51,127 nt of DNA from Cyanobacteriota bacterium (GTDB lineage Bacteria; Cyanobacteriota; Vampirovibrionia; LMEP-6097): positions 1-51,127 of the forward strand of contig JAQCFG010000008.1 of assembly GCA_027618255.1 (NCBI GenBank), given 5' to 3'. A program made the position numbers and the translations under genes. Every line of letters starts with the position of its first letter. Positions within the stretch are counted from its first letter, which is position 1. Shown here in pieces: positions 1 through 51,127 of this stretch. The notes under the pieces were generated by a model. It worked only from the letters and a program-made list of their open reading frames with translations. It was not told the origin of the DNA and did no database searches.

Positions 1-69
1 CGCGCGGTTGCTACCTTTTTTTGAGCGACCTGTACATCGAAACTTTGTTTCGATGTACAGGTCTAATAG
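1..69 (+). repeat. Element A copy, cut by the window edge
   Basis: The right-hand part of an element A copy. It begins inside the internal hairpin (GCGCGGTTGCTACC) and continues to a long perfect hairpin at 27-63, with arms GACCTGTACATCGAAA and its complement around loop CTTTG, ending GTCTAATAG. It closely matches the in-gene copy at 44829-44943, which has the same GTACATCGAAACTTTG core but a mutated right arm. The left end lies outside the window, so the host sequence cannot be judged. Confidence 0.8.
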
Positions 70-160
70 TCCTAATATTTGACAAACAACTACTTGAATA
101 AGAAAGAAACCCTTGTGGAATAAGCTCAATAGCTGATTAAGCTACAATTAACAAATTCCA

Positions 161-1012
161 ATGTCACACGAAAGAGTACATCACCTGGCAGAAGCCCTTC
201 CTTATATTCAAAAATATGAGAACAAGATTTTTGTAATTAAATACGGTGGCTCTGCGCTGACTAATCAAACAGTTTCAGAATCAACAATCAAGGATTTGGT
301 TTTACTCAATAGCGTAGGAATCAAAGTGATCCTGGTTCATGGTGGCGGCCCCGAGATCAATGAGATGCTCACTAAACTAGGCAAAGAAATAATATTTGAA
401 AATGGACTAAGAACTACAGACAAAGAAACCATGGAAGTAGTTGAAATGGTTTTGCACGGTAAAGTGCAACGTAGGCTAGTAACAATGATCAATTGCGCTG
501 GAGCTAAAGCAATAGGTCTCAGTGGTAGAGACGGCCGTATCATGATCGCTGAGCGACACGCTAGTGCCACAGATGGCAACATGATTGGTGATATTAAATC
601 ATCAAACTTAGAATTGGTTCATCAAATACTTAAACTAGGAATGATTCCAGTAATTAGTTCTATTGCGCCAGATGAACAAGGTAATGCCTACAATATTAAC
701 GCTGATACTATGTGTGCAGAACTTGCAGTTGGCATGAATGCTTGCAAGATGATGTTAATGACTGACACTCCTGGTATTCTCAAAGACAAAAATGATCCTG
801 CATCTTTAATCACCGAGCTCAGTATTAAAGAAGCTCGCCAACTTATCAAAGACAAAGTCGTCAACGGTGGCATGATCCCCAAAACCGAATGCTGCATTAA
901 AGCAATTGAAAACGGAGTAGCAGAGGCAATTATTCTTAATGGTTTAAACGAGCATAGTTTATTACTTGAAGTTTTTACTGATCTTGGATCAGGGACACGA
1001 ATTAAACCCTAA
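161..1012 (+). CDS. argB: Acetylglutamate kinase
   Basis: Phosphorylates N-acetyl-L-glutamate with ATP, the second step of arginine synthesis, in the cytoplasm. The 283-residue protein has the amino-acid-kinase glycine motifs KYGGSAL (residues 28-34) and VHGGGPEIN (near 60), plus GGMIPK near 237. An N-terminal helix (ALPYIQKY) and a C-terminal GSGTRI tail are typical of the arginine-inhibited hexameric type, so feedback inhibition by arginine is likely (inference). A TACAAT hexamer at 143-148 would give a leader of only a few bases. The stop overlaps the convergent dciA stop by 4 bases. No other arginine gene is nearby. Confidence 0.95.
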   Translation: MSHERVHHLAEALPYIQKYENKIFVIKYGGSALTNQTVSESTIKDLVLLNSVGIKVILVHGGGPEINEMLTKLGKEIIFENGLRTTDKETMEVVEMVLHGKVQRRLVTMINCAGAKAIGLSGRDGRIMIAERHASATDGNMIGDIKSSNLELVHQILKLGMIPVISSIAPDEQGNAYNINADTMCAELAVGMNACKMMLMTDTPGILKDKNDPASLITELSIKEARQLIKDKVVNGGMIPKTECCIKAIENGVAEAIILNGLNEHSLLLEVFTDLGSGTRIKP

Positions 1013-1419
1013 TTACGCAACTCAAAAGCAATCTCAGCAATCTCTGGTAGTTCAAGTTCTATCATTAGTTCTTTGAATTTTTTTTGAAGCATAGGTTTCA
1101 TAAATTGAAGCTCATTTGCCATGACAGCAGAGCGCACTCCAATTATCAAAATACGTTCTATAGTAGACTTACTGCAAAAGTCCTCTTTATCTTCACTAGC
1201 AAAACCTTGTTTTGCAGGATGTCTAGTCACACGATGAGCAAAAGTATATTCTTTGAGTTTCTTGGCAAGTAAGGGCTTGGTTGCAGTGCTCAAAAATCCA
1301 TCCCAAGCTTGCATGATTTTAAAATCATCCATCTTGCCATCAATCTCCAAGTTCTTAAAGACTTGGCTCAGTACTTCCTTGATCCCTACTGGCTCAGCTA
1401 GTTTGATTCGTTTGGCCAT
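1009..1419 (-). CDS. dciA: DciA-like DnaB loader (DUF721) with in-frame element A
   Basis: DUF721/DciA proteins help load the replicative helicase DnaB and are often found next to recF. This 136-residue protein shows the family pattern: IMQAWDGFL near residue 35, a first beta strand (LKEYTF), then the strand-helix RILIIGVRSAVMANELQF from residue 88, and a C-terminal IAFELRN strand. Residues about 64-86 (RHPAKQGFAS...DKEDFCS) are encoded by an element A copy at 1162-1228, which splits the normally continuous beta hairpin. The ATG directly follows the recF TAG (TAGATG), so the two genes are co-transcribed and probably translationally coupled. The assignment rests on the W..F/L, VRS.V..ELQF pattern and on the neighbour. 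Confidence 0.75.
   Translation of the reverse strand: MAKRIKLAEPVGIKEVLSQVFKNLEIDGKMDDFKIMQAWDGFLSTATKPLLAKKLKEYTFAHRVTRHPAKQGFASEDKEDFCSKSTIERILIIGVRSAVMANELQFMKPMLQKKFKELMIELELPEIAEIAFELRN
1162..1228 (+). repeat. Element A copy, short form, inside dciA
   Basis: A short version (about 67 bp) of element A: left end AGTAGACTTACTGCAAAAG, terminal hairpin GCAAAACCTTGTTTTGC, right end GGATGTCTAGT. The variable internal hairpin is missing. It keeps the dciA frame open on the minus strand and contributes residues 64-86. Confidence 0.85.
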
Positions 1420-2553
1420 CTAGACAATATCGTAACAAAGTGTGGACTCTGAGCTTGTACCCATGACCCTCCCTGCTTCAATCTCCATAATCTGTGCATT
1501 CTCACTCCACTTCTCAAGATGCTTACCAATATGAGTAGTGGTAATAATGACTTGAGTTTGTGGATTAATACACTCTAACAAATAGTCCTGCCTATCTTCA
1601 TCTAGTTCAGCAAGTACATCATCCAGTAATAAAATCGGGTACTCACCATGTTTAGTTTTGTGCAGCTCAAGCTCAGCGAGTTTAATAGCGAGAGTGATAC
1701 TACGGCGCTCACCTTGCGAAGCAAAACTAGCAGCAAGTGAGCCATTCAATAAGAACTTAATTTCATCACGATGAGGACCGATATTTGAATAACCTCGAGC
1801 AAAATCTCTTGCTCTTACATCTTCAAGCGCTTCTTGATCAATTTGCATGCCCATATAATCTAAAGCAAGCACAGTGTCGCTTCCAGAGATCTCACTATAA
1901 TAGCGAGCGGCAATCGGTTCAAGCTCCATAATGAAGTTCGCTCTAAGTCCAGTCATTTCATTTGCTGCAGCGATATAAAGCTCATCCCAAACCATCAATT
2001 GATCTTGTTGACTAGTATTGAGATCGCGATAATAATAACTCCCTGCTTCAACTAATTCCTTAAAAAATGAATTGCGTTGTGCCAGTATCTTCTCAAACTT
2101 GGTTAGCTTGTCCTTATAGCCAAAATCCAATTGAGCAATTACAGAATCTAACCAATCACGCCGGTGAGACGGACTACCATTGATTATTTCGATATCATCC
2201 ACCATAAAAGAAACAGAAAATATATGATGTAATAATTCATTGGGTTTGTGACTAATCTCATTAATCTTGAGAGTTCTTTTACCACTACGACGAATCAAAA
2301 GAGCTATCTCAAGTTCTTCTTGCTTTCTTTCTGCAATAGCATGAATAATAGCTTCACCCAAATCAAAATGCACCAAGTCAGAATCGCGACTCGCACGTCT
2401 TGATTTCACGTGACTAAGAATTTGAATCACTTCAAGCAAGTTAGTCTTGCCTTGAGCGTTTTTGCCAATAATGATAGTCTTGGACTGATTGAATTCAATC
2501 GCCGCTTCTAAATAGTTTCTGAATCCGAGTAATTTGAGTGATTTAACAAACAT
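1420..2553 (-). CDS. recF: DNA replication and repair protein RecF
   Basis: An SMC-like ATPase that acts with RecO and RecR to load RecA at single-strand gaps. Visible motifs: N-terminal LKLLGFRNY, Walker A GKNAQGKTN, ABC signature region ASQGERRSITLAIKL near residue 285, and Walker B ILLLDDVLAELD. Length is about 377 residues, normal for the family. The frame is open upstream to an ATG at 2577, but I chose the ATG at 2553 because RecF proteins usually begin a few residues before LxLxxFRNY. The stop abuts the dciA start with no spacer. Confidence 0.95.
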   Translation of the reverse strand: MFVKSLKLLGFRNYLEAAIEFNQSKTIIIGKNAQGKTNLLEVIQILSHVKSRRASRDSDLVHFDLGEAIIHAIAERKQEELEIALLIRRSGKRTLKINEISHKPNELLHHIFSVSFMVDDIEIINGSPSHRRDWLDSVIAQLDFGYKDKLTKFEKILAQRNSFFKELVEAGSYYYRDLNTSQQDQLMVWDELYIAAANEMTGLRANFIMELEPIAARYYSEISGSDTVLALDYMGMQIDQEALEDVRARDFARGYSNIGPHRDEIKFLLNGSLAASFASQGERRSITLAIKLAELELHKTKHGEYPILLLDDVLAELDEDRQDYLLECINPQTQVIITTTHIGKHLEKWSENAQIMEIEAGRVMGTSSESTLCYDIV

Positions 2554-2643
2554 AATGAGCTGAGTTCTATCTATCATAACAAGTCAATTGCGGCCAGATG
2601 CGTCAAGACGGTATGTTTACTGGTCTCTTTATCCAAATCCCCT

Positions 2644-2649
2644 TATAAT
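2644..2649 (+). promoter_or_regulatory. -10 element giving a leaderless GTG start
   Basis: TATAAT ends 6 bases before the GTG at 2656, so transcription would begin on or next to the start codon. No Shine-Dalgarno site is present and I could not find a convincing -35. Confidence 0.6.
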
Positions 2650-2655
2650 TAGCAG

Positions 2656-4593
2656 GTGCATCGCAAAACCCTAGCCCTATTAATAAACTTACTGCCAAAG
2701 TCCCCTTTCTCTTTATTAACGGAACTAGTGCTCTGCACCGTTCCGACCTTTTTTGTGTCGACATCACTCGCAAAACTTTGTTTTGCAGGATGTCTAATAC
2801 TAAGCAGCCTTATTAGCCCAGTAGCTGCAAACCCAAGCAAGCTCTATTTTCCGATTGCAAAAGAAGATGTGCAAAACAAAACTCAAACTGAACTTGCTTC
2901 TGAAGCAATAATTGATATTGTCGCCGATGAAGTTAGTTACGATCAAGAAAAAACATTTTATGAAGCAAGCGGCAATGCTGAGACTTATCTCAGTTCACGT
3001 AAAGCCAAACTTTTTGCAGACTATATTAGTTACGACACTCAAGCCAAAATACTTGAAGCCACAGGCAATGTTAAAATGGTACAAGCAACTGATGCCAGCA
3101 TTCTTGAAGAGCTGCGCTATGACGACGAGCTACCTGCTGGCACAGACACAATTTATGGTAACTATATTTCTTTCAATGTTGGGACTAGCGAATATAAGCT
3201 AACAGAACCAAGACTTTACGCCAATGGCATCAAGATGCTAGCGCGCGAACTCAAATCAAAATACCATACCAAACAAGAAGGCAAGAAGTCCCAAAACATC
3301 CTCAACTTCAATCAAGGAACAGTGGCGCTCGATGAACCAATCTCAGTTTATTCTCACGCTACAAGAGTCAGAACTCGATATGGCTTCGATCAACGCCGCC
3401 AAGCAATGCGCCGACAAGTAGACTGGAACGACGTTTCAGACAAAAAAACTGTTCGCTATACAGCTAAAGAGGTTTACTACGACAATACTCGCAAAACTAA
3501 CAACCTCAAAATCAAAGGCGCACGTTTGTGGATCGGTGAACATCTTAGTATCCCATCACCAGTCCATATTACAACAACAGTAGGTGAAGCAGGCAATACT
3601 AAATTCAAAGGACCAATTATTGGTACCAATGAGCGGATCGGTGGTTTTGCAATGGGTCCAAGATTTTTTTATGAAACAAAGCCGGGTGTTTTTTCAATTG
3701 TGCCTCTAGTGCAAATTGGTAACGGACCAGAAGTATCTTTTGGTGCAATTGGTTCTTTCAATACACCAGGCGACACGACCTCATTGATGGCAGGTTACGG
3801 ACAACTTGAAGAGCGCTTTATTCTAAATGCTCACCAAAATATATGGCATAGATACCTTCAAGTAGATGCTTTAGTAAACCAATTCAAACGTAACAGTGTC
3901 TTTGGAACCAGCCAAGTAGGACAGCTCTACGATCTCTCTAGTGACTTCAGACTCAAACTTCCTTTTATGGATGACAGAGGTATGCGCATTCGCTCAGCAG
4001 CCGGTTGGGCAAGTGACAACAACGATCTCTTTAGTGAAGAGCGTAGGGAGCAACTCGCTGAAGAACGTGGAGCTGGTGGACTTGGCAAAGAGCATAGTGG
4101 TTACAGAATAGAATTTGAAACTGATTTTTATACCAAACCTATTTGGCGTTATGGAAACGAAAAATACAACTTTAGTGTGCGAGGAAGATCGCAAGCTGCT
4201 CTTAGATTCTATGATACTGGAGACAGCTTGCAAGTAGCTCGTTTCGGTCCTGCTTTTGAAACTAGATTTGACAATCTCAAATTTGAACTTGCTTATTTAT
4301 TTGCAGCCATCGGAGGCAGTTCACCGTTTTTGTTTGATCAATTCGTTGATGGTTTCCAAGCAGTAATTCTTGATGGTGATTATGAAGTCAATAAATGGTT
4401 CAGTATCGGTACCTTGCTTACCTACAGCTTGGACAAAGAACGTTTTACCAATAATCAAATCAGAACAGAGTTTGGAGCAGAGGACTTCAAGATGCGCGTA
4501 AGTTACGATACCATTCGTAATCAAATTGGACTTGGCTTCAATGTGATCTTTGGTGATACTATTGATTTTGATAAGTTGAGGGTTAAGATTTAA
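2656..4593 (+). CDS. LptD/OstA-like outer-membrane protein with element A in its signal peptide
   Basis: A probable outer-membrane beta-barrel protein with an N-terminal OstA/LptA-like jelly-roll segment (residues about 85-200; repeats such as VADEVSYDQEKTFYEASGNA and ISYDTQAKILEATGNV). The rest is rich in alternating beta-strand sequence ending in FDKLRVKI. It resembles LptD-type LPS-assembly proteins but is shorter than Proteobacterial LptD, and no plug cysteines are obvious. Start is GTG at 2656. The native signal peptide seems to be MHRKTLALL joined to LILSSLISPVAA|NP. Between the two halves, residues 10-48 come from an element A copy read in a hydrophobic frame. Whether the long leader is still cleaved at VAA is an inference. 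Confidence 0.75.
   Translation: MHRKTLALLINLLPKSPFSLLTELVLCTVPTFFVSTSLAKLCFAGCLILSSLISPVAANPSKLYFPIAKEDVQNKTQTELASEAIIDIVADEVSYDQEKTFYEASGNAETYLSSRKAKLFADYISYDTQAKILEATGNVKMVQATDASILEELRYDDELPAGTDTIYGNYISFNVGTSEYKLTEPRLYANGIKMLARELKSKYHTKQEGKKSQNILNFNQGTVALDEPISVYSHATRVRTRYGFDQRRQAMRRQVDWNDVSDKKTVRYTAKEVYYDNTRKTNNLKIKGARLWIGEHLSIPSPVHITTTVGEAGNTKFKGPIIGTNERIGGFAMGPRFFYETKPGVFSIVPLVQIGNGPEVSFGAIGSFNTPGDTTSLMAGYGQLEERFILNAHQNIWHRYLQVDALVNQFKRNSVFGTSQVGQLYDLSSDFRLKLPFMDDRGMRIRSAAGWASDNNDLFSEERREQLAEERGAGGLGKEHSGYRIEFETDFYTKPIWRYGNEKYNFSVRGRSQAALRFYDTGDSLQVARFGPAFETRFDNLKFELAYLFAAIGGSSPFLFDQFVDGFQAVILDGDYEVNKWFSIGTLLTYSLDKERFTNNQIRTEFGAEDFKMRVSYDTIRNQIGLGFNVIFGDTIDFDKLRVKI
2683..2798 (+). repeat. 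Element A copy inside the LptD-like signal peptide
   Basis: About 116 bp from AATAAACTTACTGCC to GATGTCTAAT. The internal hairpin is CGGAAC...GTTCCG enclosing GTGCTCTGCAC, and the terminal hairpin is GCAAAACTTTGTTTTGC. It is translated in the forward direction as a mostly hydrophobic stretch (for example CTVPTFFVSTSLAKLCFAGC), the opposite strand to the copies in dciA, the permease and resB. Confidence 0.85.
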
Positions 4594-4605
4594 ATCCACA
4601 AACTT

Positions 4606-4634
4606 GTCATTGCGAGCTTTAGCGAAGTAATCGA
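4606..4634 (+). repeat. Half of a GTCATTGCGAG palindromic repeat
   Basis: GTCATTGCGAGCTTTAGCGA followed by AGTAATCGA, the left arm of the dispersed GTCATTGCGAG...GCAATC repeat that also occurs at 7444-7601 and 12282-12393. No right arm is visible here. Confidence 0.6.
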
Positions 4635-4770
4635 GAGCTCTATTTATAGCTGAAACCACCCAAAATACAGCTAAATTAAAGATTTTTAAACAAATAATCA
4701 CACAAACTTGTCAAAAAACAATACGTCTATACCTTGTATATGCATCATTCAAGGAAGTCCCCCCGAATCG

Positions 4771-4804
4771 AAAAATCAGCTCCAAGGAGCTGGTTTTTGT
4801 TTTT
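4771..4804. terminator. Bidirectional intrinsic terminator
   Basis: Stem CAGCTCC, loop AA, stem GGAGCTG, preceded by five A and followed by TTTTTGTTTTT. It lies between the convergent LptD-like gene and the ABC permease gene and would serve both strands. The 4594-4770 stretch before it holds only the half repeat and no gene. Confidence 0.85.
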
Positions 4805-5849
4805 AACTCTCTTTCAAACCACTCATTGCAATCCCCTTCACAAAATACTTTTGCGTCAGTAAGAAAAGTATCACAATCGGCACTATCATAATTAAAACAG
4901 CAGCCATCAATGGTCCCCACTCGGCTCCGCCAAGCTTGCTTTGATATTGCTGCAAGGCCAGTGACAAAGTATATTGAGTTTCGTCGATAAGGAAGATACT
5001 TGGTTTAAGCAGGTCGTTCCAGCTAATCAAGAATTGAAACAAGCCAACCACCATCAAAGCTGGCTTGGCTAATGGAACATAAATATCTTTCCAGATAGTG
5101 AATTCATTAGCGCCATCGATACGCGCGGAGTCAGCAAGATCACGAGGGATGGTCAAAAAGAATTGACGCAATAAAAATATATAGAATGGCAGCCCGCAAA
5201 AATACGGCACAATGAGCGGTAACATAGTTCCATACCAACCCATTTGTTTGAATAGAATAAACTGTGGCACCATCAGAACCATGTCAGGCAGCATGATAGT
5301 AGCAAGAGTGATTGCAAAAAACAAATCGCGCCCCTTCCATTCAAGTGCACTAAAAGCATAAGCAGCCAATGAGGAAGCAACCACAACTCCAAAAATATTA
5401 AAAACAGCAATATAAATCGTATTTAGCAAAGAATTTAAGAAGTTGATTTTACTAAGAGCCAACCAAAAATTGGACCAAACAACAGGATTAGGAATCCACT
5501 CAAACCCACTACTGGACTTACTAGACTTGTTTTGAAAGTCGGAATTATCTCCAAAGGCAACACGCGCATTCAGCGTGGTTGCTACCTTTTTTAAAGCGAC
5601 CTGTACATCGAAACTTTGTTTCGAAACTGGTCCACTGCAAAAGTCACCTTGATCTTTACTCACGAAACTAGTGCTTTGCACCGTTCCGACCTTTTGTGTG
5701 TCGACATCACTAGCAAAACGCTGTTTTGCAGGATGTCTACTATAAATCTGTTCAGAACCCTTAAGGCTCGTTGAAATAATACAAATAAGTGGCAATAAAA
5801 AAATGCAAGAGAGGCTAATTAACAGTACATGGCTAATTATTTTTTTCAT
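4803..5849 (-). CDS. Sugar-type ABC transporter permease with two tandem element A copies in frame
   Basis: A CUT1/MalG-type inner-membrane permease. Transmembrane segment 1 is residues about 5-28, and the EAA loop that contacts the ATPase reads SARIDGANEFTIWKDIYVPL. The C-terminal segments end in QKYFVKGIAMSGLKES, typical of MalG-like permeases. Length is 348 residues against about 275 usual. The excess is residues about 37-110, encoded by two element A copies placed end to end in the first periplasmic loop. No partner permease, ATPase or binding protein is adjacent, so the substrate is unknown. ATGA overlap with the upstream thioesterase stop shows coupling. Confidence 0.9.
   Translation of the reverse strand: MKKIISHVLLISLSCIFLLPLICIISTSLKGSEQIYSRHPAKQRFASDVDTQKVGTVQSTSFVSKDQGDFCSGPVSKQSFDVQVALKKVATTLNARVAFGDNSDFQNKSSKSSSGFEWIPNPVVWSNFWLALSKINFLNSLLNTIYIAVFNIFGVVVASSLAAYAFSALEWKGRDLFFAITLATIMLPDMVLMVPQFILFKQMGWYGTMLPLIVPYFCGLPFYIFLLRQFFLTIPRDLADSARIDGANEFTIWKDIYVPLAKPALMVVGLFQFLISWNDLLKPSIFLIDETQYTLSLALQQYQSKLGGAEWGPLMAAVLIMIVPIVILFLLTQKYFVKGIAMSGLKES
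5520..5741 (+). repeat. Two tandem element A copies inside the ABC permease gene
   Basis: Copy 1 (5520-5632) has the hairpin GCAACACGCGC...GCGTGGTTGC and the GTACATCGAAACTTTG segment. Copy 2 (5632-5741) has the GTGCTTTGCAC hairpin, terminal hairpin GCAAAACGCTGTTTTGC and right end GGATGTCTA. Together they keep the frame open on the minus strand for about 74 codons. Copy 1 matches the frame used in resB, and copy 2 the frame used in dciA. Confidence 0.85.
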
Positions 5850-6256
5850 TTACTTTTGACAAACCAATCACCAGTTGCCCTTGCAAGCAGTTTACCGTCT
5901 TGGTTTTTGACTCCACCTTCAACATAGTAAATCGTTCTACCTTTCTTCACGACTTCACCCCAAGCAGTTAATTTATCACCAGGTCTTCCGGCTCTAAGGA
6001 AATTAACATTCATTTGCATAGTAACAACGCTATGGGCATTGTCCATAAAATCACAAGTCACTGCGCCAGAAAGAGCAATATCACAAAGTGAATTAATAAT
6101 CCCACCATGGACTGAGCCACCGATGTTTAAGTGATCGTTCGTAATATCTAGAGTGATGTGGCAAACACTTTCTTCATACTTAAGAAATTTGACACCCAAG
6201 AAGCTCTCAAAAGAACTTTTGTACCTGTCTCCAGTTAGTTTTGCGACTTCATCCAT
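5846..6256 (-). CDS. PaaI-type hotdog thioesterase
   Basis: A 136-residue single hotdog-fold protein, probably hydrolysing an acyl-CoA. The family motif is GGSVHGGIINSLCDIALSGA (residues about 47-66), with the HGG turn and the acidic residue of the helix. The strand MQMNVNFLRAGRPGD and a following GEVVKKGRTIYYVEG fit PaaI/YbdB-type enzymes. The actual acyl-CoA is not predictable. It heads a two-gene unit with the ABC permease (ATGA overlap). The promoter TATACT at 6264-6269 ends 7 bases before the ATG. Confidence 0.85.
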   Translation of the reverse strand: MDEVAKLTGDRYKSSFESFLGVKFLKYEESVCHITLDITNDHLNIGGSVHGGIINSLCDIALSGAVTCDFMDNAHSVVTMQMNVNFLRAGRPGDKLTAWGEVVKKGRTIYYVEGGVKNQDGKLLARATGDWFVKSK

Positions 6257-6263
6257 GCTAACC

Positions 6264-6269
6264 AGTATA
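6264..6269 (-). promoter_or_regulatory. -10 element for the thioesterase gene, near-leaderless
   Basis: Reads TATACT on the minus strand, 7 bases upstream of the ATG at 6256. This spacing predicts a start-site leader of 0-1 base. No Shine-Dalgarno site is seen. Confidence 0.5.
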
Positions 6270-6290
6270 CTAGGGTTATTGTGTAATGTT

Positions 6291-6403
6291 CAATAGCAAG
6301 GCTGGCGAGCCCGAAGGGCTTGATCAAAGTTTATTATTCATAAATGAGATCGAGCGTAACGCAGCTATTGGACATTACGCGACAAGCCTAAGCTTGCGGC
6401 AGA
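6291..6403 (+). repeat. Element B (same family as the murT insert)
   Basis: Aligns with 23630-23735 inside murT: both begin CAAGGCT-GCGA, have a small hairpin (here AGCCC-GAA-GGGCTT; in murT AACCCC-ATT-GGGGTT), then AAGTTTATTA..ATAAATGAGA, GCGTAACGCAGCTATTGGA and a run ending near CTAAG..TTGC.G. The hairpin stem differs by paired changes. This copy is intergenic, and the short open frame across it is not a gene. Confidence 0.7.
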
Positions 6404-6441
6404 CACCTAATTTCATGTATTTTGCAACAGAGCTATGTATA

Positions 6442-6486
6442 ATAGAGTTGTTGCTAAAGGGCTTCGCCCTTGTGCAATAACTCTAT
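6442..6486. repeat. Palindromic element, near-perfect hairpin
   Basis: ATAGAGTTGTTGC, then AAAGGGC-TTC-GCCCTT, then GCAATAACTCTAT: a long stem with a 3-base loop. A second hairpin CAAAATC-TTA-GATTTTG follows at 6487-6503, then a short T-run. Not followed by a long enough U-tract to be called a terminator with confidence. Confidence 0.75.
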
Positions 6487-6512
6487 CAAAATCTTAGATT
6501 TTGAAGTTTTTT

Positions 6513-6558
6513 ATTAGACCTGATTACGCTCAAGCTTCGCTTTGGCAACAGGTCTAAT
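6513..6558. repeat. Short inverted-repeat element ATTAGACCTG...CAGGTCTAAT
   Basis: A 46-bp element with perfect 10-bp terminal inverted repeats (6513-6522 and 6549-6558). The ends share ATTAGAC/GTCTAAT with element A, and the CCTG extension matches the hairpin at 27-63, so it may be a deletion derivative. With the neighbouring repeats it fills the 6257-6571 gap. Confidence 0.75.
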
Positions 6559-6571
6559 GAATTAGTACGCG

Positions 6572-7420
6572 ATGTTAAATACCAGAAAACTCAATTTAAT
6601 AGACATATTTAGCCTCAAAAAAGACCTACTTTGGGGGAAGGACTACTACGGCTTGTTTGAAAATGGCAAATTGATTGATTGCCTGCTCTATTCCAAACTA
6701 TACAAAAACAGAAGACTTTATCAAGTTCATGAAAGCGGAAATAGAACCAGAGAGTTTTTGAACCAATTTACTAATCACTTCAGCAGAAAGAGAAAAGTAC
6801 GATATTTCTTTGCAGAGTTTGATGAAGTTGAGCAAGTTCAAGACATTGAATTTATGCATAATTGCGGCTTCAAAAGATTCGATCGCAATTATTGTTTTGA
6901 ATATGATTCCAAACATCATGACCTTCATGACAACACCAAACCAACTATTCATTGCCGGGTACTAGAAAGAGAAGACATTGACAAGCTTGTTGAAATTGAC
7001 AGTAGCAAACAGATTCTTGAATACCGCGATGAGCTTTTTCGCTCACGCCTATTCTTTAAAGAAGAAATAGAAAACATCATTGTCTTTGCCGATCCAGCTG
7101 ACACCAGTCATATACTTGGCTTTGCCCACAAAAGAGAAATCAAACATGAAGCTAGTTTTGATTTCATACTTCAATCAAAAGACCCTGGCTTGATACAAGA
7201 CTGCATCACTGCGTTTGCTGAGTATCATATTCATTTTGAAAAATACTCTGAGAGTTTTAGATTCATACTCAGCGAAACTAACAAAGATCTATTCAAAGAT
7301 CTTGCTCAAGACTATAACCAAGTCTGGACTAGTCAATGCCTCATTCTTGAAGGCGCTCCGCGCATCAAAAACAAAAATCCCAAGTCTAGCTTGGCATTTA
7401 GAAGAGCAGCTACTAGTTAA
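6572..7420 (+). CDS. Uncharacterised protein, possible GNAT-like acyltransferase
   Basis: A soluble 282-residue protein without a signal peptide or membrane segment. The pattern (short strands, FDRNYCFEY near residue 109, then a second half starting CRVLEREDIDKLVEID near 128 and a strand HILGFAHKRE) is reminiscent of a two-lobed GNAT fold, but I see no clear acetyl-CoA Q/RxxGxG/A motif. Function is unknown. The start is the first ATG after the repeats; no Shine-Dalgarno site or good -10 is seen just upstream, so the start is uncertain. Confidence 0.7.
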   Translation: MLNTRKLNLIDIFSLKKDLLWGKDYYGLFENGKLIDCLLYSKLYKNRRLYQVHESGNRTREFLNQFTNHFSRKRKVRYFFAEFDEVEQVQDIEFMHNCGFKRFDRNYCFEYDSKHHDLHDNTKPTIHCRVLEREDIDKLVEIDSSKQILEYRDELFRSRLFFKEEIENIIVFADPADTSHILGFAHKREIKHEASFDFILQSKDPGLIQDCITAFAEYHIHFEKYSESFRFILSETNKDLFKDLAQDYNQVWTSQCLILEGAPRIKNKNPKSSLAFRRAATS

Positions 7421-7443
7421 GGATTCACTTCATTGCGGAATCC

Positions 7444-7601
7444 GTCATTGCGAGAAGCGAAGCGACGAAGCAAACTAATGCTCCTTAAAGCAAACGCAAC
7501 ATTCGTTGCGGTTGCTACCTTTTTTAAAGCGACATCACTAGCAAAACGGGGTTTTGCAGGATGTCTAATACTTAGATTACTTCGCTGCTCTCGCAATGAC
7601 G
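7444..7601. repeat. GTCATTGCGAG palindromic repeat interrupted by an element A copy
   Basis: The left arm GTCATTGCGAGAAGCGAAGC starts at 7444, and the complementary right arm GATTACTTCGCTGC..CTCGCAATGAC ends at 7601. Between them lies an element A copy (7481-7570). This is a nested insertion: the GTCATTGCGAG repeat is the older of the two. The arm also sits directly at the stop codon of the LD-carboxypeptidase gene. Confidence 0.75.
7481..7570 (+). repeat. Element A copy lacking its left end
   Basis: From CCTTAAAGCAAACGCAAC to GGATGTCTAATA it matches the full-length copies at 25579, 41142 and 48482, but the first about 27 bp (TTAGACTTACTGCAAAAGTC and following) are missing. Confidence 0.85.
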
Positions 7602-7602
7602 C

Positions 7603-8427
7603 TCATCCCAAAACTAAAGATAAATTAGTCTTGGCATGACCAACGGGAATATCCTTAGCTAAGCTAAAACCTTTACGCAAAACAAGTTCACTTAAATAAG
7701 TATCTGGATAATTTGCCTCAGAAGCTATACCTAATTGCATTTCAGCTATTGAATCAAAAATCCCTGCTAATTCAAGTTGATAAAACATCCGCTCAATTTT
7801 ATAGGCTGGTTCTTTACAATCTTCTAAAAACAAAATCGCATCTTGCATATCTGGCAAATACTTTGTACCAACCAAACTAGCAACCAAGCTCAAATTACCA
7901 CCATGTACTTTAATCCCTTGGTTTAATTTCATTTGATAATTCATATAAGCTTCTGGATCAATTTGATTCAACAAATCTATGAAGCTATCATTCGTTGTTT
8001 TATTCATTGTCGCAAGCTCGATGAGCATTGGCGTGTGAAATAATTCAAGTTTGCCATGATAGGCTTGTGTATACAAAGCCATAAACAAAGCCGTCAAGTC
8101 ACTGTAACCCAGTACTGGCTTAGGATTCTTGCCCATATAATCATAATCAAGCTTGTCGAGTAATTGCATGCAACCATAACCACCACGCATCGACAATAAA
8201 ATATCTACTTCTGGATCTGACCAGACTTGCATTATCCCTTCTATCCTCGCTTCTATAGATCCAGCAAAGAAACTCCCGTGACAGAGCTCTTCTTGCAGCA
8301 AAATATTTTTAGCTTGCTTTACTTTAAAGCCAAGCTCTTGAAGATAATGAATACCAGCTTCTAAGTTCTCTCCATCTTTGAGAGCTGAAGCAGGAGCAAT
8401 GATTCCAATAGTAGATGCTTTGGACAC
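7603..8427 (-). CDS. ldcA: LD-carboxypeptidase (peptidase S66), C-terminus ended by a repeat
   Basis: A cytoplasmic enzyme that removes the terminal D-Ala from tetrapeptides during murein recycling. It has STIGIIAPASAL at the N-terminus, SMRGGYGCMQLL, the nucleophile motif GYSDLTAL, a GGNLSLV segment, the acidic FLEDCKEPAYKIERM and a histidine in VGHAKTNLSLVLG. S66 enzymes usually continue 10-25 residues beyond this last motif; here TGA falls directly at the GTCATTGCGAG repeat, so the tail is probably trimmed. The frame is open to a TTG at 8445, but TATACT (8434-8439) ends exactly 6 bases before a GTG at 8427, which I take as a leaderless start. Confidence 0.85.
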   Translation of the reverse strand: MSKASTIGIIAPASALKDGENLEAGIHYLQELGFKVKQAKNILLQEELCHGSFFAGSIEARIEGIMQVWSDPEVDILLSMRGGYGCMQLLDKLDYDYMGKNPKPVLGYSDLTALFMALYTQAYHGKLELFHTPMLIELATMNKTTNDSFIDLLNQIDPEAYMNYQMKLNQGIKVHGGNLSLVASLVGTKYLPDMQDAILFLEDCKEPAYKIERMFYQLELAGIFDSIAEMQLGIASEANYPDTYLSELVLRKGFSLAKDIPVGHAKTNLSLVLG

Positions 8428-8433
8428 ACCCAT

Positions 8434-8439
8434 AGTATA
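8434..8439 (-). promoter_or_regulatory. -10 element for ldcA, leaderless GTG start
   Basis: TATACT on the minus strand, 6 bases before GTG 8427. It lies inside the frame if the upstream TTG (8445) were used, which argues for the GTG. Confidence 0.5.
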
Positions 8440-8508
8440 TATCAAAGCTTATCTGTCAGCGCTCTGCTCTACATTTTGACTATGTTTCCAGTCTTTCAGT
8501 ACCGCATC

Positions 8509-8832
8509 CTACGCCCTTGCAATAGTAGTATTGCCATAAGGATCTTGCTTATTTAAATCTGATTCAGCAGAACTTGCAATCTGTCTAATTGCATATTCTG
8601 GTTTAATATCATCAACAGAGGAGGCTCCAGGAAACTGAACAGCTTCATCATGGTAAAGATTATGTCCTAAGCCTTGGCTCTTAGCAATATGTTCAAACAA
8701 TCCAGATAAACTTGCAACACGCTCAGAAATAGAGTTATCACCAGATTCTGCTTTTTTTTGTACAGAATCAGGTGATTTCAACCGGGAAATCTGCTGGGAA
8801 TCTCTTGTTTGGATAGCTTCACTGCGTTCCAT
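8509..8832 (-). CDS. Small hypothetical protein with a repeat-derived N-terminus
   Basis: 107 residues, hydrophilic, no recognised domain. The first codons (MERSEAIQ) come from a sequence resembling the GTCATTGCGAG/GCGAAGCAATCC repeat, a known source of spurious or extended starts, so the first about 10 residues may not be original. A TATAGT hexamer lies only 1 base before this ATG, which also suggests that the true start is further in. It could be a real small protein with a low-complexity Ser/Gln/Lys-rich N-terminus, or a remnant. Confidence 0.4.
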   Translation of the reverse strand: MERSEAIQTRDSQQISRLKSPDSVQKKAESGDNSISERVASLSGLFEHIAKSQGLGHNLYHDEAVQFPGASSVDDIKPEYAIRQIASSAESDLNKQDPYGNTTIARA

Positions 8833-8896
8833 GACTATACAAGGGTTTTCAGAGAGGATATTTTACAAGAAATGCCTTAATCAAGTATTAACCTAT

Positions 8897-9838
8897 TTAT
8901 TTCTTGGCATGTCCCAAAATCCCTAGAATCGCTTCAAAATCATCAGCTACTGGAGCTTCAAAAAACATTCTTTCTTGAGTTCTCGGATGTTCAAATGACA
9001 GACGATAAGCATGAAGCATGGGACGTTTGACATTGAAGCCAGTCTTCTTACTAGCATTGTAAATATAATCACCAATAATTGGATGATTGTACGAAGACAT
9101 ATGCACGCGGATTTGATGAGTGCGACCAGTTTCAAGTTCACATTCAATCAAACTATAATGCTTGCCACCAAACTCTAGAGCCTCAAGCACTTTGAACTTG
9201 GTTAATGCTGATCTGGATTTGGTTCTAGCACTAAGGACAACTGCCATACGTTTGCGTTCTTTAGGATCTCTACCAATTGGTTTATTAATCTCACCTTTAC
9301 TTTCCTTGAACTTGCCTTGAGTAATTGCTTTATAAAAACGTTTGCAAGTTCTATCTTGAATTTGTTTAGCAAGACTTTGGTGTGCGTCATTACTTTTGGC
9401 AACTACTATTAGACCAGAGGTGTCTTTATCGAGTCTATGAACTATGCCGGGTCTTAAGACACCATTGATATCAGAGAGGCTTGCACCAGCATGATACAAA
9501 ACAGCATTAACTAAAGTCCCAGAATAGATTCCTGGAGCTGGATGAACAATCATATTGATTGGTTTATTGATCACCATTAGGTCATCATCTTCATAAATAA
9601 TATCCAATGGAATGTTTTCAGCAACAAGATTCAGTTCTTCAGCATCGGGAATTATAATATCAATCTCATCATCTAGACTAAGTTTGTAACTTGCTTTTTT
9701 CTCTTTGCCATCTACCGTAATCTGTCCTTGGTCTATTAGTTTTTTGATATATGAGCGTGAAAGTTTAAGCCCTTCATATTCACCCAAAAAAACATCCAAA
9801 CGAGTATCTACTCCAGGCTCATCAATTACAATTTTCAT
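8897..9838 (-). CDS. rluD: RluA-family 23S rRNA pseudouridine synthase
   Basis: Converts uridine to pseudouridine in 23S rRNA. An N-terminal S4 RNA-binding domain (residues about 8-60: TRLDVFLGEYEGLKLSRSYI, GQITVDGKEKKASYKL) is followed by the catalytic domain with GIVHRLDKDTSGLIVVAK, whose HRLDKDTSG holds the catalytic Asp. ECELETGRTHQIRVHM and HPIIGDYIY further support the family. Length is 313 residues, normal. RluD is the best guess; RluC-like specificity cannot be excluded. It follows lspA after 14 bp, the common lspA-rluD order. Confidence 0.92.
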   Translation of the reverse strand: MKIVIDEPGVDTRLDVFLGEYEGLKLSRSYIKKLIDQGQITVDGKEKKASYKLSLDDEIDIIIPDAEELNLVAENIPLDIIYEDDDLMVINKPINMIVHPAPGIYSGTLVNAVLYHAGASLSDINGVLRPGIVHRLDKDTSGLIVVAKSNDAHQSLAKQIQDRTCKRFYKAITQGKFKESKGEINKPIGRDPKERKRMAVVLSARTKSRSALTKFKVLEALEFGGKHYSLIECELETGRTHQIRVHMSSYNHPIIGDYIYNASKKTGFNVKRPMLHAYRLSFEHPRTQERMFFEAPVADDFEAILGILGHAKK

Positions 9839-9852
9839 CCGTCTTCACTGCG

Positions 9853-10308
9853 TTACGACGCAATCCCCCCGTCCTTACTACAGCACGATAGCTTCTTGTT
9901 TTGAAAGCTCTCTACTAGCAAAGCCACTACACCCAAGTTAAGCGCAATATCACTGACATTAAAGACAGCAAAATCAATAAACAATGGATTAATAAAATCA
10001 ACTACATAGCCATAGAAAAAACGGTCAATTAAGTTACCAAGCCCGCCAGCAATAATCAAAGCAAAACCAAGATCTAGTTTTTTGTTTTTAATGACCCAAG
10101 CAATTAAACCAAGAATAATCAAGCAATTAATCCAAATCAAAAGCATCGGCATATCATTGAACAGACTAAAAGCAATCCCGGTATTTTCTGCATAATGCAA
10201 TTCAAGTATCCCAGGAATCACTTCCATAGGAGCTTGTTCCTTCAAAGAAGCAATCGCCCAGAGCTTTGTAAGCCTGTCAAAGATCAAGACTATAAAAAGC
10301 CAAAGCAT
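9853..10308 (-). CDS. lspA: Lipoprotein signal peptidase
   Basis: An inner-membrane aspartyl protease that cleaves prolipoproteins at the lipobox cysteine. It has four transmembrane segments, AENTGIAFSLF after the first, and the catalytic aspartates in GGLGNLIDRFFYGYVVDFI and NVSDIALNLG. The 151-residue length is typical. The start overlaps the previous gene's stop (TAATG), showing an operon with the membrane protein upstream and rluD downstream. Its substrate class is present in the window: the binding lipoprotein at 49567. Confidence 0.95.
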   Translation of the reverse strand: MLWLFIVLIFDRLTKLWAIASLKEQAPMEVIPGILELHYAENTGIAFSLFNDMPMLLIWINCLIILGLIAWVIKNKKLDLGFALIIAGGLGNLIDRFFYGYVVDFINPLFIDFAVFNVSDIALNLGVVALLVESFQNKKLSCCSKDGGIAS

Positions 10309-10964
10309 TATTTTTTAGCAGTTTTGTCCTTGTTTTTTTGCTCCATCGCTTTTGCTTTGCGGCGCATTTGACCAAGGTTTTGCATTGCTGCAATTCCACC
10401 TTTGCCTTGCATCTTCGCTGAAGCATAAGCAGAACTTGCTTGTAACAGAATATTAGTTGCAACCATATCAAGCTTGGCTTCACCACGTTTGAAATAGCCC
10501 CAAATAAACAAGGGTAAAAATATCGCTGAAATAATCAAATACTTTTGAATTGTTGGATTTGAAAACTCCAAAGGTCTAGTTGCAATAGTCAAACTTATCA
10601 AAACTATCATCCCTAGCATCCCAGCCAAAAACGGAATCATCTTAATCAAAGTAATTTTGTGTAAGCTTTGAGCCTTGCGAGTTGTAATATCACTAATTTG
10701 CAAAGCCACTTGCGAATTAACCTTGTCTCTTTCAAATCTTTTGATTACTTCATAAATATGTTTCTCACTAGGATCAACTTTGCTTTTAGTCACAAAGCGC
10801 ATGATAGTAGCCCAAGTTGAAAAAGCCCCAAGCTCACCCTTGACCTGCCTGATAACACCATTAACAAAATTGTCATAGATCTTACCGGCTTTTTCTTGAT
10901 TAGCCTTTGTAACCGTAAGATCTGGCTGTTGTATGGTCATTTTTGATTTTTTGCTAACTTGCAT
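10308..10964 (-). CDS. Uncharacterised membrane protein, two transmembrane segments
   Basis: 218 residues: a basic cytoplasmic N-terminal region (residues 1-100), two hydrophobic segments (about 105-130 LIKMIPFLAGMLGMIVLISL and 142-160 YLIISAIFLPLFIWGYF), and a lysine/methionine-rich tail. No recognised domain. It is the first gene of an operon with lspA and rluD. TAGAAT preceded by TGC lies 9 bases before the ATG at 10964, giving a leader of 2-3 bases; an internal ATG nine codons in is an alternative start. Confidence 0.75.
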   Translation of the reverse strand: MQVSKKSKMTIQQPDLTVTKANQEKAGKIYDNFVNGVIRQVKGELGAFSTWATIMRFVTKSKVDPSEKHIYEVIKRFERDKVNSQVALQISDITTRKAQSLHKITLIKMIPFLAGMLGMIVLISLTIATRPLEFSNPTIQKYLIISAIFLPLFIWGYFKRGEAKLDMVATNILLQASSAYASAKMQGKGGIAAMQNLGQMRRKAKAMEQKNKDKTAKK

Positions 10965-11003
10965 CGAGATTAGATTCTAGCATATTAGCCGAATTAGCTC
11001 ATG

Positions 11004-11009
11004 TATAAT
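11004..11009 (+). promoter_or_regulatory. -10 element, leaderless start of a secreted protein gene
   Basis: TATAAT ends 6 bases before ATG 11016. The only earlier ATG (11001) overlaps the -10 itself and would lie upstream of the transcription start, so 11016 is the start. Confidence 0.65.
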
Positions 11010-11015
11010 CAACTA

Positions 11016-11408
11016 ATGCCCTTCATTTGCATAATCCTAATATCATTCCTGAGCCTTCAACCAGCCCTAGCAATTTACCCGACTGCCAAAGTTAAAATCC
11101 ATAATGCCAAGCTCAAATCAGGCAAAAAAGATTCACTGAGTAATAAATGGCTTGATTATATCGAGGAAGAGCCCGAGCTACTTCAAGCAAAAGACAAAGA
11201 CTACAAAGTAGATCAATACTGCAGCTTTAGTATTGAAGCGACTGAAGATGGCAAGTTGAATCTAGAGAGCATCAAACTACTCAAACACGAAAACAACATT
11301 GCATACAACCTTAAAGCGATTCAATTCCTTCGTGAGAGGGAAATCACAATCAAGCAAAAAAATACTACTAAACCAATTGAGCTTGAGTTTCTTTATTTGA
11401 GCTTTTAA
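11016..11408 (+). CDS. Small secreted protein, TonB C-terminal-like
   Basis: 130 residues with a clear signal peptide (MPFICIILISFLSLQPALA|IYP). The mature part has a basic linker and then CSFSIEATEDGKLNLESIKL...AYNLKAIQFLRE, a pattern like the TonB C-terminal fold, where a strand-dG-strand is followed by a helix. I see no transmembrane anchor beyond the signal peptide, so it would be a free periplasmic protein. Function unknown. Its last 41 bases overlap the convergent csaB 3' end. Confidence 0.7.
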   Translation: MPFICIILISFLSLQPALAIYPTAKVKIHNAKLKSGKKDSLSNKWLDYIEEEPELLQAKDKDYKVDQYCSFSIEATEDGKLNLESIKLLKHENNIAYNLKAIQFLREREITIKQKNTTKPIELEFLYLSF

Positions 11409-12270
11409 GGCACTCACTTGCACGTCTACTCAACTCATCAAGCTCAAAGCGATGAATTTGCAATTGCAATTGCTCCAGCTTGGGATCATAACTAATTGCC
11501 TTTAATTCAAGTCCAGCAATATGAGCCAAAATCAAAGCATGTAAACGCATTGAAACAATTGTTTTTGCAGATTTGGCAAGTAAATAAATTAGTTCTTCTG
11601 GTTTATAATCATGTGCTTTGATTTCTATAAACTCTCTATCACCTATAAGTTCTTTTACTTGATCATTATCTCCTGGTTGCATTTCCAAAAGCATCACGGG
11701 AAGCTCAGTAGCGCTCGCCAGTACCTGTTCAAGCAGTTCTTTGTAATCCTCATAAGGTCTTAGTTGCCTTAAAGCCAAAACTAAATGATTCTTAGCTAAT
11801 GGTAAATCGATTTCAATTGTATCTTTTTGTTTTTTATAATCTTCAACTAAATTCCAAGCAAGGTCAGAACCATAATAATGATCAAGATCAAGTCTTTGTA
11901 ATAAATCAGAACTTGCCATATCTCGCACACTAATATTGGTTGCTAATCTCAAAGCAAAATAGCTTGAAAGTTTGGACAAAGGACTAGAAAGCGGCCCTAT
12001 GCCTTGAGCCAAAATACTAATTTCTGTTTTAGTTAACCAAGAGTAAAACAGTACTAATGAGTAGTAAAAAGGGCTTAATGGGCTACTTAGGTCTTGAAAC
12101 AAACCACCAATAGCAATAATCTTCTCTGCCTTATAAATTAGCTTAAGATGCTGCCAAAGTGAGTTCTCTTTACTTAACCGAACCGAGTCTGGGTACTGCT
12201 TCTCAACGATTGAAGCTAGTATCTCATCGCCATAATTATCACCGCATAAATATCCAAAAACTAAAATCAT
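11368..12270 (-). CDS. csaB: CsaB-type polysaccharide pyruvyltransferase
   Basis: Transfers pyruvate from phosphoenolpyruvate to a cell-wall polysaccharide; in Gram-positives and cyanobacteria this ketal anchors SLH-domain proteins. Family features: N-terminal MILVFGYLCGDNYGDEIL, IIAIGGLFQDLSSPLS, the SILAQGIGPL strand, ISVRDMASSDLL, and the C-terminal IVSMRLHALILAHIAG with the conserved RLH. 300 residues is normal. There is no SLH protein in the window. Confidence 0.85.
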   Translation of the reverse strand: MILVFGYLCGDNYGDEILASIVEKQYPDSVRLSKENSLWQHLKLIYKAEKIIAIGGLFQDLSSPLSPFYYSLVLFYSWLTKTEISILAQGIGPLSSPLSKLSSYFALRLATNISVRDMASSDLLQRLDLDHYYGSDLAWNLVEDYKKQKDTIEIDLPLAKNHLVLALRQLRPYEDYKELLEQVLASATELPVMLLEMQPGDNDQVKELIGDREFIEIKAHDYKPEELIYLLAKSAKTIVSMRLHALILAHIAGLELKAISYDPKLEQLQLQIHRFELDELSRRASECLKSSNKETQAQLV

Positions 12271-12281
12271 ATATAAACACC

Positions 12282-12393
12282 GTCATTGCTAGGAGAGCGA
12301 AGCTCAACGCGGCAACCTAAGGCATAGAAATATTGTACAATACCTTATGTCCTTATACTTGATTGCCACGCCGCTAACGCGGCTCGCAATGAC
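12282..12393. repeat. GTCATTGC palindromic repeat upstream of lepA
   Basis: About 112 bp with imperfect inverted arms: GTCATTGCTAGGAGAGCGAA... at the left and ...GCGGCTCGCAATGAC at the right. A central palindrome (AATATTGTACAATA) is flanked by AAGGCATA and TATGTCCTT. Same family as 7444-7601. It occupies almost the whole csaB-lepA gap and may carry the lepA promoter. Confidence 0.75.
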
Positions 12394-12401
12394 AATAAAT
12401 T

Positions 12402-14195
12402 ATGAATAATCAGTCCAAAATTAGGGTATTTTCAATCATTGCCCATATAGACCACGGCAAATCGACACTCGCTGATCGATTACTAGAATTTACTGGCACT
12501 ATTTCTAAGCGCGATATGCAAGCACAGCTCATGGACACCATGGATATTGAGCGAGAGCGCGGTATCACCATCAAGCTCAACATGGCAAGAATGGAATACA
12601 AAGGCTATATTCTTAATTTAATTGACACACCTGGTCACGTTGATTTCACTTACGAAGTCTCTCGCTCACTAGCTGCTTGTGAAGGTGCGCTGCTAGTGGT
12701 TGACGCAAGTCAAGGAGTTGAAGCGCAAACACTCGCCAATGTTTACTTAGCATTGGAACATAATCTTGAAATCATACCAGTTCTCAATAAAGTAGATCTA
12801 CCAAGTGCCGACGTCGAGAGAGTCAAGCAAGAAATTGAAGAGATTATTGGACTTGATTGTTCTAACGCCATTGAAGTTAGCGCCAAGAGTGGACTCAATA
12901 TCGAAGCACTCTTAGAAGCAATCATAGAGAGGATTCCAGCACCGAAAGGAGATATTAACAAACCACTGAAAGCACTTGTCTTTGACAGCTACTATGATTC
13001 TTACTTAGGGATTGTTGCTTACGCCCGTATCGTAGAAGGTCAAGTCAAACGACTTGAAGATATCAAATTTATACAAAGTGGTAGAAAATATCAAGTAACA
13101 GAACTTGGTTACCGCAATCCAGGCAAGATAGAAACTCAATCTCTTCAAGCAGGTGATGTTGGCTATATCGCCTGTTCAATCAAAGAAATTCTAAGCATCG
13201 TCGGAGATACTATTACCACTATCGCCAATCCAACAAAGGAAGCTATACCAGGTTATAAGGCTGTATCGCCTGTAGTCTTTTGTGGTCTTTATCCAGTAGA
13301 CAATAAGGAGTATGAAGATCTCAGAGAAGCATTAGAAAAACTCAAACTTAATGACAGCTCCATTAGTTTTGAACCAGAAAGTTCAAAAGCCCTAGGTTCT
13401 GGTTATCGTTGTGGTTTCCTGGGCCTATTACACATGGAAGTCGCTCAGGAAAGGCTAGAGAGAGAATATAATCTCAACTTGATTACCACCGCACCAAGTG
13501 TAATTTACAGAGTACATAAGATGAAAGGTGAGATAGTAGAAATTGATAATCCAAGTAATTTACCTGATCCCACTCATATAGATTTTATTGAAGAACCCTA
13601 CGTCACTTTAAATATAATGCTACCACAGGACTACGTTGGAGCCATTATGGAACTGTGCCAAGATCGTCGTGGGATTTACAAAGACATGTCACACATCAAT
13701 GTTGGCAGTGTCGCTTCACGCACCAGGTTGCATTATGAAATTCCACTTTCAGAAATCGTAACTGATTTTTTTGATCACCTCAAATCAAGATCCAAAGGTT
13801 ACGCCACTATGGACTATGAAGTCTCCGGCTATAAAAAAAATAAGCTAGTCAAAATGGATATTTTACTTAATGGCGAAAAAGTCGATGCACTATCAACTAT
13901 TGTTTTTAACGAAAGCGCACATGGCATCGGTTCTAAGTTAGCCAAAAAACTCAAAGAAGTAATCCCGCCTCATTTATTCGAAGTGCCAATTCAAGCTGCT
14001 ATTGGTGGCAAGATAGTTGCTCGTGAAACAGTAAGAGCCCAGCGCAAGGATGTAACTGCCAAGTGCTACGGTGGTGACATTAGTCGTAAGAAAAAACTAC
14101 TTGATAAACAGAAAAAGGGTAAAAAACGCATGAAGAACGTTGGTTCAGTTGAATTACCTCAAGAGGCCTTTATGGCTATTTTAAAATTGGATTAG
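12402..14195 (+). CDS. lepA: Elongation factor 4 (LepA)
   Basis: A ribosome-associated GTPase affecting translocation and initiation. G1 is [15 protein letters not shown]2 RGITIKLN, G3 [13 protein letters not shown]4 NKVD. The LepA-specific C-terminal domain ends with [26 protein letters not shown] before [15 protein letters not shown]. 597 residues is the standard length. TGACAAT ends 5 bases before the ATG, so this may also be a leaderless start. Confidence 0.97.
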
Positions 14196-14257
14196 ATAAG
14201 CCAAGTCTAAAGTATAAGCTCGTAATACCTATCCCAAAACTAGGCTTTGCATTAGAC

Positions 14258-14263
14258 TATAAG
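14258..14263 (+). promoter_or_regulatory. -10 element for the giant gene, near-leaderless
   Basis: TATAAG ends 8 bases before ATG 14272, predicting a 0-2 base leader. No Shine-Dalgarno site. Confidence 0.45.
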
Positions 14264-14271
14264 CTACAGCA

Positions 14272-17200
14272 ATGCTTGAGCTATACCAATTTAACAAAGA
14301 AAACCAAACCAAAAACGGCTTAAGTCGTTGGGATGAAAATGATTCTGAAGTAACAACTAATCTAGTTAGCTTCAATCTTTATAAATTCAAAGTGAAAGAT
14401 GGCTCGGACAATCTCTGTACTGAATTAATGGCTGAACTTAATAGACTCTATAAAGAAAATGACAAGTTTCAAAGCTATTTTAATAAAGTCAACAGCAAAC
14501 AAATTGATGTCGAATTCAGGGATGACTATCATCACTTATTAATTTATGACTCAGTCAAAAATAGACTTATTCTTGACTCTAAGGTAGTCAATCAATTTAG
14601 TCCTGTTTATTTCTGGGCTTTTTATTATTCACTTGCAAGACAAAACCAAACTGAAGATCTGCTTTATCAAGAGATGTTTGAGTTTTTCACTTGCTTTGAC
14701 TTCAGACTAATTGATTCAGCAATCAAGTTCCTAGAAAGGGATAGAGAAAGCAGCAAAAGCTTTGATGCTGGTTCATATTTATTAAATTACCTCAAAGCTG
14801 TCTTTGCAAAAATCACCAATGGCACTGAAACAGATGGCTATTTAGCCACTCAACTACTTCGCAATAGAACTCTTGCCGGCAAATTACCTTACAACCTTGC
14901 AGAGTTTGAAGCGATCTTAAACAAATACGCCAATGATGACCCATTCTCTGGTGAAGCCTGCCAGGAATATTTTGATAGCTTCAAGAGTAATTACGATCCA
15001 GATCATGCCAAGGTTTATTACAAACACTTATTAGTTTCTCTCAAAAAGATTGGTCTCAGAACCATTGCCCAGAGAGGTTCTCGTGTTGCTCACGAACAAG
15101 GACCGATACTGGTCAATTCCACAAGCATAATCATTGATCAAGATTTTGAACTTAGTCTACGCAAAGCAAGGTCATCAACCATAGAAACAATTTCTAAACT
15201 TGAAGATGCTGCAAACAAGTTCTTCAAACTAAGTGCTGACTTTGAATTAGACAAAGACAAACAAAAACTTAAATCATTTTTTGCCGCAAAGCTACTTAAT
15301 ATCAATCTTGACCTAGATAACCTAATCTACCTAGCAAAATCAAATTCACCCAAAGCTCGCTTCCTCAAGTCAGTCAATGAGTTTCGCGACAATGTATCAA
15401 GTTACAGTACAGTCTTACTTCAACAGGCAAGAAGCAATAAAAATAAAGAAGCTGGCATCAATTTTCATGACGCAGTAAGGATCCAAGAAAAAAACTTACT
15501 CTCAATAATTTTTGACTTAAATCAATTAATAGAAGGAAGTACTCAAGAAAAAGCCAACTCAGTAGTCTATATTCAAAGACCAAGCTCTAGATCAGGTCAC
15601 TTCATTGCAAGGCTTTTACTTGGGCAAAAACTTTATATCGAAACAGATCAAGAATCAGAGAAACACAGACTCAATGGTATTCCTTACAACTTTGTTAGCC
15701 CTGATTTTGACCTAGTAGCTGGAGGGCTTGATTCATTCTTTGAAAACGCCTCCATCTCAGTTGTTACAGATAGACAAAGCGGCAAGCCTGATATCAAGTG
15801 GGAAAACGCTGAGGACCTAGCGATTAGCCTTGCTCCTGGGATGTATGAAGCTATCAAGACAGCTCAAAACCAAGGCAAAAATTTCCACTATCAACTTGAA
15901 ACTACTTTACTTGGTCCATTGATTGAAATTTTCTTGGCAATTCTCGAAAATGAAATCAGCAATGTCGCCAGCATAGAAACAGACAATCAATACAAACATG
16001 GTCTTAGCCTGGATAATTTATTTTCGGCAAGTGAAGCCAAAGCCCAAAACCCTGAGCTAGAAAAAATCCTCATTGGCTATCAAAGAGAAATCAATGAAGC
16101 TGCTGATTTTTGTTTCAAGTACTACTTGCTTGAGGATGAGGTTCAGAGCTATATGCTGCAAGAGGGCTTAGCTCGCCAGGAAGCTAGTCAGGAGCTGCTA
16201 CTCAATCTATATGACGTCCAAAGAGACGTCGCCAAATATTGTTTGCTCAAGAAATCACCAGAGCTTGGCTCTGAGCTTTTCACTCAATTTAAGACTTGGT
16301 CTGAGACTATCATGTCTGATGAGAAGCTGTCAGCAAAGAATAGAGCCGATCAAATCAGTCACAAACTTAACCAATATATTGAGAATTCAGCGGCAAAGAT
16401 CTTTGTCAAGAAATATATCAGATATCCACAATCAACAGCCCGTAAGGAATACCTAGAAGCCAATCCTCAAATCAACAGGATCAATATCACTAGCAATAAA
16501 TCAATCAAAGATGCGGATTTCTATTTTGACTTGAGCGTTGCTCCAAGTCGTATTGATTTTGGAAAGCACGTAGTAGCCTCAATCACAACTATCATGGGTA
16601 GAATAATTGGTGCCAATGACCCTGAAGCCCTGATTAAAGCCAAAGAATATATTGACTTTGTTTCGCAAACACAAAACAGCATCTTTGAATCGGCTGCGGA
16701 AGCTGGCTCCGTCAAGGTAATCGAGAACACTTGCAGAGCTATTCAATACTCCAAAGCAATTTCTTTCCAAGGTGTTTTTCAATCATTTGCAATTGACGGA
16801 GCACTTGCAAGATCTACTATCAACTCTCGTAACGACAAAGCATCTGGCTTGCATGTCATGGAATACGGCACAATGGCTTCAACCGGTTATTGCATCACAA
16901 AAGAACCGCTGTTTATTTTATTGGGACTTGCTATCAAGTCGGATACCTTGTTTGATTACCTTGGAGTAGAAACTGAAGAAGCCAGAAATGAATTGAGATC
17001 AATCATGGCAGAGCTAATGGAGCTACGTACTAGTTTCAGCTCAGACCTTGATTGGCAAATGCATATCTATCAAGAGATGGCAGAATCCAAAACCATACAG
17101 AAGTATCTTGCAAACCCAGATTACAAATGGCTTCCGAACCTCAAATCCATCTTTGCCTTGTTTAAATATCTAGCAGACTACGGCACCGAAGATCAAATGA

Positions 17201-20200
17201 TGTCTCGCGCTTACGCTCAGCTCTCAGCCAAACTTATCGAATACTCAAGGATTATTAACGAGACCGGAATCATTCAGCGTATTCAATTAATGAACTCTGC
17301 AATCAAAAGAGCCCAAAACAATAACCCTAAGTGCAAGGACTATAAAGATCTGGTCATTGCACTTAACGCTTCTTACAAAGGCAATGTCTCAGATGAAAGA
17401 GAAAATGCCAATCAATACCTAATAGCGTTTATTCTTCAGCAAAAACAATATATCAAAAATACTTCTTTGCCTGAAATCGACATGCTCATAGAACATCAAA
17501 TCAAAAACTATCCTCTACCTAAAGAGATTAGAATTTTCGATCCGCTTGTTGATCCTCAAACCTTTATGGGTGGTGAGCTTGAAGCCAGAGCTGAATCAGC
17601 AATCCAACGAATCACCACACTTGACTTAAACCCTCCTTTAACCAGAGAGGTGATAGAAGCGTCCATAATTAGCTATGGCTCAGATTACAAAAACTGGCGC
17701 CTGTTAAGCAAATTACTCAAAACAGCCAAAGATCCTGCAGCAATCGAAATCACTCTTGATTCTATGCAAGCAGACTTAAAATACCTTGAAACTTATAGCA
17801 AGGGTTTCTATAAAGATCCACTCATCGCCTATCAAGGGGTTGACGTTATTCAACTCAACTCAGACCATGATGCATTAATTGAATTAATGGAGGATTTAGT
17901 TACAGTCAAAACCTTGATGCAAACAAACAATCCTGAATCAAGCCTGGTATTACTAGACAACCCTCAACAAGCCAAACGACCTCTATTGGATTATGACAAA
18001 TCACTTGAGTGGATGGCGCTTGGTGGTACAGTTAGCTCCCATTTAATTGCAGAAGAAGTTTACGAGAGATGGAAAAATGAATTAAACGAGTCACAGTCTT
18101 GGGCAAAAATTTATATACAGAAACTGCTTTATCAAAGACAACTCAATCATAAAGAGCGCTCAGAGGATGAGGCTTATATAGAAATCAAAGCAAAGTGCGC
18201 TAGCAGCATAGAGAGAATGAGAAGGGAAGCTGACCTCAAGCGTGATTTGATTATTCAAAAATATAAAGAAGCTCAAGAGATTGGTGTTAGCAACAAAACT
18301 CTCAAGCGTTATAGTGAGTGGATACTCACACTCTCTAAACTCAATTCACAACTTAAAGAAGATGAACTCAACTTCAATGACTGGCTAGTTTTAGGTGGTA
18401 GATGGATTCTCAATGGACAAAGCAAGACTGATATTCAGTTCATAGTACAACTTTTTGATAAATCTCAAGAACTCAAAAACCTTGGTAAACATAGTTTCCA
18501 ATTATTAGATCTCTTCATTAGCGAAGCTAAACCACTAGATATTGAAGTCAAAGCTCGCTCTATTGAGAATGCTGGCTCAACAAAGGAAGCAGACCTCTTG
18601 GTAAGTTCAGCTGCTGACAGTCTTGAATACCGAGCTCAATTAAGCAAATCAAATCACTGCATAGTACTACGCATGCATGAATTTAGCCATTATCAAATCC
18701 CCACCAATGCCAATCTAGAAAGGTCTTGGGACAATCTCGTGCTTGATTACCTCGAAAAACTCAAAGAGGATTCAAGCCCAGACCAGTTGAATCTAATCTT
18801 GGCAAGAATGCTCAAAACGCTACTAGCCTACAGTGAGAGTCTCAGTAAATTAGAACCTCATCTTAAACAAAGCACAGAAGATTTTTGCAAGATCAAAGAA
18901 GCAGACCACTTGAGTCTCACTGCAATATTTGGTGATCACCGTAAACATAGAGGCGCTATTGGCAGTCTAGCGGCAGCGAGTGAAGATCTTGCTCCCGTCT
19001 CTAAGCTCTCTGAGATGTTTATTGTCTCGTATTTAATTATGCTGACAGCTGGAATTGAAGATGAGAATGAAATTATTAACAAGCTAGCAATTTTCTTTGA
19101 TCAATATCTTAATGTACATGAAGAGGATTACCCTCCTTATATTTTCCACAGTCTTTGTGCTGGTGCTAGTTATGGATTCAATCAAGACTACTACCTTGAA
19201 CCCAATCTAAGAGCCAAAATGTTCAAGCTGGCTGCCAAGTCAGGAATGGATTGTTATAAAATACTTCAGCATTTAATTGCTCGCAAATCCGTCTTGAAGC
19301 ATAGTTCGCAAGAATATCGTGATTCCATAATTGGAGATTATGACAATGGCATGATTGCAATTTGCTATCAGCAAGGCAATATCTGCATTGAAGAGCGCTT
19401 CTGGAGCTGTATGAGAGCCTTGCGCAATTTTGTCCGCAATTACCACGATAGGCACCCGCTACCAATTGTAATCAAAGGAACTGATGCTACTGTCTCCAAA
19501 CTATTCCGTTACAAACTTGATGACAATTGCAAGCTTAATTGGATTGCTGGTCTTTCCAATATCGGCAAACACTCTTGGGACCTCAATTGTGTCTTCCGTT
19601 CTCCGCTCTTGCGTGACAGAATCAAAATCAACCCGAGCACTGGAACTCAATACATCAATATCTCAGTATTCACTCCATTTTTAACAGACAAAGGTGAAAT
19701 TAAACAAATCTATACTTCGTTTAGACCTGAACTAATTGAAGAACAAAAATTAGATTATTTATCAGCAGGCACAGGCTATCAAGTAAACGATGAAGGTTTT
19801 GTTCACGCCCTGATTAACTTAGAAGCTGATATTGACATGCAAGCCAAGCTTGAAGAGATGACTAACCTACCACTGCGCCTACCCAAACCAAATATCATCA
19901 TGGCTGCACATACTCATCCACAATATATTAATGGCTTCACGCTTGAACTGGGTATCCCTGAAGTATGGTCTATGCTTAGCATGCAGCAAATGTATGCCAA
20001 AACCGAATTACCCAAGATACTCAAGCAAATCTCGCTAGAAGGACTGGTACAAATTGACTTTATGCATAAGGAGTTTGAATCCAAAAGCGACTTGGCATTA
20101 GCATTGGATACTAAACTCAAAGCCGCTAACTGTGATCACATTGATTCATGGTTACTTAAAGCCAGTAGGGACTCGGGTGGCAGAGGTATTAGCGGTCAGG

Positions 20201-21069
20201 TAAGTATTCACAAAGATAGAACTGAGATTCTTAATTTCATTTTTGAAAAAACCAGAACCGATGATTTGGTAATGCAAGAATTCGTTCCAAACAATGCCAG
20301 AGCCTTTATTCTGCCAGAGTTTTTGACTAAGCTCGAAGATAGTTTCATTGAAGCAGGCATAGCGATTACCAGAACAACTCCTTACGAGCAAATATTTTTT
20401 GCCATGAGAAGCTTTCAGAGCATTAGTGGTATTAAGGGCTATCTTTTCTCTGCCAATATTGGTGCTGTTACAGTTAATGCCGGTCAGGGAGCGAAGATGT
20501 TCTATGGTGAGCCAAGCTATATCATGCCGCTTTATATCGCTGGCAAAATCCAAAAACTCATGGATGAACAAGGTGAAGCGATACTCAAAGAAGCTATTCC
20601 TAAGCATGCTCTTGAATTTGCCAAAGCAAACAATATCCCAGTAGTGCAAAATCAACTTGGCAGCAGCAACTGTGTGATGCTCAATGGTTTATTTGATTAT
20701 ATTCCTTATGTCTATGCTATCCGTGATTCAAGACGCTATATTCTTAATTGCAAAGACAATAGCAAAGGCGGCATTGACTATTCCTATAACTTTCAAGGCG
20801 AGGAAATAATCCTACTTAGTGGCAAATCTCAAAAAGACTCCCTCGACCAGCTCGAAAACCTACTTAAAGCAAGTGCCAATAATGAACACCAAGGTCCAGA
20901 AGAACTTATTGATATTGATCTTGCCAAAATCGAACTTAATAGTGGACTCGGGCAAGCCAACCTCTTACAAAAAGCAATCGAAGATATGGCTCCTGAGAAT
21001 AGAGATGTGTTTCTTGAATGGACCGAGGATCTTGGGGATATCAGTTCTTCACTTATAACTCAGAACTAG
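14272..21069 (+). CDS. Giant 2265-residue cytoplasmic protein with ATP-grasp-like C-terminal domain
   Basis: One uninterrupted frame of 6.8 kb. There is no signal peptide, no clear membrane segment and no internal repeats. Residues 1 to about 1700 look mainly alpha-helical and charged and match nothing I recognise. The C-terminal third is more conserved-looking: KGTDATVSKLFRYKL near 1734, then LLKASRDSGGRGISGQV at about 1961-1977 (resembling the ATP-grasp glycine-rich loop), DDLVMQEFVPNN near 2000 (the ATP-contacting strand and linker) and GYLFSANIGAVTVNAGQGAK at about 2056-2075 (the acidic/Asn metal-binding end in ATP-grasp ligases is often NxxxG). From this I infer an ATP-dependent carboxylate-amine ligase domain; substrate unknown. 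NAD-type giant glutamate dehydrogenase was considered and rejected. It stands alone with its own promoter. Codon use and base composition look like the neighbours. Confidence 0.6.
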   Translation: MLELYQFNKENQTKNGLSRWDENDSEVTTNLVSFNLYKFKVKDGSDNLCTELMAELNRLYKENDKFQSYFNKVNSKQIDVEFRDDYHHLLIYDSVKNRLILDSKVVNQFSPVYFWAFYYSLARQNQTEDLLYQEMFEFFTCFDFRLIDSAIKFLERDRESSKSFDAGSYLLNYLKAVFAKITNGTETDGYLATQLLRNRTLAGKLPYNLAEFEAILNKYANDDPFSGEACQEYFDSFKSNYDPDHAKVYYKHLLVSLKKIGLRTIAQRGSRVAHEQGPILVNSTSIIIDQDFELSLRKARSSTIETISKLEDAANKFFKLSADFELDKDKQKLKSFFAAKLLNINLDLDNLIYLAKSNSPKARFLKSVNEFRDNVSSYSTVLLQQARSNKNKEAGINFHDAVRIQEKNLLSIIFDLNQLIEGSTQEKANSVVYIQRPSSRSGHFIARLLLGQKLYIETDQESEKHRLNGIPYNFVSPDFDLVAGGLDSFFENASISVVTDRQSGKPDIKWENAEDLAISLAPGMYEAIKTAQNQGKNFHYQLETTLLGPLIEIFLAILENEISNVASIETDNQYKHGLSLDNLFSASEAKAQNPELEKILIGYQREINEAADFCFKYYLLEDEVQSYMLQEGLARQEASQELLLNLYDVQRDVAKYCLLKKSPELGSELFTQFKTWSETIMSDEKLSAKNRADQISHKLNQYIENSAAKIFVKKYIRYPQSTARKEYLEANPQINRINITSNKSIKDADFYFDLSVAPSRIDFGKHVVASITTIMGRIIGANDPEALIKAKEYIDFVSQTQNSIFESAAEAGSVKVIENTCRAIQYSKAISFQGVFQSFAIDGALARSTINSRNDKASGLHVMEYGTMASTGYCITKEPLFILLGLAIKSDTLFDYLGVETEEARNELRSIMAELMELRTSFSSDLDWQMHIYQEMAESKTIQKYLANPDYKWLPNLKSIFALFKYLADYGTEDQMMSRAYAQLSAKLIEYSRIINETGIIQRIQLMNSAIKRAQNNNPKCKDYKDLVIALNASYKGNVSDERENANQYLIAFILQQKQYIKNTSLPEIDMLIEHQIKNYPLPKEIRIFDPLVDPQTFMGGELEARAESAIQRITTLDLNPPLTREVIEASIISYGSDYKNWRLLSKLLKTAKDPAAIEITLDSMQADLKYLETYSKGFYKDPLIAYQGVDVIQLNSDHDALIELMEDLVTVKTLMQTNNPESSLVLLDNPQQAKRPLLDYDKSLEWMALGGTVSSHLIAEEVYERWKNELNESQSWAKIYIQKLLYQRQLNHKERSEDEAYIEIKAKCASSIERMRREADLKRDLIIQKYKEAQEIGVSNKTLKRYSEWILTLSKLNSQLKEDELNFNDWLVLGGRWILNGQSKTDIQFIVQLFDKSQELKNLGKHSFQLLDLFISEAKPLDIEVKARSIENAGSTKEADLLVSSAADSLEYRAQLSKSNHCIVLRMHEFSHYQIPTNANLERSWDNLVLDYLEKLKEDSSPDQLNLILARMLKTLLAYSESLSKLEPHLKQSTEDFCKIKEADHLSLTAIFGDHRKHRGAIGSLAAASEDLAPVSKLSEMFIVSYLIMLTAGIEDENEIINKLAIFFDQYLNVHEEDYPPYIFHSLCAGASYGFNQDYYLEPNLRAKMFKLAAKSGMDCYKILQHLIARKSVLKHSSQEYRDSIIGDYDNGMIAICYQQGNICIEERFWSCMRALRNFVRNYHDRHPLPIVIKGTDATVSKLFRYKLDDNCKLNWIAGLSNIGKHSWDLNCVFRSPLLRDRIKINPSTGTQYINISVFTPFLTDKGEIKQIYTSFRPELIEEQKLDYLSAGTGYQVNDEGFVHALINLEADIDMQAKLEEMTNLPLRLPKPNIIMAAHTHPQYINGFTLELGIPEVWSMLSMQQMYAKTELPKILKQISLEGLVQIDFMHKEFESKSDLALALDTKLKAANCDHIDSWLLKASRDSGGRGISGQVSIHKDRTEILNFIFEKTRTDDLVMQEFVPNNARAFILPEFLTKLEDSFIEAGIAITRTTPYEQIFFAMRSFQSISGIKGYLFSANIGAVTVNAGQGAKMFYGEPSYIMPLYIAGKIQKLMDEQGEAILKEAIPKHALEFAKANNIPVVQNQLGSSNCVMLNGLFDYIPYVYAIRDSRRYILNCKDNSKGGIDYSYNFQGEEIILLSGKSQKDSLDQLENLLKASANNEHQGPEELIDIDLAKIELNSGLGQANLLQKAIEDMAPENRDVFLEWTEDLGDISSSLITQN

Positions 21070-21133
21070 CTTCCGTTCCGTTTGAATTTCATTAGGCTTA
21101 AAGCAAAAGTAGATGGGACTTTTCGTATAAGTT

Positions 21134-21445
21134 TTAGATGTCTTGAAGTAGTTCGAGTGCAACTTCAGCAAGCTCTGTCTCAGTAAGCTTATCAAATTCA
21201 TACCAAAGCTCAACGATATCTGTTTTACAATCAGTCAGCTCAGGGTTCATTGCCAAAAATTCATTTAAATTATCGTACATTCTATAACAAGTGATTGCTC
21301 TATAAAGATCTACAACCATTGACTTGTAGTAGCCAACCTCATTGTCATTAATAAAATGGCTAAAAAAAGTGGTAACAAGCTCAACCTGCGAATCATATGC
21401 TGTTGATGTTTTTGCGTTATCTCTACTATCGTCGAATAATTCCAT
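21134..21445 (-). CDS. Small acidic hypothetical protein
   Basis: 103 residues, very acidic (many Asp/Glu), probably all-helical, no signal peptide or membrane segment. C-terminus KLTETELAEVALELLQDI. No recognised family. A start at ATG 21445 with no visible Shine-Dalgarno site. It is followed upstream on the same strand by another small gene, 50 bp apart. Confidence 0.6.
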   Translation of the reverse strand: MELFDDSRDNAKTSTAYDSQVELVTTFFSHFINDNEVGYYKSMVVDLYRAITCYRMYDNLNEFLAMNPELTDCKTDIVELWYEFDKLTETELAEVALELLQDI

Positions 21446-21495
21446 GGTTTGATTTAAACAGTTTTGTATTAAGCTTCGGTTAAGATTGATAAAAT

Positions 21496-21729
21496 TTATG
21501 CAATTGCACTAAAATCACCCTGATTTTGCGGGCCATAAGAGCTTGTCTTGCCCGTTGGATTACTAGAGCCAGGTCCTTTAGCACTAGAACTTATTTTTTG
21601 AGCTGGTTTTTGCAATTGTGCTACTGTAGTATATCCACTTTTAACTTCTTCTACTCCTGCATCTTCTGCATGTCGTTGCGGAGCTGCTGCATTAGCTTGA
21701 CTAGGGGCACTTGGTTGAATTGCTGTCAT
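21496..21729 (-). CDS. Small low-complexity hypothetical protein
   Basis: 77 residues rich in Ala, Pro, Ser, Gln and Gly, likely disordered. No domain recognised. TTTAAT preceded by TG lies 7 bases before the ATG, matching the leaderless start pattern of the window, which is the main support that it is a gene. Confidence 0.45.
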   Translation of the reverse strand: MTAIQPSAPSQANAAAPQRHAEDAGVEEVKSGYTTVAQLQKPAQKISSSAKGPGSSNPTGKTSSYGPQNQGDFSAIA

Positions 21730-21860
21730 ATAAGGAATTAAACAAAACCAGGTTAAGTAAGCGTTAACACAAGAAAAAATTCTGTAAATTCATCACAAAA
21801 ACTCTAATAACCGCAAGCTTAGTGGCTAAATCACGTCATGCTATCATTATGTATTGCAAG

Positions 21861-23081
21861 ATGAGTCAAGAAATTCAATTTAACACTATAGAAGAAGCGA
21901 TTGCTGATATCAAAGCCGGCAAAATGGTGGTTGTGGCTGATGATAGCGACAGAGAAAACGAGGGCGATTTGATCTGCGCCGCTGATGCGGTGAACCCTGA
22001 GATTATCAATTTTATGGCTAAGGAGGGTAGAGGTTTGATTTGTCTTGCCTTGGACAAAAAGATTGCTGCCAATTTAGAGCTTGGTGAGATGGTAGATGTC
22101 AGTAGCGATACTATGCAAACCGCATTCACTATTAGTATTGATGCTGATCCTCGTTTTGGAGTTAGTACTGGTATTAGTGCTTCTGATAGAGCAAAGACCA
22201 TTCAAGTTGCAATTCAAGATGACGCTAAGCCAAGTGACCTAAGAAGACCTGGACATATTTTTCCGCTTAAAGCTATTGATGGTGGTGTGCTCAAACGCAT
22301 TGGTCACACCGAAGCTGCCGTTGACCTAGCAAGACTTGCAGGCTTCAAGAGTGCAGGGGTGATTTGTGAGATTCTTAAAGAAGACGGGGAAATGGCTCGT
22401 AGAGATGATTTAGTGATTTTTGCAAAAAAACATGACCTCAAATTCATCACTATCGCTGATCTTGTTGCTTACAGACTTAAAAACGAACGTTTTGTACATA
22501 GAGTGACTGAAGCAGCCCTGCCAACTAAATACGATGAGGATTTTAGGATTATTGGTTACAAGGATTTTCTCTCTAACAAAGAACATGTGGCTCTAGTTTT
22601 GGGCGACGTAGAACACTCACAAGACAAATCAGTATTAGTAAGAATGCATAGTGAGTGCCTTACTGGTGATTTATTTGGCAGTCTTAGATGTGACTGCGGC
22701 GATCAGCTCAGTAGCTCCATTGAACAAATTCGCGACGAAGGACTTGGTGTCTTAGTTTATCTAAGACAAGAAGGTCGTGGTATTGGTTTACTCAATAAAA
22801 TCAAAGCATATAACTTGCAAGATCAAGGTGATGATACCGTAGAAGCCAATCACAAACTGGGTTTCCCCTCTGACCTAAGGTCATTTGGAGTTGGCGCGCA
22901 GATACTCACAGACCTAGGTTTAAAGAAAATTAGACTGCTGACAAACAACCCTAAAAAAATCCATGGGATTGATGGTTATGGCTTAGAGATTGTAGATAGA
23001 GTTGGAATTCAAATCAAGAGTCAGAAACATAATGAGAAGTATCTTGGTACTAAGAAAGACAAAATGGGTCACTTATTATAA
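21861..23081 (+). CDS. ribBA: Bifunctional riboflavin synthesis protein: DHBP synthase / GTP cyclohydrolase II
   Basis: Catalyses the two entry steps of riboflavin synthesis. The RibB half (residues 1-200) has DDSDRENEGDLICAAD and RRPGHIFPLKA, including the acidic loop that binds Mg and ribulose-5-phosphate. The RibA half has the zinc ligands in ECLTGDLFGSLRCDCGDQL and the catalytic RQEGRGIGLLNKIKAYNLQD. The frame is open from GTG 21822, but I use ATG 21861 because the protein then begins MSQEIQFNTIEEAI, the usual RibB start. No FMN riboswitch is seen upstream. Confidence 0.95.
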   Translation: MSQEIQFNTIEEAIADIKAGKMVVVADDSDRENEGDLICAADAVNPEIINFMAKEGRGLICLALDKKIAANLELGEMVDVSSDTMQTAFTISIDADPRFGVSTGISASDRAKTIQVAIQDDAKPSDLRRPGHIFPLKAIDGGVLKRIGHTEAAVDLARLAGFKSAGVICEILKEDGEMARRDDLVIFAKKHDLKFITIADLVAYRLKNERFVHRVTEAALPTKYDEDFRIIGYKDFLSNKEHVALVLGDVEHSQDKSVLVRMHSECLTGDLFGSLRCDCGDQLSSSIEQIRDEGLGVLVYLRQEGRGIGLLNKIKAYNLQDQGDDTVEANHKLGFPSDLRSFGVGAQILTDLGLKKIRLLTNNPKKIHGIDGYGLEIVDRVGIQIKSQKHNEKYLGTKKDKMGHLL

Positions 23082-23098
23082 GCTCGATTAGCTCATGC

Positions 23099-23104
23099 TA
23101 AAAT
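23099..23104 (+). promoter_or_regulatory. Extended -10 element, leaderless start of the HIT gene
   Basis: TAAAAT preceded by TGC ends 6 bases before ATG 23111. No Shine-Dalgarno site. Confidence 0.6.
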
Positions 23105-23110
23105 CAAATC

Positions 23111-23458
23111 ATGAGCTCAGATTGTATCTTTTGCAAAATCATCAGAAATGAAATCCCCACTGAACTTCTCTATGAAACAGAGCAGTTAATTGCTTTTAAA
23201 GACATCAGCCCAGCAAGCCCGCATCATTATCTAATCATTCCCAAAATACACAAAGCAAGCCTGAATGAGTTTGACCAAGAGCACAAATTGATACTTGGAG
23301 AAATACTTTTAGCTGCAAAAGAAATTGCAATCAAACAAGGATTTGCTGAAGATGGCTACAGAACAGTGATTAACACTGGCAAAGACGGCGGGCAAACAGT
23401 GCATCACTTGCATATGCATCTACTAGCTGGAAGGGGACATAAATGGCCGCCAGGTTAA
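23111..23458 (+). CDS. HIT-family nucleotide-binding protein (HinT-like)
   Basis: A 115-residue purine-nucleoside phosphoramidase-like protein. It starts with the zinc-type FCKIIRNEIP, has the core YLIIPKIHKAS and ends with the histidine triad HHLHMHLL (residues about 100-107) and GRGHKWPPG, as in PKCI/HinT proteins. The physiological substrate is unknown. The 3' end overlaps the murT start by 16 bases, so the two are co-expressed. Confidence 0.92.
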   Translation: MSSDCIFCKIIRNEIPTELLYETEQLIAFKDISPASPHHYLIIPKIHKASLNEFDQEHKLILGEILLAAKEIAIKQGFAEDGYRTVINTGKDGGQTVHHLHMHLLAGRGHKWPPG

Positions 23459-24825
23459 GTCTAGCTATTGCCTTAGCCAAACTTGCTAAGGCAACGATCA
23501 AATTGCTCAAACAGGGAGCTGGTTCTGCTTTACCTGGCAGAGTAGCACTCGCTATAGAACCCCAAGCTTTGACATTATTTGCTGATCAATTAAAGCCAAG
23601 AGATTTATCACAAAAGGTTCAAGAGCAAGGCTTGCGAACCCCATTGGGGTTTATGCGAAGTTTATTAGCTATAAATGAGAACTCGCGTAACGCAGCTATT
23701 GGATCTTCAGTGACAAATCTAAGTAAGTTGCAGAGCATGGTTACTGGCACTAATGGTAAGACGACCACAAGTGGGATTCTCAAAGAGATTTATAAAGCAG
23801 CCACTAATCAAGATCCAATCTCTAATGATATGGGTGCCAATTTATATTATGGAATTGTCGCTGAATTAATCAACTCAAGCACTCTTGGCGGCAAACTCAA
23901 ATCCAATCACTATGTACTAGAAGTAGACGAAGCTGCTTTCCCAGAAATCAGCAAGCAACTGGTACCAAGCTCTATTCTCGTCACTAATCTTTTTAGAGAC
24001 CAGCTTGATAGGTTTGGCGAGATAGACACCACTCAAAAGCTGATAGTCAAAGGAATTCAACAATGTGCTGGCTCAACTATCATCCTTAACGCTGATGATG
24101 CCAAAGTATTTGAGATCAAAGAATTACTCAATGAGCAAGACTTCAAGTTTTTTAGTTTTAGAGTTGAGTCAGATAGTAAAATCAGCAACTTTGATTCAAA
24201 GACAGCAGCTAAACAAGAAACAGATTTAGTAACAGAGTTACTTGAAAACAAAGTTGGTAGTTCTCGTATCAAACTAAACTATCAAGGTCAATCGGTAGAA
24301 CTCGAACTTAAATTACCAGGACTCTATAATACCTACAACGCCAGTGCAGCTGCAGCGACAGCGATTGTTGCTGGCATTGACTTAGAAACTATCAAACAAG
24401 GTATTGCAAATTATCATGGCAACTTTGGCAGAGCAGAGAGAAAAGAATTCAACAGTGTTGAATTTCAATGCTTTCTAATTAAAAATCCAACCGGTGCCAC
24501 AGAAGTACTTAAAGACCTAGCCCAAGATCCTCAAGCCAAATACTTAATAGCGATCAACGATAATTATGCTGATGGCAGAGATGTTTCTTGGCTCTGGGAC
24601 GCTGAGTTTGAAAGACTCAAAACCGAATCAACTATAATTTGTAGTGGTAGCCGTGCTGAAGACATGGCATTGAGACTGAAATATGCAGGAATCAAGCCAG
24701 AACAAATCTCAATAGAAAATAATTTGAAAAAAGCACTCAAACTTGCAACTAGCTCCAAAAAAGCAAATGAGCAGCTTTATTTGCTTCCCACTTATACTGC
24801 TCTTTTAGAATTGAATAAACTGTGA
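23443..24825 (+). CDS. murT: MurT-like lipid II isoglutaminyl synthase subunit with in-frame element B
   Basis: A Mur-ligase-family protein which, with the amidotransferase GatD, amidates D-Glu of lipid II. Signatures: GAGSALPGRVAL (residues about 26-37), P-loop TGTNGKTTTSG near 102, NPTGATEVLKDL, and NDNYADGRDVSWLWDAEFE, which is diagnostic of MurT/DUF1727. Two oddities are visible. Residues about 63-98 (for example SLLAINENSRNAAIGSSVTN) come from element B and precede the P-loop where other MurTs have a short link. The four-Cys zinc ribbon found in Gram-positive MurT is absent from the central domain. No gatD lies next to it in this window. Confidence 0.85.
   Translation: MAARLSLAIALAKLAKATIKLLKQGAGSALPGRVALAIEPQALTLFADQLKPRDLSQKVQEQGLRTPLGFMRSLLAINENSRNAAIGSSVTNLSKLQSMVTGTNGKTTTSGILKEIYKAATNQDPISNDMGANLYYGIVAELINSSTLGGKLKSNHYVLEVDEAAFPEISKQLVPSSILVTNLFRDQLDRFGEIDTTQKLIVKGIQQCAGSTIILNADDAKVFEIKELLNEQDFKFFSFRVESDSKISNFDSKTAAKQETDLVTELLENKVGSSRIKLNYQGQSVELELKLPGLYNTYNASAAAATAIVAGIDLETIKQGIANYHGNFGRAERKEFNSVEFQCFLIKNPTGATEVLKDLAQDPQAKYLIAINDNYADGRDVSWLWDAEFERLKTESTIICSGSRAEDMALRLKYAGIKPEQISIENNLKKALKLATSSKKANEQLYLLPTYTALLELNKL
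23630..23735 (+). repeat. Element B copy inside murT
   Basis: Aligns with the intergenic copy at 6291-6403 along its length and is translated in the same frame as the open stretch there (shared NAAIG). The small hairpin AACCCC-ATT-GGGGTT replaces AGCCC-GAA-GGGCTT, a paired change. Confidence 0.75.
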
Positions 24826-24837
24826 TGCAATGACTTG

Positions 24838-24911
24838 TTGCAAAAGTCCAGCTTGCTTATGCTGTCCGCCTTCGCTACGCTATGTCGCGACTGCTACGCA
24901 GTTTTTGCAAG
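24838..24911. repeat. Palindromic element at the rplT 3' end
   Basis: Ends are TTGCAAAAGTCC and its near complement AGTTTTTGCAA, enclosing GCGTAGC-type hairpins. The right arm encodes the last codons and stop of rplT (Lys-Thr-Ala-stop), so it may have replaced the native C-terminus. Confidence 0.5.
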
Positions 24912-25241
24912 ACTGACTACATTTTCGAACGCAGCTTTGTCTTGAACTGCAAGTTCAGCAAGCATTTTACGATTAAGTCCAATATTGGATTTAGTTAAGC
25001 TATTGATAAATCTACTGTAAGACAATCCTAGTGGAGTTACAGCCGCACCAATACGTTGAATCCAAAGTCCTCTGAAATCTCTTTTCTTAAGACGTCTGTC
25101 TTTGAATGCTCTTTTAAGGGCATGCATCATTCCTTGCATTGCTGCTTTAAATATTTTGCTACGTCCACCTTTGAAACCCTTGGTTAATTTCAAGATTTTC
25201 TTGTGTTTCGTTTTTCTAGCTATTCCTCGTTTTACTCTCAT
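24894..25241 (-). CDS. rplT: 50S ribosomal protein L20
   Basis: A 115-residue rRNA-binding protein needed early in 50S assembly. RVKRGIARKTKHKKILKL, KGFKGGRSKIFKAA, the aromatic-basic RDRRLKKRDFRGLWIQRI and LSYSRFINSL are characteristic. It follows rpmI by 18 bp with only a weak AGGAA site. The last residues overlap a palindromic element. The usual infC-rpmI-rplT operon is split: infC is 8.5 kb away. Confidence 0.97.
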   Translation of the reverse strand: MRVKRGIARKTKHKKILKLTKGFKGGRSKIFKAAMQGMMHALKRAFKDRRLKKRDFRGLWIQRIGAAVTPLGLSYSRFINSLTKSNIGLNRKMLAELAVQDKAAFENVVSLAKTA

Positions 25242-25259
25242 TATTTTTCCTGTTTAAAC

Positions 25260-25472
25260 CTAACGTGCGTATTTTGGATACGGGAACATAGCCATAGCGT
25301 TGTCCATTTGTGAAGCATCCATCACAGATTCTGGTCTTCTTAATCTCAACTTATGTCTGGCAGACATATGTGAGTTCAAGTGTTTAATACCTGACTTTTT
25401 AAAGGTCACTTTACCCGTACCAGTAATTTTGAATCTTTTTTTGGCTGACTTGTTCGTCTTTCTTTTGCACAT
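25260..25472 (-). CDS. rpmI: 50S ribosomal protein L35
   Basis: 70 residues starting MCKRKTNKSAKKRFKITGTG, the L35 N-terminus, followed by HLNSHMSARHKLRLRRP. The frame is open further upstream, but the extended -10 TGATACAAT (hexamer at 25481-25486) sits 8 bases before ATG 25472, and family alignment starts here. rpmI-rplT form a unit without infC. Confidence 0.93.
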   Translation of the reverse strand: MCKRKTNKSAKKRFKITGTGKVTFKKSGIKHLNSHMSARHKLRLRRPESVMDASQMDNAMAMFPYPKYAR

Positions 25473-25480
25473 AAGATTGG

Positions 25481-25486
25481 ATTGTA
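25481..25486 (-). promoter_or_regulatory. Extended -10 element for rpmI-rplT
   Basis: TACAAT preceded by TGA on the minus strand, 8 bases before the ATG, predicting a leader of 0-2 bases. Confidence 0.5.
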
Positions 25487-25547
25487 TCATAGACCATAGG
25501 CATAGAACTATAGAGAATATGTAATTCAATATTCTTTCATAATTAAA

Positions 25548-25695
25548 CATCCTGCAAAACTCAGTTTTACAGGATATCTAATAGACTTACTGCAAAAGTC
25601 GGAATTATCCTTAAAGCAAACGCAACATTCGTTGCGGTTGCTACCTTTTTTAAAGCGACATCACTAGCAAAACGGGGTTTTGCAGGATGTCTAAT
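25548..25695 (+). repeat. Partial hairpin plus full-length element A copy
   Basis: A mini-hairpin (ATCCTGCAAAAC-TCA-GTTTTACAGGAT, 25549-25575) is followed by a complete element A (25579-25695). The latter is identical over about 113 bp to 41142-41257 and, in inverse orientation, to 48482-48598. Intergenic, between rpmI and the unknown gene at 25790. Confidence 0.9.
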
Positions 25696-25727
25696 GAAAA
25701 CCCCTAATTCATAAATACGCTATACGG

Positions 25728-25733
25728 TATAAT
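25728..25733 (+). promoter_or_regulatory. -10 element for the unknown-family gene at 25790
   Basis: TATAAT within the 12-bp palindrome GTATAATTATAC. It predicts a start site near 25740 and a 50-base leader with the Shine-Dalgarno site AAAGGA (25775-25780), so this gene is not leaderless. Confidence 0.5.
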
Positions 25734-25789
25734 TATACGGCGATATTTATATTTTTTATAGATATCTTAAAAACAAAGGAAACAAGACT

Positions 25790-27397
25790 ATTAGCCAAGA
25801 GCTGAACAATTCAGTTATTGTTGGCCGTGCCACTGCTCAGTCCACCAGCAGTCCAGTTAATCACGTCCATCAAATAGAGAAAAGACAAACTCCGCAGCTT
25901 GCCAGCATAGCTCCCGACAAATCTTTTTTGGGGGGATACAGCAACTCAACCAATAATCAGATTCAAGTATCTGATTCCGAGAAACGAATAAACAAAAAGC
26001 CTACTGAAGAACAACCTCTTCTTAAACAAATTAATCTTGATTTGAGTTTTGCCAGAATTGGTAGCCTGGCGATGTTAACTCGCTCAATACTTTCAGCCTT
26101 TTTTAATTCTAGTAGAGAAAATGATCCCGAGACTAGTAAAACAAAGACACTGGATATTGTAGATGATTACTTACACAAGCTTAGACAACAATCACAATAT
26201 TCAATTCACGCTCAACCAGGAAGTGACAGACGTAAGCCTGATGATATTGCTTCTGATGGGGTTGAGAACATGGTTGCAGCGAGCCTCGGAAATAATGTCT
26301 ATAAACTAAATGCTTTTGTTGCTCCATGGCTTGGCTTATTCAAAACATTTTTTCCTTATAATGACAATCCAGTTTGGGGACTTATTCCTAGGATGGTTGA
26401 CTTTGTTGATAATAGTGCTGGCAAATTAACAAATATATTTTGGAATATTAGAAGGATCGGTAAAGCCTTTGTTGCATATGATGGTGGTATCGACTCTACT
26501 GCATTCCGACATAAACAAAACGAAGTCCGTGAAGTTATTAATTATTATACCAATCGTATATTCTTCAAAAACAATTCTAGACTTTTTAGTCCTTTTATAA
26601 ATCTCTGGTATAAACTATTTAGTACAGATCAACAACCTCATCAAAAGAGTGGTCTACTGCATTCGGGTCATGACCAAGAAATCAAAGCATTGAAACAAGA
26701 GATGTCTCAAAATTTCTGGAATAACTTTAAAGCAATTGGTTCGGCAACCTATAATTGCGCTCATCAAGGCGGTATCCCTAAGGTAGTGGGTAGTGAAGAA
26801 CCAGAAAATCAAACTTGGTATGTGAGACTCAAAATTGCAAGTAAGTGCCTTGGTTTTCCAGCTGGTGCAATAGGCGCTCTGCTGAACACCGCCGGTATTG
26901 GTCTTGATTTCTTCGGCTCTTTATTTAATATCAAACCCTTAAGAGTACTCTCTAATAAATCTACCGACATTGCAAACGGTCTAATGTCGCTAGTTTATTT
27001 AACTGGTGAAGTTCCAGCTAACTTAAATGAATTTATCAAGAAAGGCCTAGAAAAATCTGATCCAAATAGATATAGAAACTTGGCTGTATTTGGGATTGGT
27101 ACTTTAGGTATGTTAAATAGGATTAAAATATTACCAGGAATAAGTGCAACGATGAATCTATTCAAAATCAAACCATTGCTTGATAGGTTCGACAAAACTC
27201 TTCGTCACTTCTTCCTATTCTTCTTCTCTTACAATAGATTAGTTCTTCATAGTGATGAAAAAACCCTTGAAACCAAAACCGCACCGATTGAAGAGCTACA
27301 AGAAGCCGAAATGCATAATAATTTACGTGCACATCTATTGTTACCATTCAGAGTATTAATGAATGATAGTCAAGTAAGTCATAGTAAATCAGCCTAA
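25790..27397 (+). CDS. Unknown protein family, member 1, probable ATT start
   Basis: A 535-residue protein if translation starts at ATT 25790, 9 bases after AAAGGA; the first conventional start is TTG 25928, which has no Shine-Dalgarno site and sits in the middle of an open frame. The N-terminal 100 residues are polar and Ser/Gln-rich. The middle and C-terminal parts have several amphipathic to hydrophobic stretches (for example CLGFPAGAIGALLNTAGIGL and HFFLFFFSYNRLVLH). It shares a layout with the proteins at 34795 and 30798: a polar N-terminus, a Gly-rich hydrophobic stretch, and an FDK...FFL..YN motif near the C-terminus (RFDKTLRHFFLFFFSYNR here, AFDKIGQFFFLRYNQ at 34795). No known domain is recognised. 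Confidence 0.65.
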   Translation: MSQELNNSVIVGRATAQSTSSPVNHVHQIEKRQTPQLASIAPDKSFLGGYSNSTNNQIQVSDSEKRINKKPTEEQPLLKQINLDLSFARIGSLAMLTRSILSAFFNSSRENDPETSKTKTLDIVDDYLHKLRQQSQYSIHAQPGSDRRKPDDIASDGVENMVAASLGNNVYKLNAFVAPWLGLFKTFFPYNDNPVWGLIPRMVDFVDNSAGKLTNIFWNIRRIGKAFVAYDGGIDSTAFRHKQNEVREVINYYTNRIFFKNNSRLFSPFINLWYKLFSTDQQPHQKSGLLHSGHDQEIKALKQEMSQNFWNNFKAIGSATYNCAHQGGIPKVVGSEEPENQTWYVRLKIASKCLGFPAGAIGALLNTAGIGLDFFGSLFNIKPLRVLSNKSTDIANGLMSLVYLTGEVPANLNEFIKKGLEKSDPNRYRNLAVFGIGTLGMLNRIKILPGISATMNLFKIKPLLDRFDKTLRHFFLFFFSYNRLVLHSDEKTLETKTAPIEELQEAEMHNNLRAHLLLPFRVLMNDSQVSHSKSA

Positions 27398-27403
27398 ACC
27401 AAT

Positions 27404-27422
27404 TTCGAAACTAAGTTTCGAA
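27404..27422. repeat. Perfect 19-bp hairpin
   Basis: TTCGAAAC-TAA-GTTTCGAA just after the preceding stop codon. There is no T-run, so it is not a typical terminator. The core resembles the CGAAACTTTGTTTCG hairpin of element A. Confidence 0.6.
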
Positions 27423-27438
27423 GAAACATCATTCCATC

Positions 27439-28365
27439 CTAAAATAACTCGAAAGAAGTAAAATCACAAGCGGCATAAGAGCCGATTACATCTTTATTGC
27501 TATTAAGGATAGTATTGTCAATAATAAAATCTTGCTCTAACCAATTCAATTGCTGAGCAATCGCTTTAGAGACAATGCCCTTGACTCTGCTACTACCATC
27601 GATAATTTTAATTAGAACAACTTCTTTTGTCTCAAGATTTGCAATCATCATCAAGCCCTCAGCACCGCCCTTGGCAATTAGCTTCTTGGAATTGTTCATC
27701 AAAAGTGAATCAATTTGAGACTTACCTCCAATAATCAAAGGATAGTCTCTCATTGCCTGAAGAATCTCACCATAAGCAGGATTAACAATCATGGCTGCAA
27801 AGATCTTAGTCATTTTAGAGAGACTCATGTGAAAGCTCGGCAGTCCACAACCATCAATTCCAAAAGCCCCCAAGCTCTCAGCTAACAAGTCTTCTAGTTC
27901 TTTTAGAATTAATTTTTGTATAGGGTGATCAATCTGCGTATAATCATTAAGTGACCAACCTTGTTTTTTACATGCGGCAATTAAGGCAGAATGTTTAGCA
28001 GAACAGTTATGTTCGATCTTTGATTTCAAACTATAACTTGGAGTCTTGTAAGTTCCACAATGTAGATCATCTTCTTGAATATTAAACTTGGACATTAATT
28101 TTTTAACCAAAAGGAGCTGCTCGGGTTCAGAATTATGAGAAGCTATCGAAATTGCTAATAATTCACCACTTAAGTCATCACCGAGAATATCTTTTGCAAC
28201 TTTGGCTTGAATTGGTTTAATTAAAGATCTAGTAAAACAAGTGAAATCAGCATCTCCTGCACTGATTAATTCTCCAACAGAATTAATCAATGTCACAATT
28301 CCAAAATGTTCACTCTCGAGTAGATTATCTCTAAAAACTTGGGCTAATTTAATTGTATTAATCAT
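27439..28365 (-). CDS. Asparaginase II-family (PF06089-type) L-asparaginase
   Basis: Hydrolyses L-asparagine to aspartate and ammonia. It belongs to the Rhizobium etli-type family, not the E. coli AnsA/AnsB fold. Motifs: FTRSLIKPIQAK (residues about 43-54), HNCSAKHSALI, FGIDGCGLPSFHMS and AKGGAEGLMM. 308 residues. It diverges from the secreted-protein gene at 28387 with only 21 bp between them, and the -10 elements of the two genes overlap (TATTATAG / CTATAATA). Confidence 0.85.
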   Translation of the reverse strand: MINTIKLAQVFRDNLLESEHFGIVTLINSVGELISAGDADFTCFTRSLIKPIQAKVAKDILGDDLSGELLAISIASHNSEPEQLLLVKKLMSKFNIQEDDLHCGTYKTPSYSLKSKIEHNCSAKHSALIAACKKQGWSLNDYTQIDHPIQKLILKELEDLLAESLGAFGIDGCGLPSFHMSLSKMTKIFAAMIVNPAYGEILQAMRDYPLIIGGKSQIDSLLMNNSKKLIAKGGAEGLMMIANLETKEVVLIKIIDGSSRVKGIVSKAIAQQLNWLEQDFIIDNTILNSNKDVIGSYAACDFTSFELF

Positions 28366-28374
28366 CTTTTAGTC

Positions 28375-28380
28375 TATAAT
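28375..28380 (+). promoter_or_regulatory. -10 element, leaderless start, overlapping a divergent promoter
   Basis: TATAAT ends 6 bases before ATG 28387. Its complement overlaps TATTAT/TATAGA, which lies 7-10 bases before the divergent asparaginase ATG, so the two promoters must compete for polymerase. Confidence 0.6.
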
Positions 28381-28386
28381 AACCTT

Positions 28387-29262
28387 ATGATCAGAACTTT
28401 TCTTTCTGTTTTCCTATCTATTTTATTACTTTGTGTTCCAGCACAGGCATCTGATAGCGAAACTGTCGAAAAAATATACCAGGAAATATATCAAGCATGG
28501 AATGACCATGATGCCGATAAATTATTTGCTTACTACAGCAAAAGTTTTATCACAGGTGATGGTATTAACAAAGATGAATATCGTGAACTGACTGCAAAAC
28601 TCTGGGAAACTTACCCTGATATCAAAATTGAAAACCAAAAGAAGACTATCAGAAGTCAGGATAACTACGCTACTATTTCAGGAATCGATTTTTTCTATGG
28701 TACGAGTGCTGAAGAGAACAATGACCTAAAAAAATCTGGAATACTTAATGCAATTTCCCAAGGACAAACTTTCTTGCAAAAATATGGCAAGAACTGGAAA
28801 ATTGAATCAGACCATATCAATTTTGAATTAGTTACTGTTTATTACGGTAACGCCAAACAATACCTTGATGAACACCAAATATACTTTAGCAGTCCAGAAC
28901 AAGTCAAATCTGATGATCAATATTCAGCAACACTTTACTTTATACTGCCAGAGAACATTAAAGCAACAGCCACTATTAATAAAGAGCTCATCCAAAAACC
29001 TGGTGACATTAGTCCAGAAGAATCCTTTCAAATCATCAAAGACCATAAGCTCGAAAGACTATTTCAAGCGAACACCAATAATTACAATGAACTTGTTAGC
29101 GCCACAATCATTTTATCTAAGGGGATCATTGAGCCCAAGCTTGACGGCATACTTTATATCTCCAAAAGAGTTAACGTACTTGCGACAATAACAAAAGAAA
29201 AGCAAGACCAAATAGTCAAAGAAGCTTTTGCTGCAACATCAAAAACTAAAGAAAAGAAATAA
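28387..29262 (+). CDS. Secreted NTF2/SnoaL-like protein
   Basis: 291 residues with a signal peptide (TFLSVFLSILLLCVPAQA|SDS). Residues about 25-140 (VEKIYQEIYQAWNDHDADKL, YYGT..., KNWKIESDHINFEL) look like the cone-shaped SnoaL/NTF2 fold seen in secreted DUF4440-type proteins. The C-terminal half is beta-rich and unrecognised. Function unknown; probably periplasmic. The stop overlaps the tilS start (TAATG), tying it to a tilS-hpt operon. Confidence 0.7.
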   Translation: MIRTFLSVFLSILLLCVPAQASDSETVEKIYQEIYQAWNDHDADKLFAYYSKSFITGDGINKDEYRELTAKLWETYPDIKIENQKKTIRSQDNYATISGIDFFYGTSAEENNDLKKSGILNAISQGQTFLQKYGKNWKIESDHINFELVTVYYGNAKQYLDEHQIYFSSPEQVKSDDQYSATLYFILPENIKATATINKELIQKPGDISPEESFQIIKDHKLERLFQANTNNYNELVSATIILSKGIIEPKLDGILYISKRVNVLATITKEKQDQIVKEAFAATSKTKEKK

Positions 29263-30191
29263 TGGACCTTGTTGAAAGCAAACTCAAACAATATTTGAGC
29301 CAAGCTCAAATTAATGGAGTCGTTGCTATAGCCTGTTCTGCTGGCATTGACTCAATGGTACTAATTGAAAGCTGCCGCAAGAACTATCCGAATGATCAAA
29401 TCTTCTGCTTTCATCTGGATCATAGCCTAAGAAAGGATTCTAAAAGAGCAGCTGATTTCCTGGAAGCATACTGCAAAAAACACAATATCAAATATATTTG
29501 CAAAACTCTTAAAGCTGGAGAAATCAAAGGCTGCGAGCAAAGTGCACGGAAAGCACGCTACCAATTCTTTGAAGATAGTTGCCAAGACTACAATATTAAA
29601 AATATTCTACTTGGACATAATCTCAATGACCAAGCTGAAACAATCTTATTCAGGATCTTCAGAGGCACAAATACCAGTGGGCTGCAAGGTATCGCACAAT
29701 CAAGGCAACATGGCAGTATAACTATCCATAGACCTCTTTTAGAACTTAGCAGGGAAATAATTACTCAATATGCGAAAACTCAGGGTTTAGATTTTGTTGA
29801 AGACGACAGCAATAACAATCTTGATTTTGCCAGAAATAGAATTCGCAACAATATTCTTCCGGAAGCTCTTAAAATCAACCCCAAGGCACTAGACAACATT
29901 GCTCAACTCGCTCAATTAACGACACTTGAACAAGTCTATATCAAAGAAGGATTTATACATGCTCAATCTCTGCTTAGCGAACCTGCTTGGAAACTAGAAG
30001 ACTTTCGTAAACTCAAACCAATCATGCAGCGTAAACTACTAGAACAATATTTCACCCCCAATATTGCTTTTGTTAATGATTTCATGGCGGCAATAGCCCA
30101 AGGGGGCTTTCATAGGATCAATTTCAGCAAAGATAAATTCTTTACAATTAAACAGAAAGAGATCCATTTAGAGCTACAATTGCAAATATGA
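29262..30191 (+). CDS. tilS: tRNA(Ile)-lysidine synthetase
   Basis: Changes C34 of tRNA-Ile(CAU) to lysidine with ATP and lysine so that it reads AUA. The PP-loop is IACSAGIDSMVLIE (residues about 22-35), with Ala in place of the first Gly of SGGxDS. FCFHLDHSLRKDSKRAADF, LLGHNLNDQAETILFRIFRG and FARNRIRNNILPE are typical. At 309 residues it lacks the long C-terminal domain of E. coli TilS. It has an ATGA overlap with hpt downstream. Confidence 0.93.
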   Translation: MDLVESKLKQYLSQAQINGVVAIACSAGIDSMVLIESCRKNYPNDQIFCFHLDHSLRKDSKRAADFLEAYCKKHNIKYICKTLKAGEIKGCEQSARKARYQFFEDSCQDYNIKNILLGHNLNDQAETILFRIFRGTNTSGLQGIAQSRQHGSITIHRPLLELSREIITQYAKTQGLDFVEDDSNNNLDFARNRIRNNILPEALKINPKALDNIAQLAQLTTLEQVYIKEGFIHAQSLLSEPAWKLEDFRKLKPIMQRKLLEQYFTPNIAFVNDFMAAIAQGGFHRINFSKDKFFTIKQKEIHLELQLQI

Positions 30192-30724
30192 TTGCAAAAT
30201 CCAAGATCCAGGTTTTATATTCAAAACAGGAGCTACGTGCCAGAGTCAAAGAATTGGCTGAACAAATCTCGTCAGACTATAAAGACAGCAACAACTTGAT
30301 TCTTATTGGTGTACTCAAAGGAGCTTTTGTTTTTCTAGCTGACTTGATGAGAGAGATTAGCGTTGACTGTCAGGTAGAATTTATCCGTCTCTCGAGTTAC
30401 GACCAAGGCACCACCAGCTCAGGCAAAGTTAAATCTATAGACCTGACCTTGCCTGATCTTACAGACAAAGATGTCCTCATAGTTGAAGACATTATTGACT
30501 CTGGAAGAACGGCCAAGTTTTTGGTTGACTTTTTTAAAACGCAAAACGCAAGAACTATCAAACTAGCGACTCTCTTTGATAAACCATCCAGAAGAATCAA
30601 AGAACTTCAAGAAATCAAAGCAGACTACACCTGTTTTGAAATTGAAGACAAATTTATTTTGGGCTATGGATTAGATTTTGAGCAGAAGTATCGGGATTTG
30701 CCTTATGTTGGGTTCATTGAATAA
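30188..30724 (+). CDS. hpt: Hypoxanthine phosphoribosyltransferase
   Basis: Purine salvage: converts hypoxanthine or guanine with PRPP to IMP or GMP. Motifs: LIGVLKGAFVFLADL, SSYDQGTTSSGKVKS, the PRPP loop DVLIVEDIIDSGRTAKFL (residues about 95-112) and the base-contacting DFEQKYRDLPYVGFIE end. 178 residues is normal. tilS-hpt is a widespread gene pair, which supports both calls. Confidence 0.95.
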   Translation: MIAKSKIQVLYSKQELRARVKELAEQISSDYKDSNNLILIGVLKGAFVFLADLMREISVDCQVEFIRLSSYDQGTTSSGKVKSIDLTLPDLTDKDVLIVEDIIDSGRTAKFLVDFFKTQNARTIKLATLFDKPSRRIKELQEIKADYTCFEIEDKFILGYGLDFEQKYRDLPYVGFIE

Positions 30725-30741
30725 TCTCACTATTTGAAATT

Positions 30742-30786
30742 ATTAGAGTTCTTTCGAAACCATAAATGGTTTTGAAAGAGGTCTAT
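30742..30786. repeat. Mini palindromic element with ATTAGA/TCTATT ends
   Basis: ATTAGAGTTCTTTC...GAAAGAGGTCTATT around AAACCAT-AA-ATGGTTT. It seems to be another short relative of element A. It sits between the convergent hpt and the unknown gene at 30798. Confidence 0.55.
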
Positions 30787-30797
30787 TGGCCTTTGTA

Positions 30798-31544
30798 TTA
30801 TGCAGCTTGAGTAGTAGCTTTAACTAATTGTGAAACTCTTTCGTTCACCGCTTTATGATGATCATCACTATAACCCGTCAACTTAGCACTCCCTTCCATC
30901 GCTGGTTTATCAAGTGCTCCAATTAAAAAATAACATGAGCCGATATTAACAGCACTTCTAACTACATCAGCAAAAGCTGATGGTAATTTAATTGCTTTGT
31001 ATATTTTTTCCTGAACCGGATCTGCAATTAATCTAATCCAGGCCGTTGGTAAACCAATTGCTGCAATACCATCATGCAAGAGCATCTTAGCCCCTGCTTT
31101 GATTTTGTCTTCAGGTTTCGGCGCAAACTTGGCATTAGCTGCAACCCTGCCACCCGTTGCAATAATCGCTAGCGACCAAAGTACCCCATAAAAGAGTGAG
31201 GCAACAGGTTTTGGTAACCAATTAAACATCAGCACCCGTAAACCTTCAGCCGTTTCATTGCCGAGTGCAAAAGCTTTGCGCAAAGGCCAATCATCTTTAA
31301 GGAATTTTTCTAAGAACTTCCAAAGTCCTGTAACTGGTTTCTCGGTGCTCTGTAATTTTTTATTTACAACTAATACTTGATCGACAAGGCTCGGAGCTTC
31401 ATGCATTGTGACTTTGAGCTCATTAGAGAGATTTTCGGTAGGCAACAACCCAGCTGGAACATCAGCGCTTGCTAGGCGTTGCTGCTCAAGACTAGCTTGA
31501 GCTAATCTTGGATTTGCTATAGCAGTATCGAGGCCTGTATCTAT
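30798..31544 (-). CDS. Unknown protein family, member 2, probable ATA start
   Basis: A 248-residue protein if it starts at ATA 31544; the first conventional start is TTG 31448. The evidence for ATA is an AAGGAA site 8 bases upstream (31553-31558), an open frame with no ATG/GTG/TTG/CTG between the stop and 31448, and alignment with the paralogue at 34795: (ata)DTGLDTAIANPRLAQ here against MALQMDSSIAKPILLQQ there, the same length to the IA.P motif. Residues about 125-200 are hydrophobic with DGIAAIGLPTAWIRLI. No known domain. A Fur-box-like palindrome lies about 100 bp upstream. Confidence 0.65.
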   Translation of the reverse strand: MDTGLDTAIANPRLAQASLEQQRLASADVPAGLLPTENLSNELKVTMHEAPSLVDQVLVVNKKLQSTEKPVTGLWKFLEKFLKDDWPLRKAFALGNETAEGLRVLMFNWLPKPVASLFYGVLWSLAIIATGGRVAANAKFAPKPEDKIKAGAKMLLHDGIAAIGLPTAWIRLIADPVQEKIYKAIKLPSAFADVVRSAVNIGSCYFLIGALDKPAMEGSAKLTGYSDDHHKAVNERVSQLVKATTQAA

Positions 31545-31646
31545 AGGCGCACTTCCTTATTGATTAGTACTTACAAATTCAACAACCCGAAGAATACGTA
31601 AGACAAATTAATCCTAGCACGTCATACATAGGTTCTTGATTAAATA

Positions 31647-31663
31647 TTGAGAATAATTCTCAA
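31647..31663. promoter_or_regulatory. Fur-family-like operator
   Basis: A perfect 17-bp palindrome, TTGAGAAT-A-ATTCTCAA, fitting the 7-1-7 pattern of Fur-family boxes. It lies between the hpf stop and the start of the unknown gene at 31544, upstream of the possible extended -10 TGCTAGGAT of that gene. Iron or peroxide control is an inference. Confidence 0.4.
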
Positions 31664-31726
31664 TAACTAGGGGTTATCACCCTTGCCGAATGGGACTAGC
31701 CATTATCAGAGCTTTCAGATACAAGG

Positions 31727-32341
31727 CTAGTTGTTTACTTGGAGGAATTCCGGCTCAATAAGTCCATAGCCGTTGTCTTCTCTCTTATAAACAGCAGCAA
31801 TCCTATTTGAAAAGATATTTAAAAACATATAGAAATTATGACCACAGTCATCCAACATTTCAATTGCTTGTTCTGGTTCCATTGCTTTCATACGAAAACG
31901 TTTGACTTTAATAATCTCTGGTTCTGCATACGACTGAATATGACTAGCAAAATCTGCTGGTAGTTCATCTTTTTCAAAATTCTCAAGACCATATGCTTTA
32001 ACACTCTTGCCGTTGTGTATCTTGCTGTAGATCTTGGTTTTATACTTTCTCAACTGACCTTCGATCTTGTCTACAACTGTATCTATACTTGCATAAACAT
32101 TGGCTTCAGAAGACTGACATCTAATAACGTGTCCTCCTTTGAGATTGATAGTAATTTCAGCTTTTTGATTCCTGTCTCTATTTTTTTTTAGCACTGAAAG
32201 AACCATTCTTATATCGTGGTTCTGAATTAGTGAGTCAAAGTGTTTATGTATTCTAGTTAATTTAGAGTTGGCATATTCTCTGATCGCTTCGGTAATTTCT
32301 ATATTCTTACCTTCTATAATAGTTTGAGATCCGACATTCAT
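31727..32341 (-). CDS. hpf: Ribosome hibernation promoting factor, long form
   Basis: 204 residues. The N-terminal S30AE domain (IIEGKNIEITEAIREYANSKL, DIRMVLSVLKKN) binds the 30S decoding region. The C-terminal dimerisation domain (IIKVKRFRMKAMEPEQAIEMLDDCGHNFYMFLN...VYKREDNGYGLIEPE) allows 100S formation. A strong GAGGAG lies 9 bases before the ATG, one of the few clear Shine-Dalgarno sites here. Confidence 0.95.
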   Translation of the reverse strand: MNVGSQTIIEGKNIEITEAIREYANSKLTRIHKHFDSLIQNHDIRMVLSVLKKNRDRNQKAEITINLKGGHVIRCQSSEANVYASIDTVVDKIEGQLRKYKTKIYSKIHNGKSVKAYGLENFEKDELPADFASHIQSYAEPEIIKVKRFRMKAMEPEQAIEMLDDCGHNFYMFLNIFSNRIAAVYKREDNGYGLIEPEFLQVNN

Positions 32342-32527
32342 AATTTGTAACTCCTCTTTATTTTCTGCATTAGTCTTAAAACTCTAAGACTTAAGCTGTT
32401 TTGACATCAAATTATAGCATTTCAGGCTAGGTCGAAAAACAAAATTGTCTAGTCGAGTCCAAGGAAAAAGCTTTAAACTACAGCAAACACAGTCAGACAA
32501 GCTAAAGCCAAAATTGTTCTTGTTTTT

Positions 32528-32633
32528 TAATCGTCTTTCTGGGTTTAATTCCCTCAGCAAGAGACCTACGGTTTCCTGCACCTTCCCATTTTGCGCAGCA
32601 AGCTGCGGGGAATTAAACTCAGAGACGATTAAC
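32528..32633. repeat. Palindromic element upstream of pdxA
   Basis: About 25-bp imperfect inverted ends (TTAATCGTCTTTCTGGGTTT... and ...AAACTCAGAGACGATTAA) enclosing an inner CGCAGC-AA-GCTGCG hairpin. It fills most of the hpf-pdxA gap (32342-32654). The open frame running through it from 32445 is probably not translated. Confidence 0.75.
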
Positions 32634-32654
32634 ATGCTAATATCAATTCCCAAG

Positions 32655-33689
32655 ATGGCTAATCTATCTAACAATAAGCGCCCAGTGAATGATAATAAAA
32701 CTCACTTAGCTAAAAATAAACTCAAAATTGCCTATACATTAGGTGACATTGCCGGCATAGGCGAAGAAATATTTTTTAAATTTCAAAAACAATATCAAAC
32801 AAGGGAAGATTTAGAAATAACCTTACTCGACGACAAGTTTGCCTATCAAGATCTAGCAAACAAACTTAGCCCAGGTCAATGTTCTGCCGCAGCTGGTGAG
32901 CATAGCTATAAAGTTCTTGAATATGCAAATGAAAAACTCAACAATCGTGACTTTGATTATTTAGTCACAGGTCCTGTAGCAAAGGAATCCCTCTGGCTTG
33001 GCGGCATACAATGCTCTGGTCAAACTGAATTGCTAGCACAACTTAATGGTCTATCCCGTGAAGATATTGAAATGTTTTTTGTACTTGATCAAATCAAAGT
33101 AGTACTTGCAACTCGGCATGTACCAATCACACATGTACCAGAACTTCTTGAACAAAGACTAACAAAAGTCATTAGCAATAGTTTGACTGCTCTTAAAAAT
33201 ATTTGGTTAATCAATAAACCTAGACTTGCAGTTGCAGCACTCAATCCACACGCTGGCGAAAATGGGATCATTGGATTAGAAGAAAATGGTTTCATGAACC
33301 AGATGATTCAAGAAGCCCGAGATCTATATCAACTTGAGATTGAAGGGCCATCACCAGCTGACTCATTATTTGCCAGAATGGCACAGGATTATATCAAGGG
33401 AAACGAGAAGCGGGAACTGGGAACTGGGAATGAACCCCTCTCCCACGTCCCTTCTCCCTTTCCTCACTTGTACATAGCCGCATACCACGATCAGGTCTTG
33501 CCTTTAATCAAAGGTCTTGGTGGACTAAGAGCTATCAATCTCACTGCTGGATTGCCATTCATTAGACTCAGCGTTGACCATGGTACTGGCTTTGATATTG
33601 TAGGCAAGGGCATTGCCAATCCTCAAGGCTTATTTGCTTGCACTGATTATTGCTTCGAACTAGCAAAACTAGCTAGCAAAAAAGGATAA
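32655..33689 (+). CDS. pdxA: 4-Hydroxythreonine-4-phosphate dehydrogenase with in-frame palindromic insert
   Basis: NAD-dependent step of the DXP-dependent pyridoxal phosphate pathway. Motifs: YTLGDIAGIGEEI (family GDPAGIGPE), ALNPHAGENG, GPSPADSLF, the metal-site AYHDQVLPLIKG and SVDHGTGFDIVGKG. Residues about 248-271 (after AQDYIKG, before LYIAAYHDQ) come from a G-rich/C-rich palindrome and have no counterpart in other PdxA proteins. ATG 32655 is chosen: the extended -10 TGCTAATAT lies 11 bases upstream, and the frame before it is repeat DNA. Confidence 0.9.
   Translation: MANLSNNKRPVNDNKTHLAKNKLKIAYTLGDIAGIGEEIFFKFQKQYQTREDLEITLLDDKFAYQDLANKLSPGQCSAAAGEHSYKVLEYANEKLNNRDFDYLVTGPVAKESLWLGGIQCSGQTELLAQLNGLSREDIEMFFVLDQIKVVLATRHVPITHVPELLEQRLTKVISNSLTALKNIWLINKPRLAVAALNPHAGENGIIGLEENGFMNQMIQEARDLYQLEIEGPSPADSLFARMAQDYIKGNEKRELGTGNEPLSHVPSPFPHLYIAAYHDQVLPLIKGLGGLRAINLTAGLPFIRLSVDHGTGFDIVGKGIANPQGLFACTDYCFELAKLASKKG
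33398..33466. repeat. G-rich/C-rich palindromic repeat inside pdxA
   Basis: Left arm of purine tracts (GGGAACTGGGAACTGGGAA) and right arm of pyrimidine tracts (CCCCTCTCCC, CCCTTCTCCCTTTCC). The two arms can fold on each other. Direct GGGAACT repeats are visible. It keeps the pdxA frame open. Confidence 0.7.
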
Positions 33690-33725
33690 AAATCAGTAAA
33701 AGCGATAATAAGCCATGATTCAGGG

Positions 33726-33731
33726 TAAAAT
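33726..33731 (+). promoter_or_regulatory. -10 element for a leaderless upstream ORF and infC
   Basis: TAAAAT ends 8 bases before ATG 33740, the start of a 7-codon upstream ORF that leads into infC. Confidence 0.45.
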
Positions 33732-33739
33732 CTGTACTT

Positions 33740-33763
33740 ATGGAGATACATTTAATAATCTAA
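33740..33763 (+). CDS. Seven-codon upstream ORF before infC
   Basis: ATG GAG ATA CAT TTA ATA ATC TAA (Met-Glu-Ile-His-Leu-Ile-Ile). Its stop lies 3 bases before the infC ATG. The predicted transcript starts almost at this ATG, and there is no Shine-Dalgarno site near infC (a GGAG is about 20 bases away), so infC may be translated by re-initiation or coupling. Two of seven codons are AUA, which depends on TilS-modified tRNA. This is an inference from layout only. Confidence 0.35.
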   Translation: MEIHLII

Positions 33764-33766
33764 ATT

Positions 33767-34408
33767 ATGGCAGACAAAGGTGAATACCGCGGCAAAAGGC
33801 CGAGAATATATATTCCATTAAACGAGAATATAAGAGCGAAAAGATTAAGAGTAATCGATGAACTAGGTGAGAACCTAGGAGAGTTATCAAAGGAAGAAGC
33901 TTTAGAAAAAGCAAGAGCTGTTGACTTAGATTTGTTTGTAGTATCTGACAAAACCGATGTGCCAATCGCCAAGATTGCAGATTACGGAAAGTATAAGTTC
34001 GAGCAAAATAAACGTGAGAAAGGCCAGAAGAAAAAACAAACTGGTGGAGACTCAAAAGAAATCAAAATGCGTTACAACATCGACATTGGTGATTACAACA
34101 CTCGTGTCTCGCATGCTAGAAACTTTTTAGAGAAGCAAAAAAGAGTTAAACTCAATATCACTTTAAGAGGTAGAGAGATCCAACACTCGTCTTTAGCTAA
34201 AGCATTAGCTGATAGGTTCTTAGAGGACTTAATGGAAGTAGGAACCGCTGATGGTGTACCTGATAAAATGACCGGTCGTTCAATAATAGTGTATATTATA
34301 CCTACGCCTGATAAAGTTAGAATCAAAAAAAGAGATGCTTTATTAGCAAAAAAAGAAATGGGAGAAGAGCAAGATGTTGAAAACCATGCTGAGCTCCAAA
34401 ATTCATAG
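33767..34408 (+). CDS. infC: Translation initiation factor IF-3
   Basis: Prevents 30S-50S joining and monitors start codon-tRNA pairing. The N-terminal domain starts [17 protein letters not shown] and ends [10 protein letters not shown]; the linker is lysine-rich; the C-terminal domain has [20 protein letters not shown] and LRGREIQH. Length is 213 residues, with a tail after residue about 180 that is encoded where infC overlaps panD by 35 bases. It starts at ATG, not the ATT or other rare codon seen in many infC genes. Not linked to rpmI-rplT. Confidence 0.96.
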
Positions 34409-34766
34409 AGCAACTGTAACTGAATGTGATCTTGACTATGTTGGTAGTATAACTATTGATAGAGATTTGATGGATGCCGTTGGTCTTCTTGAAAATGAAC
34501 AAGTTCAAATCCTTGATATTACAAATGGCAATCGCTTAACTACTTATGTAATTGAAGGTGAACGTAGCTCTGGTGTCATTGGTATCAATGGTGCTGCTGC
34601 TCATTTAGTAAGCCAGGGTGATTTAGTGATCATTTGTTCTTATGTACAAATTGATGAAAAAGAATTAAAGAACTATAAGCCACAGATTTTGCTGGTAGAT
34701 GAACAGAATAAACCACAACAAAAGTTTGATAAAGAGCTAGCTTTGACTCGTGTAGGCGCGTCGTAG
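34374..34766 (+). CDS. panD: Aspartate 1-decarboxylase (pyruvoyl enzyme)
   Basis: Makes beta-alanine for pantothenate. The proenzyme self-cleaves at Gly24-Ser25 in [10 protein letters not shown], and the numbering from this ATG equals the E. coli protein, supporting the start. Active-site Lys9 (SSKIHRA) and the NG(A)A core in [14 protein letters not shown] are present. 130 residues. It begins inside infC (35-base overlap), so it is very probably translated from the infC message. Confidence 0.95.
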
Positions 34767-34794
34767 CAAGGCGAAGACGGCAAGGTTTAAGTAC

Positions 34795-35796
34795 TTAGAC
34801 TGCCATTGCAGTGTGTAGAGATTGTGCGTGTATCTGATTAGAATTTGGTGTTTTCTGTTTTGATGTTGGAGCTTGTTGAAGAGTGGTTTCGCTTTCTTGA
34901 TTGTATCTCAGGAAGAAAAATTGCCCAATTTTATCAAAAGCAATAGCTGCCTCTAAAAAGGCTGCTTTGATTTTATCAAAGGCATTAGTATTATCAACGT
35001 TGAGCAGTTTGGCTATGCCCTTATTAAATATTCTTGCAGAATAATCTAAAATACTTCCAGCCAAATAAAAGTACCCAGACTTACTTGCGTTTTGACTATC
35101 CATTCTAGCAAGACCGTAATCACCACCTACACCAGCAATATCTCGAACTGTTGCTCCAATTTTCTCATGCACTGTCATTCCCAAAAGACCACCAATGGAG
35201 GCAATCCCAGAAGAGAAAATCGCAAGGTCGTCACCATCCATTTTTCTAAGCTCCAATGGTGTTTTAATTAATTGCCCCAGGGTTTTCTGGAATACGTCCT
35301 TAATCAATCCCCAAGAGTGATTCCATCCCTCTGCGTAGGATTGATAATGACTTCTCTTGTCTTTATCCTTTATTCCTGCAACCATGCCATCAATTCCAGT
35401 TGCAATTCCTCTAAACAAATAAATATTGCCTAACTTAAATACGGCTGCTAGACCTTCTGTTAAATATGAAAAAATCAATAATGGGTTTTTCTGTTCAGTT
35501 GCAGAAAACAAACCTGCGGCAGAATATGCCAATAGATGTAATTTAGTAGAGAGCATACTTATATGATTGATTATTTTTTTCAATGGATTGTCATCGCTAA
35601 ATAATCTAACTGGTGCACTCAGTAAATTCAGAGCTACTGAACTAATAGTTGTAAATTTAACAAGTGGCTCTTCAATAAAAGTTCTAAGTTCAGATTTATC
35701 AATTGTCTCTTTCTTGGCAAGCATTGGGGCCTGTTTCTCTATATTTTGCTGTAGCAAAATTGGCTTAGCTATACTGCTATCCATTTGAAGGGCCAT
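34795..35796 (-). CDS. Unknown protein family, member 3, ATG start
   Basis: 333 residues; the best-defined member of the family also found at 25790 and 30798. Residues 1-30 (MALQMDSSIAKPILLQQN...) align with member 2, and AFDKIGQFFFLRYNQE near residue 288 with member 1. Several moderately hydrophobic stretches (ALNLLSAPVRLFSDD, FSSGIASIGGLLGMTVHEKIG, GYFYLAGSILDYSAR) suggest membrane-associated helices; no signal peptide. C-terminal 35 residues are polar (Gln/Ser/Thr). TATAGC lies 8 bases before the ATG. Confidence 0.7.
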   Translation of the reverse strand: MALQMDSSIAKPILLQQNIEKQAPMLAKKETIDKSELRTFIEEPLVKFTTISSVALNLLSAPVRLFSDDNPLKKIINHISMLSTKLHLLAYSAAGLFSATEQKNPLLIFSYLTEGLAAVFKLGNIYLFRGIATGIDGMVAGIKDKDKRSHYQSYAEGWNHSWGLIKDVFQKTLGQLIKTPLELRKMDGDDLAIFSSGIASIGGLLGMTVHEKIGATVRDIAGVGGDYGLARMDSQNASKSGYFYLAGSILDYSARIFNKGIAKLLNVDNTNAFDKIKAAFLEAAIAFDKIGQFFFLRYNQESETTLQQAPTSKQKTPNSNQIHAQSLHTAMAV

Positions 35797-36344
35797 GATT
35801 TGTAGCTATACACAAATATGAGCTTGGATCTCCCAAACTCCAAATATGTATAGATACTTTAAATAATACAATAATAGAAGTTAATATGTAAAGCACAAGG
35901 CAAAAATTCTAATAAAGTTGTCCCATGAATTTAACTTACTCGACTGCAAGCAACCGAGTTTTTCAAGTCAAATTCATCATTTTCTTTGAAAATGACCGGC
36001 AAAACTTTGATCGTCATTCCATTCAATAGACTTCCTGCGAAAATACCAATTATCTCCATTAGCGGAACACATACTTCGTATGGTTCCGACCTTTTTTGTG
36101 TCGACATCACTTGCAAAACAGGGTTTTGCAGGATGTCTAATCCTCCGAGAGCAAGCTCTCGAGTTTTCACTACATTCGGAATAAAATAGCTAGTTTTTAG
36201 GGTGTTTTACTCTATCTTTGATATCATCTTTGGTGAAGACTTTGCTTAACGAAGCAGCGAAGCGTAGGCAGCTTGCAAAGCAAGCATCTGCAGGCAGGAA
36301 CTGCCATAAGCACATTCAATAAGCTATGCTTCTTGAATGACCGA
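35797..36344. other. Gene-free 548-bp stretch of palindromic repeats before tRNA-Val
   Basis: Contains an element A copy (36025-36141), flanking CTCGAGTTTTCA-like and CCGAGTTTTTCA segments, and a GCTTGC-AAA-GCAAGC hairpin near 36270-36288 next to CTGCAGGCAGGAACTGCC. Short open frames across it match no protein. I see no clear tRNA promoter. Confidence 0.7.
36025..36141 (+). repeat. Element A copy with divergent internal hairpin
   Basis: Left end AATAGACTTCCTGCG, internal hairpin GGAAC-ACATAC-TTC-GTATG-GTTCC, terminal hairpin GCAAAACAGGGTTTTGC, right end GGATGTCTAAT. The inner stem CATAC/GTATG replaces GTGC/GCAC of the 2683 copy by paired changes. Confidence 0.85.
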
Positions 36345-36420
36345 GGACGATTGGCTCAGTTGGTAGAGCACCTGCTCGACATGCAGGGGGTCACTGGTTC
36401 AAGTCCAGTATCGTCCACCA
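36345..36420 (+). tRNA. tRNA-Val (anticodon GAC)
   Basis: Acceptor GGACGAT/ATCGTCC, D-arm GGCTCAGTTGGTAGAGC, anticodon stem CCTGC/GCAGG with loop TCGACAT (anticodon GAC), T-arm CTGGTTCAAGTCCAG, encoded CCA. 76 nt. Confidence 0.95.
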
Positions 36421-36517
36421 TTATATATAAGACCATTCGGCACTCTCCGTCTCATCCAAACAACCTAGGCCAAACAACCGAAACAAGCCATTAGGGCAAT
36501 AGTGGCATAAGTAAATT

Positions 36518-37453
36518 ATGTCCCTTGATAAAAATCAAGAAGCAACTCTAACGAGCCTGTTACACAGTTTGTGTGCCAAGGCTGCACCTGCATTATCCAA
36601 TCTTGCAGGTAGCACGATTGATATTCAGTTTAATAGTTTTGTTTCTGCTAAAACGAGTGCCGAAAATCTTCATTCAGAAGAAGAACTAGTTCTTGCTTCA
36701 GCAAAATTGGCTGAAGGTACAATCAATCTTTTATTTCTTAAAAATGATGCTGCAAGCATAGCCGGTCTCATCACCGGTTCCAAAGAACCCAATCCTGAAT
36801 TTACTGAATCAATGAACGGAGCATTGAGTTCTGCTATTACTGAAGCTCTCAATACTGTACTTATCAACAATAAACAAATTGACATTGGCTATCAGCAAAA
36901 TAGTTTAAAACTCAAAATGATTGACCCGAATAACCAAGAGACGCTTGGTCTTGGTCAAATGGGAATGGCCCCGAAAATAGCTCTGGCATTAAGTCTTCAT
37001 TCTGAATCAAAGAACATCAAAGTTCAAATAGAAGTGCCGACAAGTTTAATCCAAAGTAAAATAGTTTCAGCTGCAAGTCCAAGCAAAACTAACAAAGATG
37101 CAACGATTGGTGATGTTTTTGGTGCAGACTTTAGTGAGATAATTAACTCTCACAATCCTGAAGAAATAGATGAGAAAAAAAATCTCAATTTGCTGATGGA
37201 CATTAGACTTGGTCTAATTGTTGAGCTGGGTAGATCAGAAATGCACCTTAAAGAAATTCTCAAATTAACCAAAGGTTCGATTATCGAACTTGATAGACTT
37301 TCTGGCGAGCCTGTAGATTTATTTGCAAACAATAAACTCATAGCACGTGGTGAAGTTGTTGTTATCGATGATAATTTTGGACTTCGAATTACACAATTAG
37401 CTGGTCTAACTAATCAAGCCGAACTAAATCTCTTAGGTGGAGACGCTGATTAA
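36518..37453 (+). CDS. fliN: FliN/FliY-like flagellar switch protein, copy 1
   Basis: 311 residues. The C-terminal 80 residues form a SpoA/FliN domain: [57 protein letters not shown]. In the switch complex this domain builds the C-ring and contacts FliM/FliG and CheY. The N-terminal region (1-190) looks like a CheC/FliY-type alpha/beta domain but I see no CheC phosphatase motif. A second gene of the same layout is at 41391. CATAAG lies 6 bases before the ATG. A methyltransferase gene overlaps its 3' end by 17 bases. Confidence 0.85.
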
Positions 37454-38288
37454 CCCTCAAAGCACTAATGACCAAAACCCATTCAATGAGGGTAAAACCT
37501 CTCAAGCCTACTCGAAAATAGACCCTATCTATGAGCAAAGCGCACTTGAAGCGATTAATTTCGTTGATCCTTTAAAACATAATGGCGTAGAAGGTCTAGT
37601 AATTGATATTGGTGCCGGGACTGGTGTTAGTTCAGAAGTAATTCTCAAGACCGGAGTCAAAAATCTTGTACTAGTTGAACCATCAGAAGCGATGCTTGAA
37701 CAAGCAGTCAAACGACTAGCTGATAAAGCAGAATATTGTAAATTACACGCTGAAGATCTCAATGACAAATTCAATTCCAATGTTGACTTGGCTTACGCAC
37801 TCAATACTTTTCATTTATTTGCTGACCTAAGTAAATTCCTAGCCAGTATCGCTTGCGCCCTCAAACCCGGTGGCTGCTTTGTATTCAACATCTCAACTCC
37901 AACTTATGGCTTTGAAAAACTCACCGAGGAAGAGATAGCAACAATCAAAGTAAATAAAGATTTTTATACTAAGTTAAACGAATCGGCACCTAATGAGATT
38001 TTGATTTATACCATCGCTTTACTCGACAAAATTATCGATTGTGATTTCACTGAAGTCTTCACCAAAGATAGCGTTGAACAAATCTTTGCCTCTGTCGGTA
38101 TGCGACTGGAAGATAGCACCGAAGTAATTATCAAAATGCAAGCTGATTATCAGCGCAATATTTGGTCTATGATGGCTCAGAGTTTTGTCTCTGATCAAAA
38201 ACAAATAGACGACTTGGTCAACTCAATAGAGCTACCTAAAGAATTGCATATCAGACAAGCCATTTTTAAATTGGTCAACCAATCCTAA
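37437..38288 (+). CDS. Class I SAM-dependent methyltransferase
   Basis: 283 residues. SAM-binding motif I is [16 protein letters not shown] (residues about 56-71), followed by the acidic strand end [14 protein letters not shown], then HAEDLNDKF and the [25 protein letters not shown] post-motifs. The substrate is unknown. It starts within fliN and precedes the fliO-like gene, so modification of a flagellar component is possible, but this is context only. Confidence 0.85.
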
Positions 38289-38339
38289 GATAGGTTCTAA
38301 GAGCTTGCTCGTTTAGACTTTATCGCTTATGCTAATAAG

Positions 38340-38684
38340 ATGGAAATAGTAGGCTCAGAGAATTTTGATCTTGACCTTGGCAGAAGACTATTTGTCATCG
38401 TTTGCTTTTTGCTATTCCTCTGGTATTTCCTTAACCTCTTAGCGACGAGGATTAAAACCGGACAATTCAAGATACCTGAATTTCTCAACAAAAAATTCCC
38501 CGGGCTCAAGAACATAGACCTTGGTGGTGAAGATCAGCTCTACAAAATCAAAGTCATCCAGCGTCAAATCATGCCTGACGGCTCTGAATTCATGGTCATA
38601 GACGTCAATGACAGGCATATCCTGGTCTCTAAACATATTCAATCTGGAATTAATTACATCAGTGATCTTAAAGATAAATCGTAA
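38340..38684 (+). CDS. fliO: FliO-like flagellar export-gate assembly protein
   Basis: 114 residues: one transmembrane helix (about 16-36, LFVIVCFLLFLWYFLNLLA), a linker, and a small beta-domain YKIKVIQRQIMPDGSEFMVIDVNDRHILVSKHIQSG typical of FliO, which stabilises FliP assembly. FliO is poorly conserved, so the call depends on this topology and on the fliN-like gene upstream. fliP is not adjacent. TATGCT lies 6 bases before the ATG. Confidence 0.6.
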   Translation: MEIVGSENFDLDLGRRLFVIVCFLLFLWYFLNLLATRIKTGQFKIPEFLNKKFPGLKNIDLGGEDQLYKIKVIQRQIMPDGSEFMVIDVNDRHILVSKHIQSGINYISDLKDKS

Positions 38685-38734
38685 TACAAGTCTTTTTTTA
38701 AGAATTATTGCAAAATACTAGTTATTTTTTCTGG

Positions 38735-38740
38735 TATTAT
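38735..38740 (+). promoter_or_regulatory. Extended -10 promoter for the tandem repeat and tRNA-Thr
   Basis: TATTAT preceded by TGG, predicting a start near 38747, just before the first 127-bp unit at 38751. No strong -35; a TTGCAA at 38708 is too far (21 bp). Confidence 0.5.
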
Positions 38741-38750
38741 GGTTTGAGTT

Positions 38751-39004
38751 GTGCTGAGCTAGCTCAGTTGCCAGGCACCGGTACTAATAAGTCAAGATTC
38801 GACATGAGAATCAACGACAAGGTGCCAGAATGACAAAAGACGTCTGACGAAAGTCAGATGCGAAATAGACAAAGTATGTGCTGAGCTAGCTCAGTTGCCA
38901 GGCACCGATACTAATAAGTCAAGATTCGACATGAGAATCAACGACAAGGTGCCAGAATGACAAAAGACGTCTGACGAAAGTCAGATGCGAAATAGACAAA
39001 GTAT
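38751..39004 (+). ncRNA. Two tandem 127-bp structured units headed by a tRNA 5' end
   Basis: Units 38751-38877 and 38878-39004 differ at one position (GGCACCGGTAC against GGCACCGATAC). Each starts with GTGCTGAGCTAGCTCAGTTG, which differs by a single base from the first 19 bases of tRNA-Thr that follows at 39007. Each has stem 1 GGCACC/GGTGCC (38774-38779 with 38821-38826), inside it hairpin GATTC-7 nt-GAATC (38796-38812), and then an 8-bp stem CGTCTGAC/GTCAGATG closed by a GAAA tetraloop (38841-38860). The phase continues exactly into the tRNA. It is likely transcribed with the tRNA from 38735-38740. I do not recognise the RNA family. Confidence 0.7.
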
Positions 39005-39006
39005 GT

Positions 39007-39082
39007 GCTGAGGTAGCTCAGTTGGTAGAGCATCTGACTTGTAATCAGGCGGTCGAGGGTTCGATTCCTTTCCTCAGCACCA
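39007..39082 (+). tRNA. tRNA-Thr (anticodon TGT)
   Basis: Acceptor GCTGAGG/CCTCAGC, D-arm GCTCAGTTGGTAGAGC, anticodon stem TCTGA/TCAGG with loop CTTGTAA (anticodon TGT), T-arm GAGGGTTCGATTCCTTT, encoded CCA. 76 nt. Its first 19 bases are the template-like head of the upstream tandem units. Confidence 0.95.
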
Positions 39083-39090
39083 TATAAACG

Positions 39091-39122
39091 AAAAAGGAGC
39101 CCCCTCGAGGGCTCTTTTTTCG
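39091..39122 (+). terminator. Intrinsic terminator of the tRNA-Thr unit
   Basis: Stem GAGCCC/GGGCTC around CCTCGA, followed by six T and CG. It is 10 bases after the tRNA CCA. Confidence 0.85.
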
Positions 39123-39308
39123 TTTCTGGCGCAGAGAAAGAAATCGTCCCTCAACTGCCACTTGACTCAGGTGGAGAGGTTCCCGTGGTTATGGTACACC
39201 CAATACATCAATGCCAAAGCATGACCCACGGTATCTGGCGAAGCCAGATCTAACACGATACAGCGTTAAGAAAACGATTAAGTATCATTTTTAGCTTGAC
39301 CTCACTAA
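39123..39308 (+). other. Structured intergenic region, possible RNA
   Basis: Without a gene. It holds CCACTT-GACTC-AGGTGG, a long-range pair CCGTGG/CCACGG with TATG/CATG inside it, the perfect hairpin ATCTGGC-GAA-GCCAGAT, and at the end GATAC-AGCGTT...AACG...GTATC followed by ATTTTT, which looks like a weak terminator. No promoter seen. Not 4.5S, 6S, tmRNA or RNase P RNA as far as the conserved motifs allow. Confidence 0.35.
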
Positions 39309-40055
39309 TTATCCCTTCTCAACTTTCTTCAACTCTTGAATTAATTTCTTATGCTCCTCGTCACCAATATTTTTATCTCGATAAGTAAGTGACTTGATAG
39401 CCTCTGGTCTACCGTAGCAAATTACACTATCACCAATATTGATTATGGTCTTACCATTAGGTGCTCCCATAAAGTTTTTTTTCTTACCGTCACGCCTTTC
39501 AATACTGAGTATCAAAGTCCCTTCACGATCGAGTTTAAGGTCTTTGAGTTCTTTACCAAGCATCCAACTATCTTCTTCAATGGTGATCGCCGATATAACA
39601 AAACCCTTACCGAGTCCAAGGATCTCATGGTAATCAAAGATTTCCAGATGAGAATATTTCTCAAGCGCATCTATAATGAGTTTTTTCATTGCATAAGCAA
39701 TAAACTTGGAGCGCACAAAAAGAATAATACTAATTAATCCTACAAATAGAATTGCAAAAATCACCATGACATCTTGAGTTTCTTTGCCATTGAATGCCAA
39801 GATCAATGAAGCAATAGATGTTGTTAAACCCGCGTTACCGCCAAGGATAAGTATCTTGATGATATTTCTTCTTGTCGGATGAGTAAGTATTGTCTCGGAT
39901 TCTTTAGTTGTAAAACCAGCACCGGTAAATGCAGAGAGCGATTGAAAGCCAGCAATATCAGGAGACAGACCCGTCAGCTCAAGTGCAACAGAAGCTACTC
40001 TGATAACCAGCATACTTAATAAAATGACAAAAAATAAACTGAAGAGGGCAAGCAT
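39309..40055 (-). CDS. Membrane protein with C-terminal TrkA-C (RCK-C) domain
   Basis: 248 residues. Three or four transmembrane segments in residues 1-115 with a loop FQSLSAFTGAGFTTKESETIL that resembles the selectivity-loop style of Trk/Ktr potassium transporters, then a regulatory RCK-C-like domain (HEILGLGKGFVISAITIEED...LGKELKDLKLDREGTLILSIERRDGKK...IINIGDSVICYGRPEAIKSL). Possibly a cation channel or transporter gated by a nucleotide ligand; substrate not known. TATAAT lies 10 bases before the ATG. Confidence 0.75.
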   Translation of the reverse strand: MLALFSLFFVILLSMLVIRVASVALELTGLSPDIAGFQSLSAFTGAGFTTKESETILTHPTRRNIIKILILGGNAGLTTSIASLILAFNGKETQDVMVIFAILFVGLISIILFVRSKFIAYAMKKLIIDALEKYSHLEIFDYHEILGLGKGFVISAITIEEDSWMLGKELKDLKLDREGTLILSIERRDGKKKNFMGAPNGKTIINIGDSVICYGRPEAIKSLTYRDKNIGDEEHKKLIQELKKVEKG

Positions 40056-40124
40056 CTATAATTACATTATACCCAGAATGTTGTTAATGAGAGCGCGTCT
40101 TTTGGGCTCACAATGATGGATTGA

Positions 40125-40691
40125 TTATTTAACTAGTTCTAAAATCTTTTTCAACGGCAAACCTAAAATAGTCTCTGCCTCACCTTCAATTTTCTCAAAA
40201 AGCGTATGACCATTGCGTTCAAACATATAGCTACCACAGGAATGATATGGTTTTTCAAGTTCTACATAGTCAACAATTTCTTGATCAGTTAAAGCTCTCA
40301 TTGTCAGTCTTGCAGTTTGATAAATCTCTGCTATTAAGGTATCACCTTTGAAAACACAAGCACAGCAGTGTTGAGTGTGAGTTTCACCTCGCAATAAACT
40401 AAGATGCTCGATGCATTTTTCATGAGAACCCGGCTTATCGAAGATCTTGCCATCTAGTTCACAAACTTGATCAGCTCCAATTGTAATAGCATTTGGATAT
40501 TTTACTGATATTGATTGAGCTTTGGCTATAGCAAGGCTCAGTCCTAAATCCTTTATACTCAATTTACTGAGTTTGGTTTTCAACTCTTCCTCATCAATCT
40601 CTGGCTTAATCACTTCAAACACAATGCCAGCCTTTTCAAGCATGATCCTGCGTGTCTCTGATCCTGAAGCTAAAATAATTTGCTTTGCCAT
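40125..40691 (-). CDS. maf: Maf-like nucleotide pyrophosphatase
   Basis: Hydrolyses non-canonical or pyrimidine NTPs and is linked to septum inhibition. 188 residues with ILASGSETRRIMLEKAGI (family LASxSPRR), AITIGADQVCELDGKIFDKP, LRGETHTQHCC and EGEAETILGLPLKKIL, in order. The usual catalytic Asp (GADQ) is present; the SPRR serine-proline is SETRR, a small departure. Confidence 0.92.
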   Translation of the reverse strand: MAKQIILASGSETRRIMLEKAGIVFEVIKPEIDEEELKTKLSKLSIKDLGLSLAIAKAQSISVKYPNAITIGADQVCELDGKIFDKPGSHEKCIEHLSLLRGETHTQHCCACVFKGDTLIAEIYQTARLTMRALTDQEIVDYVELEKPYHSCGSYMFERNGHTLFEKIEGEAETILGLPLKKILELVK

Positions 40692-40713
40692 CTGAACCTA
40701 ATTATTATAATGG

Positions 40714-40719
40714 TAAAAT
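40714..40719 (+). promoter_or_regulatory. Extended -10, leaderless start
   Basis: TAAAAT preceded by TGG ends 6 bases before ATG 40726. This excludes the in-frame ATG at 40720 as the start. Confidence 0.55.
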
Positions 40720-40725
40720 ATGCTT

Positions 40726-41100
40726 ATGTTCAAACTTCTTTCACCAATTAGCGTTATCTTAGTAGCACTAGGTCTAATGACCCGCAAAGACACTTCAAAG
40801 CATGTTCCATTGATGCTCTCTGCTTTTATTGTAGATTTCATCCTCTTAATCATGATTGAATTTACAGATCATGCAGTAGAAGTGGTTGTAGAAGAAGTAC
40901 AGAATCCAGCCATGAATATGTTTACCATTTTTCACGCTAGTATCTCAACGGTACTACTCTTGTTATACTTTGCGCTAATCTATACAGGATTTGCTCGTCT
41001 TAAAGATAGAACCAAGTTTGTACAGTTACACAAGATGCTCGCTTATGCCTTTATCATTTTCAAACTGACTAACTTTATTACAGCTTTCTACGTAGTTTAA
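40726..41100 (+). CDS. Small four-helix membrane protein, DUF420-like
   Basis: 124 residues with four hydrophobic segments (about 4-18, 28-45, 67-87, 103-123) and histidines inside or near them (H27, H49, H69, H101), a pattern seen in the DUF420/CtaM-like proteins associated with heme-copper oxidase assembly. No oxidase genes are in the window, so this is only a possibility. Confidence 0.6.
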   Translation: MFKLLSPISVILVALGLMTRKDTSKHVPLMLSAFIVDFILLIMIEFTDHAVEVVVEEVQNPAMNMFTIFHASISTVLLLLYFALIYTGFARLKDRTKFVQLHKMLAYAFIIFKLTNFITAFYVV

Positions 41101-41104
41101 GATC

Positions 41105-41143
41105 AATGAAGCTCCCCGATGCAGAGCATAGGGGTATCTTCAT
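41105..41143. repeat. CCCCG...CGGGG-type palindrome next to element A
   Basis: AATGAAG-CTCCCC-GATGC-AGA-GCATAGGGG-TATCTTCATT. The same type of hairpin (CCCCGCTGC/GCAGACGGGG, with a TATC exit) occurs at the right end of the window (51084-51105). Confidence 0.65.
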
Positions 41144-41257
41144 TAGACTTACTGCAAAAGTCGGAATTATCCTTAAAGCAAACGCAACATTCGTTGCGGT
41201 TGCTACCTTTTTTAAAGCGACATCACTAGCAAAACGGGGTTTTGCAGGATGTCTATT
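41142..41257 (+). repeat. Full-length element A, intergenic
   Basis: ATTAGACTTACTGCAAAAG to GGATGTCTATT, 116 bp. Identical to 25579-25695 and to the inverted copy at 48482-48598 apart from the last bases. Internal hairpin GCAACCGCAAC/GTTGCGTTTGC-type stem, terminal hairpin GCAAAACGGGGTTTTGC. Confidence 0.9.
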
Positions 41258-41390
41258 AATCAGGTGCGTATCGAAGTCATTGGTAGTTTAAATATCGGCC
41301 ATTAAGTCTAAGTCAAATAATATAGATCAAGCTTAAAGATGGAGAGTCAGATGTATATAGCTGAGGCATAAAACAATGAGGAGACACCTT

Positions 41391-42380
41391 ATGAGCCCAG
41401 ACGATGAATATGAATTTAATGAAATCGCACAAGCAGCGGCAGTTGAAGCTTCAAAAAGCATCTCAGACTTTCTAGGCCAAGCTGTAGAATTAAATTTTTC
41501 TAGATTAATAGACTCCTCAATGACTAGTAACAAAATCATTGTCAAAAGCGACTCTCTTTTAGTTTCTGCCTCAATCAAGGGATATGGTCCCCTATCACTA
41601 ATTATTAGTAATATCCATGCACTCAACCTTTCTAATATATTTAAAGAAAACAATGGAGAATCAGCAGAAACAGAACTTAAAGAAGAAGATCAACAAACTC
41701 TTGCTGAACTTTGCATCGAAGTTCTCAATTCAGCAATAGCATTCTTCATGAAGAGCAATGACGCTGCCGTTCTTGAAGTTCTAGAAACTAGTTCAAAATC
41801 ATTAATAGCTAACGATAGCTCAAGTCTTGAACTTCCAGCTGGAATAGAAGACTCAATTGGAATGGGCTTCAAAATCAAAACAACTAGCGGACTTGAAGCA
41901 GTTATTCAAGTTGAAGCCAATTCAAAACTCGTAGAATTTTTAGCTCAGACACTTGTAGGTTTAAGACCTGAAGCTAGAGAAGGTATAAGCATAGAAGAAA
42001 CCGGTACTGAGCCAGTAACTACTGAAACAACTGCGGCAACAGAAAATCAAGCCACAACCAATCCTGAAACGACTCTATCAACTAATGATGATGATGTAGT
42101 AAACCCTAGTCGCAACCTTAATTTCATGCGCCATGTAAACATGGAACTTGTTCTTGAGCTTGGCAGATCAGAAATGCCAATGAGAGATATTTTAACGCTG
42201 ACACGTGGCTCAGCTATCGAGCTTGATAGACCTTGTGACAAACCAGTAGATCTTTATGTGCACAATCAATTAATTGCACGTGGTGAAGTAGTTGCAATTG
42301 ATGACAACTTCGGCATCAAGATTGTTGAGTTGGTTGGCAACCTTGACGTGAGCCAAGGGCTTGCAGCACTAATGCAGTAA
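41391..42380 (+). CDS. fliN: FliN/FliY-like flagellar switch protein, copy 2
   Basis: 329 residues with the same layout as the gene at 36518: an N-terminal CheC/FliY-like alpha/beta region, a Thr/Glu-rich linker (about 210-240, TEPVTTETTAATENQATTNP) and a C-terminal FliN domain (MELVLELGRSEMPMRDILTL...IARGEVVAIDDNFGIKI). ATG 41391 is chosen, with GAGGAG 7 bases upstream; an in-frame ATG at 41376 lies before this site. Its last 65 bases overlap ccsA on the other strand. The two copies may be FliN and a FliM- or FliY-like partner. Confidence 0.85.
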   Translation: MSPDDEYEFNEIAQAAAVEASKSISDFLGQAVELNFSRLIDSSMTSNKIIVKSDSLLVSASIKGYGPLSLIISNIHALNLSNIFKENNGESAETELKEEDQQTLAELCIEVLNSAIAFFMKSNDAAVLEVLETSSKSLIANDSSSLELPAGIEDSIGMGFKIKTTSGLEAVIQVEANSKLVEFLAQTLVGLRPEAREGISIEETGTEPVTTETTAATENQATTNPETTLSTNDDDVVNPSRNLNFMRHVNMELVLELGRSEMPMRDILTLTRGSAIELDRPCDKPVDLYVHNQLIARGEVVAIDDNFGIKIVELVGNLDVSQGLAALMQ

Positions 42381-44262
42381 ATATAAATAGAACCTCAAAA
42401 GCATAATAAGCATAGAGGGCGGTAGCTAAGCCATTGGTAAAACCATATGAATGCAAACCAACACCAAGTAAATTAATTCCAAACCAAGATGTTATAACAA
42501 CAACACAAGCGAAGACACTCGCTAGTGCAATACCAAACTCTTTGAGCATGCCAGCGAGCCTAGCATGAAAAATGATAGAAGACCAAAGTACTATCAATAG
42601 CGCACCATTTTCCTTGGGATCCCAGCCCCAGAATCTACCCCAACTCTGATCAGCCCAAATCCCGCCAAGCATAGTACCTAGAAAGCTAAAACAAAGTCCA
42701 AAAGCCAAAACTGGCAATATCAATTTATAACTGCGTTTCGCTGCTTCTGAAACCCCATTAGTAGCAAAAAGTCTCTGTAATACGTAGACATGCCCAATAA
42801 TTCCCGCCATAAAGACTCCAGCATAACCAATACTAATACAAACTACATGAGTTGATAACCAGAAATTAGAATCGAGTACGGCAATTAATACTTGCATGGT
42901 ATCACCGTCACTAGCAAACTTGCCTGAAACAAGTAAAAGCAATAAAGCAACAAAGCTAGTCAAAATCAAACCAAGATTTTTGTCTACTATTTTATAAATA
43001 ATCAAACCAATCATCGCAGTAATTAAAGCAACAAATATAAAGGTCTCATATAAGTTAGTCACTGGGGGACGACCTTGAATGATTACCCTAGAGACAAGTC
43101 CAAACAGGTGCAGCGCAAAGCCACATAATGACGTCAATAGAGAAAGCCGCCTTAAAACTACAGGCCAAAAGACAAAGCTCATCATTATCAATAAAAAAGC
43201 CAAGCCATAAAGGAACTTTGCATTACCAAATGGATTGATTTTATTATAAAGAAGCTCTAAATCAGTATGAATTCTTTTATCAAGCAAACGCGGTTTCAAC
43301 AGAGTATTAAAAGCGATAATTGATTCATTGAATTGCGTTTGATTAGCATAATGATAAGCCTGATAAATAGAGTCAAGCAAAAGCAATTCTGGTTTATTTG
43401 AATCTTCCGTCAACAACAAGTCCCAAATAGTCATAGTCTCTTGTCCAAGAGGAATCACCTGAAACTCGACAATCGGTGTATACAGCTCATCAAAAGCCTT
43501 ATGAGTTTCAATCCAAGAATATAAAGCGAGAGCCAAACGAACTACTTCTTTATCTTTTTCGCTCAATTGTTTAGCATTAGAGGTATCCAAATTAGACATC
43601 CACTCTTCAAGCAAGTTTGAAGCATTCAATATTGCAAAAAGATTATTCTCACCAGACTTGATCCCCAGATACTCAGTTGTTTGAGCAATATTAAAATCAC
43701 TGTGATTAAAAAAGATACTAAATGAATTCAAGAGTTGATGATAACTATTGAAATTACTATAGACCCGAATAAACTCATTGTCCAAATCTGTTCTATCAGC
43801 ATCTTCTTTATTTAAAGCAACAATGGTAAAGCTATAAAGCTTCTCAAAGCTCTTTTCTAATTGATCAAAACTATATTTACGGTGTTTAACCGGTTCAATC
43901 TCTAAAGCCTCAAGCAAAGCAGGATCATTAATCAAAAAGATCTTTTTATCGGTTGCCTTCGCTGGCTCAAAGACAGTCTGAGCAAACCATTGTGTCGCAT
44001 CAACCTTCGCTATCTTTGAACGGCCAGAAAAACGCAATAATAAATTACGAGCATAACTTGCTAATGGTTTGTAACGCCCTTGCTCCAAGACTGTAATTCT
44101 CTCAAATTGACTCAAGTCAATTTCTTTGGCTGCAACAGGCAAGGTCAATATACAAAGAACCACTACCATCTTGAGGACTGCAAAACACGATGTCCAGATT
44201 TTTATATAAGGACTGGATCCTGAGGCTTTGCTCAGGATGACGGCTTGATTAGATTTAAGCAT
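42316..44262 (-). CDS. ccsA: System II cytochrome c biogenesis protein CcsA, long form
   Basis: 648 residues. The C-terminal half (about 350-648) has eight or so membrane segments with the heme-handling WWD-type motif WGRFWGWDPKENGALLIVLW and GLVSRVIIQGRPPVTNLYETF, diagnostic of CcsA/ResC. The N-terminal half is a periplasmic domain after a signal anchor (VLKMVVVLCILTLPVAAKEIDL), as in fused CcsBA-like proteins of some Gram-negatives. The first about 20 residues (SNQAVILSKASGSSP) come from a CCTGAG-type hairpin repeat and may be an add-on. It overlaps resB by 8 bases and works with it to deliver heme to apocytochromes c. Confidence 0.92.
   Translation of the reverse strand: MLKSNQAVILSKASGSSPYIKIWTSCFAVLKMVVVLCILTLPVAAKEIDLSQFERITVLEQGRYKPLASYARNLLLRFSGRSKIAKVDATQWFAQTVFEPAKATDKKIFLINDPALLEALEIEPVKHRKYSFDQLEKSFEKLYSFTIVALNKEDADRTDLDNEFIRVYSNFNSYHQLLNSFSIFFNHSDFNIAQTTEYLGIKSGENNLFAILNASNLLEEWMSNLDTSNAKQLSEKDKEVVRLALALYSWIETHKAFDELYTPIVEFQVIPLGQETMTIWDLLLTEDSNKPELLLLDSIYQAYHYANQTQFNESIIAFNTLLKPRLLDKRIHTDLELLYNKINPFGNAKFLYGLAFLLIMMSFVFWPVVLRRLSLLTSLCGFALHLFGLVSRVIIQGRPPVTNLYETFIFVALITAMIGLIIYKIVDKNLGLILTSFVALLLLLVSGKFASDGDTMQVLIAVLDSNFWLSTHVVCISIGYAGVFMAGIIGHVYVLQRLFATNGVSEAAKRSYKLILPVLAFGLCFSFLGTMLGGIWADQSWGRFWGWDPKENGALLIVLWSSIIFHARLAGMLKEFGIALASVFACVVVITSWFGINLLGVGLHSYGFTNGLATALYAYYAFEVLFIFTALVLQALGSRQGCQPTQQS
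44204..44250. repeat. ATCCTGAG hairpin repeat at the ccsA N-terminus
   Basis: GGATCCTGAG-GCTTTG-CTCAGGAT, with outer CCAGA/CTGGATCC pairs, of the type GTCATCCTGAGC...GGATCC known from other bacteria. It lies in frame between the ccsA start and the signal anchor. Confidence 0.55.
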
Positions 44263-45430
44263 CTCGCCTCCTTAAATAAGTAAAGAAAGCAAAACCAAAA
44301 TGCCAAAATAGACCAAGAGAAATAATCAAACTGGATATATAAGGAAGCAACCTTGCATGATTTTTTACAATAGCAAGCACTGTAAATTCATTACCATCAA
44401 GATCAATGCCATAACTGGATTGATAGACAGTATAAGCAGTGGAACGGAAGGGTTGATTCATCGAAATCGTATATTTGCGCTTGCTATCACCCTCTACTAG
44501 TTTCACCTTGCTTAAATAGGACTTGGCAGTTTGAGTACCAGGATGCAAATCTCTTTGGACATCCAATAATTGAATTGCAAAAGGCAAAGTATATTGTTTG
44601 CGTCTCAATTCAAAAACATATTGCTCATGGTCAATAGTCATAAAAGCCATACTCTCTTGCTGACCTTCCAGTATGAGTTCTCTGTTATCAACGACTAAAG
44701 TCACAGCTCTATTGTTCTTTTCAAAATCAGTTTCAACAGGAAGGTTCTTTAAAATACGCCCAGCAAAAGGCGTATCAAAGTATCTAGCGTTTAAGTATTT
44801 AGTACTAATATAGATTTTGTGAGCATCAATAGACTCATTTTGGAAGTCGGATTTATCTCCAAGAGCAACACGCGCTTTCTGCGCGGTTGCTACCTTTTTT
44901 TGAGCGCCCTGTACATCGAAACTTTGTTTCGAAACAGGTCTAAGCACAACAAATTTACCAACACTTAGATCTTGTTCTTTAAATATCCATTCTTCTCCGT
45001 CTTTCCAAACAGCAAGCTCCCAGAGCATATAATCAGAAGCAACGTTGCTTTGCTCAGCTTCCTTCAATTGCATAAATGATTCCTCACTAAAATGCAAAGT
45101 CATAAAAGCACTGAGCATAAGTACAATCAAACCAGTATGAGACAGTATCAAACCAAGATTGGACCAGCGATAGCGAAAACGCAAACACAAAACACTAACA
45201 AGGTTGATAAATAGAACCCAAATCACCAAGCGAGCTCCAGGTACAATATATAAACCAGGTACAAACCAAGAATTAAAGTAACGCTGTTGAGCTAAATAAA
45301 GACCATATTCAACTTGATCAATAGTCCCGAGCAAAACTAAAACAGCAAGCAAAAACAAACAAACAACAGTAAGTTTCAATGAAGTCAAAAAAGCAAATAT
45401 TGGGTTTTTGAGTAAGCCTGAGCGCATCAA
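44255..45430 (-). CDS. resB: ResB/Ccs1-like cytochrome c biogenesis protein with in-frame element A
   Basis: 391 residues. Three N-terminal membrane segments (FAFLTSLKLTVVCLFLLAVL near 12-31, ARLVIWVLFINLVSVLCL near 65, NLGLILSHTGLIVLML), a large periplasmic domain, and a final membrane helix (YISSLIISLGLFWHFGFAFF), the ResB/Ccs1 plan. Residues about 163-201 (RPVSKQSFDVQ...SDFQNES) come from an element A copy in the periplasmic domain, between FVVL and IDAHKIYIS. Forms the heme-delivery complex with CcsA directly downstream. Confidence 0.88.
   Translation of the reverse strand: MMRSGLLKNPIFAFLTSLKLTVVCLFLLAVLVLLGTIDQVEYGLYLAQQRYFNSWFVPGLYIVPGARLVIWVLFINLVSVLCLRFRYRWSNLGLILSHTGLIVLMLSAFMTLHFSEESFMQLKEAEQSNVASDYMLWELAVWKDGEEWIFKEQDLSVGKFVVLRPVSKQSFDVQGAQKKVATAQKARVALGDKSDFQNESIDAHKIYISTKYLNARYFDTPFAGRILKNLPVETDFEKNNRAVTLVVDNRELILEGQQESMAFMTIDHEQYVFELRRKQYTLPFAIQLLDVQRDLHPGTQTAKSYLSKVKLVEGDSKRKYTISMNQPFRSTAYTVYQSSYGIDLDGNEFTVLAIVKNHARLLPYISSLIISLGLFWHFGFAFFTYLRRRDA
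44829..44943 (+). repeat. Element A copy inside resB
   Basis: 115 bp from ATAGACTCATTTTGG to AACAGGTCTAA. Internal hairpin GCAACACGCGC-TTTC-TGCGCGGTTGC and the GTACATCGAAACTTTG segment. The translated peptide matches copy 1 of the ABC permease in most positions and in frame. Confidence 0.88.
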
Positions 45431-45482
45431 ATAAATAATGACACGAATTTACAAGTGCCGCACGAAGGAACATAATACGAGG

Positions 45483-45488
45483 TAGAAT
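45483..45488 (+). promoter_or_regulatory. -10 element, leaderless start of the MATE gene
   Basis: TAGAAT ends 6 bases before ATG 45495; no Shine-Dalgarno site. Confidence 0.55.
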
Positions 45489-45494
45489 GGGCTC

Positions 45495-46844
45495 ATGGGC
45501 CATTCGGATCGAACTCAAATAAACTACCAGCGTATTTGGAATTTAGCTTGGCCTATCATCCTTGCAAATATCACCATCCCACTCATTGGTGCAACCAATA
45601 TTGCAGTAATGGGCAGAATGCCAAGTCCCGTTTATATCGGAGCAGTCGCTCTTGGAGTTGTGGTACTACAATGTATTTATTGGAGCTTCTCTTTCTTGCG
45701 CAAAGGCACCACTGGAGTAACAGCTCAAGCCTATGGCGCGCAGAATTATCCAGAAATATATTTATCCTTGGCTCGTGCTCTTTTATTAGCTTTTAGTCTC
45801 GGAATAATCGTAATAATTTTCCAAGAACTAATTTCCTGGTTAGCCTTCAATGTCTTTCTAAACGGAAGTGAAGAAGTCGAAGCACTTGCTAAAGAATATT
45901 TTGGGATCAGAATCTGGGGATCAGTTGCAACTCTTGGCAACTACGTTATGCTGGGCTGGTTTTATGGAGTACAACGTCCTAAGCTCGCATTGGTTTTGCG
46001 TATCGCGATGAACGCACTGAATATTCCACTTGCAATCTATATGGTGCTCGGACTCAAGTGGGGAGTTGCTGGTGCTGCCTGGTCGGCCCTGATCTCACAT
46101 CATTTCGTATTCATTATAAGTATCATTGCTGCATTTATTTTAGCCAAAAAAGAACTCTCAATGACGCATGGGCAAATTGATTGGAGCTTTTTGAAAGGAG
46201 TACTTGAATCGAGTAAATTAACAAGACTCTTTAAGATCAACATAGATTTGTTTATTAGAACAGTTTTGTTATTTATCGCTTTTGCTTGGTTTACTTCTGC
46301 AGCTGCAAGCCGTAGTGATTTGGCGCTTGCTGTTAACACAGTCCTACTTAATTTATTTTGGTTTGTTAGTTATGCGCTTGATGGTTTTGCCAATGCAGCT
46401 GAAGCGCTAATTGGGCAGGCTTTTGGTGCCAAGAATATTGAAGCATTTAATCAAACAGTCAAAAAAACAAGTCAAATGGGGCTGGCTTTTGCTGTTTTGT
46501 TTGCCTTGGTTTATTTTTTCTTTGGCGAGAGCTTATTAAGTTTGCTCACAAACTTAGATTCAGTCAAAATTGAAGCAATGAAATATATGCCTTGGCTTAT
46601 TGCAATTCCAATTACTGGGATTGCTGCTTTTCAATTTGATGGTATCTATATTGGTTTGACTCATACTCGGGTCTTAAGAGATATGATGATGATTTCTTTT
46701 GCGCTGTATGCTCTTGCTGTAACACTATTGCCTCAATACTGGGGTAATCATGGGCTCTGGTTAGCTTTGCATCTTTTTCTGATTATCAGGGGTCTTTCCC
46801 TATTAATTCCTTTTAATTCAATGAAAGCCAAATTATTTTCGTAA
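45495..46844 (+). CDS. MATE-family efflux transporter (DinF-like)
   Basis: 449 residues with twelve hydrophobic segments in two related halves. N-terminal RIWNLAWPIILANITIPLIGATNIAVMGR is characteristic of DinF-branch MATE proteins, as is the conserved YGAQNYPEIYLSLARALLLA. Exchanges H+ or Na+ for cationic or other organic compounds; substrate unknown. It diverges from resB. Confidence 0.88.
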   Translation: MGHSDRTQINYQRIWNLAWPIILANITIPLIGATNIAVMGRMPSPVYIGAVALGVVVLQCIYWSFSFLRKGTTGVTAQAYGAQNYPEIYLSLARALLLAFSLGIIVIIFQELISWLAFNVFLNGSEEVEALAKEYFGIRIWGSVATLGNYVMLGWFYGVQRPKLALVLRIAMNALNIPLAIYMVLGLKWGVAGAAWSALISHHFVFIISIIAAFILAKKELSMTHGQIDWSFLKGVLESSKLTRLFKINIDLFIRTVLLFIAFAWFTSAAASRSDLALAVNTVLLNLFWFVSYALDGFANAAEALIGQAFGAKNIEAFNQTVKKTSQMGLAFAVLFALVYFFFGESLLSLLTNLDSVKIEAMKYMPWLIAIPITGIAAFQFDGIYIGLTHTRVLRDMMMISFALYALAVTLLPQYWGNHGLWLALHLFLIIRGLSLLIPFNSMKAKLFS

Positions 46845-47062
46845 GGCAGGTTTAAAAGTCCAAAAATTTGGGTATATAGTATATATCATCACAAATCACA
46901 CTTATGATTTCTAAACTTATAGATACTTAGCGTTTTCATATATCGGGCCTTTATTGGCTTTCTTTCTTTTTATATATTAATCGCATCAAATATTCTTAAA
47001 CTTTATATAAAGCTTATTTAGACTTTATTCAACAAGAAAATTTATCCACAAAGGAGATAAAC
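46845..47062. other. AT-rich intergenic region
   Basis: 218 bp, strongly A/T-rich (TATATAGTATATATC and similar). It precedes the SMR gene and probably carries its promoter, but no single -10 stands out. No repeats. Confidence 0.5.
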
Positions 47063-47377
47063 ATGTCATGGTTTTTACTATTTTCAGCAATCATTTTAGA
47101 AATTCTCGCAACTGTTCAACTCAAACTATCACTAGGGTTCACTCGTTTTGATCACACCCTTAGTACAGTAATGCTCTTTAGCTTGAGCCTGATTTGTGCA
47201 GCTTTTGCTTTCAAAAAAATTGATATTGGACTAGCTTATGCTTTGTGGTCTGGACTAGGTACAGTTGGAATAGTTGCAATTGGAATACTATATTTCAACG
47301 AACCATCAAGCATCATAAAGATCTTTTTTGCTTGCTTAATTGTTGTTGGAGTTGTTGGTATTAATTATTATAGCTAG
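47063..47377 (+). CDS. Small multidrug resistance (SMR) transporter
   Basis: 104 residues, four transmembrane helices. The essential membrane glutamate is Glu13 in SAIILEILATVQLK, and the WSGLGTVG turn in helix 3 fits EmrE/Qac-like subfamilies. It exports small cations in exchange for protons as a dimer. A strong Shine-Dalgarno site (AAAGGAG) sits 7 bases before the ATG, unlike most neighbours; this and the AT-rich upstream region hint at a different origin, but this is weak. Confidence 0.88.
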   Translation: MSWFLLFSAIILEILATVQLKLSLGFTRFDHTLSTVMLFSLSLICAAFAFKKIDIGLAYALWSGLGTVGIVAIGILYFNEPSSIIKIFFACLIVVGVVGINYYS

Positions 47378-47433
47378 GGTTTAAAGCTTTGTCATTTCCA
47401 GTCTGTCACACAGAGGATACCAAGCTTCATCTA

Positions 47434-47550
47434 TTAAGGATACACTGAAAAATAGACTTTCTCGCTCCTTATGTGACACGTGCTCTGCACGGTCACAACC
47501 TTTTATCATGGACCCGACTAGAAAAACTTCGTTTTTCAGCGTGTCCTTAA
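47434..47550. repeat. Element K: TTAAGGA-ended relative of element A
   Basis: 117 bp with ends TTAAGGATACACTGAAAAA and TTTTTCAGCGTGTCCTTAA. The inner plan matches element A: TGTGAC-ACGTGC-TCT-GCACG-GTCACA, then ACCTTTT, then the terminal hairpin GAAAAAC-TTC-GTTTTTC. Stems are changed on both sides relative to A. Its right end supplies the TAA stop of the HDOD gene. Confidence 0.75.
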
Positions 47551-48407
47551 GCTCTACAACTTGACTCAGCTGCATTCGTCAAGCCGTATAGAAAATCCAC
47601 GCTTAGATCCAATTTATCTAAGCCATGTTTTGCCATTACTTTAGTAAAGTCATCTGCAGCAATTGCTTTTTGCAAATCATTTTTATTGATTTCAGCATTA
47701 TCACCATTTTGAACTTCATACATACGTCTAGCCAGTTCTACCATTGCATTTGCTTTAGTATATTTGTGGCTATGATAATCTACTTGAAACAAGATTTGCT
47801 GAATAACATTGCTCGGAAAGCCCCACTTGTTTAACAAAGTAGCAGACAATTCCAAATGATTGATACCAAACTTCTCTGTCTCCAAAGCAAGTCTTTGATG
47901 AATACCGGGCTCAGCCTGACATATTTTAAACTCTTCCTCATAAAATAATTTAAATACTAAACTACCAAGGTTATGAAATAACGCAAGCATATAAGCTTCA
48001 TCAGTAGCGTCTACACTCTGATCTAACATTGCACAAAATCTTTTGGTTGCTATTGAAATAAAAACTGTTCGAAACCATAATTTCTTGTCAGTGATTGAAT
48101 TTCTTGCAGCTACAAACAAAGCTATGTTTTTGATTGTATTAAAACCGACATAATCAACAACTTGAACAAGACTACGGAATGGTTTTCTAGCACCGACTGC
48201 TGCAGAATTACCATACTTGAAAACATTAGCTGCAAGTACTTCATCTAAACCTAAAGTATCGGCAATTTGTTGTCGTCCCACCGCCGGATCTTCAACCATC
48301 ATAATTAATTGAATTGCAATTGGCGAGATAGATGGCATCTTCTCCGCTTTTGCAACAACTTCATGGGCCTTATCTACCGTTTTTTGTATCATTATTCTTT
48401 TCTCCAT
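47547..48407 (-). CDS. HDOD-domain signalling protein
   Basis: 286 residues from ATG 48407. HDOD region from AEKMPSISPIAIQLIMMVED (about 20-40) to the HD-like MLALFHNLGSLVFKLF and HLELSATLLNKWGFP; the HD metal residues are degenerate, as in HDOD proteins. These regulate motility and stress in flagellated bacteria, by inference here too. The frame is open to 48491, but AAGGAG lies 11 bases before ATG 48407. The stop codon is given by element K, so the native C-terminus may have been altered. Confidence 0.82.
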   Translation of the reverse strand: MEKRIMIQKTVDKAHEVVAKAEKMPSISPIAIQLIMMVEDPAVGRQQIADTLGLDEVLAANVFKYGNSAAVGARKPFRSLVQVVDYVGFNTIKNIALFVAARNSITDKKLWFRTVFISIATKRFCAMLDQSVDATDEAYMLALFHNLGSLVFKLFYEEEFKICQAEPGIHQRLALETEKFGINHLELSATLLNKWGFPSNVIQQILFQVDYHSHKYTKANAMVELARRMYEVQNGDNAEINKNDLQKAIAADDFTKVMAKHGLDKLDLSVDFLYGLTNAAESSCRA

Positions 48408-48481
48408 AGCCCAGGTTTCTCCTTGACATATAGCTATATATATCGGCACTTTAGCCGGATACTTGAATTTAAAAATATTAA

Positions 48482-48598
48482 TAATAGACATCCTGCAAAA
48501 CCCCGTTTTGCTAGTGATGTCGCTTTAAAAAAGGTAGCAACCGCAACGAATGTTGCGTTTGCTTTAAGGATAATTCCGACTTTTGCAGTAAGTCTAAT
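48482..48598 (-). repeat. Full-length element A, inverted orientation
   Basis: 117 bp from AATAGACATCCTGC to AGTCTAAT, the only copy in the window in this orientation. Apart from its terminal bases it is identical to 25579-25695 and 41142-41257. Intergenic, between the HDOD and DUF2797 genes. Confidence 0.9.
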
Positions 48599-48649
48599 GA
48601 AGCTTAGTCCATCCCCAAAGCAGTTTTGGAACTTATCCTTAAGCAATCC

Positions 48650-49510
48650 TTAACCAAGGTCAACTGAAACCAAGTAACCACCATACTTTCTAAGATTAAT
48701 AACCCCAGTATCCATTATCCAATACTGACCTTTAATACCGATCAAAGTACCTTCTACTACCGGGTCCTTATCCAAGTTAAAACTTTTTACTTTATCAGGA
48801 TAGCTAATCACTGGATATTCAATTCGTTGGATTTCAGTTTTTTCTGACAAGACTTCTGCTTCTTCCAAAATATAACTCAAATCCTCGTCAAAAATATCTG
48901 CTTCAATAAAGGATCGTACCCTGGCAAGCACATTTATTTTTTCTACTTCAAGATCTCTATGATCTATATTATTTTTAAGCATTTTTTGCCAATTAGTTTT
49001 GTCTTGCATTTCTTTAGCAAGTTCAGCCTCAATCAAACCAGCATGATAACGGCGTCTCAAAGTCATCACTCGCAATGCTTGCACTGCACCTTGATCTACC
49101 CATCTAGTTTTTTCTTGCATTTGCCGAGTAACACCAATCTTGATTCCACTAGTGAGCGCTAGATAAATTGAATGATTAATATTGCAATGCGACTGTGCAA
49201 AATCATTATCGCGACAAGTACCTTCATCAAAATGGCAAAGCTCTGGTTTTATAATGCAAGTGTCACACTCTGCAAGATTTTGCAAACAAGGAAAACAATA
49301 ACCCTGTCCAAAACTCTTGTTTGTTTTTCTGCCACAAGCAACACAATTAATTTGGTCTTGAAATTCAATCTTGACTTTTTTACCAATATATTGATTAATC
49401 GGCTCCAATGTCTCATCTTTACCTTCAATCATCCGAAGCTGATAGTCAATTGAATTATCAGAATTGATTTGATGTTTCATTTTACGAAGATGTGCTCTAT
49501 AGTTCGACAT
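48650..49510 (-). CDS. DUF2797 family protein with zinc-ribbon-like cysteines
   Basis: 286 residues. CVACGRKTNKSFGQGYCFPC (about 56-75) and a further CDTCI..ELCHFDEGTC form a Cys-rich zinc site. GIKIGVTR is followed by TRWVDQGAVQALRV, the shared core of DUF2797, which resembles GIY-YIG nuclease-type sequences. Function unknown. TATTTT ends 6 bases before the ATG at 49510. Confidence 0.78.
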   Translation of the reverse strand: MSNYRAHLRKMKHQINSDNSIDYQLRMIEGKDETLEPINQYIGKKVKIEFQDQINCVACGRKTNKSFGQGYCFPCLQNLAECDTCIIKPELCHFDEGTCRDNDFAQSHCNINHSIYLALTSGIKIGVTRQMQEKTRWVDQGAVQALRVMTLRRRYHAGLIEAELAKEMQDKTNWQKMLKNNIDHRDLEVEKINVLARVRSFIEADIFDEDLSYILEEAEVLSEKTEIQRIEYPVISYPDKVKSFNLDKDPVVEGTLIGIKGQYWIMDTGVINLRKYGGYLVSVDLG

Positions 49511-49516
49511 TACATT

Positions 49517-49522
49517 AAAATA
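49517..49522 (-). promoter_or_regulatory. -10-like element for the DUF2797 gene
   Basis: TATTTT on the minus strand, 6 bases before the ATG. Its divergent partner TATACT (49552-49557) is 9 bases before ATG 49567. Confidence 0.35.
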
Positions 49523-49566
49523 ACACGAATCTGAATCGTCGTGAAAATTGCTATACTAGAAATATA

Positions 49567-50739
49567 ATGATGACGATACAAAAACTGATTACTAGGCCAC
49601 TATTATTGATTTTATTGGTTGGGCTAGCACCAAGCTTGCTTTCTTGTTCAAAGCAAACTAGTATAAATTCCCCAAATACCCCACAAACAAATGTGAATAC
49701 AAGTATTGAAGAACCACTAGAAGTAGCCACGATTGAAGGTGATCATTATATTGCCATTGCAGCACCACTAACTGGTCCTTACAAGGAACTTGGCAACAGC
49801 ATCGTAGAAGGTGCCAGTTTTGCAGTAGAAGAATTCAACATGACCGAAGCACCTGAGAAACACAAAATCGGCACACTTATAATTGATGATGGTGGCTTAG
49901 TTTCAGAAGGATTAGCAAGAGCTGATTTAGTTATCGCTCAAAACGCTCTTGGTGTAGTTGGCCACTTGAATTCAGCTATCTCAATAGAAACCTCTAAGAA
50001 ATACTCACAGTCAGGCATTGCAGAGATTTCACCAGCTTCTACCAACCCGAAACTAACAGAAAGAACAGATATCAAAGGTTATGTATATAGAACCATTGGT
50101 ACTGACAGACAACTAGGTGATGTTGCAGCAAGGTATGTAATGTCAAACGCCCAATTCAAAAGAGTAGCCGTACTTTATAACGACAGAGCTTATGGTGTTT
50201 CTGTAGCGTCAGAATTTGTTAGAGTACTGGCGAGGGATCAAGAAAAAGAGATAGTACTTTATCAAGCAATTCCTGTTCGTACCACAGAGCATAGGGCAAC
50301 AGCCAACAAAGTTGCTGAAACAAAAGCAGACTTAGTATTCTTCATTGGTGAATACAATGATGCTGCTTACTTAATCAAAGAACTCAAAAATGCTTCTCCT
50401 GAAACTCAATTTTTAGCAGCAGAGGGTGTTCATCATCAAACCTTTATTGATCTTGCCGACGGTGCAGCCGAAGGAGCACTTGTCATCGGAACCGCTCCAG
50501 CACCAGACTTCATTCGCGAGAGATATAAACAAAAATACAACAAAGAAAGCTCAGGCTATGTTGGCACTAGCTACAGAGCTACAATGCTATTACTTCAAGC
50601 AATCAAAGCAAACAAATATAAAAACCCAGAATCAATTGCAGTGACTCTTGGCGAAAATAAAATATTTGATCCTAACGGAGATTTGATTGAACCTGATTTT
50701 GTAATTTATAAGGTCGCAGGATCAAAGTTCGTTAATTAA
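49567..50739 (+). CDS. Branched-chain amino-acid-type ABC substrate-binding lipoprotein
   Basis: 390 residues. Lipoprotein signal PLLLILLVGLAPSLLSC|SKQ with cysteine at residue 27 (or 26 from the adjacent ATG). The periplasmic type I fold reads AIAAPLTGPYKELGNSIVEG, GVVGHLNSAISIETSKKYSQ, ISPASTNPKLTE and RTIGTDRQLGDVAARYV, the LivJ-like pattern. The ligand may be an amino acid, urea or another small molecule. No permease or ATPase is adjacent. The stop overlaps the convergent cutA by 18 bases. Confidence 0.9.
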   Translation: MMTIQKLITRPLLLILLVGLAPSLLSCSKQTSINSPNTPQTNVNTSIEEPLEVATIEGDHYIAIAAPLTGPYKELGNSIVEGASFAVEEFNMTEAPEKHKIGTLIIDDGGLVSEGLARADLVIAQNALGVVGHLNSAISIETSKKYSQSGIAEISPASTNPKLTERTDIKGYVYRTIGTDRQLGDVAARYVMSNAQFKRVAVLYNDRAYGVSVASEFVRVLARDQEKEIVLYQAIPVRTTEHRATANKVAETKADLVFFIGEYNDAAYLIKELKNASPETQFLAAEGVHHQTFIDLADGAAEGALVIGTAPAPDFIRERYKQKYNKESSGYVGTSYRATMLLLQAIKANKYKNPESIAVTLGENKIFDPNGDLIEPDFVIYKVAGSKFVN

Positions 50740-51027
50740 CCAACTAAGACATTCTTCGTTAACTTTATCTACAGGAATACTAACTACACACGGACAATCA
50801 TAACTATGTAGTTCTTGGATTCTTGTTTTCAGTTTAGAATAATTCTCTTTTTTAGTTTTAAGTATTGCAACAGACTCACTTGCTTGCTCTATCTTTCCTT
50901 GCCATTTGTAGATTGAATAAATTTGTGGGAAAATATTCGCACAAGCAATCAGGTTTTCGTCCAAGAGTTGTTTGGCAATAGCTTTTGCTTCAGTTTCATT
51001 TTCACAAGTCAAATAAATTAGAATCAT
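50722..51027 (-). CDS. cutA: CutA1-like divalent ion tolerance protein
   Basis: 101 residues, forming a ferredoxin-like trimer related to PII proteins. LIACANIFPQIYSIYKWQGKI is the CutA signature, followed by ILKTKKENYSKLKTRIQELHSYDCPCVVSIPVD. Function in copper tolerance is not firm for the family as a whole. Confidence 0.92.
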   Translation of the reverse strand: MILIYLTCENETEAKAIAKQLLDENLIACANIFPQIYSIYKWQGKIEQASESVAILKTKKENYSKLKTRIQELHSYDCPCVVSIPVDKVNEECLSWLINEL

Positions 51028-51065
51028 GGTTTTTAGCTTAACAGGCTATATGGTAAACAATGACA

Positions 51066-51127
51066 CTCCGCCTGAAAATTCCTACTCCCCGCTGCAAGCA
51101 GACGGGGTATCTACGGAATTTTCTGCC
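51066..51127. repeat. Palindromic element at the right window edge
   Basis: GAAAATTCC-TAC-TCCCCGCTGC-AA-GCAGACGGGG-TATCTAC-GGAATTTTC: an outer and an inner stem. The inner type matches 41105-41143. The element may extend beyond the window. Confidence 0.65.

Follow-up and report, generated by a model that had tools for sequence, protein, structure and literature searches.

Units of sense and antisense tRNA pieces beside tRNA genes in Candidatus Caenarcaniphilales

The window, a stretch of 51,127 nucleotides, belongs to a 2-Mb metagenome-assembled genome (G000) of Candidatus Caenarcaniphilales (Melainabacteria), which are non-photosynthetic cyanobacteria, and carries directly upstream of a tRNA-Thr gene a tandem pair of units that is one case of a pattern found across this order. 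The units lay out sense, antisense and sense pieces of the tRNA that they adjoin, are restricted to the order in our sample of the class, change in copy number between relatives and, where they lie upstream of the tRNA, fold in a strand-specific manner. We give about an even chance to the explanation that small foldback duplications (sense-antisense-sense) arose repeatedly at tRNA genes and were then expanded in tandem, with the upstream leaders that persist being those that fold by themselves.

The tRNA-Thr locus and its relatives

The features of the locus are as follows (coordinates are those of the window):

38732-38740, plus strand: extended -10-like TGGTATTAT, 5' of the first unit; also kept in G001, a genome of the same genus
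38751-38877, plus strand: repeat unit 1, 127 bp
38753-38770, plus strand: tRNA-Thr nt 1-18 copied with the change G7C, which gives self-complementary CTGAGCTAGCTCAG, unit 1
38774-38826, plus strand: outer hairpin GGCACC/GGTGCC (38774-38779/38821-38826) enclosing an inner GATTC/GAATC hairpin, unit 1
38841-38862, plus strand: GAAA-capped hairpin of unit 1 (predicted fold), antisense half at 38851-38861
38878-39004, plus strand: repeat unit 2, 127 bp, one difference from unit 1
38880-38897, plus strand: second copy of tRNA-Thr nt 1-18 with G7C, unit 2
38968-38989, plus strand: GAAA-capped hairpin, unit 2, with the antisense of tRNA nt 24-34 at 38978-38988
39007-39082, plus strand: tRNA-Thr(UGU) gene (ARAGORN; RF00005, 72.4 bits)
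39086-39125, plus strand: palindromic terminator AAACGAAAAAGGAGCCCC...GGGCTCTTTTTTCGTTT, which doubles as the hinge of a larger inverted repeat
39127-39182, minus strand: degenerate antisense copy of tRNA-Thr, nt 22-76; also in G001

Each unit runs from the copy of tRNA nt 1-18 through the outer stem with its inner hairpin, an A-rich linker and the GAAA-capped hairpin to a short leader. A sequence-only reading of the window had described two near-identical 127-bp tandem units headed by the 5' end of tRNA-Thr with one base changed into a palindrome, and had listed GGCACC/GGTGCC, an inner hairpin and a GAAA-capped 8-bp stem in each, all of which is borne out: the units are 99% identical, the first 18 bases of the tRNA recur, and these hairpin elements are present in the predicted fold (MFE z -3.6), where the G to C change at copied nt 7 lengthens the local pairing of the copied acceptor strand. 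The GAAA-capped stem comprises eight pairs (38841-38848/38853-38860), one of them G-T, and one half of this hairpin is formed in each unit by AAGTCAGATGC, the exact 11-nt reverse complement of tRNA-Thr nt 24-34 on the 5' side of the anticodon arm, a match that the sequence-only reading had missed, as it had the antisense tRNA-Thr described below. This is the sole antisense remnant in the upstream Thr units of the window, antisense of nt 1-23 being absent. Read on the minus strand, the hairpin of unit 1 is terminator-like. The extended -10 proposed in the same reading is present as TGGTATTAT, but a sigma-70 promoter scan upstream of the first unit returned no match and no acceptable -35, the TTGCAA found 21 nt before TGGTATTAT being too distant for a normal -35.

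On the other side of the gene, the strong terminator forms the centre of a 76% inverted repeat (39048-39159), and the antisense tRNA-Thr copy past it aligns with a score of 38 vs at most 26 for any other G000 tRNA in the same flank and 36 as the highest score among 500 shuffles. An Rfam search of the region matched tRNA as the only known RNA family, and ARAGORN and RF00005 call an intact tRNA only at 39007-39082; the suggestion that the units are a tRNA-like decoy thus finds no direct support, since neither ARAGORN nor Rfam calls them tRNA. There is no Rfam T-box match either, and the locus sits at a tRNA gene, not in the leader of an amino-acid gene. No complete core of a hammerhead or other known ribozyme was apparent by eye, and none was found by Rfam.

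Close relatives identified through a neighbouring methyltransferase protein bear the names Candidatus Caenarcaniphilales, Caenarcanales or Melainabacteria. Our family sample (f1) consists of nine genomes, all of them metagenome-assembled. G001 holds a single truncated unit at the same site; of the fold, the persistence of which in relatives was a concern of the sequence-only reading, the GAAA-capped hairpin and the leader are nearly unchanged (a single difference from G000 between GACAAGGTGCC and the tRNA), and both the copied tRNA 5' end and the outer-stem arm GGCACC are gone. In G003, G007 and G008 (another genus) and in G006, the same Thr tRNA gene has units downstream instead, which terminate with the tRNA 3' end copied exactly and hold 14-16 nt antisense to the anticodon arm. 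Copy number differs among relatives at the upstream Thr units (two in G000, one truncated in G001) and at the upstream Met units (four in G007, two in G003, one in G008), which shows tandem growth. Together with units of the same plan at other tRNAs, these differences support the earlier suggestion of a tRNA-derived repeat element in tandem growth.

The window contains further repeats. A dispersed repeat of about 90-125 bp occurs in at least seven places, in both orientations and with up to 100% identity (7482-7578, 25572-25695, 41132-41258 and 48474-48602; also 2682-2801, 5683-5747 and 36022-36144). A 111-bp repeat (5522-5632 and 44830-44940, 88% identical) lies inside two unrelated minus-strand protein genes, ABC-permease-like and ResB-like, where it reads in frame as ...SKQSFDVQ..KKVAT..ARVA.GD.SDFQN... 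and resembles the palindromic elements within Rickettsia genes. Two FliM/FliN (SpoA)-like proteins are encoded on either side of the tRNA-Thr locus (36518-37453 and 41376-42380), with 72% DNA identity over 165 bp at their 3' ends.

A common plan at many tRNA genes of the order

Copies of a tRNA's own ends were scored as exact matches of at least 11 nt to the own 5' end upstream or the own 3' end downstream, within 400 nt and with other tRNAs masked. By this rule such copies accompany 36 of 119 sampled tRNA genes in Caenarcaniphilales and 2 of 125 sampled from eight further families of its class (Fisher p 8e-11), a comparison in which some of the 119 loci entered the sample through sequence matches and the background is one class. 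The completely sampled, and hence unbiased, tRNA sets give 10 of 31 for G000 (11 if Thr is counted, with its one mismatch) and 8 of 33 for G007. Within family f1, a tRNA end is found copied in the flank of a different tRNA in only 0.08% (upstream) and 0% (downstream) of pairings, so the match between unit and tRNA is beyond chance. The antisense pieces follow the same rule: stretches of at least 9 nt are antisense to the own tRNA in 22 of 40 units vs 6.6% for other tRNAs, and rank tests of the own tRNA yield 23 vs 5 expected for downstream antisense and 31 vs 5 for downstream direct copies, with a modest excess for upstream antisense (10 vs 5). In the other families these tests gave no clear excess. 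One lone downstream unit at a tRNA-Val gene of another family (L219, genome G055), in which nt 55-76 and the trailer are repeated after about 210 bp, points to sporadic occurrence outside the order.

A survey of the complete G000 set (31 tRNA genes) and of half the tRNA genes in G006 and G007 showed the same plan at many isoacceptors: a terminal tRNA copy combined with a hairpin and with sequence antisense to that tRNA. Most units measure 50-250 bp. Upstream units open, after the leader, with an exact copy of the tRNA 5' end that reaches from nt 1 to about nt 18 (at most nt 31); a hairpin and a sense piece come next, then a tight hinge loop that leads into the antisense piece, and a second stretch of leader joins this to the tRNA. 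In downstream units the trailer or terminator behind the tRNA gives way to antisense of an inner tRNA segment, on which follow a sense piece, a hairpin, an exact copy of the 3' end (from nt 42-64 through CCA) and the trailer once more. The two are thus mirror images of each other. The succession antisense, hinge, sense is directly visible at the Thr, Trp, Asp and Ala genes of genus g2 and in Escherichia coli rtT, and a central inverted copy between two direct copies is found at Thr, Trp, Ala and Asp in g2 and at Lys in G000, where tRNA nt 22-76 lie antisense across a palindromic terminator (score 69 vs 45 for other tRNAs). By inspection, the hinges sit at the terminator and at tRNA arms. A canonical terminator separates eight of the 23 downstream units from their tRNA.

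Individual arrays show features of their own. Immediately 3' of the downstream array of tRNA-Thr(GGU) in G007 lies a near-perfect 80-nt hairpin (CGTACCTCTGTACGTATAGGCAGGGAG..., L071 647-726). Behind the tRNA-Asp array on contig 19 of G000 (L263) lie an endonuclease-like gene and one for an IS3-like transposase, and 3 kb downstream a further piece of the unit, 29 bp long, recurs. A single mobile element at all loci was considered and rejected, as the inner parts of units at different tRNAs have no more than short stretches in common, for the most part antisense of the T arm or AT-rich trailer, and the sequence of the G000 Asp unit is confined to its own array. Carriage by phages was likewise rejected, the anticodon-arm hairpin pattern having no match in 2.9 million viral contigs.

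Origin of the units and their possible roles

We infer that strand switching produced the units. A switch at a hairpin outside the tRNA, in terminator or leader, would cause the tRNA to be copied backwards, and a second switch at a hairpin inside the tRNA, in the T arm or anticodon arm, would let forward copying resume, to give a full tRNA, an antisense piece and a sense terminal piece on one side, or the mirror image if upstream. The turning points would be hairpins into which tRNA DNA naturally folds when single-stranded. Remodelling of the unit by deletion, drift and the insertion of hairpins may have followed, and ordinary tandem duplication may have multiplied it. The downstream units beyond canonical terminators point to an origin at the level of DNA, which would account both for them and for the mirror symmetry. 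Inverted triplication by template switching has been described at larger scale (PMC4689423), and template switching homogenises short inverted repeats (PMC8604942). Against the foldback explanation, no strand-switch intermediate or recent event was seen among the units, each unit holds an extra perfect hairpin that is not tRNA-derived and for which the model has no account, and the model offers no reason why units abound in this order alone.

For an upstream unit, which is probably transcribed in the tRNA precursor, the foldback explanation has a consequence at the RNA level. Within the pre-tRNA leader the copied acceptor strand could be a rival partner for the 3' half of the real tRNA; units that persist would be those that fold alone on the tRNA strand, so that the copy would be kept locally paired, and RNase P would then free the leader as a structured RNA. 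In a sample of 14 upstream units from nine ortholog groups, the tRNA strand folds better than the other strand in 12 (mean difference -4.8 kcal/mol), and the copied acceptor strand is paired within the unit with a probability of 0.81, vs 0.56 with the rest of the unit shuffled and 0.58 on the other strand. From these predictions, transcribed upstream leaders appear to be selected to fold by themselves and thereby to keep a competing tRNA piece folded away. Downstream units showed no strand bias and no excess local pairing of the 3' copy relative to shuffles, and on the latter ground we rejected them as acceptor mimics. Equilibrium folding of whole precursors proved uninformative as an interference test, since in the model any upstream copy can capture the 3' strand even with shuffled inner sequence. 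At the Met units two hairpin base pairs are changed on both sides, so that the hairpin is preserved, a pattern that hairpin-templated correction could equally yield.

That the units are kept for an RNA function, either as small RNAs processed from tRNA transcripts or as regulators of the maturation of their own tRNA through the antisense piece and the copied end, we regard as a tentative alternative. It draws on the strand-specific folding of the upstream units, on the nearly invariant hairpin and leader in G000 and G001, on terminal copies that keep in step with the tRNA they adjoin (gene and copy of Val alike have a different nt 5 in G006 and in G007) and on E. coli rtT, which has the same plan and is reportedly released from a tRNA operon transcript (PMC4986893); by analogy with rtT, release of an upstream unit as a small RNA is possible. 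However, downstream units lack strand bias and local pairing and in part lie past the terminator, the tRNA copy and one stem arm were lost in G001, and for one and the same tRNA the presence of units varies among genera. Rather unlikely, in our estimate, is the broader proposal that tRNA-half modules form a general control layer in Caenarcaniphilales, in which structured leader and trailer RNAs would swap strands with their own tRNA, so tuning its maturation or yielding a tRNA-specific small RNA, and in which foldback copying would make and renew the mirror 5' and 3' versions.

Could the units be remnants or decoys of att sites of integrative elements that use tRNA ends, with the terminal copy as the displaced att half? 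The terminal copies at the outer edge do resemble att direct repeats, and genuine tRNA-targeted elements occur in the order: in G003 (L257, 5363-6632) a 372-aa tyrosine-recombinase-like ORF adjoins a displaced tRNA-Met fragment (nt 22-77, 100% identity), and this locus is such an element. The units, however, are mostly too small to have room for an integrase gene, contain sequence antisense to the adjoining tRNA, are found on either side of tRNA genes, carry in many cases copies of only 13-15 nt and have, between different tRNAs, no common element sequence beyond short matches, and we consider this origin improbable. Simple duplication of tRNA genes in tandem, with neutral decay afterwards, would fit the copy number differences between relatives and the downstream unit of tRNA-Cys in G000 (L052), a degenerate full-length second tRNA-Cys in which the acceptor ends are intact and the D and anticodon arms scrambled. 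As an explanation of the units it is improbable: decay alone yields no antisense segments of the same tRNA and is disfavoured by their enrichment, would not confine exact identity to the outer end (upstream from nt 1 to about nt 18, downstream through CCA) and gives no strand-specific local pairing.

Relation to rtT and other known systems

The closest precedent for these units is rtT (RttR), an RNA reportedly released from a tRNA operon transcript in E. coli (PMC4986893). In the tyrT-tyrV operon, tandem 178-bp units follow tyrV, each with an antisense piece of nt 68-77 (GGGGAAGGAT), sense nt 59-67, hairpins and an exact copy of nt 67-85, that is, the tRNA 3' end with CCA. Both systems thus consist of tandem tRNA-adjacent units with an antisense piece of the neighbouring tRNA, a hairpin and an exact terminal copy. 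The window units differ in lying upstream and carrying the 5' end, whereas the downstream units of G003, G007 and G008 carry the tRNA 3' end as rtT does; a further difference is that many tRNAs are affected in this order. The RtT covariance model (RF00391) gave no match in the window or its relatives at E up to 5, with four matches of 133-138 bits in the E. coli control. Production of the RNA in the course of tRNA processing and a link to the stringent response are further marks of the RtT family.

With inverted triplications or tandem-inversion duplications, whose junctions fall at short inverted repeats (PMC4689423) and for which template switching, snap-back and ODIRA models exist, the units share the succession of sense, antisense and sense copies; they differ in measuring about 100 bp rather than kilobases, in lying always at tRNA genes and in being old and remodelled. 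Att sites of genomic islands similarly pair a full tRNA on one side with a terminal tRNA copy on the other, but the units hold no element or integrase, have antisense content and use both tRNA ends. Pseudogenes and tandem arrays of tRNAs also place tRNA-derived sequence in tandem with the gene; in the units, hairpins replace the anticodon and T-arm regions. We found no description of such tRNA-flanking units in other bacteria in the open-access literature.

Thus rtT, an apparent oddity of E. coli, becomes one instance of a pattern, and its anatomy, with the antisense of a tRNA 3' arm, gains a possible origin. A bacterial order with units at about a quarter to a third of its sampled tRNA genes, and on both sides of them, provides many independent cases in which to study foldback copying at tRNA genes, and material for asking how cells protect tRNA folding from misleading tRNA pieces and whether small RNAs arise from the by-products.
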